Shown here piece after piece: positions 1 to 42,678 of a DNA stretch of 42,678 bases. Positions within the stretch are counted from its first letter, which is position 1. Every line of letters begins with the position of its first letter. The DNA is from a virus, in the IMG/VR virus record IMGVR_UViG_3300010339_000004, positions 1-42,678 of that record; one strand, written 5' to 3'. The notes beneath the pieces were generated by a model, which saw nothing but the letters and a program-made list of their open reading frames with translations, ran no database searches and was not told where the DNA came from. The position numbers and the translations under genes are program-made.

Positions 1-1522
1 CCGTGCCATACGGGCAACTACCACCACAACCGCCAAAACCCGAAAATACGTTTCCGCTTCCCAAAGAAAAACCAGCGCCGCCCGGAGAACCGCCATAGTC
101 CGCCCCGTCTCCACTAAAAGTTATTTCATTCGTCGCTGGAATCGCAAACACGGAGCCGTAACCCCCGCCGCCTCCGACAACAGAAAAAATAGAAGATATA
201 GATCGTAAGATAGATGTCGTTCCTCCTACGGTACCGTTACTTCCATTAGTAAAAATTGATCCACCGGCTCCACCCGAACCACCCGCACCAATATTGATAG
301 TGAGAGTTTCCGCTGATACAACAGTCAATGGCTGACGTAATGAAAAATTACCCGCGCCACCGCCGCCTCCACCGCCGCTTGCATCATTCTGCTGCTGAAC
401 GCCTCCCGAGCCGCCGCCCCCGCCCCCGCCACCAACACCAGAGACATAAACTTGCGTGATATTATCCGGCACAATAAAACTACCATTGCTTGTAAATGTT
501 TGTATTTGATCTCCGTCTCCGGACACGTTGGTCTGGATCGCAAGAAAAAGTTCTGTGGCGGATTTAGCAATCCCGATTTGCACGGCATTGGAAGATGATG
601 GAGTCGTGGTGATCGCGCCAGCTGTTGCAGTTGAAAGATAATAAACTGCTCCCGGCGTTAATCCAGTTAATCCGATTAACGGGGAGATATCACCCGCCGC
701 AAAAACTCGACTAAAAGTTACATCGGCAATGCCCACCACATTTTGTTGTGCCGCACCATTTGCAATTGCCGCGGCATACCATTGATTTGTCGGGTCCCAA
801 TAAACGACATTTCCATTAACTACTGCGCTTTGAAAAATAGGAGTCCCATCAATCACCAGAGCCGACGCCGTGTTATTAACCCATTGCCAGGATATCGGGA
901 TAACGACACTTTGCGATCCCGAACCGGTGCCAGATAATGTGATCGGGATATTAGCCAAAGCATTGGATAAACTAGTTGCCAAAGATATTTCTGTGCTAGA
1001 AATATTAATCACATAATAAATAGTTCCTGCCGTCAGAGGTGACGGTAAAGTTGCAGTGGTTTTTACAGTCACCGCCGCGCCCGTAAAATAAGGAGTCGTG
1101 CTAGAAAGAGTTAATATATTTCCCGACACCGTGTAGGGAGCTATTGTGAAAAAAGAAGCCGGTACGTTAGTATTACCGCTAAATAAAGATTGAAATATGC
1201 GATTACCGTTAACGCCATCGTCATAAATACAAAAAGAGTATAAAGCATAAGGAAATGGTGCACTATCATTTTGCGCAGCAGTGATCCATGGGAATACGCC
1301 CACTGATTGTAATTGTTGTACGGAACTCGTAATATCGTATACCAACTGATTAAATTGGAAACGTCCTACCGGAAGTGCCGAGGGATTGGACGGATAAGGT
1401 AACGCATAATCTGGTCCATACCCTTGAGAATAACTTATTGATCCGTCTACTTGTACGGGATCAGGTATAGAAGATTTATCGCCGGCAACTGCAAAAGCAT
1501 CAACAAAATATTTAAGTGTCAT
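1..1522 (-). CDS. Tail fibre protein, N-terminal and central part (runs off window start)
   Basis: This is a receptor-binding tail fibre. The start ATG (1522-1520) shares one base with the TAA of the gpI-like gene and follows a GAGGAA ribosome site. The N-terminus (MTLKYFVDAFAVAGDKSSIP) has the FA-x-x-GDK-x-x-IP opening typical of phage fibres that attach to the baseplate. About 370 residues of beta-rich sequence are followed by a glycine-rich tail with runs such as GVGGGGGGGGSGG and ending GGCGGSCPYGTG at the window edge, still open. Glycine-rich tips of this kind form the receptor-binding end of T2/Salmonella-type fibres. The C-terminal codons appear at the other end of the window. Confidence 0.88.
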   Translation of the reverse strand, partial: MTLKYFVDAFAVAGDKSSIPDPVQVDGSISYSQGYGPDYALPYPSNPSALPVGRFQFNQLVYDITSSVQQLQSVGVFPWITAAQNDSAPFPYALYSFCIYDDGVNGNRIFQSLFSGNTNVPASFFTIAPYTVSGNILTLSSTTPYFTGAAVTVKTTATLPSPLTAGTIYYVINISSTEISLATSLSNALANIPITLSGTGSGSQSVVIPISWQWVNNTASALVIDGTPIFQSAVVNGNVVYWDPTNQWYAAAIANGAAQQNVVGIADVTFSRVFAAGDISPLIGLTGLTPGAVYYLSTATAGAITTTPSSSNAVQIGIAKSATELFLAIQTNVSGDGDQIQTFTSNGSFIVPDNITQVYVSGVGGGGGGGGSGGVQQQNDASGGGGGGGAGNFSLRQPLTVVSAETLTINIGAGGSGGAGGSIFTNGSNGTVGGTTSILRSISSIFSVVGGGGGYGSVFAIPATNEITFSGDGADYGGSPGGAGFSLGSGNVFSGFGGCGGSCPYGT

Positions 1523-2214
1523 TAATAAAATTCCTCAATAAAATTTCCATTCTCAAAATTTTGATTAGTATTTGGAGTCATAGTTTCAGAACCAAAACCA
1601 AAAATACTTCCAGTATCTATCACGTAATTAAGTAATACGCCCGACGCTCTCGGAATCAAATCAAATTCTCGTATAGCTTGTAAAACATCTGGATCTGGCG
1701 CAAATCCGAAATATAAAGTAATAGACATATTTAAATGATCTACTATAAAAACGTTACCTTGTCCGACAAATAATATTGCTAAAAACGCATTAATTTCGGG
1801 GATGGCGCACCGCGATGTTAATTGAAAATACCGTAACCTTAATATTAATCTTAATTGTTCGACCGTTAAATAATATTCTTCACTATTAAAATTTGAAAAA
1901 TTTCCATTCTCAAAATTTTGATTGTCATTCGGAGTCATCGTCTCCGAGGCAAAGCCGAAAAGAGGACCATCATTCGGTAACTGCAATACTTGTAGCGGGA
2001 TACCTAAAATTATCGCCCATACCGTCAAACCAAAAGCATTCGCTGTTTGTAAATTAAAAACATTGGTATACCAGTCTGTCCAAAATTGAGTTTGGTTCGT
2101 ATTATACCATTCTTGTTTTTGCGTGATAATAGACGTTAAAATCGGCGCATTATCATATTGCCACAAAAGCGCAATTATCAAATCAACTAAATAGCTAATC
2201 TCCTGTATAGTCAT
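1522..2214 (-). CDS. Baseplate tail protein I-like (DUF2612 family)
   Basis: A 230-residue protein of the DUF2612 family that follows the J-like wedge gene and precedes the fibre, the usual place of gpI, which links wedge to fibre. The start at 2214 (MTIQEISYLVDL) overlaps the gpJ stop as ATGA; longer in-frame extensions would run into gpJ. Residues around 95-120 and the C-terminal 25 share a duplicated motif, FGFxSETMTPNxNQNFENGNF-like, suggesting two copies of a small beta element. Function is inferred from family and order. Confidence 0.85.
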   Translation of the reverse strand: MTIQEISYLVDLIIALLWQYDNAPILTSIITQKQEWYNTNQTQFWTDWYTNVFNLQTANAFGLTVWAIILGIPLQVLQLPNDGPLFGFASETMTPNDNQNFENGNFSNFNSEEYYLTVEQLRLILRLRYFQLTSRCAIPEINAFLAILFVGQGNVFIVDHLNMSITLYFGFAPDPDVLQAIREFDLIPRASGVLLNYVIDTGSIFGFGSETMTPNTNQNFENGNFIEEFY

Positions 2215-3416
2215 ACTACTATAACCGTAATGCCGGAAACATTTAATACCGCTTTTTGCCATAGGGCAATAGGTATTTCGGCATTACTATAACTGACCGG
2301 AGATATTAAAGAGGTTTGCACGTTACGAATAAAAAATAAAGGATCAGCCTGATTGACCGCTCCAGCTAATTCAAAACAAGATACCGGTACACCTAACACA
2401 AAACCCGGTTCTCCATTTAATAAACCGTTAACATAATTTAAGATAGCGTTCTGCACGGTCGTCAATGGATCGAGTACCGATTGACCTATACTTAAAGTAA
2501 CTTGTACTAACACCCCCACTGTAGTAGGGCGATCAAAAGATATCGAGTACACTTGCCCACTAGAAGGGTCGGTTACATTAACTGTGACTGGAGTACCTGC
2601 ACCATCGGTATAACCGCATCCGCCGCCTTTGCGCTGTAAAATAGCCGTAGCTACAGCAATATCTGTACCGCCATCAACACACGCCCACATGCTATGAGGT
2701 TGCATAGTGACTCCATCGATGACTTGGATTGAGCTAGTAACATTTTCTCGGTAGCTCATACTTAATACGTTTGGTACCGTAAGTACTCCGGCAATAATAG
2801 CTGCTGCTTGACTATTCGCCTGCTGGCCGAGAGTGTTACGTCGCGCTTGGCGTGCCATAACATCGGATTGTTCTATAGTTCCCAAATTTGCGTCATTGGG
2901 ATTTATTGCCGTTTCTAATCCTAAAACACTAGTAATTATATTAACAAGCGTTGCCGCCGGTGCCGCAATGGGTCCTGCAATCAAAGCATTAAAAACAACA
3001 GAGGCCATACCCTCGCTATTTAGAGTAACAGATTCTATGGGTGAAAATAAATCGCCATTAGAATTTGCCACGGTTATCGTAATTGGGATGACTGTGCCGG
3101 CCACACCTGTTAGATTCACCGACGCGTTTGAAAAAGTCGGAGTAGAACGCCCGCCCCCCGTCAATGCCCATATTGCATCTAAAAAAGTGCCACCAGCAAT
3201 GTTAGGATTTATTTGATTGGCCAGCGCAGCATTATTTCGGATGACCGCATTGCGCGCTGTTGTCTCGGCGCTAATCAAAACGCCCTGCGGCGTATCCGAA
3301 GTGACAATTATATCTTGACCAAAAGCATTTTTAAATTCAGTTTGGATTTGACTAAGCGTGATCTCAGTATCAGGTATAATTACACCAGTTGCGGTTATGT
3401 ACTCATAGTTAACCAT
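2211..3416 (-). CDS. Baseplate J-like wedge protein
   Basis: A 401-residue Baseplate_J family protein (related to P2 gpJ, Mu gp47 and T4 gp6), forming the outer ring of the baseplate wedge. The N-terminus has the family pattern of an early DTEITLSQIQTEFKNAFGQD segment, then SDTPQGVLISAET and the conserved AGGTFLDAIWALTG stretch near residues 75-90. It overlaps the W-like gene upstream by 8 bases and the gpI-like gene downstream by 4 bases, which suggests coupled translation. Confidence 0.92.
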   Translation of the reverse strand: MVNYEYITATGVIIPDTEITLSQIQTEFKNAFGQDIIVTSDTPQGVLISAETTARNAVIRNNAALANQINPNIAGGTFLDAIWALTGGGRSTPTFSNASVNLTGVAGTVIPITITVANSNGDLFSPIESVTLNSEGMASVVFNALIAGPIAAPAATLVNIITSVLGLETAINPNDANLGTIEQSDVMARQARRNTLGQQANSQAAAIIAGVLTVPNVLSMSYRENVTSSIQVIDGVTMQPHSMWACVDGGTDIAVATAILQRKGGGCGYTDGAGTPVTVNVTDPSSGQVYSISFDRPTTVGVLVQVTLSIGQSVLDPLTTVQNAILNYVNGLLNGEPGFVLGVPVSCFELAGAVNQADPLFFIRNVQTSLISPVSYSNAEIPIALWQKAVLNVSGITVIVV

Positions 3417-3756
3417 TGATCGTGACTCGTCCGTAAATTGTTAAGATAATAGCTTCATATTGTAAAACATTCCCAGCTTGACTTAATACTAAATTTTGGA
3501 CTCCCGTTACTCCGCTTACACCTAACAAAGTATTTCGTAAAGTGGACTGAAATTGTAATAATTTCGGTGTTCCTATCCACACTGTTTGAAAATAGGGTAC
3601 GCCGGAAGTGATTGCATAAATCATTTCGCCCAACAGGGCTTTAGCCGCTGATAGACAAGCGAATCGCACGGCGTCAATGCCATTGGCAATAGATAAATTA
3701 CCATCATTTCCAATAAATAAATCATTACTACTGTTCACCGCAAAAGTTTGTACCAT
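3409..3756 (-). CDS. Baseplate wedge protein, gp25/W-like
   Basis: A 115-residue protein with the layout of gp25/gpW-like baseplate components: an N-terminal strand FAVNSSNDLFIGNDGNLSIA, then AVRFACLSAAKALLGEM and a C-terminal beta region. This component joins the inner baseplate to the wedge. An AGGAT site precedes the ATG; the spike gene stops 9 bases upstream. Size and position between spike and gpJ agree with the call. Confidence 0.85.
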   Translation of the reverse strand: MVQTFAVNSSNDLFIGNDGNLSIANGIDAVRFACLSAAKALLGEMIYAITSGVPYFQTVWIGTPKLLQFQSTLRNTLLGVSGVTGVQNLVLSQAGNVLQYEAIILTIYGRVTING

Positions 3757-3765
3757 AAAATAATC

Positions 3766-4470
3766 CTACACAAAAGGTGTTATGCTACCCGTAGCGGTAA
3801 TATTCCCTACCACGGCCAAAGTCGGAGTTGTCATATTTACTACACCCACCGTGGTTATGTTAATTGTTGAGGCCATAATATTCAATTCTCCCGTGGCACT
3901 GATATTCACGGTGGCGGAATTCATATTTGCTTCGGTAGCCGCATCTATATTAATCGTCGGGGCAGAAAGAGTTAACTCTACCATACCCAGGGAAAGCTTT
4001 ACTTGTCCATTGGTGGATTGTAAAACCGCATTATTCACATCTCCACCAGCAATAGTATAATTAGTTAAAATATTTGGTATAAAAAAACTATCGGCGAAAT
4101 TTTTTACTCTAAAAGTATTGGGGCTAGAGTCTTGATACGAATTTAAAAAATTAGAAATATCTCTATCCAAAGCCACGATCCAGCCTAAATCCCCGGTATT
4201 GACTGGAAAATTTAACATAAAATTCCCGGCTCCTATTTGCAATACCGGAACACTGGCAATTTGAGCGCGCGGCGTGGCATTACCATTGGTATCTATTACT
4301 GAAATAGTAGGTTGCACTTGTGCTAAGTTGGTAGCTCGATTAAATGCTATTACTTTAGCGGGCAATGCGCCGTCTATGCTCTGCATCAATTTTGCAAAAA
4401 TGAAACGAAAACTCCCGGTAAAACTATCTAAATCCGCCGGATTATTTCCTATCGAAGGATTAGCATTCAT
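3766..4470 (-). CDS. Baseplate central spike (gpV / Gp138-like)
   Basis: A 234-residue spike protein. The N-terminal ~120 residues resemble the Gp138/gpV OB-fold domain (PVNTGDLGWIVALDRDIS is the typical GD-x-G-W/V-x-x-x-DRD motif). The C-terminal ~90 residues are a regular alternation of TxNIxA/NIxT repeats, as in a trimeric beta-helix that punctures the outer membrane. No lysozyme domain is present. The start overlaps the hub stop as ATGA. Confidence 0.88.
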   Translation of the reverse strand: MNANPSIGNNPADLDSFTGSFRFIFAKLMQSIDGALPAKVIAFNRATNLAQVQPTISVIDTNGNATPRAQIASVPVLQIGAGNFMLNFPVNTGDLGWIVALDRDISNFLNSYQDSSPNTFRVKNFADSFFIPNILTNYTIAGGDVNNAVLQSTNGQVKLSLGMVELTLSAPTINIDAATEANMNSATVNISATGELNIMASTINITTVGVVNMTTPTLAVVGNITATGSITPFV

Positions 4471-5279
4471 TTTTTAGCCTCAGCAATATAATAAAAAGAC
4501 ACGTCTCGATTTGTAATTTCAAAATTCAACTTATAAATAGTATAGGTTCCGTTAAAGGAGGGATACATAATACTCCTAATTTGTAAAGCGCCGCCTAACA
4601 CACTTTTATTATCTAATAAGTATTTTACTTTTATACCTTGTTCGGTCACTTCGGGTATGCCAATCATACCGGTTTCTATATCCACCACTCTCAATTGCCC
4701 GGAAAGTGGAGTGTTAAAATTAGTCACGATTAATTGGGCGTCATCTACGAAAACACTGATGTTTCCCAATTGTCCTAATTTTTCAACTTGTTTTAGTGCG
4801 CCTCCCGTAAAATTATAATTAGAAATTAACATATCGGTTGCTTGAAACACTAAATTTAAACCTAAATCACTAGCAACATTTTGCGATAGCTTAGATAGTT
4901 GCACTTGGCCCGGTTGCGTCCTCGACACGATATTCCCTTTCGAAAAATTACCGGTTAAACATTTCAACGTGGCAATTACATCAGGTGGCTGCCCGACGGT
5001 AACACTCGCCACTTCTCCGGTGAATATTCGACTGGTTCCGTATGACATACGACCTGCATCCACGGTGACTCTTTTTGGCGTACGATTTTTATTAAAGGGC
5101 GATGTTTCAGTCAAAATAAAATCTAAAACAGATCGTTCCAAATTAGTTATTTTTATCTCACACTTGTTTTGATTAGCATTAGCATATTTAGTCCCGTTAA
5201 TCGATAACTCCAAGCCTTGATACGTACGCGCTTGGCCATTTACTTCTATTGTTACTATGACAACGCGCGGATCAAGCAT
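4467..5279 (-). CDS. Baseplate hub protein
   Basis: A 270-residue baseplate hub protein of the Mu gp44/T4 gp27 type fold as seen in DUF3383-sheath myoviruses. It opens MLDPRVVIVTIEVNGQ and contains the hub-like NLERSVLDFILTETSPFN and RIFTGEVASV segments. I chose the second ATG (5279) because relatives start at M-[IL]-DPRVV; an ATG two codons earlier (5285) is also possible and no clear ribosome site separates them. It sits between baseplate plug and spike and overlaps both. Confidence 0.8.
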   Translation of the reverse strand: MLDPRVVIVTIEVNGQARTYQGLELSINGTKYANANQNKCEIKITNLERSVLDFILTETSPFNKNRTPKRVTVDAGRMSYGTSRIFTGEVASVTVGQPPDVIATLKCLTGNFSKGNIVSRTQPGQVQLSKLSQNVASDLGLNLVFQATDMLISNYNFTGGALKQVEKLGQLGNISVFVDDAQLIVTNFNTPLSGQLRVVDIETGMIGIPEVTEQGIKVKYLLDNKSVLGGALQIRSIMYPSFNGTYTIYKLNFEITNRDVSFYYIAEAKK

Positions 5280-5589
5280 TCGCATTTAATGCGGCCTCAA
5301 TTTCAGCTTGCGAAGCATATATTAATGTTTGAGATATCCCAAAATATAAATAATATGGAATCAATTCGTTTTCAGTTAATATAACAAAATTACCGTTCTC
5401 TTGATATTGGTAGGGTATCAACGGTGTTCCTGCCACAATTCTGGCACCCGACAATAGTACCTCGCCATTTCTGACAATATCTGCGGCCATAATACCACGA
5501 GCTTCTTTTATGGTAATCGCATACGAATTTTGATCAAGATTAATCGTAAAAGACTGATTAGGTATTGCGTCTAGAAGTATTTGTATCAT
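5272..5589 (-). CDS. Baseplate plug-like protein
   Basis: A 105-residue beta-rich protein (QSFTINLDQNSYAITIKEAR ... MAADIVRNGEVLLSGARIV) matching the small 'plug' family encoded between the Dit-like protein and the hub in contractile phages. It probably closes the tail tube at the baseplate centre. Start overlaps the upstream stop as ATGA and the hub gene starts inside its 3' end. Confidence 0.75.
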   Translation of the reverse strand: MIQILLDAIPNQSFTINLDQNSYAITIKEARGIMAADIVRNGEVLLSGARIVAGTPLIPYQYQENGNFVILTENELIPYYLYFGISQTLIYASQAEIEAALNANA

Positions 5590-6167
5590 GTTGTAGTCTT
5601 CCGTCCAAAAATCGCTTCAGATAATCCAGTTTGTGGACGTGTCGCCGGCATACCATTAACTCCGCCCCTTTGTACAGTATTATTATCCGTTGGATTACGT
5701 GGAGCAATCGGTACCGTTTGAATTTGAGTAATAGCAAATAATGTTTCTTTTAATTTTAATGCAACAATTACTGCATCAAATCTATCGGGATCTTCCTCAT
5801 GCGGCATCGACTGGATGACTTGATTAATATACTCCCCCGTTTTAGTTTGGACAATTAACAATTCCCTGGATAGATAAAGTTGTTTAATTTGTTGATAAAC
5901 ATTTAAATACCCCGCACTATTTAAGATAAGAGATAACTCGATTTCTATCGGGAGAATAATACTGTGATAAACAATAGTTGCTCCCGTTTCTAAGGGTTGC
6001 TCCATTACTTTAGACGCTTCTTTTACCACTGCTTTTAATGGACGGGCTTCGGAAAATACTTGTACGTAATTTTGATTATAAACGCCCACTACATCTAATG
6101 CGGACGAGGGAATTATGGAACCTATAATATGAGATATTGCGGGTGGAATGTCTGGAATTAGAGCCAT
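5586..6167 (-). CDS. Dit-like baseplate / tail-tip protein
   Basis: A 193-residue protein immediately after the tape measure. The central region (AVVKEASKVMEQPLETGATIVYHSIILPIEIEL) resembles Dit-like N-terminal domains that form the first ring under the tail tube. The C-terminal ~45 residues are proline/threonine-rich and look disordered. The ATG shares a base with the tape measure stop (TAATG). Family assignment is by pattern and gene order. Confidence 0.7.
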   Translation of the reverse strand: MALIPDIPPAISHIIGSIIPSSALDVVGVYNQNYVQVFSEARPLKAVVKEASKVMEQPLETGATIVYHSIILPIEIELSLILNSAGYLNVYQQIKQLYLSRELLIVQTKTGEYINQVIQSMPHEEDPDRFDAVIVALKLKETLFAITQIQTVPIAPRNPTDNNTVQRGGVNGMPATRPQTGLSEAIFGRKTTT

Positions 6168-7666
6168 TAGGCCATGACTCCATCATCAAAATTATTTACG
6201 GCTTGTCGCATTTGTGTATCTAAATTTTCACTAAAGGAACGCGATATCCCTTGGGCGTCCGTTGCTTTGGTTTGTATTGTTACATCGCCCACGGAAACAT
6301 TGGTCGCCCGGTGATTAATACGACTATTACTATTAATACTATTTGATGTTTGTGATCCCAGGGGGTTATTACTAGCTACCGATAAAGCGTCTTGTCCTGC
6401 TTTAATATTCACATTGGTGTTTCCACCAAATCCCAAGACTGATTTTACTTTATTATAAGCATTAGTAATTATATTAATCGCATTCATAACTTCCAACAGG
6501 GCACTTTTAATAATGGATACGACGCCTTGAAAAATATTATTAACGATTTGTCCACCTTGCAATAGGGCATCAAAAACCGCATTAACTACACCTACGGTAG
6601 TCCAAAAATTCTTAACAATATTTTTTATTGTTTCTTCGATAATATGTAATATTTTTCCAACGATTGGCCATCGCTTAATCATTTCCCCTATAACAGACTC
6701 GCTGCCTTTGTAAAATCCGCGTATGTCGTCATATAGTAAAGCAAATGCGGCGCCCACCGCAGCAATAGCTATACCAATAAGGATAAAAGGGGCGAACGTT
6801 AATGCCGCCGCAGCCGCAGCCACGCCGATAGCAATAAACGCGCCAACCACGATATCTTTGTGGCGACGTAGAAATAAAACAAATTTCTCTACGGATTTCA
6901 GTATGTCCGTAAAAATAGGTAGAATAGTACTATTGCCCGTGATAAATAAAGATCGAAAAGCGTGTTCAGTATTTACTAATTGTAAATTAAATTTTTCAGA
7001 AATATCCCCGTCTTGTTTAGTAACTACGCCCAGCTCTTTTTGCTGGGCAATCATGGCATCTACTTCACGCCTTCCCGACTGAAGCAATAAAATGGTACCA
7101 ATATCCAATCCCATTTTTTGGCCAATACCTAATGATTCAGCTTTGCTAAGCTTTTCAAACTTAGTAGCAATCTCCGGTAAAAGATCAATAAAATTCCTAG
7201 CTTTCCCTTTAGCATCCGTCATGCGGATACCTAACTCTTTGAAGAAGGGCGCGGCTCGACTATTCCCCTTCGTAGCAAAATCAGAAAGCGCGGCGGTCAT
7301 GCTTTGCACGGTGGCTTGGAATCCCGCGGATGTACCGCCACTTGCTTCCACTGCGTCACCCCACGCGCTTAAGTCTTCAATATTTACATTGACTGATTTA
7401 GATAATAAGCTAATTTCATCGGCAAAATGTGAAGCCCCTTTTATTCCTCCAATAACTGCCCCAACGGATGCAAACGCTAATAATGCGCTCCCGGCTTGAC
7501 GAATTAAATCTTTGAAATGATGGCCAACTTTTTCGCTAATTTGACCCGAGGCAGAAAGAGTTTCATTAAGAGATTTGACAGTTTTTTCCGCGTCTTGCGC
7601 GCCAGTTTTAACTTCTGAAGAATCTGATTTAAATAAAAAATAAAAAACATCTAATACAGACGACAT
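6167..7666 (-). CDS. Tail tape measure protein
   Basis: A 499-residue tape measure protein that sets tail length and occupies the tube. Residues 1-60 are charged and helical, with a small-residue hydrophobic segment at ~55-80. A long hydrophobic region at about 280-320 (alanine/isoleucine-rich) is typical of tape measures that insert into the host membrane. The C-terminus is Asn/Ser-rich then helical. At ~1.5 kb it predicts a rather short tail. The ATG lies one base after the stop of the frameshifted chaperone product. Confidence 0.9.
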   Translation of the reverse strand: MSSVLDVFYFLFKSDSSEVKTGAQDAEKTVKSLNETLSASGQISEKVGHHFKDLIRQAGSALLAFASVGAVIGGIKGASHFADEISLLSKSVNVNIEDLSAWGDAVEASGGTSAGFQATVQSMTAALSDFATKGNSRAAPFFKELGIRMTDAKGKARNFIDLLPEIATKFEKLSKAESLGIGQKMGLDIGTILLLQSGRREVDAMIAQQKELGVVTKQDGDISEKFNLQLVNTEHAFRSLFITGNSTILPIFTDILKSVEKFVLFLRRHKDIVVGAFIAIGVAAAAAALTFAPFILIGIAIAAVGAAFALLYDDIRGFYKGSESVIGEMIKRWPIVGKILHIIEETIKNIVKNFWTTVGVVNAVFDALLQGGQIVNNIFQGVVSIIKSALLEVMNAINIITNAYNKVKSVLGFGGNTNVNIKAGQDALSVASNNPLGSQTSNSINSNSRINHRATNVSVGDVTIQTKATDAQGISRSFSENLDTQMRQAVNNFDDGVMA

Positions 7667-7667
7667 T

Positions 7668-8197
7668 TCATTGTCCCTTTTTCTCTGCGTGTTTTATGGC
7701 TAAGTACTCGTTATATCGCGTAACCATAATCACTTCCCACAATAAAAAAGCGTCTTCTAGACTAAGGGTGGTTCGGAGTTCGGTGAGGGTGGCTTTTCCT
7801 TCGGCGATAATTGTTCCAAAAAAGCTGTCAATATTTTTGAAGTCTTCGCAAGCACACTCCGGGCGGTATCTTCGAAGAAAGTTGAGATCCGCCCTTGTGG
7901 AAAAAAACTTACGTTATATTGCATCATAGCTATTTCTAATTTAGCTAAAACCTCCCAAGACGTAACATGACTATCAATCAATGCCTTTGTTATTAAATTA
8001 ATTTTATGTCCATCTTTAATTTCAATTGCGACGTAAGACATCAACTTCAACATGGCCTCTTCATTCAATTGATAATCCCCGACTTTAGGCAATGCAGTCA
8101 TGGGGTATTTAGCGACAATTTCACGCCCCGCAATCGCAGGGAATTTAGAGATAATATACTTTTTTCCATCTATCTCAATTTCTTTCGGTTCAATCAT
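7668..8197 (-). CDS. Tail assembly chaperone GT fusion (made by -1 frameshift)
   Basis: Translation from 8197 that slips back one base on T7 (7907-7901) continues in the -1 frame to TGA at 7670-7668, giving 99 + 77 = 176 residues. The -1 frame is closed by TAA just upstream of the slip site, has no ATG start near its beginning and encodes a protein-like tail with FFGTIIAEGKATLTELRTTL followed by LSLEDAFLLWEVI and RYNEYLAIKHAEK. This is the known layout of G/GT chaperones of lambda, Mu and relatives, which coat the tape measure during tail assembly. It ends one base before the tape measure start, exactly where a T domain should end. Confidence 0.85.
7757..8197 (-). CDS. Tail assembly chaperone G (unshifted product)
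   Basis: The 0-frame product, 146 residues, beginning MIEPKEIEIDGKKYIISKFP. The N-terminal 99 residues are shared with the GT fusion and carry the conserved AxxGREI and helical YVAIEIKDG regions. The last ~47 residues are encoded by DNA that in the -1 frame makes the T domain, so this tail (ending proline-rich, KPPSPNSEPPLV) may be under little constraint. I chose ATG 8197, which overlaps the upstream stop by 8 bases and follows AGGGGAAG; the longer upstream extension would lie inside the neighbouring gene. Confidence 0.85.
   Translation of the reverse strand: MIEPKEIEIDGKKYIISKFPAIAGREIVAKYPMTALPKVGDYQLNEEAMLKLMSYVAIEIKDGHKINLITKALIDSHVTSWEVLAKLEIAMMQYNVSFFPQGRISTFFEDTARSVLAKTSKILTAFLEQLSPKEKPPSPNSEPPLV
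7901..7907 (-). promoter_or_regulatory. -1 ribosomal frameshift slippery site T TTT TTT
   Basis: On the minus strand the 0-frame codons are AGT TTT TTT CCA, so the run of seven T forms the canonical X XXY YYZ heptamer T TTT TTT. Re-pairing one base back keeps both Phe anticodons fully matched and next reads TCC in the T frame. A TAA in the -1 frame lies a few codons upstream, so the open -1 frame begins essentially at this site. Confidence 0.85.
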
Positions 8198-8456
8198 TAG
8201 CTTCTTCCCCTGTTTGACTGTTTTGAAACTCGTAGACTCGACCAATTTCAGATTTAGCAATAGCTAAAGCGTCGGTATCCGAATTTTCTATATTTATAAA
8301 AATCCAATGCGACTGGGGTACGTTTCTAAACTCAACGTATCTATATTTACTGCCATACCCAGCTATACCGTAAGTGATATAATGGCTAAATATATTTTCT
8401 GGATTGTTTAAAAAAATTTCCTTTACTTGACTTAACCCGCCTTGAAAAACATCCAT
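8190..8456 (-). CDS. Small tail-region protein of unknown function
   Basis: 88 residues between the tail tube and tail chaperone genes, same strand, with its stop overlapping the chaperone start by 8 bases. Sequence is mixed alpha/beta with aromatic-rich centre (GYGSKYRYVEFRNVPQSHWI). I do not recognise a family. Position suggests a role in tail assembly or a tail-tube accessory. Confidence 0.7.
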   Translation of the reverse strand: MDVFQGGLSQVKEIFLNNPENIFSHYITYGIAGYGSKYRYVEFRNVPQSHWIFINIENSDTDALAIAKSEIGRVYEFQNSQTGEEAND

Positions 8457-8457
8457 A

Positions 8458-8913
8458 CTAAAAAACCTGATTACTTACTTTATTTTCAAAGGCAAAAACG
8501 TATGCCTTAGTCTTAAATCGAGCAGCACTTGCTACTGAATTACCCGGCATACCGTTGGTAATTACTCCGTCTACCAAAGTAATATAACTTCCGTTGGGAA
8601 AAATACCAGTCATAGTAATACGATCCCGAGCAATCGATTTTCCCCGTGCCGCACGATTAGCTTCCAATAAAATTTGTAAATTCGTGTCGTCTTCGCCACT
8701 CGCCCACATATTTAATGTAATAGCGATGGGTACCGCTTTTGACCATACTAATAAATCACCATTCAATCCCATCGCTTTATCAGTAACCTGCAAAGACGGT
8801 AAATCAAAGGGATCTGCATCATCTGCAAATTCCGTGAGCGTTAACCCTGCCGGAAAAGTAAGGGAAGCTTGAACTTGTACGATTAAACCAAAACCCGAAA
8901 TATTTTGAGTCAT
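8458..8913 (-). CDS. Tail tube protein (DUF3277-like)
   Basis: A 151-residue tube protein that polymerises into the inner tail tube beneath the sheath. Recognisable segments are [15 protein letters not shown] near residues 28-42, [15 protein letters not shown], and the C-terminal [21 protein letters not shown] region, all typical of DUF3277 tubes. It starts at ATG 8913 after a GGGG-containing ribosome site and lies directly after the sheath gene, the standard sheath-tube order. Confidence 0.9.
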
Positions 8914-8925
8914 ATATGCCCCGTA

Positions 8926-10482
8926 TTAAATCAAAATGTGCGTACCATTGACACTATTGATAGTATCGTCTTTTTTATAAATTAAAGTATATTCTGCTGT
9001 ATACACCGTAATGCTATCTACCACAGTGGCTACAATTACAAAATTGATCCAATAGCCAATCGTTTGTACCTGATACCAAGCGGTATCGGTACCGCTCTCT
9101 TCGTTGATGTAAAGTATTTGTAATTGCGATAATACGTTACCCGTGCTGATCGTACCATTACGTAGAGCCTGATTAATCACGGGTTGTGCAATAGCTAAGA
9201 GTTGAGCTATACCTTGACTATTAGCAGCGATCTCATTTAATACTAATTGTAATCCCAATATAGCCGCGCCCATGTTATCACGTAACCAAATCTCGTTGGC
9301 ATAAACCGTTATTGTCTGCGGTTGCGTCAATGAAGGCCCCATCAATATACCGTTTTGATAAAAAGCAAGTAACGCGCCTGCTTGTTGAGTTTGACCATAA
9401 TAATTTACGCCCAAAGCATCATATTGCTCAGAGATAGAAAGATCGGTTACGGAGGGGGTTAATCCGGGAGCCATTTGGTAAAAATAATTTTGCACGGTAT
9501 TACGACCAAAATAATTTGTGGCCGCTAAAATCATCATAGGTAACATTTCGGGATATTGCGCCGGTGATAAACCCGTCGGTGATACCGTAACTGTTAATCC
9601 GAGATAACCCATCAATGTCCCGGCATAAGTGGTTGCGGCAGTCAAATTCGGAACCGGAATCATAAATAAAAAACTAATATTTTTCCCGGTATTCCAAATT
9701 GCAATTTCTTGATATTGCGTCAAATCTAAATTAAGCGATGTCAGGAAAAGAAAAGAACCGAAATTATTAGATAACGAAGCCGACAGAGTTAACGTTTGAG
9801 TAAGAGTTTCAGCCGCATTACCGTTTGACCAAATAGCACCGACATTAGCAGTAACAGCTTGAGTAAACCATCCGATAACCGCGGAAATATCTTGACCAAC
9901 GCCGCCGGCGGCTACAGAAACAACCGCTACTCCCGTTGCACCACCTACTAAGTCAAAACTTCCTCGCACAGAATCATAAGTGACCGTTGCACTTGTCCAC
10001 AGTGCCCCGCCACCGCTTTCTGCCTGAATGGCGGCTTGTATTGCGGCGGCAACGGCAGCTAAAGTTAAATCACTTGAAAAATTTAAGCCGCTGACATCAA
10101 AAGTAAAACCGCCCAAGGTAAGAGTAAAAGAACCATTGGTAACCGCTTGTAATGCCGAAAGAGTAGATCCTGCGGCTATTAAATTTTGGCCAAAAATCAT
10201 TGGTGCAACGGCAGCATTAGTCCATCGACCAAAAGATATTTTTTGCGGCGAAGAAATGCTTTTACTAATCCAAGCAAAATAAAAAGCGGCGCGAAGGTAC
10301 TCCTCGGAAGTTAATCCAAAATAAGCACCTACGGCCGCAGCACTAGTAAATTCTAAATACATTTGCGTTGGCAAAAGATTATTGGTTGTAAATAATCGGC
10401 CAATTAACTCTCGGGTAGGGACAATGGTCGCCCCACCAATGCCCGAAGTAATATTGACATATTTAGAAATCGGAATTGCCAT
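8926..10482 (-). CDS. Contractile tail sheath protein (DUF3383 family)
   Basis: A 518-residue sheath protein; this gene is the main proof of a contractile tail. It opens MAIPISKYVNITSGIGGA, has the early V-x-TRELIGRLFTTNNLLPT segment, the LTSEEYLRAAFYFAWISKSI segment near residue 60-75, an inserted domain of about 110-200, and a C-terminal region with QYDALGVNYYGQTQQAG followed by a NEIWLRDNMGAAILGL stretch. GGAG lies upstream of the ATG. Contraction drives the tube through the cell envelope. Confidence 0.93.
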   Translation of the reverse strand: MAIPISKYVNITSGIGGATIVPTRELIGRLFTTNNLLPTQMYLEFTSAAAVGAYFGLTSEEYLRAAFYFAWISKSISSPQKISFGRWTNAAVAPMIFGQNLIAAGSTLSALQAVTNGSFTLTLGGFTFDVSGLNFSSDLTLAAVAAAIQAAIQAESGGGALWTSATVTYDSVRGSFDLVGGATGVAVVSVAAGGVGQDISAVIGWFTQAVTANVGAIWSNGNAAETLTQTLTLSASLSNNFGSFLFLTSLNLDLTQYQEIAIWNTGKNISFLFMIPVPNLTAATTYAGTLMGYLGLTVTVSPTGLSPAQYPEMLPMMILAATNYFGRNTVQNYFYQMAPGLTPSVTDLSISEQYDALGVNYYGQTQQAGALLAFYQNGILMGPSLTQPQTITVYANEIWLRDNMGAAILGLQLVLNEIAANSQGIAQLLAIAQPVINQALRNGTISTGNVLSQLQILYINEESGTDTAWYQVQTIGYWINFVIVATVVDSITVYTAEYTLIYKKDDTINSVNGTHILI

Positions 10483-10499
10483 TTACTAACTCCATATTT

Positions 10500-10895
10500 T
10501 TATTGAATAGTATACCTACACGTGTTTATCACACGACAGACATAAGTGTCATCGGCAGTTCTATACCATCCTGTATTCGGAACAGGACTCATGTTTTCCC
10601 CCGTAAAAACGAGGCTTTGGGGATTCCCTACATATTGTGCAGATAATTCGCCCTTGGTAAGAGTGAGAAATTTTAAAAATAAAGTACTATCATTAGTGAG
10701 TTTGCCTTGTATTAGTGTTAACTTAGTACCAACCGGAGTTGGTACGCAATCCAATTTGCCTGAAAAATTTATCATACAATCCATGGTATAAGGCAACGGA
10801 TATTGCAATTCATTTTGAGCCCATGCCGCTTGAGTCGATGCCGCAATGGAAAAACTAATACCTAATAAACCTAAAAATTTCGTTACACGTTTCAT
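10500..10895 (-). CDS. Exported small cysteine-pair protein inserted in tail operon (possible moron)
   Basis: About 131 residues with a clear signal peptide: basic n-region MKRVTK, hydrophobic FLGLLGISFSIAAST, cleavage likely at QAAWA/QN. The mature ~105 residues contain four cysteines in two spaced pairs (DC...DC near the N-terminus, VC...TC near the C-terminus), suggesting disulfides in the periplasm. The second ATG (10895) is favoured because GAGGG lies 8 bases before it. I do not recognise the family. An exported monomer-like protein between the tail completion and sheath genes is not a virion building block by pattern; it may alter the host envelope or block superinfection (inference). 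Confidence 0.75.
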   Translation of the reverse strand: MKRVTKFLGLLGISFSIAASTQAAWAQNELQYPLPYTMDCMINFSGKLDCVPTPVGTKLTLIQGKLTNDSTLFLKFLTLTKGELSAQYVGNPQSLVFTGENMSPVPNTGWYRTADDTYVCRVINTCRYTIQ

Positions 10896-10952
10896 ATTCA
10901 TAACCCTCTTTTATGAGTACTCCCTTCCCTTAATCTATCCCTACTGTTATTA

Positions 10953-11492
10953 TTAAACTCGATAGATATCCGCCGTCACTGACTGCAACACCGGAACAGT
11001 GCTTATAATAGTCTGTTTATGGGTTAATGTAAAATCAAAAGAGGGAAAACCTTCGTACTCGTCACGATCGTCTTTGGCGTAGGGATTGCTTACTTCGGTA
11101 ATGCGCAGTATCCCTACCCCTGCGGTATTCAAAGCCATAACCGTGGAATCGCTTTGTAAAATAGCGGCAACCCCATTCACCAAATCAGACGCCGTAAAAG
11201 TGTTAGTAGTATTCACCGACTGGATAACAGTGGCCATGATTTGAAATCGAGTTTCATATCTTTGAGATTCCACATGTTGCTCGATAGATGATAGAGGAAT
11301 CCATTTACTAATACGTTTTAAAAATCCAAAACGATGATCGAATATCTTAGCATAATAGACAGTAGGGGTAGTCGGAGTACCTTCTTGTGTGGGTTGAAAA
11401 TTTTGAATAACAGGAATTGTACCGAAACCATTGGCCGCTAACCCGGAAGTAATCAAAGGGATAAATAGTCGAGCCAAATCATTATCAAACAT
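10953..11492 (-). CDS. Tail completion / tail terminator-like protein
   Basis: 179 residues starting MFDNDLARLFIPLITSGLAA, the opening of a family found before the sheath gene in these myoviruses. Further conserved stretches are TVYYAKIFDHRFGF, QRYETRFQI, TASDLVNGVAAILQSDSTV and DFTLTHKQTI. Position between head-tail connectors and sheath fits a tail terminator that caps the tail and joins it to the head. The start at 11492 shares a base with the preceding stop (TAATG) and has AGGA before it. Confidence 0.78.
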   Translation of the reverse strand: MFDNDLARLFIPLITSGLAANGFGTIPVIQNFQPTQEGTPTTPTVYYAKIFDHRFGFLKRISKWIPLSSIEQHVESQRYETRFQIMATVIQSVNTTNTFTASDLVNGVAAILQSDSTVMALNTAGVGILRITEVSNPYAKDDRDEYEGFPSFDFTLTHKQTIISTVPVLQSVTADIYRV

Positions 11493-11869
11493 TATCCTGC
11501 TTGCCCAGTAATCAATACACACAGTATTCTATCCCACTGATCAGAAGTAAACCAATCATCAGAGGACTCACATTGATACGTATCACTTCCCAAGATAATT
11601 TGATCTGCGGAAATATCTCGTTGTAAATCAATTATATTTTTAGACACGTAAATAGTAAAATAGGATTTTTGAAAATCCAATCCATATTGAGCATATATTT
11701 TACGTGGTACGGGTTGAATACTGCCATACAACATAATCGGGGGCGCATAGGTAGTAACCCATTGTCCGATATCATTCGTCAGTCTACTTAAAGACTGGTA
11801 ATAGCTCATGCTTTGGGAACCAATGGCCGATAAAGCGATGGATAAAATGTTTGCGCCAGGTACGATCAT
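11492..11869 (-). CDS. Head-tail connector / collar-type protein
   Basis: 125 residues of a conserved phage neck family: MIVPGANILSIALSAI at the start, then VTTYAPPIMLYGSIQPVPR, QYGLDFQKSYFTIYVSK and the C-terminal YQCESSDDWFTSDQWD. It overlaps both neighbours (ATGA and TAATG). Gene order places it at the neck; the exact role is inferred. Confidence 0.75.
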   Translation of the reverse strand: MIVPGANILSIALSAIGSQSMSYYQSLSRLTNDIGQWVTTYAPPIMLYGSIQPVPRKIYAQYGLDFQKSYFTIYVSKNIIDLQRDISADQIILGSDTYQCESSDDWFTSDQWDRILCVLITGQAG

Positions 11870-12354
11870 TCCGCTACTACCACATGGGTTAAAGTATTAA
11901 TCAAATATTTTTGGTCGACCAAAGGCTTATTTAGATTACCGACTTTTGTTTTATTAGCGCGTTGTCTTTTACGAGCTTCGATTGTAGAATCGGCCAAAGG
12001 AGGTGACCAAATCGTACTAATCTTTTTTCTAACATCGCCGGCGGCCTTACCACCCATTTGCTCTAAAGCTTGAGCCATGGTGATTTCATTTTTAGCGATT
12101 TTTTGCGCTAAAATATCGAATGCTGCTTTCCATTCACTTTGTTTTGTGCGAATGGTCGGGCGCATAAATGGCCGCGGGGGAATTTTATGTTCTGGATCTC
12201 CATATTCTTGCACTACTGCCACTTGAGCTACTTTCGTACCATCAGGATACTCCGCCGTATCGAACCAACCAACCCGTACTTCGGCGTTTTTTAATTCTTT
12301 CAAAAGTATTTCTAATTTTTGTCTGCCGGCACCCGGCACTTGTTTTATCTTCAA
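11866..12354 (-). CDS. HK97 gp10-like neck / head completion protein
   Basis: 162 residues resembling HK97 gp10-type or virion morphogenesis proteins: VRVGWFDTAEYPDGTKVA, VAVVQEYGDPEHKIPPRPFM, then a basic helical region and LADSTIEARKRQ, LVDQKYLINTLTHVV near the end. I chose the TTG at 12354, which forms a TTGA overlap with the preceding stop and follows AGGTGGG; any longer start would lie inside the DUF4054 gene. Predicted to sit at the head-tail joint. Confidence 0.8.
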   Translation of the reverse strand: MKIKQVPGAGRQKLEILLKELKNAEVRVGWFDTAEYPDGTKVAQVAVVQEYGDPEHKIPPRPFMRPTIRTKQSEWKAAFDILAQKIAKNEITMAQALEQMGGKAAGDVRKKISTIWSPPLADSTIEARKRQRANKTKVGNLNKPLVDQKYLINTLTHVVVAE

Positions 12355-12794
12355 AAATACCCACCTGCATTTCGAAAAGTAGCACGATCTAAAGACCCAC
12401 CGAGGAACCATCCACCCACGGAATTAACTTGTAATAGAGCTAATAATTGTTGTCCGTATTGAGTCAGAGATAACCACCACTGCCATTGGCTTTGGACGGG
12501 AGGTGATGTTAGCGTCACCGTAATGCGATCAATTGTTGCAGCTTGTACCATGCCCGGTATCTGATTGTAATTAGAATTTTGTACGATAAGAGTCAATTTT
12601 ATAAGATGAGCTGTTAGTAAATTTAATGCCAAAAATCGGGCGTCACCATTTAAATAACCATAATTAGAAGCACTCATATAAGTAATAGCAATATCCCAAT
12701 ATCCCGTTAGATAATCGTCGGTATAAATAGTCGCATTTGAAAACTCTAAATAGGTCGCCCTAAATGTCGCGGGAACAAAAACAAACGGCGTCAT
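12351..12794 (-). CDS. Head-tail connector (DUF4054-like)
   Basis: 147 residues with the DUF4054 layout: N-terminal FRATYLEFSNATIYTDDYLTGYW, central helix FLALNLLTAHLIKLTL, and the C-terminal tail GGWFLGGSLDRATFRNAGGYF-type motif that ends the family. These proteins act as adaptors beneath the portal. The start overlaps the preceding stop as ATGA. Confidence 0.85.
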   Translation of the reverse strand: MTPFVFVPATFRATYLEFSNATIYTDDYLTGYWDIAITYMSASNYGYLNGDARFLALNLLTAHLIKLTLIVQNSNYNQIPGMVQAATIDRITVTLTSPPVQSQWQWWLSLTQYGQQLLALLQVNSVGGWFLGGSLDRATFRNAGGYF

Positions 12795-13207
12795 TTTTTA
12801 CTTTTTCGTTCATTGATCGAACCTGTATATGGCCGTTTTTCTTCAGGCAAATGTAGATAATCTTCCGGTGTTTTGGGTGCGCTTTTATCTTTTGCTGCCA
12901 TATCTTTAACAGCGTTTTCAATCTCTTTATGTTCTTCCCGCCGCACGGTAATGAAGCCATCTTTAACATGATTCTTAAAACATAAGTTTTTTTCTAATAA
13001 TAGCAAATCTTCATCACTGACTTCAGTCACTTCCCCTCTGGACGTAGATACACCCAAACGGGATTCAAAATTTCCTGAAGGTCGAGCTAAATTTGCTCCA
13101 CCATGAATTAATATTCTTTTTTGACTTACACGCACATTACCGTTACCCGGGGCATACTGAATATAAATCTGAGGAGCAGTCAATGTAGAATAAATATAAT
13201 TCGCCAT
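12791..13207 (-). CDS. Capsid-region structural protein of conserved unknown family
   Basis: 138 residues, chosen start MANYIYSTLTAPQIYIQY at 13207 because AAGGGGG lies correctly before it; longer starts overlap the capsid gene. The pattern (YIYSTLT at the N-terminus, LIHGGANLA, GEVTEVSDEDLLLLEKN, FKNHVKDGFI) matches a family that always follows the major capsid gene in related phages. The C-terminal 45 residues are charged and probably disordered. Function unproven. Confidence 0.78.
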   Translation of the reverse strand: MANYIYSTLTAPQIYIQYAPGNGNVRVSQKRILIHGGANLARPSGNFESRLGVSTSRGEVTEVSDEDLLLLEKNLCFKNHVKDGFITVRREEHKEIENAVKDMAAKDKSAPKTPEDYLHLPEEKRPYTGSINERKSKK

Positions 13208-13221
13208 GTAATACCCCCTTT

Positions 13222-14379
13222 TTAAATACCCGTCCATCGAGTTACTGCCCATGGTCGTTTACACATAACACCGGCAGTAGCGTTAGAATAATCCTCTTCG
13301 TACCCTTTAGCCAATTGTGCAACACCCAATACCATAAATTTGGCGGGTACTATTTGCATAAAAGTACGACGGTCATCGGTAGATAAATCGTCGATAGCAT
13401 CTGCATAAAGATAGAATACGTTTTGACCGCCATTGACAAGATCTAATTCAGGAGCTGAGACAATTCGCATTTTTGGATAAGTTTGAGCAATCCAATTGAT
13501 CACCGCAATACCAAAATCTGAAGTAGTACTAAGATAGTCCACCGCATTAGTAGATACCGCCAAAGTGGTCGGCATTTTTTTAGGATCAATTTGATCCAAG
13601 GATTGAGTACGTAAAGACTGCACTGCGGTCAAAATATCCGCCTGAATTTCTAAAAACGTTTTAGCTGACCAAAAAGTTGAACCGCCAGAACCAGTTCCAC
13701 CCACACTTTGGTATGCCCCCAGACCGGGATCATTTAAAAACCCGTACGTTAAATTTGCGCCATTGTTAAATCCATTAAAACCAATGTAATTTCTTTGGAT
13801 TTCTAAAGCTAACGCGCAACTTTCTCGGGTCATACCGCCGGTGTCCACACGTATTCGAGCGGCGCGTGCTTGCGCCAAAGGTCCTACTCGTAAACCTTCT
13901 TCAAATCGCACATTAGTGCGATAAATAAAATTTACATTCCATCCAGAAAAAGGCACATTAGTAAAATCACCGTAAGGTACCGAGATGCCGGTTAATTCTA
14001 ACAAACCTTGCACGGCTTCTTCATCTTCCCACGCGCCCACCATAGCGATACCAATAAATTCATCAATATTTCTAGCAGCAGTGATAACCTTAGTAAAACC
14101 CGGTAACCAGTTTTGTAGAAATTGCACAGGCGTCGTGACGCTTCCCGCCGTAACCAATGGCTGCAAATTAACATCCATGGCCGTATTTGATCTACGATAT
14201 CCATGACGGGCTTGTTCTACCAATATTCTATTATCCAACCACCCGATACCTAACCTACTCAATGCCTGGATAGATCGAGCGTCTTTAACTTTAAAACCGT
14301 CTAAAGGCGGATGTCCTGGCGGAAGAAAAGCATGTACCGGCGAGAGCTGAGCATTTGCACGGACTTGTGAAACTTGCAC
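13222..14379 (-). CDS. Major capsid protein (DUF2184 type)
   Basis: 385 residues starting from GTG (14379) with AAGGAG eight bases upstream. The middle holds the HK97-fold-like strands GWNVNFIYRTNVRFEEGLRV and AQARAARIRVDTGGMTRE, and the end has KRPWAVTRWTG, which is typical of this capsid family (GxxCKRPWAV). It follows the protease/scaffold and cement genes, the usual order. It forms the icosahedral shell. Confidence 0.92.
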   Translation of the reverse strand: MQVSQVRANAQLSPVHAFLPPGHPPLDGFKVKDARSIQALSRLGIGWLDNRILVEQARHGYRRSNTAMDVNLQPLVTAGSVTTPVQFLQNWLPGFTKVITAARNIDEFIGIAMVGAWEDEEAVQGLLELTGISVPYGDFTNVPFSGWNVNFIYRTNVRFEEGLRVGPLAQARAARIRVDTGGMTRESCALALEIQRNYIGFNGFNNGANLTYGFLNDPGLGAYQSVGGTGSGGSTFWSAKTFLEIQADILTAVQSLRTQSLDQIDPKKMPTTLAVSTNAVDYLSTTSDFGIAVINWIAQTYPKMRIVSAPELDLVNGGQNVFYLYADAIDDLSTDDRRTFMQIVPAKFMVLGVAQLAKGYEEDYSNATAGVMCKRPWAVTRWTGI

Positions 14380-14391
14380 GTTATAAACTCC

Positions 14392-14919
14392 TTATTGAAT
14401 AACAGCGGGGGTTACGGAATTGACTTCAATAACCGCTAAACCAGACGAACCACCTTGGGTAAATCGGCTAACATAAGCATAAGCATAAGATTTCCCAGAG
14501 GGCAATGAGACTGTGGGCGCGATACTAGCAAGAATACCAGTCGTATTATCATAAATAATTACATCACCGATGTTCGCCGAGTTAGGTAAAGTGACAATCA
14601 CACTGCCCATCGTTAACAATTCTGCAACCTCACCGTTGGGTAATTGTAAACTCGGGTTAAGCGGATTAGTGCCGTCACCGAAAGAAGCATACTCTCGAGG
14701 GTTAATCAAAACACCGGCGTAAGTCCCAGCAGAAGGATTACCCGCTTGTGCTATACCTTGGCTAACAACAGTAAAAGCGCGACCAAAAATATTATATGTG
14801 GCTAACGCGGAGTTTAAAATCCAAGGCTGTGATCGACGCGGACTACTGTCAAACACTTGTCCTGGAACACCAAAACCTTGTTGTAAAAAAACAGTGGATT
14901 GAAAAGCTGCGGCAGTCAT
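14392..14919 (-). CDS. Capsid decoration / structural cement-like protein
   Basis: 175 beta-rich residues with conserved segments GFGVPGQVFDSSPRRSQPWI, YNIFGRAFT, GTYAGVLINPREYASFG, and GEVAELLTMGSVIVTLP. These match the cement protein family encoded between protease and capsid in related myoviruses. It likely stabilises the expanded capsid. The ATG overlaps the protease stop by one base, and the AAAGGAG ribosome site lies inside the protease 3' end. Confidence 0.82.
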   Translation of the reverse strand: MTAAAFQSTVFLQQGFGVPGQVFDSSPRRSQPWILNSALATYNIFGRAFTVVSQGIAQAGNPSAGTYAGVLINPREYASFGDGTNPLNPSLQLPNGEVAELLTMGSVIVTLPNSANIGDVIIYDNTTGILASIAPTVSLPSGKSYAYAYVSRFTQGGSSGLAVIEVNSVTPAVIQ

Positions 14920-16259
14920 TATTTAACTCCTTTAATATACGCGTCGATCTGATTATCTTCATTGGCGGCGTCCATTCCAAAAGATAGATTTTGATAGTTA
15001 TGTTGTGCTGCGGTATCCATCCCGGCAAGATAGCCAGTTAAAACTGCTAATTCTTGACCTTTATGATCACATGTAAGATTTAATTTTTTAACGCCGTATT
15101 GTGCTACTTCATCGATAGATTTTTCCGCATAATCGAATACACCAATGTGATTGGAAATACGTTCGGCCAAAGCGTTACGCTTTGATAAATCTTTCATAAA
15201 AAGTCGCATATCCATTGCTGGATTAGATTTTTTTAATAGAGCGATATCCGCTGTTAATTTTTTAAGAAGTTTTTGATCCATCACTTCTTTGGTCTTACCT
15301 CTGGTTTCTTCGTCTTTCATATCCTTAGGTTTTTCCATGTCGCCTTCTTTATCTTCGGTTTCTTCATCAACGGCAGGTTCCTCGGTTTCTTCGTCCAAAA
15401 CCGGCTCTTTGATTTCTTCGTCACCTTCTTTTTTAGAAATTAATTTACTGACCATTTCATATAATTTGTCAAATTTAGTACTAAGGGATTCCAGAGTAAC
15501 CTCGGCGTCCTTAGTTTCGTTTTCCATCATTCCTTCATCTTTCGCGTTTTTTATCATTGCTAACCTCATGTCACATGTAAATTTAAAACTATCCAATACC
15601 GCTACATCGGGTCCCGCTCGACCTTGGGTGACCGACGCCAAGTGATTACCGCGTATTGTGTGCTGTACCACGTCATACTTCTGGCCTTTATAAATCCCTG
15701 ACTTAATATCATACAGACACCAATACCCTATCGACAACTCTTTTTTATCATTTTTTGTTAATTGGACTTTTAATTTGTCGGAAAATACTTTTAGATTTGC
15801 TTTTAAATATCCGTCCTTAAAATAAATATCTTCCCCTACGACGCCATCGACACCTTTTTGTTCTGCCGGTGTTAATCCCGTTCCTAACATTTCATGATCT
15901 TCAATCCAAGGGACTAATTTAAAAGAGTCGATACATTCTTGATCTGATAGCTCATCTTCCGATCGGTATACTTGATAAACTTTATCCGGGTCTAGTCCCT
16001 CTTCGCCATCCGGGTCTATTTGACGACCGGAGTATGGAAACACGCCAACTTTAGAAATGGGATTGTCTTTTATTTCGATGAAACCATTAATATCTTCGAT
16101 GCGTTTGGATTCTTTATCTAAGGATTCGGTAAATGGCATTTCTTCGCCGGCTTCTTTATATGCGATAGCTGCCGCTTGCTTTGGATCATGCCCGGCGTTA
16201 ATTAATTCTTCGATATTGGCCGAAATTGTGGCTTCTGAATTACCTTTTTTAAGCGGCAT
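14919..16259 (-). CDS. Prohead protease (DUF2213-like) fused to scaffold-like C-terminus
   Basis: 446 residues. The start at 16259 ([16 protein letters not shown]) follows GAGGG. Residues ~50-230 match the DUF2213 head protease: [25 protein letters not shown], a candidate catalytic Ser in ELSIGYWC and His in [17 protein letters not shown]. Residues ~285-345 are a strongly acidic Glu/Asp repeat region and the last ~110 are helical, as in scaffolds. It cleaves capsid precursors during head maturation; protease-scaffold fusion is common in this group. Confidence 0.87.
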
Positions 16260-16452
16260 TACATAACCCTCGCTCCATACCATTTAAAAGACTTTCTAAT
16301 ATTTCTATACTTTGTTCAATTTGTTCCATTCGTAATTGTTCGCTGTGTGGAAATTGTTGCAGTATCCCTTTCAAATAACAAAATTCGCTTTCCATGCGTA
16401 AACAATCGCAATATAAACAACCGACGCCACATAATCTATTACTTCTACTCAT
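16249..16452 (-). CDS. Small cysteine-rich protein
   Basis: 67 residues starting at ATG 16452 inside the MuF-like gene's end and ending inside the protease start (11-base overlap). The N-terminus has a dense cysteine set, [10 protein letters not shown], that may bind zinc; the rest is a helix ([20 protein letters not shown]). I do not recognise it. Overlap with both neighbours supports it as a real gene. Confidence 0.6.
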
Positions 16453-17335
16453 CTTTTTCACCCTTATCAAATTCAATTACGGGAATCATTGTACAGCCAC
16501 AATTAATGGCTTGCCCTGGTATTATGCCGTCTGGATTATCTTCATCCCTGAACGGTAACTTATCAAAACTAAAAATCTCACCACTAATGGCGATGTGTTC
16601 TTTACGTGGCTTTTGACCGCCACCACTATGTACCCATTCAAAACGCTTTACGCCGGCTTGCTGCATACGCTGCGAATTGATGGAGTTATAAACTTTACGT
16701 GTTTGATCTAATGCAATATTTTTAGCTTTTCGTTCAGTAATTCCTTTATATTTTTCCAAAGCCGGAATCAATGTCCGCAAACCACCGCCCGTCGTAATAG
16801 ATCTCATAACACTTTTTTTGACACTAGATAAATACTCTTCTGCAATAGACGATATTAATTCCACATTTTCCGAAACACTAGCTTTCAAAATTGTTTTTAA
16901 ACCCGGCGTTATTAAATCCGTCTTTATGCTCAACCCACCGCTTAATTTTTTAAAACTACTATGTAAACTTGATTTACTGGCCGCCGCCGCCCCTTTAACC
17001 ATGCGCTCAGAAATGTTCGGCGCAGAACGCCCAAATAATTTTTCAAATTTACGCGACAGTGCATTAGTCAAAATACGCGCTTGACTTGCTAAATTGTCAT
17101 CCATGGCCACCGTCATATCAACATCATAAAAATTGGTAGCCGTTTCGCTCTCAAATAGTTTTGTAATTTGTCGTTCAGTTTGTTCGACCATCTGACGTAC
17201 TAAACGTTCTAACGCCGCTTTATATTTAGCCTGTTGACTGGCGTTATAACTTAATCGAGATCCACGCAAAATTACGTCTTGCCGCGATTGTACCCATTTA
17301 CTACGGCGTTTGGTTAAAAGTGTCATGATCGTCAT
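16445..17335 (-). CDS. Minor head / head morphogenesis protein (Mu gpF-like)
   Basis: About 296 residues. The C-terminal ~110 hold the phage Mu F domain: [38 protein letters not shown], and the closing CGCTMIPV. These proteins bind the portal on the inside of the head. The N-terminus overlaps the portal's 3' end; 17335 and 17326 are both possible ATGs and no good ribosome site decides. A longer start would lie far inside the portal gene. Confidence 0.87.
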
Positions 17336-18881
17336 TTTCGTCGGGTAAATTTTCCTGAGGATCTGTATTTGTAAACTCCGGATCAGTTGGATCTTCTGGT
17401 AATACTTCCCGGTCCTTGAGACCGTTATATCCGCTATCTGGATCTTGTGTAACCCGTTGTCTTTCATCCTCACCGTCAATAGCGCCGGACTGAACTAACG
17501 CCACGCCCGTTTGTGCTTTTGATAAATTAATTTCAGCTTTTTCTTTGCCGGTTGTACTATCCAGCGATGCCCATACTATTCTGACATTAAAATCTTCCGC
17601 GCCGTATTTAGGCAGTATTTCGGATTTTATCAATAGCAAATGGTGGCGATCTAAAAGTGGAGTTAAATAATGAGTTTGGATACTCTTTAAATGCTCATGA
17701 TAACTAGCCTCTTCAAATTCACCCGTAGTATTAAATCCTTTGGGCGATGTTCCCAGTAATTTAACTGCCGGTACTTCAGCGATAGCCGCGACTAACTGAT
17801 ATTGCGTCATGATTACTTCATCGAGGTCTGCTAAAGACGTATCGAATTGCTCTACTTTCTCTTCTTTACCGACAACTTTAATACCAAAATTATTCATGTA
17901 ATATGACCAGGCCGCCATGCGCTGATCAAACGACGCTTGATTTGCAATGGCCGCATCAATATCAACATGCATCACCATCGCCCTTTTTGCTAAGGCCAAC
18001 TGTGGTGCTTCATCAGCGGTACGTTCCGCCGCATACACGCGAGTAAAAATTTCCTGCGGTAATGGTACGCCTCCGTAGTAATACGTAGGTTTTAAAATAT
18101 CGGTCACTTCTTTACGACGCATGATAATCAAATGCGTGCGGTGTACCCGTCGTCCATGGATCAACCACCACGTGGGCTCATAAAAATAAATGGACGAAGG
18201 GTCAGCCGACGATGCTATATCTAATTCCGGTGCCACCCAGTAAGGATCAATTTGAGAAAGCCCTTTATAGCTACCAGGCATAACGCCATCAATATTAAAT
18301 GGTTTAGCATAGTACTCCGGATCGCTCGATTCAATTTTAAACATTGCAATGCGTATACCAAAAACTCTACCCATTCTCACGAACTGTAGTAGATTAGCCG
18401 TTATATTATATTGCACATCATATTCTCGGATGGCCTCTAAAATATCGGGATCAATATCAGTTTTTTTATTAATCGATAGCTCATACCCATTTCGGATTGC
18501 ATCTTCTCCCGGCATTCCACACGCTTTACTCACTAGCCAATGCTGGGCGATGATAGCGCAAGTTTGATGACCGATGAAACTTTGGGAGGCATACCAATTA
18601 TAAATAATAGGAGACATCGCATTAGGCGACGAAGCAAAGGCTGACTTTAATTGGTCGATTCCTTCATCCATAGCCATCCCCGATTTAATCGGTTTGATTT
18701 TGACGTCGTCTGTCGCAGATCTTTGAAAAATCCGAGACAACGCTTGGCTTTGTGTCATAAAAATATCTTCGGCGGGAAAAAATTCACTAGAAAATATCCC
18801 GGGAGTCGGCGATGACTCGGGAGATTTTGTCTCCGCTGAATCTTTAGTGATAATCGGTTTTTTACGAAACCATTTAAACAT
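17301..18881 (-). CDS. Portal protein (DUF1073 / Acb1-associated type)
   Basis: 526 residues, chosen start MFKWFRKKP at 18881, with CAGAGG eight bases upstream and an 8-base overlap with TerL. The body matches DUF1073 portals: [49 protein letters not shown], a His-rich [11 protein letters not shown] strand, and [26 protein letters not shown] near residue 370. The last 60 residues are acidic and disordered. It forms the dodecameric ring through which DNA is packaged. Confidence 0.92.
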
Positions 18882-20484
18882 CAAAAAAACCTCTGGCAAT
18901 TATCTGATTTGGGGCAAAACACATCATAACCGCATCCGCTAAGTTAGGACTACGCGCTCCTTCCGGAGTTTTGTCGATAACCATCTTACCAGTTCCCTCG
19001 CTTTTAGTAAAAGTGGGCTGAGATAACTCCGACACTAACTGATGATAATTGGGTAGAGAAGAAGAAATGGAAATCAATTTATCTATTTCATATTCTTGTT
19101 TTTCCACGACGGCGCGGTATGTCAGTTGAAAACGGCGTCGTAATGCAAACCAGGCTTGTGCTTTATAATTAGCAAAGTAGTCCTCATTAGTCCTTTCCAG
19201 ATCACCTTTTTTCGGCGGTTTCCCCGACATAATCCCATGCTCCGGGTTCACGACGGCACCAGAACCTTGAAAAGGAATAACTTCGATTTTATTATGATCG
19301 CGTTTTTCGTTAACAATGCGCGCATCCCCCCGCACACCCCCGCCTATACCGTCGGCATCATAATAAAAGGAACTATACCCATTTAAATCACATGTTTCAA
19401 AAACGCGTTCAATAGTATGGAAAATATCTTCACCCTTTCCTGACCACTGCTCTAAATGCTCAATCAAAATGCCATACCGACCACACTCTGCATTTTTATC
19501 TCTACCTTCATCGGCTACATCTAAAGCTAATCGACGTTCACCACTTATTTTTAATCCAAGCTTGAGATGGGCATCCACCGCCGCTTGTACCCATGCAGCA
19601 GGAATTACGACGCCTTCCATGGACGCAGAAAAACTCATATCCAATTCTTGAGCTATGATGACCGGATCATCTAATTCCAAACATTTTTTTTGATACCAGG
19701 CATCATCTTTGCGGGGATCGTCTCGCCAATGAAAGTAAAAAAGAGAAATTTTTCCAGAAAAAACTTTACGCGCAAAGGGATTAGCCATACCGCATGGCGT
19801 AGAAACATCAATACGACAATTAGTAGTAGCGGCCAGAGAAGCATCAATCAACTCGGGTCTCATCAGCCATGCCGATTCATCGATAAAATAAGTTGTAGCT
19901 CTATCCCCTCTGCCAATGTTATCACCGGCTTCACCTGTCATCATAGACTGAGTTGGAGGAAATTCTATCTCCATGTGTTTTGAATTATTTCTCGGACTCC
20001 AGGTATCTCGAAATTCTTTCGGTAAATGTAAAATAAATTGTCGTGCTTTATAAAAAAGAGATTTAGCACTGGTATTATCCACATACATTTCTTTACGCGA
20101 GCCAAATCCAAAGTTTAACCCCTCATTAAATAAACTCAGTGTGGCTGCCAAACAAACCATTAGCCAGCTAATACCTATATCACGCGATTTAATGGTAATA
20201 CCCGGTTTATTATTTCTCCAACAATCCATAAACCAGTCTATCCATTCTTCTTGCCGGGGAAACAAAATAAAAGGGATAATCGTCGGCAATCCCGACGCTG
20301 GATTACGGGGATCAAAAGTCACACCCCAATCAATAATAAATTGACCAGGATTAGAAGCATAGTATTTTTTAAGATTGGGAATAACCGATGGCTCCGCGCG
20401 TATGCGTTTAAGTCGTTCTAATCGCCAATCGAATACAGCAATATAGTCGGGTTTTTTAAAATCAAAAGTAAAGGGTACTGGCAT
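18874..20484 (-). CDS. Terminase large subunit
   Basis: 536 residues from ATG 20484 ([20 protein letters not shown]), one base after the upstream stop. ATPase motifs: Walker A-like SRDIGIS at ~100-106, Walker B TTYFIDE at ~197-203, coupling STP near 228-230. RNase H-like nuclease acids: LALDVAD (D322), [10 protein letters not shown] (D376) and SPNLADA (D517). It cuts concatemers and drives DNA into the prohead. A longer start at 20529 would overlap the membrane-protein gene. Confidence 0.95.
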
Positions 20485-20485
20485 A

Positions 20486-20695
20486 CTAAGATGGTGGCTC
20501 TTGAGGTAAACAACAAAGCAAACCCCCAATGATAAATAAAGCTGCGGCGCTCATCATAAAATGAGACAATGGGTAAAGTGCATTTGCTCCTACTAAAACG
20601 CCCGAAGCCATATTAAATGATACGCCTAATTTACGCCATACCGGAGGGCTAACGGCGACCAAGCGCGTCCATATCGCTTTCACCGGATTCTTCAT
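20486..20695 (-). CDS. Two-helix small membrane protein (holin candidate)
   Basis: 69 residues with a short basic N-terminus ([12 protein letters not shown]) and two hydrophobic segments at about 24-42 and 46-63, ending EPPS. GGAG precedes the ATG. Size and topology fit a class II holin, and a lysozyme-fold gene lies two genes upstream. No sequence motif proves this, and the spanins are far away across the window junction, so the holin call is an inference. Confidence 0.6.
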
Positions 20696-20709
20696 AATAT
20701 TTTACTCCA

Positions 20710-21093
20710 TCAAAAATTAATAAGGCTCTCCACCATATGTTTAAAAAGCAAAGCCGCTCGTTGACTGCTTTCTGTAAATTCCTCAAAAGGTACTAATTTT
20801 GCATAAGTATCATGAATTTTTTGTTCTTCCTGAGCTTTTTGTTTTTCATTTTTTGTAGTTATTGAATTCAGCTCTTGCGTTTTTTTAAAATCAATCCATC
20901 TTTCGTGACACCGAAGCGCAGATAATCCTAAACCCTGCATTAACACATTCACTTGATTCACTTGTTCTTTTTTATCTTCACTCGAAAGGTCTTTCCATTC
21001 TTTGGCGGCAGGACGCCCTAATACTCCATCAAACACCCGTAGCGCATCATGACAAAATTCTGCAATTTTTTCTGGCGTCATTATAGTCTGCAT
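20710..21093 (-). CDS. RyR-domain-like conserved phage protein
   Basis: 127 residues. MTPEKIAEFCHDALRVFDGV is followed by AAKEWKDLSSEDKKEQVNQV, a CHERWIDFK segment and LVPFEEFTESSQRAALLF. The W-x-x-L...V-x-V...LVP[YF]-x-[ED]-L/F...Q-R pattern recalls RyR-like phage proteins often found near packaging or lysis genes. Role unknown. The ATG follows AGGGGAA and sits one base after the lysozyme-like stop. Confidence 0.65.
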   Translation of the reverse strand: MQTIMTPEKIAEFCHDALRVFDGVLGRPAAKEWKDLSSEDKKEQVNQVNVLMQGLGLSALRCHERWIDFKKTQELNSITTKNEKQKAQEEQKIHDTYAKLVPFEEFTESSQRAALLFKHMVESLINF

Positions 21094-21094
21094 T

Positions 21095-21577
21095 TTATTC
21101 CCCTATTTTTTTAACATATCTATGATAGTTACTGATAAATTGTTCCTCTGTGGCTTTACCAATACTAGAATTATAATATCTCTTATAATATTTTGCTAAT
21201 CCCGCTATATCTTCCGCATCCGGCAACGCTTCTTTAATTGTTAAGTACTTAATCCTGGCCATTATGGTGGCATACTCTAAATTTACAATAAGTAAATGGT
21301 ATGGATCAAAACCTACGGTGAGATTAGGAAATACGCCGCGTAACTTACGACGCAAATCTGAATTAATGCTATTTAACCACAAGTCATCATGAGTGGGCGG
21401 TTCCATTTGGTAAATACCTAACGCCTCTCCCATTATCTGTTTTAAATAAGTGCCCATTTGGGATTCCTGAGCACACGTTCCCAATAGTAAATTTTCAGCT
21501 GAGTATGACCACAGATTAAAACGCTGTAGAATTGGACGTATAACAAGCATTTGTAATTGCTGACTATTGATGCTCAT
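21095..21577 (-). CDS. Lysozyme/transglycosylase-fold protein (endolysin or virion muralytic candidate)
   Basis: 160 residues. I chose ATG 21577 because GGAGAGG lies six bases before it; the ATG five codons upstream overlaps that ribosome site. The segment LLGTCAQESQMGTYLKQ then GEALGIYQMEPPTHDDLW carries the catalytic Glu (AQES) and G-x-YQ-x-EP motif of a lysozyme-like family seen in several phages of Gram-negatives. A helical C-terminus follows (AGLAKYYKRYYN). No signal peptide, so release would need a holin. It is the best endolysin candidate here. Confidence 0.7.
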   Translation of the reverse strand: MSINSQQLQMLVIRPILQRFNLWSYSAENLLLGTCAQESQMGTYLKQIMGEALGIYQMEPPTHDDLWLNSINSDLRRKLRGVFPNLTVGFDPYHLLIVNLEYATIMARIKYLTIKEALPDAEDIAGLAKYYKRYYNSSIGKATEEQFISNYHRYVKKIGE

Positions 21578-21645
21578 AACTGACCTCTCCATGGATCAAC
21601 TTCACAAAATCATCTACCTCTAACCGAGCAACCATTTTCGATAAA

Positions 21646-24516
21646 TTAAACATAATACGAAAACGTCGTTTGATCTAATGATAAATTACCAGCTCCCGTT
21701 ATAGTAGCCGCTAACGGTCCTTGAAATAGAATTTGCCCAGTCGTTAAAATTACATTTCTCGTAGCTACAACAGTTCCGGTTGGATTTTGCAATGTAGTAT
21801 TTACAATGATTGCTGCGGCTGGTTGCAAACGCGCAGGCGCATTAGTATTTGCTACACATTGTTGGCTAGTTTGTGTCGATGAATTGGTAATAGTAAAAGA
21901 TGGGACAAACACCGTTACAGACCGACCGATGCGCCAAAATTGAATAGTTATTGTTCCGCTAGTCGCGGTTCCCCATGTAAACGTGCTGGTATAAGAACCA
22001 AATTCATAAACACTTAAATTAGTTTGATTTGTATCAGCATTTACAAAAGCAAAAGATGCAGGATTAAGAACATTTAAAACTGACGCTGGTAATAATGCCC
22101 CCATTGGATTCACAGTAAAATTTGGACTGCCAATTCCTGTAATGTTTCCGCCTAGTACAATTGCACGAAATGTAGTATTAGCGACTGTCGTAATCAATAA
22201 TACAGAATCAAGCCCCGTGGCTGAATTATACATTAATGTACCGCTCGCGCCAGGTGTAGTAGTTCCATTATCAGTTATAATATTTTGACCTGCTTGAGGA
22301 GAAATAGTCCATCCCCCATTAGAGCCACCTAATACGATAAAACAACTACCCTGGGCGCAAGTAGTAGGAGTTCTATAAGTTACTCCAACAACTCCATGAT
22401 CGGTTATATAGCCTGTTCCTGGGATCATTACAATTGGGGTGCTATTTGCATCCACCCAAGAACTTACTAGATTTACAGCTTTACTAACGAGGTCGTTGGA
22501 ACCATCTAACGATAAAAATTGAGATGCGGTTAAATTAGGAAAATTTACTATATTATTTGCAGAAAGAGTAGTAAACGCACCAGGAGCCGGGACAACTCCT
22601 CCTATAGCTACATTATTAAGATTGCCATTATTTAAAAGTGGCTTATATTCGGGTGTTACTGTTAAGGGGCTGAGTTGAGAAATCGTAATTTCTACACCTT
22701 GATAAACAGTAAGATTGGAAGCAATTTGGTTTCCCAAATGATCAGTAAAAGCAACTATATTAGTACCAGTTCCCGTATTATAAACCGTAACTTTTTGTCC
22801 AGGAGTCGCAGGGATTGTTGTTAAATCTGGAAATTGTATTGTGATATTTCCGCTATTTGTATCTGCTAAAATTACTTGTGGCAAGCTGGTTAAAGTAGTG
22901 TTGGATGAAATTGACATTACGCCGCCGCCACCGCCAAACGCATTCGTTAAAACGGCTTGCGCAAAATCCGTAACCTGCGATGATAGAATAGCAATCGCAA
23001 GAGTGGCGAGAGCGGTAAGTTGTCCTTGGGCATTTGCAGTCGCTGTTAACGTGCTATTCGCCGCACCGTACGAAGCGGGACTTACTGCGGTATTTGTGAT
23101 AGACAAAACATTACCGACTTTTGTCAATCCGGTACCGGCTATAATATTGGCCGCGGTATTCTGCGGTGAAAAAACAATTCCGGTAGTACCGATGGTAAAA
23201 GGACCGGCTCCCGTTTCCACAAATATATCTGTTGCATTTACTGTGCCTTCAGTAATTACGACAAATGCACCTTCGATCACGCCGATTGCCGTTACTGTAT
23301 TAAAATCAGAGGCACGTGTTATTATCCAGTTTGTGGAATTACTTCCAACGTTGGTAACCACGTAAATACCATTTTGGTATTGACCTGTTTGATCTTTAAT
23401 TAAAATACGATCTCCGACACTGGCCGTGACACTATCTATTACCAGCGCCGCTTGGGTTCCGGCATTAGTAAGAGTCGCACCTACTCCCGCCGTTCCATTA
23501 TTATATGTCACAGTTAGCGAGGTACCGGTCGTAGCCAAACGACAAGACGTACGCGAGGATGTACCTGCGGAAATACTATCAGCATAAGCTTTGGGGATTA
23601 ACTCCGAAGCGGCGGTGGGAATCAATGTATAATTGGTGATAGCGCCTGTTATAGTTCCACCGGCTAGAGGTAATCCACCCAAATTAGCGAGGGCAGTTAC
23701 AACATTTGCCATATCCGATAAATTGTTTGCGACTTGCGCGAAAAATGTGGATGGTTGCACCGCCGCGCTTGCTAATCCTAGGTTAGTACGTGCCGTCACT
23801 GCACTGGCCAAATCAGATAAATTATTGGCGGCAATTAAACGCGCGGCTAAATCGGCGGTTAATGAAGTCACCTGAGATTCTGTAATTTGGATTGGGGTAT
23901 TAGTAACCGCCGTTAATTGACCTTGCGGATTGTAAGTAATCGCCGGCACACTTGTCGCACCGCCCGCTGAACTACCGCTTACGCCGGTATTATTGATTGC
24001 AAGAGTCCATGGTGCTGGTAAATATAATCCGGTGCCCGCTAATAAAAATCCTAACTCTTGAAAAACGATAGCCGTAGTACCAACCGTTATCGGTGCCGGC
24101 GTAACCTGACTCCAAATTGATCCAGCCCATACGGTACCATTAAGCACAGCGACATAATCGCCGGCTTGAATTTCATCTGGAATTGAATTATCAAAATTGG
24201 ATGCGCGCGTTAAAATGGTAGTGGAAGTTTTAACATACAAACCATTATTAGCCGTGGTACTCTCATCTTTTATCAAAATATAAGAGCTAGTTGGTATCGA
24301 TGCTTGCGCCACGCCATCGAGTGACCATGTTGAACTTCCATAAGTCAAAGTAGCACCGACACCCGCGGTGCCATTATTATACGTTGCTCCCGTCGCTGCA
24401 TTAGATGCAACGTAAGCTTGAGCTTTAAAAATAAATCCGGATCCCACCGCCGCTAATTGGGTTTGATTTACCAATTGGAAAATAGCAACATACTCAATAA
24501 ATTGCGCGTAAGTCAT
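21646..24516 (-). CDS. Large fibre-like virion protein with repeated beta modules
   Basis: 956 residues. Start at ATG 24516 in an ATGA overlap with the previous gene; a GTG four codons earlier is less likely. Two related modules (about 40-150 and 330-450) both contain YNNGTAGVGATLT, ILIKD, NGLYV/NGIYV, TRAS-[ND]-F and a closing TIGTT-x-IVF. Between them lie fibre repeats NNLSD[LM]A and ANLGGLPLAGGTITGAI. The C-terminal half is all-beta with Asn/Thr/Gly bias. It is probably a second tail fibre or appendage; placement next to terminase, away from the tail genes, is unusual. Confidence 0.82.
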   Translation of the reverse strand: MTYAQFIEYVAIFQLVNQTQLAAVGSGFIFKAQAYVASNAATGATYNNGTAGVGATLTYGSSTWSLDGVAQASIPTSSYILIKDESTTANNGLYVKTSTTILTRASNFDNSIPDEIQAGDYVAVLNGTVWAGSIWSQVTPAPITVGTTAIVFQELGFLLAGTGLYLPAPWTLAINNTGVSGSSAGGATSVPAITYNPQGQLTAVTNTPIQITESQVTSLTADLAARLIAANNLSDLASAVTARTNLGLASAAVQPSTFFAQVANNLSDMANVVTALANLGGLPLAGGTITGAITNYTLIPTAASELIPKAYADSISAGTSSRTSCRLATTGTSLTVTYNNGTAGVGATLTNAGTQAALVIDSVTASVGDRILIKDQTGQYQNGIYVVTNVGSNSTNWIITRASDFNTVTAIGVIEGAFVVITEGTVNATDIFVETGAGPFTIGTTGIVFSPQNTAANIIAGTGLTKVGNVLSITNTAVSPASYGAANSTLTATANAQGQLTALATLAIAILSSQVTDFAQAVLTNAFGGGGGVMSISSNTTLTSLPQVILADTNSGNITIQFPDLTTIPATPGQKVTVYNTGTGTNIVAFTDHLGNQIASNLTVYQGVEITISQLSPLTVTPEYKPLLNNGNLNNVAIGGVVPAPGAFTTLSANNIVNFPNLTASQFLSLDGSNDLVSKAVNLVSSWVDANSTPIVMIPGTGYITDHGVVGVTYRTPTTCAQGSCFIVLGGSNGGWTISPQAGQNIITDNGTTTPGASGTLMYNSATGLDSVLLITTVANTTFRAIVLGGNITGIGSPNFTVNPMGALLPASVLNVLNPASFAFVNADTNQTNLSVYEFGSYTSTFTWGTATSGTITIQFWRIGRSVTVFVPSFTITNSSTQTSQQCVANTNAPARLQPAAAIIVNTTLQNPTGTVVATRNVILTTGQILFQGPLAATITGAGNLSLDQTTFSYYV

Positions 24517-24713
24517 ACGGCCACCCACGCTGAAATATGCGTTAAATTACCGCCAGTGTAAGTCAAAGTTTGAGTGTAAGTTATCTCATTATAAACTACT
24601 TGCAAACTAGTTACTTGACTGCCCGTATAATTTAAAGTAACCGGCAGAGAATCTAAATCTAAAGGTTGTCTGATCAACGTCGAAACTGAGTAACCTTGGA
24701 CTATCGTAGTCAC
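24513..24713 (-). CDS. Small beta-rich protein, partner of the large fibre-like gene
   Basis: 66 residues from a GTG start (24713) with AGGAG nine bases upstream, within the end of terS. All beta-type sequence with many Thr and Tyr (TYTQTLTYTGGNLTHI). It overlaps the large fibre-like gene by 4 bases, so the two are probably translated together. I do not recognise the family; a small fibre accessory or capping protein is plausible. Confidence 0.6.
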   Translation of the reverse strand: MTTIVQGYSVSTLIRQPLDLDSLPVTLNYTGSQVTSLQVVYNEITYTQTLTYTGGNLTHISAWVAV

Positions 24714-24717
24714 GGGA

Positions 24718-25410
24718 TTAATCTCCTTTAATAATCCTTTGATATATTTTTGCCGCCTCGATCGGATCTTGAGTAATACTACCTAAACTTGATCCAAGAG
24801 CCGATGGTTGGGGTGAGTCTATCGCAGATGGCTTAAACATGCCAAGAGATTTTGCGATATTTTCCAAGGCCCGGTCTTGATCTCGCATAATAATTTCAGT
24901 GCCGTATTTTGTGCGTCTCACTCCCGCATAAAGATACCGGGCATCACCCGATAAATGCCGAGTATCAGCCACAAAGATATTATCTTGTCCTTCCCCTCTG
25001 CACACCGGACATTTAGGGTGCGGCGATTTAGTGTGATCAAATCCAAAACCTCCTAGCGGTTCTGCATCCCCTCGATAGTCTTGTTGTATCTCTTGATAAA
25101 AATGCCCTTTACCATAACAGTAATGGCAACAAGTGCGACGATTTTGGATGAGAGAATTTGGATCTGCTCTTGCTATCATCATCCATTGCATTAAAACTTC
25201 TTTGATTTCTAACTCAACTTTGTTCGCAAGAGACGCCCTGATTTCTTCGATACGTAGTTTAATATGTTCTCGAGACATCAGTAGTCCCGCTTTCACGTTG
25301 GCGGTTTTGGAATCGCCAAACACTCGACGATGTGCCTCTGTCGCATTTTCAAAACATTTTATGTACTCAATGCAAAAACGATCTTGCTGGTAAGTCAATT
25401 TATTTCTCAT
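24718..25410 (-). CDS. Terminase small subunit with zinc-binding insertion
   Basis: 230 residues. The N-terminus (LTYQQDRFCIEYIKCFENATEAHRRVFG) is the helix-turn-helix that recognises packaging sites. A DnaJ-like zinc insertion follows, CHYCYGKGH at ~95-103 and CPVCRGEGQ at ~134-142, as seen in other TerS of this type. The C-terminus (YLYAGVRRTKYGTEIIMRDQ, ENIAKSLGMF) is the oligomer/TerL-binding part. No ribosome site is visible before the ATG; a TATACT element lies only ~9 bases upstream, so the message may be leaderless or very short. Confidence 0.9.
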   Translation of the reverse strand: MRNKLTYQQDRFCIEYIKCFENATEAHRRVFGDSKTANVKAGLLMSREHIKLRIEEIRASLANKVELEIKEVLMQWMMIARADPNSLIQNRRTCCHYCYGKGHFYQEIQQDYRGDAEPLGGFGFDHTKSPHPKCPVCRGEGQDNIFVADTRHLSGDARYLYAGVRRTKYGTEIIMRDQDRALENIAKSLGMFKPSAIDSPQPSALGSSLGSITQDPIEAAKIYQRIIKGD

Positions 25411-25446
25411 GGCGCTAGTATAACCACAAAGCGATCGCTATTCTAT

Positions 25447-25464
25447 CCCCCCCCCCTTTTTTTT
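25447..25464. repeat. Homopolymer tract C10T8 (A8G10 on the terS strand)
   Basis: Ten C followed by eight T on the plus strand. On the terS-coding strand this reads A8G10 and ends 36 bases before the terS ATG. Such tracts slip during replication and can alter promoter spacing, but they are also frequent places of sequencing error. Confidence 0.8.
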
Positions 25465-25593
25465 GTTCTCTTTTTGTTTCACTTTTATATCGGTAAACTT
25501 CGATTTGTACATCGACGGAACAACCCCTATATTAGCCTCATGTCACGGTGTAGCTATGTTGTTGATTATTATATATTATTTGCTGTACATTTT

Positions 25594-25622
25594 TTGACAC
25601 CGGAACTCCGGAAGGGTACCAT
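25594..25622 (+). promoter_or_regulatory. Sigma70-type promoter with dyad in spacer
   Basis: TTGACA (25594-25599), 17-base spacer, TACCAT (25617-25622). The -35 is perfect and the spacing ideal; the -10 matches 4 of 6. The spacer contains the inverted repeat CCGGA-AC-TCCGG (25600-25611), a possible repressor site. It would drive plus-strand transcription toward 25975. Confidence 0.5.
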
Positions 25623-25702
25623 GGACTTGTAGAATATATACCCATAAGTATAGGACACTTTGGGTTACTTGTAAGTGTACGTAAGTATTTCAGGGGGAGA
25701 GT

Positions 25703-25717
25703 ATGAAAAACGCGTAA
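25703..25717 (+). CDS. Possible four-codon leader peptide
   Basis: A strong ribosome site (AGGGGGAGAG) lies just before ATG AAA AAC GCG TAA, encoding MKNA. It sits in the leader of the promoter at 25594. A short translated leader could regulate what follows, but the match could be chance. Confidence 0.25.
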   Translation: MKNA

Positions 25718-25833
25718 AAAACACCGAGTTCCGCGGACGCGCTACAGCCGTGGATTGCAGCCCACCGTGACGTTTTAAAATAGCACCGTAACTATCACTC
25801 GTTATATGTTTTAGAGGGTATACAATAAATACA

Positions 25834-25891
25834 TAATTTACATAATTTTATAGTAATTTACATAATTTTATAGTAATTTACATAATTTTAT
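25834..25891. repeat. Tandem 20-bp AT-rich repeats (iteron-like)
   Basis: The unit CATAATTTTATAGTAATTTA occurs twice exactly (25841-25860, 25861-25880), with an 11-base partial third copy after it and a 7-base partial copy before. About 20-bp spacing puts sites roughly two helical turns apart, as in replication iterons. Confidence 0.85.
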
Positions 25892-25914
25892 GATAATATC
25901 TCCGGCGGTGTCAA
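25885..25914 (-). promoter_or_regulatory. Candidate minus-strand promoter toward the late operon
   Basis: Read on the minus strand: TTGACA (25914-25909), 18-base spacer, TAAAAT (25890-25885). The -35 is perfect and the -10 matches 5 of 6. It points to terS about 470 bases away and would transcribe through the tandem repeats. The -10 lies in a very AT-rich tract, where such matches arise easily. Confidence 0.4.
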
Positions 25915-25974
25915 ACCGGCGTTACGGTGCTATTTTAAAATGTTTTGAGTTATAGCTAAAAGAGGTATCTAAAA

Positions 25975-26268
25975 ATGGAAACGACAACAAGAAGTGAAGC
26001 GGTACGAAAAGGATTGTATCGATACTACACCGGTAAACCTTGTCGCAATGGGCATACAGCCATGCGATATACCATGACCAGTGTGTGCAGCGAATGCCAA
26101 AAATGGAGAGCGCAGAAGTATCGTCATGGCGTAGAGGAACAACGAGTAGCGATGAGACTTAATAAAGTAATTGTGCAATATCATATAGACAGACTTGATC
26201 AACAGCATTTGGACGAGTATATAAAAGCGTTAAATGATGCTAGAGATTTAATGTTGGAAATAGATTAA
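25975..26268 (+). CDS. Small zinc-ribbon protein
   Basis: 97 residues beginning METTTRSEAVRKGLYRYYTG. The motif KPCRNGH ... SVCSECQKW (C27-x-x-x-H and C47-x-x-C approx.) is a zinc-ribbon-like module often found at the N-terminus of phage HNH nucleases, here alone and followed by a helical C-terminus. AAAGAGG precedes the ATG. It is the only long gene on the plus strand between 25411 and 35205, so it may be controlled by the adjacent non-coding region. DNA or RNA binding is likely; function unknown. Confidence 0.7.
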   Translation: METTTRSEAVRKGLYRYYTGKPCRNGHTAMRYTMTSVCSECQKWRAQKYRHGVEEQRVAMRLNKVIVQYHIDRLDQQHLDEYIKALNDARDLMLEID

Positions 26269-26272
26269 AACG

Positions 26273-26341
26273 ATAAGCGCACGGCCTCCCCCTAGACTTA
26301 CGGAAGGGAAGACCGCAAAAGAGGTCTAGGGAAGGGCTTAT
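26273..26341 (+). ncRNA. Predicted long stem-loop between convergent genes
   Basis: Arms 26284-26297 and 26324-26337 pair with a perfect 8-bp core CCCTAGAC/GTCTAGGG and further matches; ATAAG (26273-26277) can also pair with CTTAT (26337-26341). The 26-base loop contains an inner CGG/CCG pairing. It directly follows the plus-strand zinc-ribbon gene. No T run follows, so it is not a standard terminator on the plus strand; it may be a 3' stabiliser or an RNA in its own right. Confidence 0.45.
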
Positions 26342-26349
26342 GTGCATGT

Positions 26350-26373
26350 AAAAAGCCCGGCATAAAACCGGGC
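26350..26373 (-). terminator. Rho-independent terminator for the small-gene cluster
   Basis: Hairpin GCCCGG-TTTTATG-CCGGGC (minus strand reading, 26373-26355) followed by TTTTT (26354-26350). It lies about 115 bases after the last minus-strand gene of the cluster (26489). Confidence 0.8.
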
Positions 26374-26408
26374 ACAACTAATAACAACAGGAACAGCAGG
26401 AGATACAA

Positions 26409-26483
26409 ATGGTCAATAACACCATTTTGCTGCCAGCGACAGCTTTGCCTGGCGCAACACCAAAGGCTTTGATAGCTTACTAA
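26409..26483 (+). CDS. Possible 24-residue peptide
   Basis: ATG at 26409 with GGAG seven bases before it encodes MVNNTILLPATALPGATPKA then LIAY and TAA. It is hydrophobic with several prolines. It lies on the opposite strand to the small-gene cluster, over its 3' leader to the terminator. No family recognised. Confidence 0.3.
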   Translation: MVNNTILLPATALPGATPKALIAY

Positions 26484-26488
26484 GACAA

Positions 26489-26815
26489 CTAGAAATTGTC
26501 AATAGACAGGGTATTAATGATATATAAGGCTTTCTCTTCTTGTTTTAAGTAAGAAATAAGATAGGGGTTTATTGCTTCTGTTTTATTTATAAAAAAATAG
26601 TGCATGCTATTTAACATTAGAGTCGCCATATTTTCTAACAGATCCAATAGTTCATCTCTTACTTCAGGGACGGATTGTAATAGGGTCTTTATAATTTCTC
26701 GATTATCGGGATAATTTACTTTACTTTTGAGTATCATGGGGGGAGAATACTGACAATATAATTCTATGTATCCACCCATGAGAGCGATAAGCTTGTGTTT
26801 AATTGTTTGAGTCAT
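26489..26815 (-). CDS. Orphan early protein, last gene of small-gene cluster
   Basis: 108 residues, mostly helical, no recognised motif (MTQTIKHKLIALMGGYIELY ... EVRDELLDLLENMATLMLN). The ATG follows GGAGAG and overlaps the upstream gene by 17 bases. Being in a promoter-driven block of small orphan genes, it may be a host-takeover or anti-defence protein (inference). Confidence 0.65.
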   Translation of the reverse strand: MTQTIKHKLIALMGGYIELYCQYSPPMILKSKVNYPDNREIIKTLLQSVPEVRDELLDLLENMATLMLNSMHYFFINKTEAINPYLISYLKQEEKALYIINTLSIDNF

Positions 26816-27053
26816 AGTTTCTCTCCGATTCGTTTGTTAAAGACAAATGTACTTCAGGGACTATTTTTTCTATGTGATTATGGTCTATGATATAAACTAG
26901 AGTGTTACATTTTAGTTTTACTCCACCCAGACTATATTTTACTACCTCCAATTCCAATTCACATAAAGAGGGGTAATATGTCCTATATTTTTTCTTAACT
27001 CGAACCCAGTCCCCATTTAAAAATAGTTCCTGCCTCTTTTTAAAAAATCTCAC
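26799..27053 (-). CDS. Small basic beta-rich orphan protein
   Basis: 84 residues from a GTG start (27053) that overlaps the upstream stop (GTGA) and follows AAGAG. The basic N-terminus (MRFFKKRQELFLNGDWVRVKKK) and the GDWVRV turn resemble a small SH3/KOW-type barrel, but this is only a shape impression. Confidence 0.6.
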   Translation of the reverse strand: MRFFKKRQELFLNGDWVRVKKKYRTYYPSLCELELEVVKYSLGGVKLKCNTLVYIIDHNHIEKIVPEVHLSLTNESERNYDSNN

Positions 27054-27280
27054 TGCATACTCTTTACTGTCAATGGATTAGTACAGTGAGGACAATTACA
27101 CTTGGATTTTTTAGTATCCCACGTTTTATTGACAGAGTCTAAGATTGCCATGACAACAAAATCCGATAATCCGTCGGAAATAATAGATAATTGATTATGT
27201 TTGTCTAAAGCTACTATAAAGTAATCTTTTGATTTATCCAATAAATCATGAGCTTTTTTAAGTTGTTTAATCTTGCTCAT
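27050..27280 (-). CDS. Small orphan protein with C-terminal zinc-like cysteines
   Basis: 76 residues. A helical N-terminus (MSKIKQLKKAHDLLDKSKDY) and a Cys/His cluster at the end, KCNCPHCTNP. It overlaps neighbours on both sides by 4 bases. Function unknown. Confidence 0.65.
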   Translation of the reverse strand: MSKIKQLKKAHDLLDKSKDYFIVALDKHNQLSIISDGLSDFVVMAILDSVNKTWDTKKSKCNCPHCTNPLTVKSMQ

Positions 27281-27600
27281 AGAGTTTTTTCCTCTTTACT
27301 AAATTGATCTATAACACTTAGTACATGTTGATGATTGAATAATCTGACTCGACATTCAAATCTACCAAATATCGCTTGTTTTGTTAATATTATCTCTTCC
27401 GTAGATATGACGATAGGACAAGTACTAATTTTTTGTTTATCAATTTTAGAAATTAAAAATTCTCGATTGGCAACATAGTATCTATCCACGTGGTTGGTGA
27501 TATCGGTGATCACATAACATTTAGATAATAATTTTCGTACTTTTGCACGGGAAATGAATCCGGCCTTTTCTGCTTCGATAAACGTGGCAAAATGTTTCAT
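27277..27600 (-). CDS. Orphan early protein
   Basis: 107 residues, mixed alpha/beta. The N-terminus EAEKAGFISRAKVRKLLSKC could be a small winged-helix-like DNA-binding segment, but I cannot assign a family. Good AGGAG ribosome site seven bases before the ATG, located within the stop of the gene upstream. Confidence 0.6.
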   Translation of the reverse strand: MKHFATFIEAEKAGFISRAKVRKLLSKCYVITDITNHVDRYYVANREFLISKIDKQKISTCPIVISTEEIILTKQAIFGRFECRVRLFNHQHVLSVIDQFSKEEKTL

Positions 27601-27602
27601 CG

Positions 27603-27824
27603 TTATACTCCTTTAAAATTAATAAATCGTTTTTGTCCTGTGTTTCCTGATATAATCCATCGAGTATTATTACTGTAGATGGCATCAATCACATAAGTTA
27701 ACCACTTTTTATTTTCGGCTATTTCGTGGGCTTTTCTCATTGCGTCTTCTTCTGATGATGCCAAAAACGGTATCGCTTCCGCTCTTAATGTCCAAGTCTT
27801 CCTAACAGCATATCGTATATCCAT
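27603..27824 (-). CDS. Small orphan early protein
   Basis: 73 residues, with the segment FLASSEEDAMRKAHEIAENKKWLTYV suggesting a beta-alpha-beta unit of the kind seen in small phage 'DpnD/PcfM-like' proteins. GGAGA lies before the ATG. The 5' end overlaps the preceding gene by 40 bases. Confidence 0.6.
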   Translation of the reverse strand: MDIRYAVRKTWTLRAEAIPFLASSEEDAMRKAHEIAENKKWLTYVIDAIYSNNTRWIISGNTGQKRFINFKGV

Positions 27825-27982
27825 TTTGTATTTCTCCGTTGCCCCTCCCGTATGTATTTAAATGCCGGACAGTACTTACACTCCTTTTTAAAAATTAAAG
27901 CCGTAATAATAATTGAGTTACTTAAAGGCACGTATTTTTTAGTTCCCCAATAATGTATTTTCAGTTTGCAGAGGGATTTCAT
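27785..27982 (-). CDS. Small orphan protein with CxxC
   Basis: 65 residues, basic, with KKECKYCPAFKYIREG in the middle. AGGAG precedes the ATG. The 40-base overlap with the next gene is the longest in this cluster, yet both have good ribosome sites, so both are kept. Confidence 0.5.
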   Translation of the reverse strand: MKSLCKLKIHYWGTKKYVPLSNSIIITALIFKKECKYCPAFKYIREGQRRNTKWIYDMLLGRLGH

Positions 27983-27998
27983 TACATGATTCTCCTGT

Positions 27999-28223
27999 TT
28001 AATCCGATGTACCAGAGTCTCCGGCAGCGATAGTTGTCTTATATTTTTTTGGAACCCAGAGCATTTCTAGTTTATTCTGTTTTTTCTTTTCTCTCAACCA
28101 ATCGCGCGCTTCTCGACGATTGTGAAAAGAAGCAATTGGCGCAGCAATCGAGGGATATACAATATCCCATTTTTGAGTCAATACATTAAATTGTATACGT
28201 AATCGGGTTTTGCTTAAAGGCAT
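27999..28223 (-). CDS. Small basic orphan early protein
   Basis: 74 residues beginning MPLSKTRLRIQFNVLTQKWD, with SFHNRREARDWLREKKKQNK in the middle: a strand pair followed by a basic helix. AAGGAG precedes the ATG. No family assigned; nucleic-acid contact is plausible from the charge. Confidence 0.6.
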   Translation of the reverse strand: MPLSKTRLRIQFNVLTQKWDIVYPSIAAPIASFHNRREARDWLREKKKQNKLEMLWVPKKYKTTIAAGDSGTSD

Positions 28224-28237
28224 GTCAATTATTCTCC

Positions 28238-28456
28238 TTATCGTGTTGGACGGAATCGTGTTGGACGGAATCGTGTTGGACGGATCGGTTGATAGACCGT
28301 TTTCAGTTCAAGATAGTTTACTAACGCTCTTATAACTTCTTTTTCTAACACAATCCTGTTAGATGGATCGGTCGGTAAACCGTTTTCAGTTGTTAAGATA
28401 AGTTGCATGTCTATAATTTCTGCGTACACATTATCACCTAAATAAGTTTTTTTCAT
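28238..28456 (-). CDS. Conserved small phage protein with slipped-repeat C-terminal tail
   Basis: 72 residues. The core KKTYLGDNVYAEIIDMQLIL then TTENG...NRIVLEKEVIRALVNYLE matches a widespread small phage family (T-Y-L-G-D-x-V-Y ... L-TTENG ... I-x-LE-x-EV-x-x-AL). The C-terminal 21 residues are unusual: a segment whose DNA duplicates the TTENGLPTDPSN-coding stretch in another frame, then three FRPTR-type copies made by a 15-bp tandem repeat. Function unknown. Confidence 0.7.
   Translation of the reverse strand: MKKTYLGDNVYAEIIDMQLILTTENGLPTDPSNRIVLEKEVIRALVNYLELKTVYQPIRPTRFRPTRFRPTR
28241..28284. repeat. 15-bp in-frame tandem repeat
   Basis: The unit TCGTGTTGGACGGAA is present 2.9 times. 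In the gene it encodes repeated FRPTR at the extreme C-terminus; being a multiple of three it can expand without a frameshift. Confidence 0.9.
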
Positions 28457-28650
28457 TAGTACGCTTCCCCTGAAAAAATTTGTGAAACTACTCCGGTTAA
28501 TCGTCGCGGATTTCCATTATTGTCTTTATATGCCCCCGTAATCGCATCTCCCTCTTTTAAAAGTTTGGAAGAATCAACTGTGATTGATGTAAGTGAGACA
28601 GTATGGGCAGGCTCTTTGTAGTGAGCTAACTGTAATTGATATTTAAACAT
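28456..28650 (-). CDS. Small orphan protein (MFKY-type start)
   Basis: 64 residues, beta-rich (KEGDAITGAYKDNNGNPRRL). The leader and first four codons resemble those of the gene at 28957 (GGAGTA-x-ATAAAATG then MFKY), suggesting a shared 5' cassette. Stop overlaps the next start as TAATG. Function unknown. Confidence 0.6.
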   Translation of the reverse strand: MFKYQLQLAHYKEPAHTVSLTSITVDSSKLLKEGDAITGAYKDNNGNPRRLTGVVSQIFSGEAY

Positions 28651-28696
28651 TTTATGTACTCCTTATGTATTATTAATGGGCGGTGCGAGGAAAAAT

Positions 28697-28957
28697 CTAG
28701 TTTTCAGTAGTTAATTCTTGGTAAATATCTTTAGTGATACGTATGCAAAATTCTTCAAAAGTTTCGCCGGCGCTTAACAAACCTTCTTCCGCGATTATTT
28801 CTGCAAGAATTTTAATTTGCACATATTCTAAATAATTTTGAGGCGATTGCATATCGTTGTAATCGGATATTGTCATAAAATCGCCATCCCTAGTGACATA
28901 TCCTAAAGTCATGTTATTTGGATTGTCTTTTAAAGTATTATAATAATATTTAAACAT
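28697..28957 (-). CDS. Small acidic orphan early protein
   Basis: 86 residues, acidic, with a C-terminal helical half (EEGLLSAGETFEEFCIRITK). GGAG precedes the ATG. Start context nearly identical to the gene at 28650. No family recognised. Confidence 0.6.
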   Translation of the reverse strand: MFKYYYNTLKDNPNNMTLGYVTRDGDFMTISDYNDMQSPQNYLEYVQIKILAEIIAEEGLLSAGETFEEFCIRITKDIYQELTTEN

Positions 28958-28976
28958 TTTATTTACTCCGTGTTAG

Positions 28977-29105
28977 TTAAAAATTAAAGCCATGCTGCTT
29001 TATTTTATGGCTCAAGCGGCCAGGAGTGATTTTTAGTACCTCGGCCGCTTGCGTCTGCGTATAGTATTTTTTTATGGTTTCACTGCTATGAACAACGTCG
29101 AGCAA
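28977..29105 (-). CDS. Short helix-turn-helix reading frame without a good start
   Basis: The frame from TTG 29105 to TAA 28977 encodes 42 residues ending YTQTQAAEVLKITPGRLSHK followed by IKQHGFNF. This is a clear Fis/Cro-like helix-turn-helix pattern (AA-x-x-L-x-I-x-x-x-x-L-x-x-K-I-x-x-x-G). No ATG or ribosome site is present, unlike every neighbour, and its 5' end overlaps the upstream gene. It may be a small regulator from a TTG start or a remnant. Confidence 0.4.
   Translation of the reverse strand: MLDVVHSSETIKKYYTQTQAAEVLKITPGRLSHKIKQHGFNF
29014..29050. repeat. 8-bp inverted repeat within the HTH frame
   Basis: AAGCGGCC (29014-29021) and GGCCGCTT (29043-29050) pair perfectly around a 21-base loop. 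No T run follows on either strand, so it is not a typical terminator. It may be coincidental with the coding sequence of the helix-turn-helix or a regulator site. Confidence 0.5.
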
Positions 29106-29485
29106 TCAAAATCTGGATTGTAAAGTACTTGCTCTAACATGTTTATTTTAGCTCTGCTAACTTTAGTGGGTACTTTACGAAATCCTTCTTTTATCGTTAT
29201 CTCATCGCTGCCTTTCGCATCTAACTCTAGTTTTATTTCATCAATTGTCAGATTCACGTCTGAAATTTTTATTACTTCGTTTTCTTCTATCTGCAAATGA
29301 TCAATCCGTTTTAAACAAGATTGATTATGAGCCATTTTTTCAAGAGTTGATTTTTTAGCTATAAATTGGTCGCCCGTGCTCAAATTTCCCCAGGTAACAA
29401 ATTCGAATGCGTCTCTAGTCATTTCTTGTAGAGCATTTTCGGGGTTTCTCACTGCGTTACCGCTGTATTTTAATAATCTTTTCAT
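29072..29485 (-). CDS. First gene of the small-gene cluster, unknown function
   Basis: 137 residues: MKRLLKYSGNAVRNPENALQ, DAFEFVTWGNLSTGDQFIAK, SRAKINMLEQVLYNPDFDCS near the end. Charged, no membrane segment, no recognised domain. The ATG follows CGGAGA, directly downstream of a near-consensus promoter, so it should be among the most strongly expressed early genes. Confidence 0.7.
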   Translation of the reverse strand: MKRLLKYSGNAVRNPENALQEMTRDAFEFVTWGNLSTGDQFIAKKSTLEKMAHNQSCLKRIDHLQIEENEVIKISDVNLTIDEIKLELDAKGSDEITIKEGFRKVPTKVSRAKINMLEQVLYNPDFDCSTLFIAVKP

Positions 29486-29519
29486 TTTTTATCTCCGTAT
29501 TTAATTATCGTACAATACA

Positions 29520-29548
29520 ATGATAGCCTCTACTAACATTAATGTCAA
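29520..29548 (-). promoter_or_regulatory. Strong early promoter of the small-gene cluster
   Basis: Minus strand: TTGACA (29548-29543), exactly 17 bases, TATCAT (29525-29520). Perfect -35, 5/6 -10, ideal spacing, 35 bases before the first gene. A 16-bp dyad (29533-29548) covers the -35. Confidence 0.8.
29533..29548. promoter_or_regulatory. Operator-like dyad, copy 1
   Basis: CTAACA-TTAA-TGTCAA on the plus strand. It overlaps the -35 of the small-gene promoter and matches the pattern YTRACA-N4-TGTYAA shared with two other early promoters (35143 and 37239). Confidence 0.55.
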
Positions 29549-29563
29549 TAACAAATTACATAA

Positions 29564-31873
29564 TTATTTCGTTTGATCTATTGTATAATTTTTGGTCACT
29601 TCCACGGGATTATCTATCCGTACCGCCGGGCTCTCTTTATGAATATAAAGAGTCGGTCGTCCGTTATCCGGCAGTATGGGTATCGCAACGCGACCGCTCG
29701 GTAAAGCCGGATGCCAGTCATAACCTAAATTTTGTAGTAATTCTCTGCGTTTGCTACGCGGTATTTTGCGAGACGCATTGAGACGATCTAATAGTCGATC
29801 TAAAAATAAACTAGATATCCAACCGTTTTTAAAACCTTGTAATTGTTGTTCTATCGCCTCCTGAATTTCTTGTTCCACTCCCCCCAATCCTTGCTCTATT
29901 GCATCATGCGTAGTACTAGTGACCGGAGCGGGTTGCTTATGCGCGGGATTAAATTGATCAAGAATTTTATAAGTATGAAGGTACTCATTTACAATTGCAT
30001 ACCCGTCTCTTTGTTCTAACCAGTGATATAAATTCATAAAATAATCTTGTGTTAAACCGTCTCTTATTAAATCCTCTTTGGATTGTTGTGCCGTAAAAAA
30101 CGGGGCGAAACGTCGGTCATTACGAGTTTTACGTAAACCGTTTTTATGATTAGTATTTAATATAAAGTTACCGCATACGCGGCGCATCTCCTGCGGGGAA
30201 TACATTGCACGTATAGCAATATATTCCCCCGTGATCATCGGTTTTAATGTTTCTAACACTTCGATTTGTAAATCGGGATCCACATAAATATCTTCCACAC
30301 CGATAAATATTTTACCATACAACCAGTCATTGTATTTTTCTGTGATTTCTTTTGCATTTGGCAAGTGGGTATACCGACGTCCTACCGCATATGCCACGCA
30401 ACGACTAAAAAGAGTTTTGCCATTGCCATCCACGCCTTGAATTAAGGGTGCCCATTGAAATTTAATCCCGGGATGTTGAACGCACGCCGCTAAGTAACTG
30501 AGTAAAATTAATTGATCGTTTGCATCTGGTAATACTAACGATAAATGACGAGTAAATAATGTAATATCGCCCGCGACTCGACGAGTAGAAATAGGCCACC
30601 ACAAATTAACCAGTACGCGTTCGTCTTCTTTTATTAATTCCGCCGGTGACAAGTCTGGCCTAAAACAAGAAGTCTGAGCTTGTGGAAATTGTATCACTTG
30701 AGATTCCGTAAAAACTTCCCACGCATTACGTGTTACTCGTTGATTTAACGCATCCATCACAAAACTATATCCACCGTATGTTGCCCTAAATTGATCGGGT
30801 TTTAGTAATTCCCCGCCGGGTATTAAAATCCGATGAGCATCTCTCACATACACACACCCCTTAAATATTTCTTTTTGTTGATCCAGGGAGGGAAAAGAAT
30901 TGCGAATTGGGGCATCCTCGGCGACCATAGATTTATCTTGTAACCAACGGGTTTGCATCCCGCATGCTTTGATAATAGTATGACTTTTTAAATAATCTTC
31001 ACGTTGCCATTTCTCACGTACTAATTTTGATTGTAACATTAAGATTAAGATACGCTCACAATTATTGCCCGTCCAGTACGCTAAATGTTGCGCGAGTGCC
31101 ATATCCGCGCTACTCTCATCATAAGCTCGATCTCGATATTTATCGGGATAAGCACGAGACAGTGCTGGTATATCGCATTCCCACAACTCTTTAAAAGACG
31201 CTTTATTACCAAAAATTGCATTGGCGGAATGCGACGCAAGCATACGCTTAAGTAGAGTTTCGTCATCCGTTGGTCCATGCCATTGCACACAAGGCCCGGT
31301 TGTCCATTGGATATCAGAGATAGTATTTTTAACAGGGAAATATTGAGCCGTGAGCCACACTAGAGCCGGATCGTGTACAGTATCCACATTACCTATTGCT
31401 GACGTACCCGTAAGCGCCACAAACCGTTGTTGTGTATAAAATTCTATATTTGCATAAGTAGAAGATTTGCAAGCATGCTCAAGCGCATGACCACGACCGA
31501 TGATATGTAAACCTTTTCCGGATGAAGATATTTCGATCGAGGCTCCGGGAAAATGAGAGGCAATCTCAAGAGATAGTGCAGACCAAGAGTTATCCTGCGA
31601 TAAACAATCATCAATATCAATAAAAAAATAGGGATCATCTTTAGTAAAAACAAATCCCACGCCGTACCCTACACCAAGTATGTGATTATAAGTAATCGCT
31701 TCCTCTGCGGTCATCCATGACTCCGGAGACAAATGATTTATTTTATATCTACGTATCGGATCGATAGGTATTTTATCTGTTTTACCGGGACGTGAGTCGC
31801 TGGGTAGCAATTGATAAATTATAAATTGCGGAAATTTACTTAAACCCTCCAAGGCAATCGGTAAAAAATCCAT
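29564..31873 (-). CDS. Primase-polymerase / SF3 helicase fusion
   Basis: 769 residues. N-terminal PrimPol (AEP) domain with acidic pair PYFFIDIDD (D86, D88) and SSGKGLH (117-123, catalytic His). C-terminal D5/SF3-type helicase with Walker A GVDGNGKT (480-487), Walker B KIFIGVEDIY (521-530) and sensor ILNTNH (571-576) followed by NDRR arginines. It would prime and unwind phage DNA. The last ~130 residues (EQGLGGVEQEIQEAIEQQLQ, then SRKIPRSKRRELLQNLGYDW) may be a winged-helix end domain. It is last in the operon begun by the SF2 helicase. Confidence 0.9.
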   Translation of the reverse strand: MDFLPIALEGLSKFPQFIIYQLLPSDSRPGKTDKIPIDPIRRYKINHLSPESWMTAEEAITYNHILGVGYGVGFVFTKDDPYFFIDIDDCLSQDNSWSALSLEIASHFPGASIEISSSGKGLHIIGRGHALEHACKSSTYANIEFYTQQRFVALTGTSAIGNVDTVHDPALVWLTAQYFPVKNTISDIQWTTGPCVQWHGPTDDETLLKRMLASHSANAIFGNKASFKELWECDIPALSRAYPDKYRDRAYDESSADMALAQHLAYWTGNNCERILILMLQSKLVREKWQREDYLKSHTIIKACGMQTRWLQDKSMVAEDAPIRNSFPSLDQQKEIFKGCVYVRDAHRILIPGGELLKPDQFRATYGGYSFVMDALNQRVTRNAWEVFTESQVIQFPQAQTSCFRPDLSPAELIKEDERVLVNLWWPISTRRVAGDITLFTRHLSLVLPDANDQLILLSYLAACVQHPGIKFQWAPLIQGVDGNGKTLFSRCVAYAVGRRYTHLPNAKEITEKYNDWLYGKIFIGVEDIYVDPDLQIEVLETLKPMITGEYIAIRAMYSPQEMRRVCGNFILNTNHKNGLRKTRNDRRFAPFFTAQQSKEDLIRDGLTQDYFMNLYHWLEQRDGYAIVNEYLHTYKILDQFNPAHKQPAPVTSTTHDAIEQGLGGVEQEIQEAIEQQLQGFKNGWISSLFLDRLLDRLNASRKIPRSKRRELLQNLGYDWHPALPSGRVAIPILPDNGRPTLYIHKESPAVRIDNPVEVTKNYTIDQTK

Positions 31874-31887
31874 ATGGTCGTCTCTTT

Positions 31888-32193
31888 TTATTTAGCTAAG
31901 TACTCCATCACTTTAGCACGTAGGGGTTTAGGTATTTTCGATAGCTCAGGATTACTGAGTAATTGAGCGAGTAACGGTAGTATTTTATTTTCCACTGCAT
32001 AATCTACCACGGCTTGTCGTAATTTTTTTATACTTTTAAAATAGTATAAAATTAAAGAATAGCTACACCCAGCGGCATGAGCTATTTTAACTAATGTAAT
32101 TTTATAGTAACCTTCTTTTAATGCAAAGACTATCGCAGTTTCTAAAATTTGACGTCTACTTTCTTTCGCCGGTAAACGTTGATACTTATTCAT
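31888..32193 (-). CDS. TetR-type short transcription regulator
   Basis: 101 residues. Residues ~12-65 (RRQILETAIVFALKEGYYKI, LVKIAHAAGCSYSLILYYFKS) are the TetR N-terminal helix-turn-helix, with the usual YYF-x-S-K/I helix 4 start. The family normally has ~200 residues with a ligand-binding domain; only ~35 follow here, so it is a short form. It overlaps the nuclease gene by 8 bases. It is a candidate to bind the 16-bp dyads at the early promoters; TetR proteins bind such palindromes as dimers. Confidence 0.78.
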   Translation of the reverse strand: MNKYQRLPAKESRRQILETAIVFALKEGYYKITLVKIAHAAGCSYSLILYYFKSIKKLRQAVVDYAVENKILPLLAQLLSNPELSKIPKPLRAKVMEYLAK

Positions 32194-32665
32194 CCACTAC
32201 ACCTCGGGTAAATTTAGCATCGCCGCCTAAACTAGTAATCAATGTTATCCAGGCTAATTGTGCTTTTTCTCTTTCCGTATCTCGATATTTCCAATTTGAG
32301 GTTTTTACTTCCCGGGACATAAATATCCCTACGGTTTTTCCAACCATATCCAATGTGACAGTTACAGGATTGATCCCAATTAAGTCAGAGGACTTTAAAT
32401 TTTGATTAACATGAGCGGAGTCATTGGCCAAGCCATACCGTAAAAAACGATTATCTTTGGTATAGGTTGCACCTACGTTATTACGCCACAATCGGCCTCC
32501 GCGTTGTGAGGCAAGTAATCTTACTTCTTGCAAAATTTTTGCTTCTGAAATCGACTCTGGAATAGGAGATTCAGTTTTTATATCTAGGTTAAACATCTCT
32601 CGCAGTTCACTTACCGCGGTGTGTGGAATTCCCCAACGAGACATCCATTCATAAAGTTCTTTCAT
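32186..32665 (-). CDS. VRR-NUC domain nuclease
   Basis: 159 residues. VRR-NUC signature: EAKILQEVRLLASQRGGRLW, RNNVGA, SSDLIGINPV (D94) and REVKTSNW (E119, K121), with AQLAWI after it (Q136). This PD-(D/E)XK-type fold cuts branched DNA or processes ends in phage replication. It stands between helicase and primase genes, consistent with replication or recombination. Confidence 0.88.
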   Translation of the reverse strand: MKELYEWMSRWGIPHTAVSELREMFNLDIKTESPIPESISEAKILQEVRLLASQRGGRLWRNNVGATYTKDNRFLRYGLANDSAHVNQNLKSSDLIGINPVTVTLDMVGKTVGIFMSREVKTSNWKYRDTEREKAQLAWITLITSLGGDAKFTRGVVDE

Positions 32666-32865
32666 ACAATTTGTTCCTGCAATGCTGCAATAAGAGCAGC
32701 TTTGGAGATGTATAACTCACTTCCATTAAACCAGTCTCTGACTTTACCTCCTGTAAATATTTTATAAGCAATAGGGTCTCCTCCCCCTTTGCTTAATATA
32801 GTTCCCTTATAAATCTTAGAAAACGTACAAAAAAATACAATATCACCAATTTTAAATTTATCCAT
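32662..32865 (-). CDS. Small barrel-like protein of unknown function
   Basis: 67 residues. Start at ATG 32865 because GGGAG lies eight bases upstream; the ATG five codons earlier overlaps that site. MDKFKIGDIVFFCTF then GTILSKGGGDPIAYKIFTGG suggest a small SH3-like beta barrel. It overlaps the membrane-protein gene by 8 bases. No family assigned. Confidence 0.6.
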   Translation of the reverse strand: MDKFKIGDIVFFCTFSKIYKGTILSKGGGDPIAYKIFTGGKVRDWFNGSELYISKAALIAALQEQIV

Positions 32866-33148
32866 AGCGTTTACTCCCATTTCGGTAGTTTAGGTTTGAA
32901 AAGGTAAGAGTATTTAAATATTCAATAGCGTGTTCTTTACGATCAAAAACCCGAGGGGTATTGGAAATTCTCAAAATACTTAAGACAATGATAATCAATA
33001 AAAACATTTGTAAAATATAAGAGTTACCAAGATATCTATAGTTAATATAATACGTACCTATTATAAAACCAAAAAAAATAAATATTTTTGATAATAAAAA
33101 TATTAAACAATTTTTTACAACAACAATTTCACATGTTACGCATTTCAT
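32858..33148 (-). CDS. Small membrane protein, two helices
   Basis: 96 residues with hydrophobic stretches at ~10-33 and ~41-60 and a basic, Tyr/Asn-rich C-terminal tail (RKEHAIEYLNTLTFSNLNYR). CVTC near the N-terminus. GGAG lies nine bases upstream. It is the third in a row of tiny membrane proteins inside the replication operon. Function unknown. Confidence 0.65.
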   Translation of the reverse strand: MKCVTCEIVVVKNCLIFLLSKIFIFFGFIIGTYYINYRYLGNSYILQMFLLIIIVLSILRISNTPRVFDRKEHAIEYLNTLTFSNLNYRNGSKRYG

Positions 33149-33325
33149 TTAATTAACTCCGTGTCCTAAAATTAAAATGGATACCATGATGCATGCTATA
33201 GAAACTGAAGTCAAATACCAAAAAGCTATTTGTATTAATACTTTATTATTTCTAATTAAGCTCTGACGCAGTAAAACTAAAACAATCGTATCCGTGATTA
33301 TCATTACTATTAAAAAAATTAACAT
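33149..33325 (-). CDS. Tiny membrane protein (58 residues)
   Basis: ATG 33325 with GGAG before it. Hydrophobic helix 1 is MLIFLIVMIITDTIVLVLL; a short basic link RQSLIRNNK leads to helix 2 (WYLTSVSIACIMVSILIL). Stop abuts the next ATG directly. Two-helix hairpin topology. Confidence 0.6.
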   Translation of the reverse strand: MLIFLIVMIITDTIVLVLLRQSLIRNNKVLIQIAFWYLTSVSIACIMVSILILGHGVN

Positions 33326-33336
33326 AGGTTTACTCC

Positions 33337-33495
33337 TTAATTTAAAACGTAAGAAATTATAATCAGTAAGCCAAGAATCGTTGTTACTAAACTAATAGTA
33401 ACACCTATACTACAGGGTATTACATAGAACATCGTTAAAAAAAGATTAATTGTTCCCATCATACAGATCGCAATTGCTATTGGAACTCTAATCAT
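33337..33495 (-). CDS. Tiny membrane protein (52 residues)
   Basis: ATG 33495 overlaps the helicase stop as ATGA and follows GGGGGG. Two hydrophobic stretches, roughly 4-28 and 31-50, separated by a CSIG turn. No charged residue after Arg3 apart from the termini. Same style as the next two genes; function unknown. Confidence 0.55.
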   Translation of the reverse strand: MIRVPIAIAICMMGTINLFLTMFYVIPCSIGVTISLVTTILGLLIIISYVLN

Positions 33496-35123
33496 ATTTC
33501 TACCCCCCATCGTATCAATTGCTGGTTTATCTTTTCTTCTAATTCGTGCGCTTCTCGTCGCCCTATTGTTTGAGCCGTGGCAATATCCACACCAAAAGTA
33601 AAATTAAATATTTTATAAATAATTGAATCATTTTGTCCATGATCTCTATGAAACCCTGCCCACAATGAGATAGCGCGTCTTAATTTTTCTTGCTGTTGTT
33701 GTTTTTCTAAATGTCGATTATAAATTGCCTTTTGTATAATAGGTGTTGCATTTTGCGGTATCCTCGGTGAACCATCTATCCGTGCTATCTCTCCCCGTAA
33801 TCGAGCCAGGGCGTCACCTGATAATTCCGTTAAATCGCCGTCTACCTGCTCCGGTGCCGACCTCGTGGCTGGCGGCGTATAATACCCGCAATACGGACAA
33901 ACTTTATGAATTCTTTCATACATCGCAAAACAGTTTTTTCCCAAACAAGTACGCAAAGGGATGATGTCGGTCGATTGACTACGCGATCGTTTGTCTCGGT
34001 TATCCAATGACCAAACTCGTTCTCGATCCGGTAATCGATGCCGCATTACATTGCCCACGTGGTCAATAATAATAGCGCGATCTTTACCGTCTAGAGGTCG
34101 CAATGCGCGGCCAAATTGCTGTGCATATAAACCGTACGACTGAGTAGGTCTAGCCATGGTAATAACTTCTATCGCCGGGACATCGACGCCTTCTCCCAAT
34201 AAATCAACATTAACGAGCTGCAATATTTCTCGGCGTCTAAATCGTTTCATAATTTGATGTCGCAAAATATCGGGAGTTTTACTACTAATAACTTCAGCCG
34301 GTACGCCAAGCCCTCTGAATTCTGCGGCGATCCCTGTGGCGGCCTCAATGTCTACTGCAAAAGTGATACCCAATTTGCCTTCCGCATGTCGTAAATAATG
34401 AGTTACCACATCGCCGGTAATATGCGATTTATGTACCGCCGTCCGTAATTTTGGAGGACTAAAATCTCCGCCAGCAGAAATTGGTACCTCAGATAAATCG
34501 ACATCACTCTCATGATTAAAAATTATATAATCACATAAATAACCGTTCTCAATTAATTGCCGCATAGACGGTCCAACAATCAGATCGTCCATAATACCAT
34601 CCGCTAATCGCCCTAACCCCCGACCATCGGCACGCACCGGCGTGGCTGTTAGGTAAATCCCTTTAGCGTTAGGAAATAATGCCGCAGCTTTACCCCACTT
34701 GTTATCTCGTAGTACATGATGACTTTCATCTTGTACGACTAATGATACTTTTTTAAACCAAGTCTCTTGCCTTTTTATCAAAGTATCTACTCCTGCGACG
34801 GCGCAACGGGCATGCGGATCAAAATAGCATTTGCCAGTCTCGCTTAAGTGTAAAGCCACGATTGCCCGCACAGTGGCGGCTTGCGCTATAATCTTATGTT
34901 TTACCCCACGCTGTGCGAGAGTAAGGGATATTTGACTCACTAACTCATTGCGATGCGCGATAGCGATTGACATTCCTTCATGATCGGCTAAAATTTTGGT
35001 GAACAAAACGGTTTTACCAGACCCCGTGTGTAATTGGACTAATATATTTTTTGATCCCTTTTGCCAAGACGAATAGATAGCCTGCTCTGCCGTACGTTGA
35101 TAGTCTCTTAATAGTAATGTCAT
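33492..35123 (-). CDS. SF2 DEAD/DEAH-box helicase
   Basis: 543 residues. Q-region LRDYQRTAEQ, motif I HTGSGKT (32-38), motif II DESHH (132-136), motif III LTATP (158-162), then QQFGRALRP (motif VI). A zinc ribbon follows (CLGKNCF...CPYCGY) and a helical C-terminus. Similar SF2 helicases are common in phage replication operons and resemble XPB/Ssl2-type unwinding enzymes. First gene of its operon, promoter at 35157-35185. Confidence 0.93.
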   Translation of the reverse strand: MTLLLRDYQRTAEQAIYSSWQKGSKNILVQLHTGSGKTVLFTKILADHEGMSIAIAHRNELVSQISLTLAQRGVKHKIIAQAATVRAIVALHLSETGKCYFDPHARCAVAGVDTLIKRQETWFKKVSLVVQDESHHVLRDNKWGKAAALFPNAKGIYLTATPVRADGRGLGRLADGIMDDLIVGPSMRQLIENGYLCDYIIFNHESDVDLSEVPISAGGDFSPPKLRTAVHKSHITGDVVTHYLRHAEGKLGITFAVDIEAATGIAAEFRGLGVPAEVISSKTPDILRHQIMKRFRRREILQLVNVDLLGEGVDVPAIEVITMARPTQSYGLYAQQFGRALRPLDGKDRAIIIDHVGNVMRHRLPDRERVWSLDNRDKRSRSQSTDIIPLRTCLGKNCFAMYERIHKVCPYCGYYTPPATRSAPEQVDGDLTELSGDALARLRGEIARIDGSPRIPQNATPIIQKAIYNRHLEKQQQQEKLRRAISLWAGFHRDHGQNDSIIYKIFNFTFGVDIATAQTIGRREAHELEEKINQQLIRWGVEI

Positions 35124-35133
35124 TTTTTTATGC

Positions 35134-35161
35134 TTGACTTAATTAACAGTAATGTTAATAT
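35134..35161 (+). promoter_or_regulatory. Rightward early promoter
   Basis: TTGACT (35134-35139), 16-base spacer, TAATAT (35156-35161), upstream of the plus-strand replication operon at 35206. Its -10 coincides with that of a leftward promoter. Confidence 0.65.
35143..35158. promoter_or_regulatory. Operator-like dyad, copy 2
   Basis: TTAACA-GTAA-TGTTAA, extended one base pair each side (35142, 35159). It lies over the spacer of the rightward promoter and the -10 of the leftward one. Confidence 0.6.
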
Positions 35162-35185
35162 ACGCAGCTCATTTGATGTTGTCAA
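35157..35185 (-). promoter_or_regulatory. Leftward early promoter for the helicase operon
   Basis: Minus strand: TTGACA (35185-35180), 17-base spacer, TATATT (35162-35157). Perfect -35 and a 5/6 -10. It faces the rightward promoter with overlapping -10 boxes. Confidence 0.75.
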
Positions 35186-35205
35186 CTACGAAGGAGTAAA
35201 AAATT

Positions 35206-35388
35206 ATGAAAGTATACGCAGTTATGATAGACAGTCATGAAATACTGACGGACTGTTTTTTAGATAAAGAAGAAGCCGAAGAATGTGCTAAATCATTTGG
35301 TGAGAATACCCCCGGTACCACTCGGATTATAGAATTAAATTGTAAGGATTTGCCCGAAATGTCAACTCTAACATGTGGCTATGAATAA
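35206..35388 (+). CDS. Small orphan protein, first gene of rightward operon
   Basis: 60 residues, MKVYAVMIDSHEILTDCFLD then KEEAEECAKSFGE; a beta-beta-alpha unit like other short phage proteins. AAGGAG before the ATG. Unknown function; promoter-proximal so likely well expressed. Confidence 0.65.
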   Translation: MKVYAVMIDSHEILTDCFLDKEEAEECAKSFGENTPGTTRIIELNCKDLPEMSTLTCGYE

Positions 35389-35432
35389 AATCACCGTCTA
35401 TTAATTTCAGATTCAATATAAGGAGTAAAAAA

Positions 35433-36128
35433 ATGATATCAATAACGATTGATAATTTAGGTGAAGAAGATGCGTATGTATTACGTAAAGTAGCTATGTT
35501 TTTAGAAGACATGGCTATTTGGAGGAAAGAACCAAAGGATATGCCGCCGGATAACGCAGCCCGCGATCAAACTTGTGAAAATTACGCCATAACCGAGGAA
35601 AACGCAAATGAAGTAGAAGATATAGACTCTGAATTAGATACACAAAAACAAGAGGATGAACTTGATCAAACCGGTTTACCGTGGGATGAACGTATACATT
35701 CTAGCTCACGAACAAAAACAGCAGATGGCCAATGGCGACAACGTCGCGGCGTTGCCCCGCACTTAGTTAAACACGTATTATCTGAGCATGATCAATCTAA
35801 AAAAGTTCCTTTACCGCCGACTATTCCCATTGTGGTTTCTAAAGTTAAACTTAAGATTCCCCTACCACCGGCTATACCATTGATACAAGAATCTTATATT
35901 GATCCTGAATCTTTGAATCCTAAAACAAATAGTCTTCAACAACCGTTTATAGATATAACTAATAGAGTTAAAGACCTGATAAAAGAGGGAAAATTAGATC
36001 GTAAAGTTTTCCAAAAATTAGTACTAAAAGCCGGTCTACCCTCTCTTGCTTCTGGACGAGATCATCCTGAGTTAGTAGAAGTTTTATCGGATTTAGTGGA
36101 TGAGGAAATATTAATGGGAGCGGGTTGA
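35433..36128 (+). CDS. Conserved phage protein with LPWDxRIHSSS motif
   Basis: 231 residues. The motif LPWDERIHSSSRTKTADGQW followed by RQRRGV (about residues 82-107) is a recurring phage signature in proteins encoded near recombination and replication genes; its biochemical role is not known to me. A proline-rich linker follows (VPLPPTIPIVV, KIPLPPAIPLI) and a helical C-terminal domain (LIKEGKLDRKVFQKLVLKAG) that may oligomerise. AAGGAG ribosome site. It precedes the nuclease gene by one base. Confidence 0.72.
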   Translation: MISITIDNLGEEDAYVLRKVAMFLEDMAIWRKEPKDMPPDNAARDQTCENYAITEENANEVEDIDSELDTQKQEDELDQTGLPWDERIHSSSRTKTADGQWRQRRGVAPHLVKHVLSEHDQSKKVPLPPTIPIVVSKVKLKIPLPPAIPLIQESYIDPESLNPKTNSLQQPFIDITNRVKDLIKEGKLDRKVFQKLVLKAGLPSLASGRDHPELVEVLSDLVDEEILMGAG

Positions 36129-36129
36129 T

Positions 36130-37242
36130 ATGAATTTAGATCCATCTTCTGCGGCGCGGCGTGTTAATTGTTCTGGCTCTTTTTTATTAGAACAACAATT
36201 ACCCCCACAAGAAAAATCCCCTTCGGCTATCGAGGGGGATTTAGCGCACGAATTTGCTAAAGAAATACTATTACAAAATCTTGATAGAGATAGCGTACCC
36301 CCAACGCTTGGAAGAGTCACGACACCACCGGATTTATCAGACGATCTTTTACAGGCAATTGATATTTACGTGGCAGATGTATTAAATATTACACAATTAG
36401 CCAAACAAAAACCTACTATAGAAACAAAAATCCATATCTCCGATATACATAATAAATGTTATGGAACCCCTGACTGTTGGTTACGATGGAAAGAAACTAT
36501 ATATTTATGGGAGTTTAAATCCGGACACTCCCCCGTAGAAGTTTTTGAAAATTGGCAAATGATAGAGTATGCGTCCGGTATATTATCTCTTTTACAAAAA
36601 CGAGGAGAAGACGAACCGATGACTTTTATTTTTCGTTTAGTACAACCGCGATGCTATTTAAAAAAAACTCCAATTACTGAGTGGCGGATATTAACACGGG
36701 AATTAGATGAGTATTTTAATGCGCTGTGCATATCCGAAAATCTAGCCTTACAACCGCACATGCCTTGTACTACCAATACCGAATGTGTTTTTTGTCCCGC
36801 TCGACATGTATGTTCGGCACTACATTCCTCGGCATTAACTTTAATTGATGCTCAAATGGAAAATATTAATAGTGATTTGAATGACGAAAAATTAGGTTAT
36901 GAACTAAGAAATTTACATTATGCGGAAAAGCTTTTAAAAGCTAGAATAACGGCACTTGAAGAACAAGCTATTTTTAAAATTAAAAAAGGTCAACGTATAC
37001 CGCCGTATGTTTTAGAGTCAGCCACACCTCGTGAAAAATGGAATGGCAAAACGGAAGATATAGAATTAATAGGAGAAATGTTAGGAATAAATTTATTAAA
37101 ACCCAAGGAACTTGTTACCCCAAAACAAGCCATTAAAGCAGGAATGAACGCGGAACTGGTAAGAAGTTACACTGAACTACAACAAGGACCATTAAAATTA
37201 ATTCAACACAACGAGAAAAAAGTCAGGAAAATATTTAGTTGA
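36130..37242 (+). CDS. RecB/Cas4-like nuclease (DUF2800)
   Basis: 370 residues. PD-(D/E)XK core: GDLAHEFA (H40), YGTPDCW (D115), WEFKSG (E128, K130), NWQMIEYA (Q143, Y147). Iron-sulfur cysteines: C14 near the N-terminus and CVFCPARHVC (C219, C222, C228), as in Cas4 and AddB. DUF2800 proteins sit beside an ssDNA-binding protein in many phages and likely process ends for recombination. The gene is followed by a promoter whose -35 overlaps its stop. Confidence 0.88.
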   Translation: MNLDPSSAARRVNCSGSFLLEQQLPPQEKSPSAIEGDLAHEFAKEILLQNLDRDSVPPTLGRVTTPPDLSDDLLQAIDIYVADVLNITQLAKQKPTIETKIHISDIHNKCYGTPDCWLRWKETIYLWEFKSGHSPVEVFENWQMIEYASGILSLLQKRGEDEPMTFIFRLVQPRCYLKKTPITEWRILTRELDEYFNALCISENLALQPHMPCTTNTECVFCPARHVCSALHSSALTLIDAQMENINSDLNDEKLGYELRNLHYAEKLLKARITALEEQAIFKIKKGQRIPPYVLESATPREKWNGKTEDIELIGEMLGINLLKPKELVTPKQAIKAGMNAELVRSYTELQQGPLKLIQHNEKKVRKIFS

Positions 37243-37254
37243 CACTGTTGTCAA
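37239..37254. promoter_or_regulatory. Operator-like dyad, copy 3
   Basis: TTGACA-CTGT-TGTCAA covers the -35 and the start of the spacer. Same arm pattern and spacing as the dyads at 29533 and 35143. Confidence 0.55.
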
Positions 37255-37267
37255 TATTATTTAATAT
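37239..37267 (+). promoter_or_regulatory. Internal rightward promoter
   Basis: TTGACA (37239-37244), 17-base spacer, TAATAT (37262-37267). Near-consensus, 30 bases before the next ATG. The -35 includes the stop codon of the nuclease gene. Confidence 0.75.
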
Positions 37268-37296
37268 ATCAGTTTTTAAATTTAAGGAGATATAGT

Positions 37297-37653
37297 ATGC
37301 CCATTCCAATTGTAATGAATGAACCCCAAGCCATAGTATTAGATACTTCAGGAATAGTTTTTGTATTAACAAAAATTCCTCAAGATATTTTCTCTCCAAA
37401 ACTACTAGTAAGCTACCTTTTAGATGCTCAAATGCAGGAAGAGCAAATAGGAAAAACTTTTATTAATAATCCACATAGGACAATTTTACTATCTCATGTA
37501 TTTGTTTTATGCGGCGAATATGTCGACCAATTAGATAATGAAGAAGATATTAAAAAGTATTGTATAACACCAGGTATTATAGAGAAAATAGAGATAGCTA
37601 TGCTTAATTATAATTTAGAAATAGTTTTTACTCAAGGAGACGTAAATGACTGA
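37297..37653 (+). CDS. Orphan protein upstream of ssDNA-binding gene
   Basis: 118 residues, MPIPIVMNEPQAIVLDTSGI at the start; mixed alpha/beta with acidic DQLDNEEDIKKY. AAGGAG before ATG. It overlaps the next gene by 8 bases. Not recognised. Confidence 0.65.
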   Translation: MPIPIVMNEPQAIVLDTSGIVFVLTKIPQDIFSPKLLVSYLLDAQMQEEQIGKTFINNPHRTILLSHVFVLCGEYVDQLDNEEDIKKYCITPGIIEKIEIAMLNYNLEIVFTQGDVND

Positions 37654-38509
37654 ACAGTATGAATTTTTAACGCCGGTCGGTGGACGGCTGGTAGCAGGAT
37701 CGCTATACCAACCACAGACCACAAATGTGGACGGAAAATCTTTAATTGATAAAAAAGGTCAAGCATATGTTAAATATTTTATAGCCGTGGCTATTCAAAA
37801 AGGTAACGAAAAACATTGGTCAGAAACAGAATGGGGATCTAAAATATGGCAAGCCGGTCATGCGCTAAATCCAACTTCAGCACGCTCACCCGTGTTTGCA
37901 TGGAAAGTAGTGGATGGAGATAGTACCGTACCTAATCAAAAAGGTATTACTCCCGCGGAACGAGAAGCGTATCCGGGTAATTGGGTTTTATCTTTTAGTA
38001 ATGGTTTTCCTACCAATATTTATAATTTCTCTGACGGCACTCAACGAATAGTAACGGAGGAAAATTTTGTTAATCGCGGCGATTATATCCAAGTTTTTGC
38101 AAACATACGTGACAACGGTTCCCCGCGCAATCCAGGGTTATTTTTAAATCAATCCATGATTGCTTTTAACGCTTACGGCGAACGATTATCTTATATGCCG
38201 GATGTTGAAGACGTTGGTTTTGGCCAAGGTCAATTGCCACCTGGCGCAAGTCTAACTCCACTGTCGGGTATGACAACTCCGGCGGCACCGACATCTGCTG
38301 TTTCTGCACCGCCGCCGGTTATGCCAAAACCAATTGTTGTTACTCCGCATACTGCAATACTTATTCCCCCGGCGGCACCCACTCCACCTATGCCTATCGT
38401 TTCCGCCAGTCCTCGCATGTCTACCAAAGCGCAAGGTAGCAGTTACGAACAACTTATTTCTGTGGGTTGGACAGACGAATTATTAAAACAACATGGAATG
38501 TTTGCATGA
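37646..38509 (+). CDS. Putative ssDNA-binding protein
   Basis: 287 residues. Opens EFLTPVGGRLVAGSLYQPQT, then YVKYFIAVAIQKGNEKHWSE and FAWKVVDGDSTVPNQKG, GNWVLSFSNGF, a beta-rich OB-like core; this is a family seen next to DUF2800 nucleases and polymerases and taken as the phage ssDNA-binding protein. A long Pro/Ala-rich linker (215-265) leads to a C-terminal SYEQLISVGWTDELLKQHG motif, likely the contact with partner proteins. ATGA overlap with the polymerase gene. Confidence 0.8.
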   Translation: MTEQYEFLTPVGGRLVAGSLYQPQTTNVDGKSLIDKKGQAYVKYFIAVAIQKGNEKHWSETEWGSKIWQAGHALNPTSARSPVFAWKVVDGDSTVPNQKGITPAEREAYPGNWVLSFSNGFPTNIYNFSDGTQRIVTEENFVNRGDYIQVFANIRDNGSPRNPGLFLNQSMIAFNAYGERLSYMPDVEDVGFGQGQLPPGASLTPLSGMTTPAAPTSAVSAPPPVMPKPIVVTPHTAILIPPAAPTPPMPIVSASPRMSTKAQGSSYEQLISVGWTDELLKQHGMFA

Positions 38510-40812
38510 ATATTCCGTTGCCGCCACAGTTAGATACTCTATCTGCCGGTACCCAATTAAAAGCAGGACATGGGATAGCTACGATCCTTGCTGATTTTGA
38601 TTTTGAAACTTACAGTCCGGCGGGTTACGTGTGGAAATCGCATAGCCAAACGTGGGGCTGTTTACTCAACACTAAAATCAAAGGATTATCTGTGGTCGGT
38701 GCAGCGGTATATACCCAACACCCGGATGCTGAAGTTTTATCCTTGGCCTATAATCTTAAAGATGGTAGAGGTAAACGACAGTGGATACCCGGTCAACCTC
38801 ATCCACAAGATTTATTTGATCATATTGCCAGAGGAGAATTGTTAGAAGCTTGGAATGTGTCGTTTGAATACTGGGTTTGGGTTAATATATGCCAGCCTAA
38901 GTATGGCTGGCCGAGGCTATCCTCTAATAATTTACGTTGCGCCATGGCTAAAGCGCGGGCTTTTTCATTACCCGGAGGGTTAGATAAAGCCGCCGAAGTA
39001 TTAGGTACAAAAAATAGAAAAAATCCGGAAGGTAAACGATTACTCGATAAATTTAGTAAACCACGTAACCCTACTAAAACAGATGACAGAGTACGAATAC
39101 TACCAAACTTAAATGATCCCGACACTAGAAAACTCTACGAATATAATATCCAAGACATCACCGTTGAAGCTGAGTGTTCAAGTTTGATTCCCGATCTAAG
39201 AGATTTTGAATTAAAATTTTGGCAATGCGATCAAATTATAAATCGCAGAGGCGTACAAATAGATACTGAATCAATTAAAAATTGTATCATTATTTTAGAA
39301 CAGATAACCGAAAAATATAACGAAGAATTGTGTAGTTTAACAAATGGTGCAGTAACAAGTGCCTCTCAAGTACCTGCACTAAAAACTTGGTTATATCATC
39401 AACATGATTTATTAGTTGATGGTCTTGATGAAGATAAGCTTCAACGATTGCTAAATAGACCCAACTTACACAAAGATGTTCGACGAGTTTTACAAATACG
39501 ACAACTCTTAGGTTCTGCGGCAGTTAAAAAATTATATACGATGTTAAATCAGGCAACTTCAAAAGGCCGATTACATGATTTATTTATCTATCATTCGGCT
39601 CGTACGGGTCGTACGGCAGGTGCTGGACCTCAACCACAAAATTTACCTAACAGTGGTCCCGCGGTTTTAGGGTGTAATCATAAAAAAGAAGATGCTGCGG
39701 ATTATAATTTTTGCGGTAAATACTCAATTAACAAAGACAATATCTGCGCGTGGTGTGGAAAATTATTAAAGTCTTATCATTGGGGTGAATGGAATGCCAC
39801 TGCTGTTAAAGATGCTCTAGAAACTATGGCCTCTGGAGCTTCGGGATGTATTGAATACTACTGGGATGAAGATATATTAAATATTGTAGCGGGTTGTTTA
39901 CGCGGATTATTTATTGCCGCACCTCATCATATATTAATTGGCTCTGATTATAGTGCAATTGAGGCGGTTGTATTAGCCGCACTAGCCGGTGAAGAATGGC
40001 GGTTAGACGTTTTTCGTACTCATGGAAAAATTTATGAAATGTCGGCGTCTAAAATTACAGGCATACCTTTTGAAGAATTTGAAGAATATAAAAATCGCAC
40101 TGGTCAACATCATCCTATGCGGAAAAAAATAGGTAAGGTAGCTGAACTTGCCAGTGGTTACCAAGGCTGGATTGGTGCATGGAAACAATTCGGAGCCGAT
40201 GAATTTTTCAATGATGACGAAATTAAACATTCTATTTTGCAGTGGCGTTTCGCTAGTCCCAAAATTGTTGAAATGTGGGGTGGACAATCTAAAAATTGGA
40301 AAACTGAGTACTATGGACTAGAAGGATGCGCGATTTCCGCATTACTATTCCCTGATGTGGAATTCGAATATAGAGGAATAAAATGTATTGTTAATCAAGG
40401 AATTTTATATATACGATTATTATCGGGTAGATACTTGACGTATCATAAAGCCAAATTAGAGATGAGTCAACGACGCGCTAACGAATATGCTATAACTTTT
40501 GAGGGATGGAATACCAACCCTAAAAATGGCGGCATAGGTTGGATACGAATGAATACGTATGGCGGTAGGCTTACGGAGAACATTGTACAGGCTACGGCGC
40601 GAGATGTTTTAGCAAACGCTATTATTAATTTAGAAAAATATAATTACCCAGTAGTCTTACAAGTACACGATGAAATCATCGCAGAAATACCAATAAATTT
40701 CGGTAGTGTTAAACAATTTGAAACGATAATGTCCACAATGCCCGTTTGGGCAAAAGATTGGCCGATTAAAGCTTCGGGCGGTTGGTTGGACAATAGATAC
40801 AGAAAGGACTAA
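38506..40812 (+). CDS. Family A DNA polymerase with 3'-5' exonuclease and zinc insertion
   Basis: 768 residues from ATG 38506 (MNIPLPPQLD). Exonuclease: DFDFE (D32, E34), WNVSFE (N117), YNIQD (D217). Polymerase: SARTGRTAGAGPQPQNLP (364-381), motif A GSDYSAIE (D481), motif B RKKIGKVAELASGYQG (539-554), motif C QVHDE (H721-D722-E723). A likely zinc module, GCNH...C...CAWC (390-417), interrupts the fingers region. There is no 5'-3' exonuclease domain. It replicates phage DNA with the PrimPol/helicase. Confidence 0.95.
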   Translation: MNIPLPPQLDTLSAGTQLKAGHGIATILADFDFETYSPAGYVWKSHSQTWGCLLNTKIKGLSVVGAAVYTQHPDAEVLSLAYNLKDGRGKRQWIPGQPHPQDLFDHIARGELLEAWNVSFEYWVWVNICQPKYGWPRLSSNNLRCAMAKARAFSLPGGLDKAAEVLGTKNRKNPEGKRLLDKFSKPRNPTKTDDRVRILPNLNDPDTRKLYEYNIQDITVEAECSSLIPDLRDFELKFWQCDQIINRRGVQIDTESIKNCIIILEQITEKYNEELCSLTNGAVTSASQVPALKTWLYHQHDLLVDGLDEDKLQRLLNRPNLHKDVRRVLQIRQLLGSAAVKKLYTMLNQATSKGRLHDLFIYHSARTGRTAGAGPQPQNLPNSGPAVLGCNHKKEDAADYNFCGKYSINKDNICAWCGKLLKSYHWGEWNATAVKDALETMASGASGCIEYYWDEDILNIVAGCLRGLFIAAPHHILIGSDYSAIEAVVLAALAGEEWRLDVFRTHGKIYEMSASKITGIPFEEFEEYKNRTGQHHPMRKKIGKVAELASGYQGWIGAWKQFGADEFFNDDEIKHSILQWRFASPKIVEMWGGQSKNWKTEYYGLEGCAISALLFPDVEFEYRGIKCIVNQGILYIRLLSGRYLTYHKAKLEMSQRRANEYAITFEGWNTNPKNGGIGWIRMNTYGGRLTENIVQATARDVLANAIINLEKYNYPVVLQVHDEIIAEIPINFGSVKQFETIMSTMPVWAKDWPIKASGGWLDNRYRKD

Positions 40813-40817
40813 ATAAA

Positions 40818-41099
40818 ATGTGGCATTGTCATAAATACACTAGGATTATTAAACGATATAAACTGTCGACAGTTGTTTTATCCGAGGTTGGGTTAGAAAT
40901 AATATGGAGGTTATGCAAAGGAAAAATTTTAAATAACCTGGAAGATCCCCGCTTTAATTTTTATTTTATGGAAAAAGTAAGAAACAGGGGTTGCGTAGTA
41001 AACATGTTGCGATGTCGCAAATGTAAAAAAATAGCATTTCTAGTAATTCCACTACCCAATAAACCATTACAAGCTAAATACAGAGAACTAACCCAATGA
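40818..41099 (+). CDS. Small basic cysteine-containing protein
   Basis: 93 residues, basic, with MLRCRKCKKIAFLVIP near the C-terminus, possibly part of a zinc site with C and H near MWHCHKY. Follows the polymerase by 5 bases, AAGGA upstream. Its 3' end is part of a ~50-base direct repeat. Confidence 0.6.
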   Translation: MWHCHKYTRIIKRYKLSTVVLSEVGLEIIWRLCKGKILNNLEDPRFNFYFMEKVRNRGCVVNMLRCRKCKKIAFLVIPLPNKPLQAKYRELTQ

Positions 41100-41122
41100 T
41101 TAACAAAACTACTTACTTTAAT
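41072..41122. repeat. Direct repeat, copy 1 (start of the 41096 gene)
   Basis: Begins AGCTAAATACAGAGAACTAA and runs through the start codon of the gene at 41096. Copy 2 lies 232 bases downstream at 41304-41354 across the start of the 41328 gene, with about six mismatches. Confidence 0.85.
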
Positions 41123-41323
41123 TACTACATAACCTATGGACTATCAGGGTTGTCATATACTATTTTAGATAGCCAAGTAATACAATTGGAAACAAAAATT
41201 ACCGGATATCATCATGTAAAAATATTAACTGAAGAACTAAGAGAAAAGTTACATCTTCCAACATTAATTTTATTATCCTGGCATTTATTGGAGCCTCATG
41301 AGGAGCTTAATACAGAGAACTAA
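41096..41323 (+). CDS. Small orphan protein
   Basis: 75 residues beginning MINKTTYFNYYITYGLSGLS. ATGA overlap with the gene before it. Its start (M-x-NKT-x-x-x-N) resembles that of the next gene owing to the duplicated DNA. No domain recognised. Confidence 0.55.
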   Translation: MINKTTYFNYYITYGLSGLSYTILDSQVIQLETKITGYHHVKILTEELREKLHLPTLILLSWHLLEPHEELNTEN

Positions 41324-41354
41324 CCCAATGACTAACAAAACTATTGATTTAAAT
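41304..41354. repeat. Direct repeat, copy 2 (start of the 41328 gene)
   Basis: Second copy of the repeat described at 41072-41122, with the start codon in the same relative place. Confidence 0.85.
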
Positions 41355-41489
41355 TGTTGCCCCTTTTGTTTAAGACGACAATACGTTTTTTTGGAGCTTG
41401 ATCCACCGTCATACCATATTAATTGCACATGTGGCGCGCGCACAAGTCTTAACTACCGTTGGCCTTCAATAATTAATCTCAAACTGTGA
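41328..41489 (+). CDS. Lar-like small zinc-ribbon protein
   Basis: 53 residues from ATG 41328. Motif LNCCPFC ... INCTCGARTSLNY is the C-P-F-C ... C-x-C-G-A ribbon of Lar-type restriction alleviation proteins. Family members are small and often phage-borne; anti-restriction activity here is a guess. Its 3' end overlaps the spanin gene on the other strand by 37 bases. Confidence 0.65.
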   Translation: MTNKTIDLNCCPFCLRRQYVFLELDPPSYHINCTCGARTSLNYRWPSIINLKL

Positions 41490-41701
41490 TTATAATCCAA
41501 CAGTAATTTTACAGAAGCCACATAAGATTTTATTATTTCTGCAGAAGTACTCATGGGTGTTAAAGAGTAAATAGGTAAATACGGTTTTTTCGGAATTTCT
41601 ATAGAATGAATATTAGTTGCCACGGGTATGCTAACAAATTGAGGAGTAACGGCGCTACACGCACCAAGTGTACAACATGCTATTAAAAATATAATTTTCA
41701 T
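41453..41701 (-). CDS. Outer-membrane spanin lipoprotein (Rz1-like)
   Basis: 82 residues. Signal MKIIFLIACCTLGAC with lipobox LGAC; mature protein has prolines (IPKKPYLPIYSLTP) like other o-spanins and a helical end. The ATG overlaps the Rz-like stop (ATGA). With Rz it spans the periplasm and fuses inner and outer membranes at lysis. It lies downstream rather than nested, a known separate arrangement. Confidence 0.85.
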   Translation of the reverse strand: MKIIFLIACCTLGACSAVTPQFVSIPVATNIHSIEIPKKPYLPIYSLTPMSTSAEIIKSYVASVKLLLDYNHSLRLIIEGQR

Positions 41702-42051
41702 CGCTGCGCCTTAAATTCCATGGCTTTAATAACTCCATATTGAAAAGCTTCATCGCATTTTGGAGATACCTCTTCTTTTAAAATAAAATCAATTTCTTGT
41801 TGTGATTTTTTTAGTAAAGCAGTAGCCTTCTTTTCATAATTTTCCAATTTTTGTTGTTGCTTTAACTTTTGTTTATCCAGAATTGCGATTGCTTCATTTT
41901 GCAAATTTAATTTAGTTTCCAATACCACCACTGTGTGAAGTGCACTATCTCTTTGCTTAATGACAAAACGCTCTTGTACGCATTTTAGTATTAACAGTCC
42001 GGCAAAGATTACTACTAACAATAATGGCCATGATTTAAATATCGCTAACAT
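41698..42051 (-). CDS. Inner-membrane spanin (Rz-like)
   Basis: 117 residues with an N-terminal membrane anchor (WPLLLVVIFAGLLILKCV), a coiled coil (LETKLNLQNEAIAILDKQKL, KLENYEKKATALLKKSQQEI) and a C-terminal VSPKCDEAFQYGVIKAME segment typical of i-spanins. Follows the fibre chaperone and precedes the lipoprotein. Confidence 0.87.
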   Translation of the reverse strand: MLAIFKSWPLLLVVIFAGLLILKCVQERFVIKQRDSALHTVVVLETKLNLQNEAIAILDKQKLKQQQKLENYEKKATALLKKSQQEIDFILKEEVSPKCDEAFQYGVIKAMEFKAQR

Positions 42052-42524
42052 TACGCAACCCTAAGTTTAGCTTTTATAAAAATATCATCCATTTCAACTT
42101 CAGAAATACCCATGGTATCCAACATATATTTAACAGTGATTCCCGTGCGATTAAAAACAGGTGAAATGTGCCAAGCATATATCGCTCTCTGTTCTGTTTC
42201 TATTCCAACATGTGGAGCGACCAAATCCTCTATGTGATGGACGAATAATAATTCGGCTTTAAATTGGTATGAAGTTACTTGCATAGTTAAACGCTGTATT
42301 TTTAAAATATCGTCTGGACTCGGGGGCTCGATAATTGCAGCAACATATGGTACTAATTCCCCGTTTTTTACCATAAATTTTTCGACATTACGATTTTTAT
42401 ATTGTTGATCGGTAATTTCTAAAAGACAATTTTTATTTGGCATAGCCGAATAACAAAGTGCTTTTGTATCCATCCAATTTAAAATACACCCCGTGTTAAC
42501 ATCAAAATGCACATACTTAGTCAT
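42051..42524 (-). CDS. Tail fibre assembly-like protein
   Basis: 157 residues. The N-terminus VHFDVNTGCILNWMDTKA and ITDQQYKN, VKNGELVPY fit tail fibre assembly/cap proteins encoded just after a fibre gene. The ATG follows AAGGAT, 12 bases after the fibre stop. It probably helps fold or trimerise the fibre. The N-terminal half matches better than the C-terminal half. Confidence 0.72.
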   Translation of the reverse strand: MTKYVHFDVNTGCILNWMDTKALCYSAMPNKNCLLEITDQQYKNRNVEKFMVKNGELVPYVAAIIEPPSPDDILKIQRLTMQVTSYQFKAELLFVHHIEDLVAPHVGIETEQRAIYAWHISPVFNRTGITVKYMLDTMGISEVEMDDIFIKAKLRVA

Positions 42525-42536
42525 ATCTTTATCCTT

Positions 42537-42678
42537 TTACCATTCAATAATTAAAATTCCGGATGCGCCGGCCGCGCCATTGCCTCCCACTTGAGTCCCC
42601 GCGACTGCAGCCGCAGCTCCGCCTGCTCCGCCTCCCCCCGCTCCGTATCCATTTCCAGGATCACCCGGCAATACAGTA
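42537..42678 (-). CDS. Tail fibre protein, C-terminal part (runs off window end)
   Basis: Open from the window end to TAA at 42539-42537. It encodes GDPGNGYGAGGGGAGGAAAA..., ending GAAGASGILIIEW, the glycine-rich tip ending in the usual hydrophobic G-x-[IL]-x-[IV]-E-[WY] tail of fibre proteins. It is most simply the end of the gene whose start is at 1522. The join needs at least one extra base. Confidence 0.87.
   Translation of the reverse strand, partial: TVLPGDPGNGYGAGGGGAGGAAAAVAGTQVGGNGAAGASGILIIEW

Follow-up and report, generated by a model that had tools for sequence, protein, structure and literature searches.

Among the described systems closest to the locus studied here, PICI origins consist of two iteron sets that flank an AT-rich region 3' of the pri-rep gene, according to the passages cited (PMC6092414), and in SaPI Rep and Cch2 it is the C-terminal domain that binds iterons (PMC7581432). 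For the archaeal plasmid pRN1, the cited text states that replication requires a 100-nt stem-loop downstream of the PrimPol-SF3 gene, of which the structure is conserved and the sequence is not, and it proposes the same origin type for Bordetella phage BIP-1/BPP-1, near the middle of the genome (PMC4234260). Specific binding of the pRN1 protein ORF904 at this stem-loop was looked for and not found (PMC4234260), which calls for caution in the present case. In satellite phage P4, as related in two of these sources, the winged-helix domain of the primase-helicase binds the origin repeats at ori/crr (via PMC4234260, PMC6092414). For phage NrS-1, recognition sites in the genome centre have been suggested as the origin (PMC7102993, PMC8718748).

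The DNA analysed here is a stretch of 42,678 bases (hereafter the window), which is a whole IMG/VR record classed as linear and encodes, by its gene content, a contractile-tailed phage. The left side, on the minus strand, carries the terL, portal, protease, major head protein, sheath, tape measure and baseplate genes, and the right side is the replication half, with primase, a DEAD-type helicase, an exonuclease, a gp2.5-like single-strand binding protein and DNA polymerase A. Judged by DNA polymerase, the closest phages, at about 50% identity, are Acinetobacter phage Scuro, Shewanella phage SppYZU01 and Stenotrophomonas phage B2. The GC skew of the window tracks gene strand and is uninformative on the origin. 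As the original prediction had it, the element lies between terS and the early half, in an intergenic region of 564 bp, and the two flanking genes, terS and that of a 97-aa zinc-finger-like protein, are divergently oriented (Table 1). The primase gene is 3.6 kb away, and several small genes intervene. The claim that this was the only large non-coding region did not hold, the ORF set used giving gaps of 933, 523, 343 and 309 bp elsewhere (589-1521, 7667-8189, 33149-33491 and 35124-35432). Just upstream of the terS start, ten C are followed by eight T at 25447-25464, which read as A and G on the terS strand; this may be an assembly error or a site of slippage.

Table 1. Coordinates in the window of the parts of the element, of promoter-like sites and of the genes concerned
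Feature	Position	Strand	Remarks
Left arm of perfect inverted repeat, TTTTAAAATAGCACCGTAAC	25773..25792	+	contains iteron CACCGTAAC
Right arm	25921..25940	-	exact reverse complement of left arm
AT-rich core, proposed melting region	25793..25920	.	75% AT; central 71 bp 89% AT
Three direct repeats, period 20, TAATTTACATAATTTTATAG type	25834..25897	+	25834-25857, 25854-25877, 25874-25897
Left iteron set	25598..25788	+	CACCG at 25598, 25722, 25763, 25784; 3/4 fit CACCG(T/G)(A/G)AC
Right iteron set	25906..25929	-	CACCG at 25906-25910 and 25925-25929
Outlying iteron copy, CACCGTGAC	25546..25550	-	off the two-set orientation
Promoter-like TTGACA-18-TAAAAT (11/12), towards terS	25885..25914	-	consensus scan only; -35 overlaps iteron (TTGACACCG)
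Promoter-like TTGACA-17-TACCAT (10/12), towards small plus-strand gene	25594..25622	+	consensus scan only; -35 overlaps iteron
terS, terminase small subunit	24718..25410	-	Terminase_2; phrog_51; starts late block on left
97-aa protein with CxxGH...CxxC zinc-finger-like segment	25975..26268	+	phrog_1081; weak endonuclease VII match
Primase-helicase, proposed initiator	29564..31873	-	AEP PrimPol N-terminus (NrS-1 polymerase-like), NrS-1 HBD, SF3/DUF5906 helicase, C-terminal domain predicted winged helix
101-aa TetR_N-type HTH protein adjoining primase	31888..32193	-	alternative candidate iteron binder

The predicted perfect 20-bp inverted repeat was present, with a spacer of 128 nt between its arms, and with one mismatch allowed the arms reach 23 nt (25770-25792/25921-25943, 96%). 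It is the sole inverted repeat in the window with arms of at least 14 and a spacer of at most 600; four others had arms of 12-13. When the whole window was shuffled 200 times with dinucleotides preserved, the arms found (spacer 20-300) reached 17 at most, which bears out the very low chance probability that had been attributed to the repeat. The three 20-bp AT-rich repeats reported for the interior are likewise real, with a 24-nt register, start-to-start distances of 20 and 20, and values of 100%, 100% and 92%. The word CACCG occurs in 7 copies in 25411-25974, where the remainder of the window would predict 1.14, and five copies of the intergenic region show the extended word CACCG(T/G)(A/G)AC. 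These CACCGTRAC-type sets, mostly opposed in orientation, flank the AT-rich core, and their innermost pair is the perfect inverted repeat.

Stability within the window was lowest in the 60 bp from 25842, which ranked first of about 711. The second least stable stretch, 33006-33117, is located in and beside the 343-bp gap preceding the helicase gene. As single-stranded DNA, 25770-25943 folded at -30.8 kcal/mol with a z of -7.4 versus 200 shuffles, and 2 of 12 control stretches within the window likewise gave a z below -3. Judged on exact 8-mer repeats only, the region was unremarkable, as it ranked second among the stretches of the window and 14 of 117 control blocks equalled or exceeded its score. 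Rfam gave 0 matches at gathering for the whole window and 0 at E<=1 for 25400-26500. On the plus strand at 25693-25783, a strong Shine-Dalgarno-like GGGGGAG is followed by a four-codon frame, ATGAAAAACGCGTAA; past its stop, the frame is open again until a TAG within the left arm.

The element thus described combines the PICI and pRN1 designs, in that its iterons are inverted, its stem is perfect and its interior is AT-rich. As in the PICI/SaPI origins of the cited text, two opposed iteron sets stand around a 75% AT core, with one copy (25546, minus strand) off the pattern, and the window adds the perfect 20-bp inverted repeat. Whereas the PICI/SaPI origin is described as lying immediately 3' of rep, the window element is beside terS, and the phage is a full-size tailed one that itself encodes DNA polymerase A, an SSB-like protein and an exonuclease. 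Placement immediately 3' of the initiator gene, absent from the window, was found in the relatives 4316, MR14, L066 and L033. With pRN1 (ORF904), as far as described, the window shares a PrimPol-SF3 protein, for which a winged-helix-like C-terminus is predicted in the window. The likeness to pRN1 and BIP-1 extends to an inverted repeat that could fold into a large stem-loop (23-nt arms and the above fold z in the window), with structure lacking sequence conservation, and that to BIP-1/BPP-1 to an element within a phage genome of about 42 kb. The pRN1 account has no iterons and a stem-loop directly behind the gene, in contrast to the window, where iterons stand beyond the stem, the interior is 128 nt of AT-rich DNA and the gene is 3.6 kb off.

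With NrS-1, the window shares a homologous N-terminal PrimPol and HBD and an SF3 helicase ring, as described for that phage (PMC7102993, PMC8718748). NrS-1 differs in that no long intergenic element stands at the corresponding place and that its 8-mer, TTTGGTTA, is unlike the window iteron. This 8-mer occurs exactly once in the NrS-1 record (L128), at 17198-17205, between primase and terS, compared to two copies given for the recognition word in the cited passage (PMC7102993). The P4 alpha protein has a primase of the bacterial (TOPRIM) type, unlike the window, the likeness being one of description.

No DNA-level relatives of the region were found in the phages collection. Neither the exact arm and arm pair nor the small zinc-finger-like protein led to a match or relative in viral_contigs. 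The arm scan of genome_contigs gave one match, L102, on the Chitinophagales scaffold JAAFJT010000001.1 at about 4460-4740, which was rejected because the likeness was confined to the 12 searched bases, inside tandem repeats with GGTGCGTAGCACCGTAAC; that these 12 bases are common to both is probably chance.

As no arm match was obtained in viral_contigs, relatives were sought via TerS, TerL, primase, portal and polymerase, and the place upstream of terS, or between primase and terS, was compared, some of the comparison regions having been chosen after repeat clusters had been seen. In relatives with a PrimPol-SF3 primase-helicase, the intergenic region that separates the primase side from the terminase side is the shared location of an AT-rich core and, beside it, of short clade-specific iterons, each relative having a word of its own. 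This word was CCAAGTAC in B2, TACCCCG in L027 and JD001, CCGCACAC in L066 and AAGTAAGT in L098, and many GTGCCCC words stood mainly on one side of the AT-rich stretch in PY6 and Vibrio phage 1.009.O. An exact 17-bp inverted repeat with GCCCGAAC surrounds a 190-nt AT-rich stretch in L047, two GTGACGTTA words form a 19-bp inverted repeat around 64 nt in Acinetobacter phage 4316, and Vibrio phage CP-T1 has a 26-nt inverted repeat with a 234-nt spacer and further nested ones. In L033, four iterons CTTAGAGA and the least stable DNA immediately followed the primase gene, at a distance of 1.4 kb from terS, so that the primase was present and the element absent from terS. An element directly after the primase gene was also seen in 4316, MR14 and L066, and in 4316 and MR14 it stood between co-directional genes. 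Absence of conservation in relatives, named in the original prediction as speaking against a function, therefore holds for the sequence; the architecture, however, recurs. The folding z was strong in the window, CP-T1, L047, 4316, B2 and Vibrio phage 1.009.O. With a weak z (above -1) in the five relatives JD001, PY6, MR14, Scuro and SppYZU01, a stem-loop as a universal feature of these elements was unsupported.

In JD001 (L118), a 285-bp element was present twice, at 22984-23268 upstream of terS and at 9450-9734 upstream of a neck gene, and the two copies were 96% identical. PEAT2, LAPP1 and ZCEC13 had matches at both of these places, the second copy keeping one position in all four phages, and the JD001 terS region had 170 matching places in 79 phage records. 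The two copies in these jedunaviruses fit two origins or two regulated late units and do not fit a single packaging start. Published passages that mention jedunaviruses or KpV phages contained neither termini nor origin data, and for phages with NrS-1-like primase-polymerases no mapped origin was found in open-licence PMC text.

That the element might be mobile, as the original prediction had also suggested, can be put in the form of a small MITE-like element that ends in 12-bp repeats, TAGCACCGTAAC, and has duplicated an 8-bp target, TTTTAAAA. The 8-bp sequence does stand at the outer end of both arms; being itself palindromic, it makes a target duplication indistinguishable from longer arms. 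The second JD001 copy is bounded at its outer iterons, as a mobile unit would be, and yet it occupies the same position in JD001, PEAT2, LAPP1 and ZCEC13, and the unrelated sequences at the same place in relatives are at odds with insertion. Solo copies, which were expected elsewhere under this reading, did not appear: the window holds no second copy, viral_contigs no exact arm/arm pair, and the genome_contigs match is alike over the 12 searched bases only. No empty site or related copy was found either, and we regard a mobile element as highly improbable.

The stability of the core was then compared by nearest-neighbour duplex stability in a set of 17, made up of 12 whole phage records, the window and four contig loci. 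With W=60, the homologous intergenic region ranked first in 13 of the 17, namely the window, B2, CP-T1, PY6, Vibrio phage 1.009.O, MR14, Scuro, SppYZU01, LAPP1, ZCEC13, L047, L027 and L098, where the regions had been picked by gene order, some after repeat clusters had been seen, the elements of JD001, PEAT2, LAPP1 and ZCEC13 are too similar to count as independent, and L047, L027, L066 and L098 are partial loci. JD001 and PEAT2 were at rank 2, each behind its own second element copy, 4316 at rank 4 and L066 at rank 12. With W=100, 11 regions were at rank 1, four at rank 2, 4316 at 9 and L066 at 19.

Whether the architecture tracks the primase or the terminase bears on the packaging reading of the original prediction, in which the element would be a pac or cosB-like site where TerS binds the iterons and TerL cuts nearby. 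Its place immediately upstream of terS in most relatives is what such a site would lead one to expect. The sample comprised 57 TerS-bearing loci including the window, and a window-family (phrog_1829-type) primase was found in 8 of the 56 other records, some of which are fragments in which the primase may be missing for that reason alone; the D5_N family gave 1 match only over the 56 records. Inverted repeats with a score of at least 14 within 700 bp upstream of terS were present in 4 of 9 loci with the primase (the window, L047, L107 and L115) and in 0 of 48 without it (Fisher 3e-4); as the window prompted this test, the count with the window left out is 3 of 8. At a threshold of 13, the counts were 5 of 9 and 1 of 48. 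The least stable 60 bp, within up to 7.6 kb around terS (rank 1 within about 3.5 kb), were upstream of terS in 7 of 9 loci with the primase compared to 12 of 48 without it (p 0.004), and both p-values are too small because the TerS-bearing loci are related to one another. The 12 also mean that AT-richness is common upstream of terS in phages without the primase.

Among relatives with the primase, 6 of 8 had a top-ranked cluster of exact 8-mers upstream of terS, as did 11 of 48 records without it. The latter speak for packaging, since repeat clusters (GGTTCGCA/GGTACGCA/TGCGCAAA and others) are found near terS where no such primase is present, and TerS binding to the clusters near terS was the reading first favoured. 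It then lost ground, as the clusters without the primase are mostly another motif, situated near the TerS N-terminus, one TerS-linked family accounting for most of the 11, and none has the inverted repeat. Around the start of N-terminally extended TerS genes, GGTTCGCA/GGTACGCA repeats were observed in L039, L040, L042, L045, L069, L092 and L094, and TGCGCAA-type repeats in L006-L013. Both kinds are clade-specific, stand in TerS relatives without a PrimPol-SF3 primase and are a candidate TerS-binding (pac/cos) motif.

For the element itself, the word TACCCCG goes with different TerS families (phrog_309 in L027, phrog_51 in JD001) and different words go with the same family (L027 and L047, both phrog_309). 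On these sequence comparisons, the element goes with the PrimPol-SF3 replication protein, because the inverted-repeat architecture was found in none of the 48 records without the primase, L033 carries its element away from terS and the TerS families differ. A pac site is less likely for the same reasons, the two jedunavirus copies being odd for a packaging start as well, and we consider packaging quite improbable. Of the three readings offered by the original prediction, the origin thus gained from the architecture, the melting rank and the co-occurrence with the primase, the pac site lost ground, and the mobile element was left without further copies.

A further reading is that the element is a divergent early/late control region, in which a phage regulator, perhaps the TetR_N-type protein, would use the iterons as operators and switch the facing promoters for the terS/late genes and for the small plus-strand gene, looping between the arms holding both off. 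The two best promoter-like sites, both with TTGACACCG, have an iteron over the -35 box and point one each way, and the consensus scan gave 12 promoter-like sites compared to 5.6 expected. AT-rich DNA gives promoter-like sites by chance, however, which weakens this observation. Regulation would also suit the divergent genes that the element separates in the window, the late genes (terS and neck) downstream of both jedunavirus copies and a promoter annotated nearby in the KpV79 record; against this, the genes after the primase are co-directional in 4316 and MR14, where no divergent switch is needed. A control region leaves the least stable core in many relatives and the association with the primase unexplained, and we consider this reading unlikely, in both its regulator and its looping part. 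Origins commonly contain promoters, so an origin and a control region are both possible.

We return to the origin. By analogy with the PICI and pRN1 origins, the element is probably a phage replication origin that works like them and is opened and primed by the NrS-1-like PrimPol/SF3 helicase. The N-terminus of this protein matched NrS-1 primase-polymerase structures (E 2e-19), its SF3 part weakly matched the NrS-1 helicase part (E 0.001), and its Pfam matches were NrS-1 HBD and DUF5906. The last ~100 residues had a predicted pLDDT above 90 in 9 of 10 blocks of ten and a predicted order of strand-helix-helix-strand-strand. Foldseek with this C-tail gave no significant match (E above 0.7), and the rows of the VIA-align search were mostly winged-helix domains with middling Z of 5-6 (best 5.9), so a winged-helix-like C-terminal fold is predicted. 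The TetR_N-type HTH protein, of about 100 aa and with no ligand domain, had similar sequences in 16 of the loci or genomes searched, the window included. No clear covariation signal was seen between the iteron word and the identity of the primase C-tail, as L027 and JD001, which share TACCCCG, are 49% identical in the C-tail and no closer than L027 and Scuro; nor was there one between the word and the TetR_N-type protein. Since the iteron sequence clearly follows neither, neither the primase-helicase nor the TetR_N-type protein is singled out as the binder.

From these likenesses we infer a possible course of initiation. Binding of the inverted iterons would fall either to the primase-helicase, by means of the winged helix predicted at its C-terminus, or to the adjoining TetR_N-type HTH protein; two SF3 rings would load face to face, and the core with the three 20-bp repeats would melt. 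The PrimPol domain would then prime on the exposed strands, and two forks would depart in opposite directions; the strong arm hairpin may assist, as proposed for pRN1. Because the window does not show the placement immediately behind the initiator gene, the origin would be a variant of the known general design. The weak 8-mer rank, the 3.6 kb to the primase, the internal near-consensus promoter and the two jedunavirus copies are points against an origin.

PrimPol-SF3 tailed phages, lytic ones included, may share one origin class at the primase/terminase junction, with conserved position and architecture (inverted iterons that surround the least stable DNA of the genome), variable sequence and a word of each lineage's own, duplicated in jedunaviruses as two origins; we put this at a little under an even chance. 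If true, it would extend an organisation that has been described as common to no known bacterial replicon but PICIs, and origin specificity would be a fast-evolving trait that can be read from the sequence. The rule that the least stable DNA beside lineage-specific iterons, from the primase side to terS, marks the origin would give predictions for many phages, Klebsiella jedunaviruses and Vibrio phage CP-T1 among them. Phage origins would then be linked to those of PICI satellites and archaeal pRN plasmids, with words that change and an architecture that stays.

Follow-up and report, generated by a model that had tools for sequence, protein, structure and literature searches.

Three promoters in the replication region of a phage genome share a short inverted repeat, which raises the question of whether they form a regulon and, if so, whether a phage protein or a host protein reads the repeat. 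The window that we analyzed is the whole of the viral record IMGVR_UViG_3300010339_000004 (positions 1 to 42,678; 42,678 bp). We identified a tail sheath, tape measure, portal, major head protein, and terminase, indicating a contractile-tailed phage. Among the subset of larger ORFs that we scanned in the record, we saw no lysogeny module (integrase), and a relative, PD0307, has been reported to be lytic (PMC10132091).

The replication genes span 29.5–41 kb. On the minus strand, reading leftward, a DEAD/DEAH helicase gene (33492–35123) heads an operon that includes an endonuclease-like gene (phrog_93; 32186–32665), directly followed by a gene for a 101-amino-acid TetR-like protein (31888–32193), whose 3' end adjoins the gene for an NrS-1-like primase (DUF5906 / NrS1-1_pol-like_HBD; 29564–31873). 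On the plus strand, the opposing operon has as its first conserved gene one that we call gpX (35433–36128), followed by genes for a DUF2800 exonuclease (phrog_69; 36130–37242), a Gp2.5-like ssDNA-binding/annealing protein (37646–38509), and a DNA polymerase (38467–40812).

Three dyads overlap predicted promoters of the replication genes

A first-pass annotation of this DNA had proposed that three early promoters share a 16-bp dyad, YTRACA-N4-TGTYAA. All three predicted operators are present, with matching arms and equal spacing. The first, CTAACATTAATGTCAA (29533–29548; the minus strand reads TTGACATTAATGTTAG), lies in the minus-strand promoter of an operon of small genes that follows the primase. 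The second, TTAACAGTAATGTTAA (35143–35158), lies over and between two overlapping, face-to-face divergent promoters. The third, TTGACACTGTTGTCAA (37239–37254, plus strand), overlaps the 3' end of the exonuclease gene, and its promoter serves the ORF at 37297–37653, the annealing protein, and the DNA polymerase. A scan of the full 42,678 bp found no further exact match. The pattern gave 5 strand-matches against 0.03 expected from dinucleotide shuffles of the record, a figure that on its own is post hoc because the pattern was written from three sites already seen. With two mismatches allowed there were 48 matches, compared to 33 ± 7 expected, so that loose matches are near background. The record's own half-sites are mixed (TTAAC, CTAAC, and TTGAC). 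Given that the pattern had been fitted to its sites, we used related phages as the real test.

Sigma-70-type hexamers with a spacer in the 16–18-nt range were found at all three sites by consensus match. At the 29533 site, the minus strand reads TTGACA-17-TATCAT, with the first arm forming the -35 (29548–29543) and the -10 TATCAT at 29525–29520; at the 37239 site, the plus strand reads TTGACA-17-TAATAT, the first arm again forming the -35 and the -10 TAATAT lying at 37262–37267. The second arm falls in the promoter spacer in both cases, and the -35 TTGACA thus accounts for only one arm at these two sites, as had been noted. The accompanying claim that the dyads sit over promoter cores holds for all three, but the middle site is not of the -35/spacer type. 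Instead, it spans the -10/+1 region of the predicted helicase-operon promoter (35157–35185, minus strand; TTGACA at 35185–35180, a 17-nt spacer, and TATATT at 35162–35157, matching 11/12 consensus positions) and the spacer and -10 of the predicted opposing promoter (35134–35161, plus strand; TTGACT from 35134, a 16-nt spacer, TAATAT at 35156–35161, and an upstream TG). The dyad-bearing promoters would presumably act early. A weaker dyad-like match, ATGACATTACTATTAA (35108–35123, minus strand), covers the start codon of the helicase gene at a distance of 35 bp from the middle operator and shares its ATTACT core; it is possibly a second operator.

The dyad is conserved at a single spacing in related phages

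We gathered relatives by helicase and primase and counted non-redundant loci; with the annealing protein as the query, no relatives turned up in viral contigs. The relatives show strong conservation of gene order, and in most of them, too, the primase gene directly follows the TetR-like gene. The exact pattern YTRACA-N4-TGTYAA had no matches in the first 20 relatives because the family consensus, revealed by reading the promoters directly, is TTGACG-N4-CGTCAA, of which the record's dyads are an A+T-rich variant. The same palindrome occurs at the same promoters in well over 100 related viruses. Across 150 non-redundant loci, WTGAC-N6-GTCAW occurs 246 times, compared to ~12 times for each other spacing. 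In a held-out set of 33 additional non-redundant loci that we retrieved later, there were 68 occurrences versus ~3 elsewhere, and 66 unrelated control loci (mostly Firmicutes phages or genomes) showed no excess, with 5 versus ~4.

The same spacing stands out in the divergent region between helicase and gpX. In 69 non-redundant copies of this region, TGAC-N6-GTCA occurs 33 times and other short spacings 0–3 times; the sole other peak, at N31–34, is the facing pair of -35 boxes. When we aligned 45 face-to-face promoter pairs on the exonuclease-side -35, the extra arm was T in 42/45, G in 32/45, A in 25/45, and C in 34/45, with its start at the final T of the helicase -10. The record's middle dyad, TAAC-N6-GTTA in the helicase orientation, is the same distance from the helicase promoter as in its relatives. 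Usually one dyad arm is the -35 box, and 66% of dyads have a -10-like hexamer (≥4/6) after the TTGAC arm, compared to 20% of other TTGAC occurrences. The face-to-face overlapping arrangement itself, TTGAC-N31-34-GTCAA, is kept in dozens of relatives (divergent regions of L004–L119). Because these promoters overlap face to face, it is probable that RNA polymerase can occupy only one of the two directions at any moment, even in the absence of a regulator.

Sites recur in five contexts, with an enrichment of 25- to 80-fold relative to other spacings in each: the helicase/exonuclease divergent region (42/88 loci, 1.15 expected), upstream of the annealing gene (40/87, 0.5 expected), upstream of the tetR-like gene (36/127, 0.7 expected), the helicase end (24/120, 0.75 expected), and after the primase (14/114, 0.55 expected). 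The record's three sites represent the divergent-region, upstream-of-annealing, and after-primase contexts. Individual phages differ in number, with 7 strict dyads in Klebsiella phage JD001 and 2 strict matches in Psp6, neither of them at the divergent promoters.

In many relatives, the annealing-gene site lies within the 3' coding end of the exonuclease, at a conserved G[VI]D..VI motif. The Asp codon of the embedded operator is GAC in 29/29 cases, compared to 343/591 gene-wide, and the Val codon is GTC in 22/29, compared to 248/908 gene-wide. From these skewed synonymous codons we conclude that DNA as well as protein is constrained here. Mere protein conservation as the source of the exonuclease-internal matches was thus ruled out by codon usage, and the other contexts stay enriched without these matches.

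These data bear on whether the second arm merely reflects promoter sequence or arose by chance in A+T-rich DNA. In favor of such an origin, most sites have an ordinary -35 as one arm and two-mismatch matches are near background, but it is contradicted by the single peak in the spacing control (246 versus ~12), by the held-out loci, by the lack of excess in unrelated loci, and by the synonymous constraint within a gene. We give it a negligible probability. The second arm is a genuine extra signal, as first proposed, being kept in relatives at the same promoters and at one fixed spacing.

A TetR-type HTH protein is the likely reader of the dyads

A short TetR-type protein had been placed in the operon of the middle site. 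The protein encoded at 31888–32193, in the helicase operon, indeed matches Pfam PF00440 (TetR_N) at 25.7 bits (cut-off 24), and the profile of its TetR-like family matches TetR structures. An AlphaFold model of the 101 residues (pLDDT 91.6) is all-helical, with helices 9–27, 34–41, and 45–52 making up an HTH fold in which residues 45–52 are the recognition helix. The best PDB matches by Foldseek are TetR proteins (E = 8e-3, probability 1.00; TM-score normalized by target ~0.3), and the matches include EilR with its DNA. Four short helices follow the HTH, and the C-terminal ligand-binding/dimerization domain (~130–150 residues) is absent; we therefore refer to a TetR-type HTH protein, not to a full TetR-family regulator. 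Some relatives encode longer TetR-like proteins of ~166 amino acids with an extra N-terminal HTH-like stretch (L020:14490–14999, L024:11377–11877, L026:12311–12811, and L008:4987–5487). Pfam finds two TetR_N stretches in the L020 protein, which could be a single-chain double HTH.

Among primase-bearing non-redundant loci, a strict site is present in 91/123 loci with a tetR-like gene and in 0/9 loci without one (Fisher p = 1.4e-5). Two loci with a site and no tetR-like gene, L230 and L246, were left out of this count because both begin inside the primase gene and cannot show a tetR-like gene. About one quarter of the tetR-bearing loci have no TGAC-class site, and we found none in the tetR-bearing isolates PD0307 (L264), R9Y2 (L267), and PY6 (L268). 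The divergent regions of these three isolates contain other short repeats, such as TTAGC motifs, that may represent a different operator class. Genomes without the TGAC half-site often carry an alternative recurring one, including TTGCC (five times in L004), TGGC (seven times in L236), TGTC (four times in L020), and TTAC (four times in L250).

We then searched seven neighboring proteins (the TetR-like protein, helicase, endonuclease, primase, exonuclease, annealing protein, and gpX) for covariation of their ~1,980 variable columns with half-site class. The top column was residue 3 of the TetR-like recognition helix (Ser46 in the record's protein); those ranked second and third are in the exonuclease, inside the operator-embedding motif. 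Residue 3 is Thr in 4/5 genomes with TGTC and in 1/87 others (p = 9e-6); the Fisher p values overstate independence, because a tree-based independent-pairs test, in which 3/3 informative pairs agreed (p = 0.25; with 4 pairs, p = 0.125), was underpowered. On the primase tree, roughly three gains of Thr coincided with TGTC and one with TTAC, the operator changing every time. In L340, the only Thr genome of the held-out set, a promoter dyad contains a TTGTC half-site. In addition, S[ED]GLVS occurs in the recognition helix of 4/4 genomes with TAAC, from two lineages; one further genome with S[ED]GLVS has TGAC instead.

Could a host regulator read the dyad instead? The -35/-10 promoters of these phages are of the host type, and such sites could also be used by host factors. 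However, the dyad occurs in phages with widely differing hosts (Klebsiella JD001, Edwardsiella MSW-3, and Acinetobacter Scuro), is missing from relatives that lack the tetR-like gene, and varies with the recognition helix of the phage protein, making a host reader quite improbable. The suggestion that the TetR-type protein is involved thus gains independent support from both co-occurrence and recognition-helix covariation, and the 101-residue protein of the helicase operon is the likely reader, as judged from sequence comparison.

A model for control of the replication genes

The data show a real dyad with a single fixed spacing that is tied to promoter positions, is shared by a large family of phages, and tracks both the TetR-like gene and its recognition helix. 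Fixed spacing, promoter-locked positions, and conservation in relatives all support the original idea of a phage regulon. We consider it highly probable that the dyads are operators at which the HTH-only TetR-type regulator (31888–32193) would block the replication-gene promoters; within this model we infer the physical binding, its repressive (not activating) effect, the feedback, and the timing. The regulator would be expressed from the helicase operon and, as a dimer or as two monomers, would bind the 16-bp palindrome, keeping host sigma-70 RNA polymerase off these promoters. Blocking of polymerase fits the way in which the dyads overlap -35, -10, and +1 elements. Both directions could be blocked from the middle operator, which covers the helicase promoter at its -10/+1 region and the opposing one at its -35 or spacer/-10. 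Replication-gene transcription would start on infection and be throttled as the regulator accumulates, with negative feedback expected because the regulator gene sits in an operon that it could itself block. At some sites the protein may act as an activator.

The TetR-like protein might instead bind the dyads mainly for DNA replication, in initiation or primase loading, with promoter overlap being secondary. In most relatives its gene directly precedes that of the primase, and the sites are placed around replication genes. Yet the sites keep fixed positions relative to -35/-10 elements and, rather than clustering like iterons, are spread among as many as five promoters, and PD0307 retains tetR in its helicase operon with the primase elsewhere. 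We regard a primary replication role as unlikely and favor transcriptional repression. More broadly, and with only moderate confidence, we propose that a large, widespread, apparently virulent phage family uses a minimal HTH-only TetR protein as a transcription timer, in which a bridging operator would shut both replication arms and dispersed copies, one of them embedded in coding sequence, would shut the rest, and that repressor and operator specificity changed together several times.

Relation to known systems

Like the TetR/AcrR repressors (TetR-tetO and EilR-eilO), the proposed system pairs a TetR_N HTH with a palindromic operator over promoter elements. Unlike them, the phage proteins are ~101–106 amino acids, lack a normal-size ligand-binding/dimerization domain and an obvious inducer, and would serve a dispersed phage regulon. 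As with lambda Cro/CI, a phage-encoded HTH protein is coupled to operators between divergent promoters, but here the HTH is of the TetR type, a single 16-bp operator lies at overlapping face-to-face promoters with further sites dispersed, and no lysogeny module was recognized among the proteins scanned. Phi29 p4 is a virulent-phage regulator of early and late promoters that are closely spaced and divergent, and it also activates a late promoter. The setting is similar here, with an unrelated protein and operator. The pLS20 switch, as described in PMC4207663, likewise controls overlapping divergent promoters through one switch, but belongs to a Bacillus conjugative plasmid and involves DNA looping, for which we have no evidence here.

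The annotated "TetR family regulator" genes of Jedunavirus JD001, SppYZU01, Scuro, and PD0307 are homologous and lie in the same replication operon; the records and papers that we found assign them no operator or phage role. The homolog in Oceanospirillum phage PD0307 has been described, from its TetR homology, as an auxiliary, antibiotic-resistance-related gene (PMC10132091), one that would help the host survive antibiotics. A 101-residue protein without a ligand-binding domain, a core place in the replication operon in most loci examined, and matching predicted operators on the phage's own promoters all argue against such a role, which we consider very improbable. Gene order and the operators in relatives suggest, rather, that the PD0307-type gene encodes the phage's own regulator, a reading that rests for PD0307 itself on homology and gene order because this phage has no TGAC-class site.

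Our literature search found no promoter or operator study of these phages, and the papers and records found hold no description of how the family controls gene expression. The analysis supplies a predicted regulator, operator code, and regulon for a family to which dozens of Klebsiella, Edwardsiella, Shewanella, and Acinetobacter isolates belong, and predicts a function for a gene annotated only as "TetR regulator" or taken for an auxiliary gene related to antibiotics. The repressor-operator specificity changes also form a natural series that is testable with short DNA probes.

Other repeats in the window

A 23-nt inverted repeat (25770–25792 / 25921–25943, 96% identity) lies in a non-coding gap by the terminase small-subunit gene, with about three perfect 20-bp A+T-rich tandem repeats (25834–25891) between its arms; the 25770–25943 region looks like an iteron array or replication origin. 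Separately, three perfect 15-bp tandem repeats of ATCGTGTTGGACGGA occupy 28240–28284, within a small ORF.

Follow-up and report, generated by a model that had tools for sequence, protein, structure and literature searches.

Predicted face-to-face overlapping promoters and a conserved operator-like dyad at the junction of two opposing phage replication operons

The window analysed here is a whole virus record of 42,678 bases. Within it, a leftward helicase-primase operon and a rightward exonuclease-SSB-polymerase operon are separated by a short junction. In the 82 bp that separate the helicase gene from a 60-aa ORF lie two predicted, opposed promoters and a dyad. The genes on either side are listed below.

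29564-31873, minus strand: DNA primase (phrog_1829), leftward; family match
31888-32193, minus strand: 101-aa mini TetR-type HTH protein, a candidate repressor; helicase operon, immediately ahead of the primase; TetR_N match
32186-32665, minus strand: endonuclease-like gene (phrog_93) of the leftward operon; family match
33492-35123, minus strand: DNA helicase (phrog_16; ResIII/Helicase_C), first gene of the leftward operon; family match
35206-35388, plus strand: 60-aa ORF, first gene of the rightward operon, with a good AAGGAG ribosome site
35433-36128, plus strand: 231-aa protein (phrog_11133), conserved in relatives as the gene that opens the opposing operon; family match
36130-37242, plus strand: exonuclease (phrog_69); family match
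37646-38509, plus strand: Gp2.5-like ssDNA-binding/annealing protein (phrog_7011); family match

The rightward operon also includes a DNA polymerase gene, and a family search with the 60-aa ORF returned no match. The gene content of both arms bears out the two opposing replication operons named in the preliminary description.

Other repeats are present in the window. At positions 25773-25945 there is a long inverted repeat (TTTTAAAATAGCACCGTAAC ... GTTACGGTGCTATTTTAAAA) around three tandem copies of about ACATAATTTTATAGTAATTT. It sits in a non-coding gap of ~560 bp between a small terminase gene and position 25969, and is possibly an origin, a packaging element or an RNA element. The same terminase-side gap contains a C run followed by a T run (25447-25470). 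Finally, there is a 59-nt direct repeat, 85% identical between its copies (41065-41123 and 41297-41355), and a small rightward reading frame begins within each copy.

The elements of the junction, at positions 35134-35185, are as follows.

35134-35139, plus strand: -35 hexamer TTGACT of the rightward promoter; sequence, promoter scan
35142-35159, no strand assigned: perfect dyad ATTAACA-GTAA-TGTTAAT, with 7-bp arms; sequence, member of the TTRAC-N6-GTYAA operator-like class
35153-35161, plus strand: extended -10 element TGT-TAATAT of the rightward promoter, hexamer at 35156-35161; sequence, promoter scan
35157-35162, minus strand: -10 hexamer TATATT (35162-35157) of the leftward promoter; sequence, promoter scan
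35180-35185, minus strand: -35 hexamer TTGACA (35185-35180) of the leftward promoter; sequence, promoter scan

The putative rightward promoter reads TTGACT-N16-TAATAT, with a TG at 35153-35154 (a TGn extended -10). The putative leftward promoter, TTGACA-N17-TATATT, matches the consensus at 11 of 12 positions. The opposed -10 hexamers have 5 of 6 bp in common. Key positions pair reciprocally; A 35157 and T 35161 serve both hexamers as -11A and -7T. Hence, the predicted start sites are 18 bp apart, near 35150 for leftward and near 35168 for rightward transcription. Bidirectional promoters of the Grainger laboratory type also have T at -18 and A at +1 for each direction. Here, position 35150 serves as rightward -18T and leftward +1A, and position 35168 is C/G. 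The dyad forms a palindrome across both promoters, overlying the helicase -10 and +1 positions and the rightward spacer and -10. Thus, the near-coincident -10 hexamers (35156-35161 and 35157-35162) and the perfect dyad amid the two promoters (35142-35159) all lie where first described.

We asked how often such a pair is expected by chance. In a general scan of the right part of the window, 40 promoter-like sites were found, compared with 44.5 expected from shuffled sequences. With no such excess, a single promoter match means little. One strong promoter-like match in the window, TTGACA-N16-TAAAAT (11/12), lies at 34967-34994, inside the helicase gene and on the opposite strand. In a PWM scan of the 42.7 kb, the pair at 35156 was the top-scoring face-to-face promoter pair, and pairs as good occurred on average 0.15 times per shuffled window. 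When the 115-bp junction was shuffled, none of 2000 sequences reached the observed pair score, and the dyad class appeared in 4 of 2000. These shuffles, together with the relatives described below, rule out chance promoter matches as the source of the pair.

Helicase homologues were taken from viral contigs and annotated phages. Many relatives keep the gene order: helicase, endonuclease, HTH protein and primase on one side; the 231-aa homologue, exonuclease, SSB and polymerase on the other. About 30 of 97 distinct helicase-upstream regions contain opposed -35 elements (TTGAC-N31..34-GTCAA, 41-44 bp end to end), where shuffles predict at most about 0.03 per spacing. The pairs are spread over 20 of 69 helicase clusters (80% identity). 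A -10 element with at least 4 of 6 matches was present in 30 of 31 cases for the helicase direction and in 21 of 31 for the opposite direction, compared with 11% at random positions. We consider the predicted face-to-face arrangement to be a conserved feature, because opposed -35 elements exceed chance and the expected -10 elements accompany them. The window carries a variant. Its pair measures 52 bp in all, as against 41-44 bp in the relatives, with the rightward -35 ~9 bp further out, so that the -10 elements nearly coincide. In the wider arrangement of the relatives, the -10 elements are ~10 bp apart and the predicted starts ~29 bp apart. Paired promoters also occur without the dyad, for example in Shewanella phage SppYZU01 (L022) and Agrobacterium phage Milano (L024). 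The promoter pair and the dyad are thus separable.

When inverted TTGAC half-sites in the helicase-upstream regions were counted at all spacings, a second signal stood out at exactly N6. The resulting 16-bp pattern, TTRAC-N6-GTYAA, has 85 copies in 0.79 Mb of related loci, compared with 0-7 at each other spacing. Across 55 whole records, we sum 135 sites against 9 for a reversed control pattern. Allowing one mismatch at most, the dyad is found no more than 90 bp upstream of the helicase gene in 27 of 97 cases, the opposing operon in 28 of 71, the TetR-type gene in 23 of 70 and the SSB gene in 6 of 16. The same counts at spacings 3-5 and 7-9 are 0-2 each. The endonuclease gene has a dyad close upstream less often, and relatives also have one before the gene that follows the primase. 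Class-bearing relatives include phages of Edwardsiella, Vibrio and Escherichia. In one record, G011 (the source of L015), a fully palindromic 16-mer, TTGACTCATGAGTCAA, occurs in four identical copies, at 9513, 13219, 16929 and 45749; this suggests a lineage-specific and very uniform operator.

The dyads keep a fixed register with promoter elements. The HTH, SSB and post-primase promoters all have the left half-site as their -35 hexamer, with a -10 element ~17 bp further on. Away from the junction, the left half of the dyad is usually a -35 element, a repressor-operator position. In relatives, a dyad at the helicase junction has its left half directly next to the helicase -10, and its right half serves as the -35 element of the opposing promoter. 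The dyad has an identical placement on the helicase -10 in the window (TATATTAACATTACTGTTAA) and in L047 (TATATTGACTACCCTGTCAA). In the window dyad, TTAAC replaces TTGAC, which would fit release from -35 duty. Mere symmetry of the -10 elements does not explain the dyad, since the class is found again at single promoters and its spacing is fixed.

Two exact members of the class are found in the window, at 35143 and 37239, and an imperfect one at 29533. All three are at promoters. An exact second copy of the 35142-35159 dyad is absent from the window. The two additional sites are these.

37238-37255, no strand assigned: second site, GTTGACACTGTTGTCAAT; class match, promoter register, conserved place
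29520-29549, minus strand: third, imperfect site with a leftward promoter; promoter register, conserved place

For the second site, the left half is the -35 element of a rightward promoter, TTGACA-N17-TAATAT (37239-37267); in relatives, a dyad occupies the corresponding position, between their exonuclease and SSB genes. The third site consists of a dyad at 29532-29549 (ATTGACATTAATGTTAGT on the minus strand), and a leftward promoter has its TTGACA as the -35 element (N17, then TATCAT at 29525-29520). Here too, a dyad is found at the equivalent position in relatives, following the primase gene. With one mismatch allowed, spacing 6 is no commoner in the window than spacings 5 or 7, and loose matches were therefore dropped. 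Thus, copies at 1209, 12906, 12963, 34051 and 35350 are not claimed, and the site at 29533 is kept only because of its promoter register and conserved place. The preliminary description had treated the junction dyad as a local feature. Instead, it belongs to a family of conserved, operator-like sites distributed over the replication module, and this suggests that a single regulator controls the two arms jointly.

A candidate for that regulator is encoded within one of the two operons, on the same strand as the helicase. The 31888-32193 protein matches TetR_N with 25.7 bits, only just above the cut-off of 24, and 24 of 26 aligned family members match TetR_N. Among solved structures, the family profile matches the DNA-binding domains of TetR-family proteins, chiefly within the first 60-70 residues. 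With 101 aa and a match to the N-terminal domain only, the protein lacks the C-terminal ligand-binding and dimerisation domain. TetR-type proteins are the sole regulator-like family found in the replication module. Among the rightward ORFs, several of which encode proteins with no family match, a family search found no HTH protein; the leftward arm has one. The dyad before 23 of 70 TetR-type genes is as would be expected for self-repression. The TetR-type gene of the window has no dyad in front of it, so self-control would have to act via the helicase promoter.

Some relatives have a fused double-HTH form of the protein, of ~167 aa. Dyads are present at 32 of 60 loci with the single-HTH form, compared with 1 of 14 with the fused form (Fisher p=0.002, a value that ignores shared ancestry). 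Within the stretch examined, an exact dyad is missing from about half of the single-HTH loci. The association suggests that protein form and operator form are linked, and binding is not thereby proved. Fused two-HTH genes lie before the primase in L067, L037, L062, L065, L070, L079, L006, L096 and others. These loci are mostly without the 16-bp palindrome, and some keep paired promoters.

Paired promoter elements, a dyad of fixed spacing, the conservation of these features and their -35/-10 register are observed in the sequences and their comparison. Taking them together, we think it probable that the junction combines a bidirectional promoter and a common operator for the mini-TetR protein (31888-32193), by which both operons would be co-regulated and not switched either/or. 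Early after entry, host σ70 polymerase would load in either direction at the nearly coincident -10 elements. Leftward mRNA would encode helicase, endonuclease, regulator and primase, and rightward mRNA exonuclease, SSB and polymerase. The HTH protein would accumulate from the leftward operon and most likely bind the dyad as a dimer. Bound at the candidate site, 35142-35159, it would cover the helicase -10 and start, and the rightward spacer and -10, lowering both operons once sufficient regulator is present. The SSB-side and post-primase promoters would be blocked along with the junction. The net logic would be joint negative feedback, to which polymerase exclusion may add. Such an arrangement probably lets one small phage protein lower both gene sets together.

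A broader version of this proposal has about an even chance of holding. A regulon common to the phage group would be controlled by a TetR-type protein of ~100 aa (a DNA-binding domain with a short tail), which represses early replication promoters through TTGAC-N6-GTCAA sites that include the -35 element and gates the conserved face-to-face promoter. Some lineages would have fused two HTHs and lost the palindrome.

The junction had earlier been interpreted as a binary switch. The opposed overlapping promoters, the two replication operons, the central dyad and the recurrence beyond chance all stand; the part that fares badly is a switch by polymerase exclusion. On that account, whichever promoter is occupied would shut out the other, and the symmetry of the dyad would be incidental to an AT-rich core. 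There is indeed no room for two polymerases, as the -10 hexamers overlap by 5 bp. Competition is also possible given a near-consensus leftward promoter, and L022 and L024 keep the pair without the dyad. However, at five tested E. coli bidirectional promoters polymerases do not compete, since basal initiation is too low, and one direction is suppressed only if the other is strongly activated (PMC12825309). Furthermore, many single promoters carry the fixed-spacing dyad, which is therefore no by-product of overlap, and replication proteins from both operons are needed together. Mutual exclusion is possible if either promoter is saturated; exclusion alone is an unlikely explanation.

Similarly improbable, in our view, is a reading in which a phage activator, or another phage regulator, binds the dyad and raises one or both promoters. 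The fixed-spacing dyads look clearly regulatory, the sign of control is not readable from sequence, and some regulators both activate and repress at bidirectional promoters (PMC12825309). Conversely, the sites overlap the -35 or the -10 and start, positions that block polymerase; promoters with good -35 and -10 elements should need no activator; and the TetR-type family is the only candidate in the module. Host regulators do act on phage promoters, as reported for CtrA in alphaproteobacterial phages (PMC9437464), but a host protein that reads the dyad and tunes phage replication genes to host state is very improbable, given that the site class recurs in relatives that include phages of Edwardsiella, Vibrio and Escherichia and precedes a phage-encoded HTH gene.

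If the shared-operator proposal is correct, a large phage group, most of it uncultured, would gain a regulatory map (operator, sites and candidate repressor). The map would extend to cultured members such as Edwardsiella phage PEi21, which carries dyads, and Vibrio phage VP16T; we found no described mode of early control for these. Our literature search, with most subscription journals outside its scope, returned nothing relevant on this operator or on mini-TetR control of phage replication genes. The junction would also be a natural case of a bidirectional promoter and a shared operator conserved together. Hence, polymerase competition and shared repression can be compared directly by experiment.

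The Grainger laboratory defines bidirectional promoters as having divergent starts 7-25 bp apart, 18 bp being commonest (PMC10268837). The promoter core of the window fits this class. As at the E. coli and Salmonella examples (PMC10268837, PMC12825309), the -10 elements share bases, -11A and -7T are reciprocal and the predicted starts are 18 bp apart. The phage junction differs in having good -35 elements both ways, long replication operons and a putative phage-specific operator on top; the ~29-bp start spacing predicted for relatives falls outside the 7-25 bp definition.

Phage lambda OR and OL combine opposing early promoters with operators over core elements, as does the junction described here. 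In a lambda-type bistable switch, two regulators, one from each arm, repress each other. Family searches of the window, in which several proteins gave no match, returned one HTH protein, on the leftward arm, and no antagonistic repressor pair; there is no sign of a lysogeny choice. At the E. coli biotin operator (bioA/bioB), face-to-face promoters are shut by BirA at a single operator. The predicted phage arrangement is alike in both respects, but BirA is unrelated and its palindrome is longer and different. In Tn10, tetA and tetR have divergent overlapping promoters with internal palindromic operators, and one transcript encodes the TetR-family repressor. Likewise, the junction has overlapping divergent promoters, a palindrome inside and a TetR-type candidate encoded by one operon. 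Unlike the Tn10 system, the candidate regulator is ~100 aa long without a ligand-binding domain, the junction has one putative operator rather than two, and the genes concerned serve replication, not drug efflux, with further putative operators at several other promoters.
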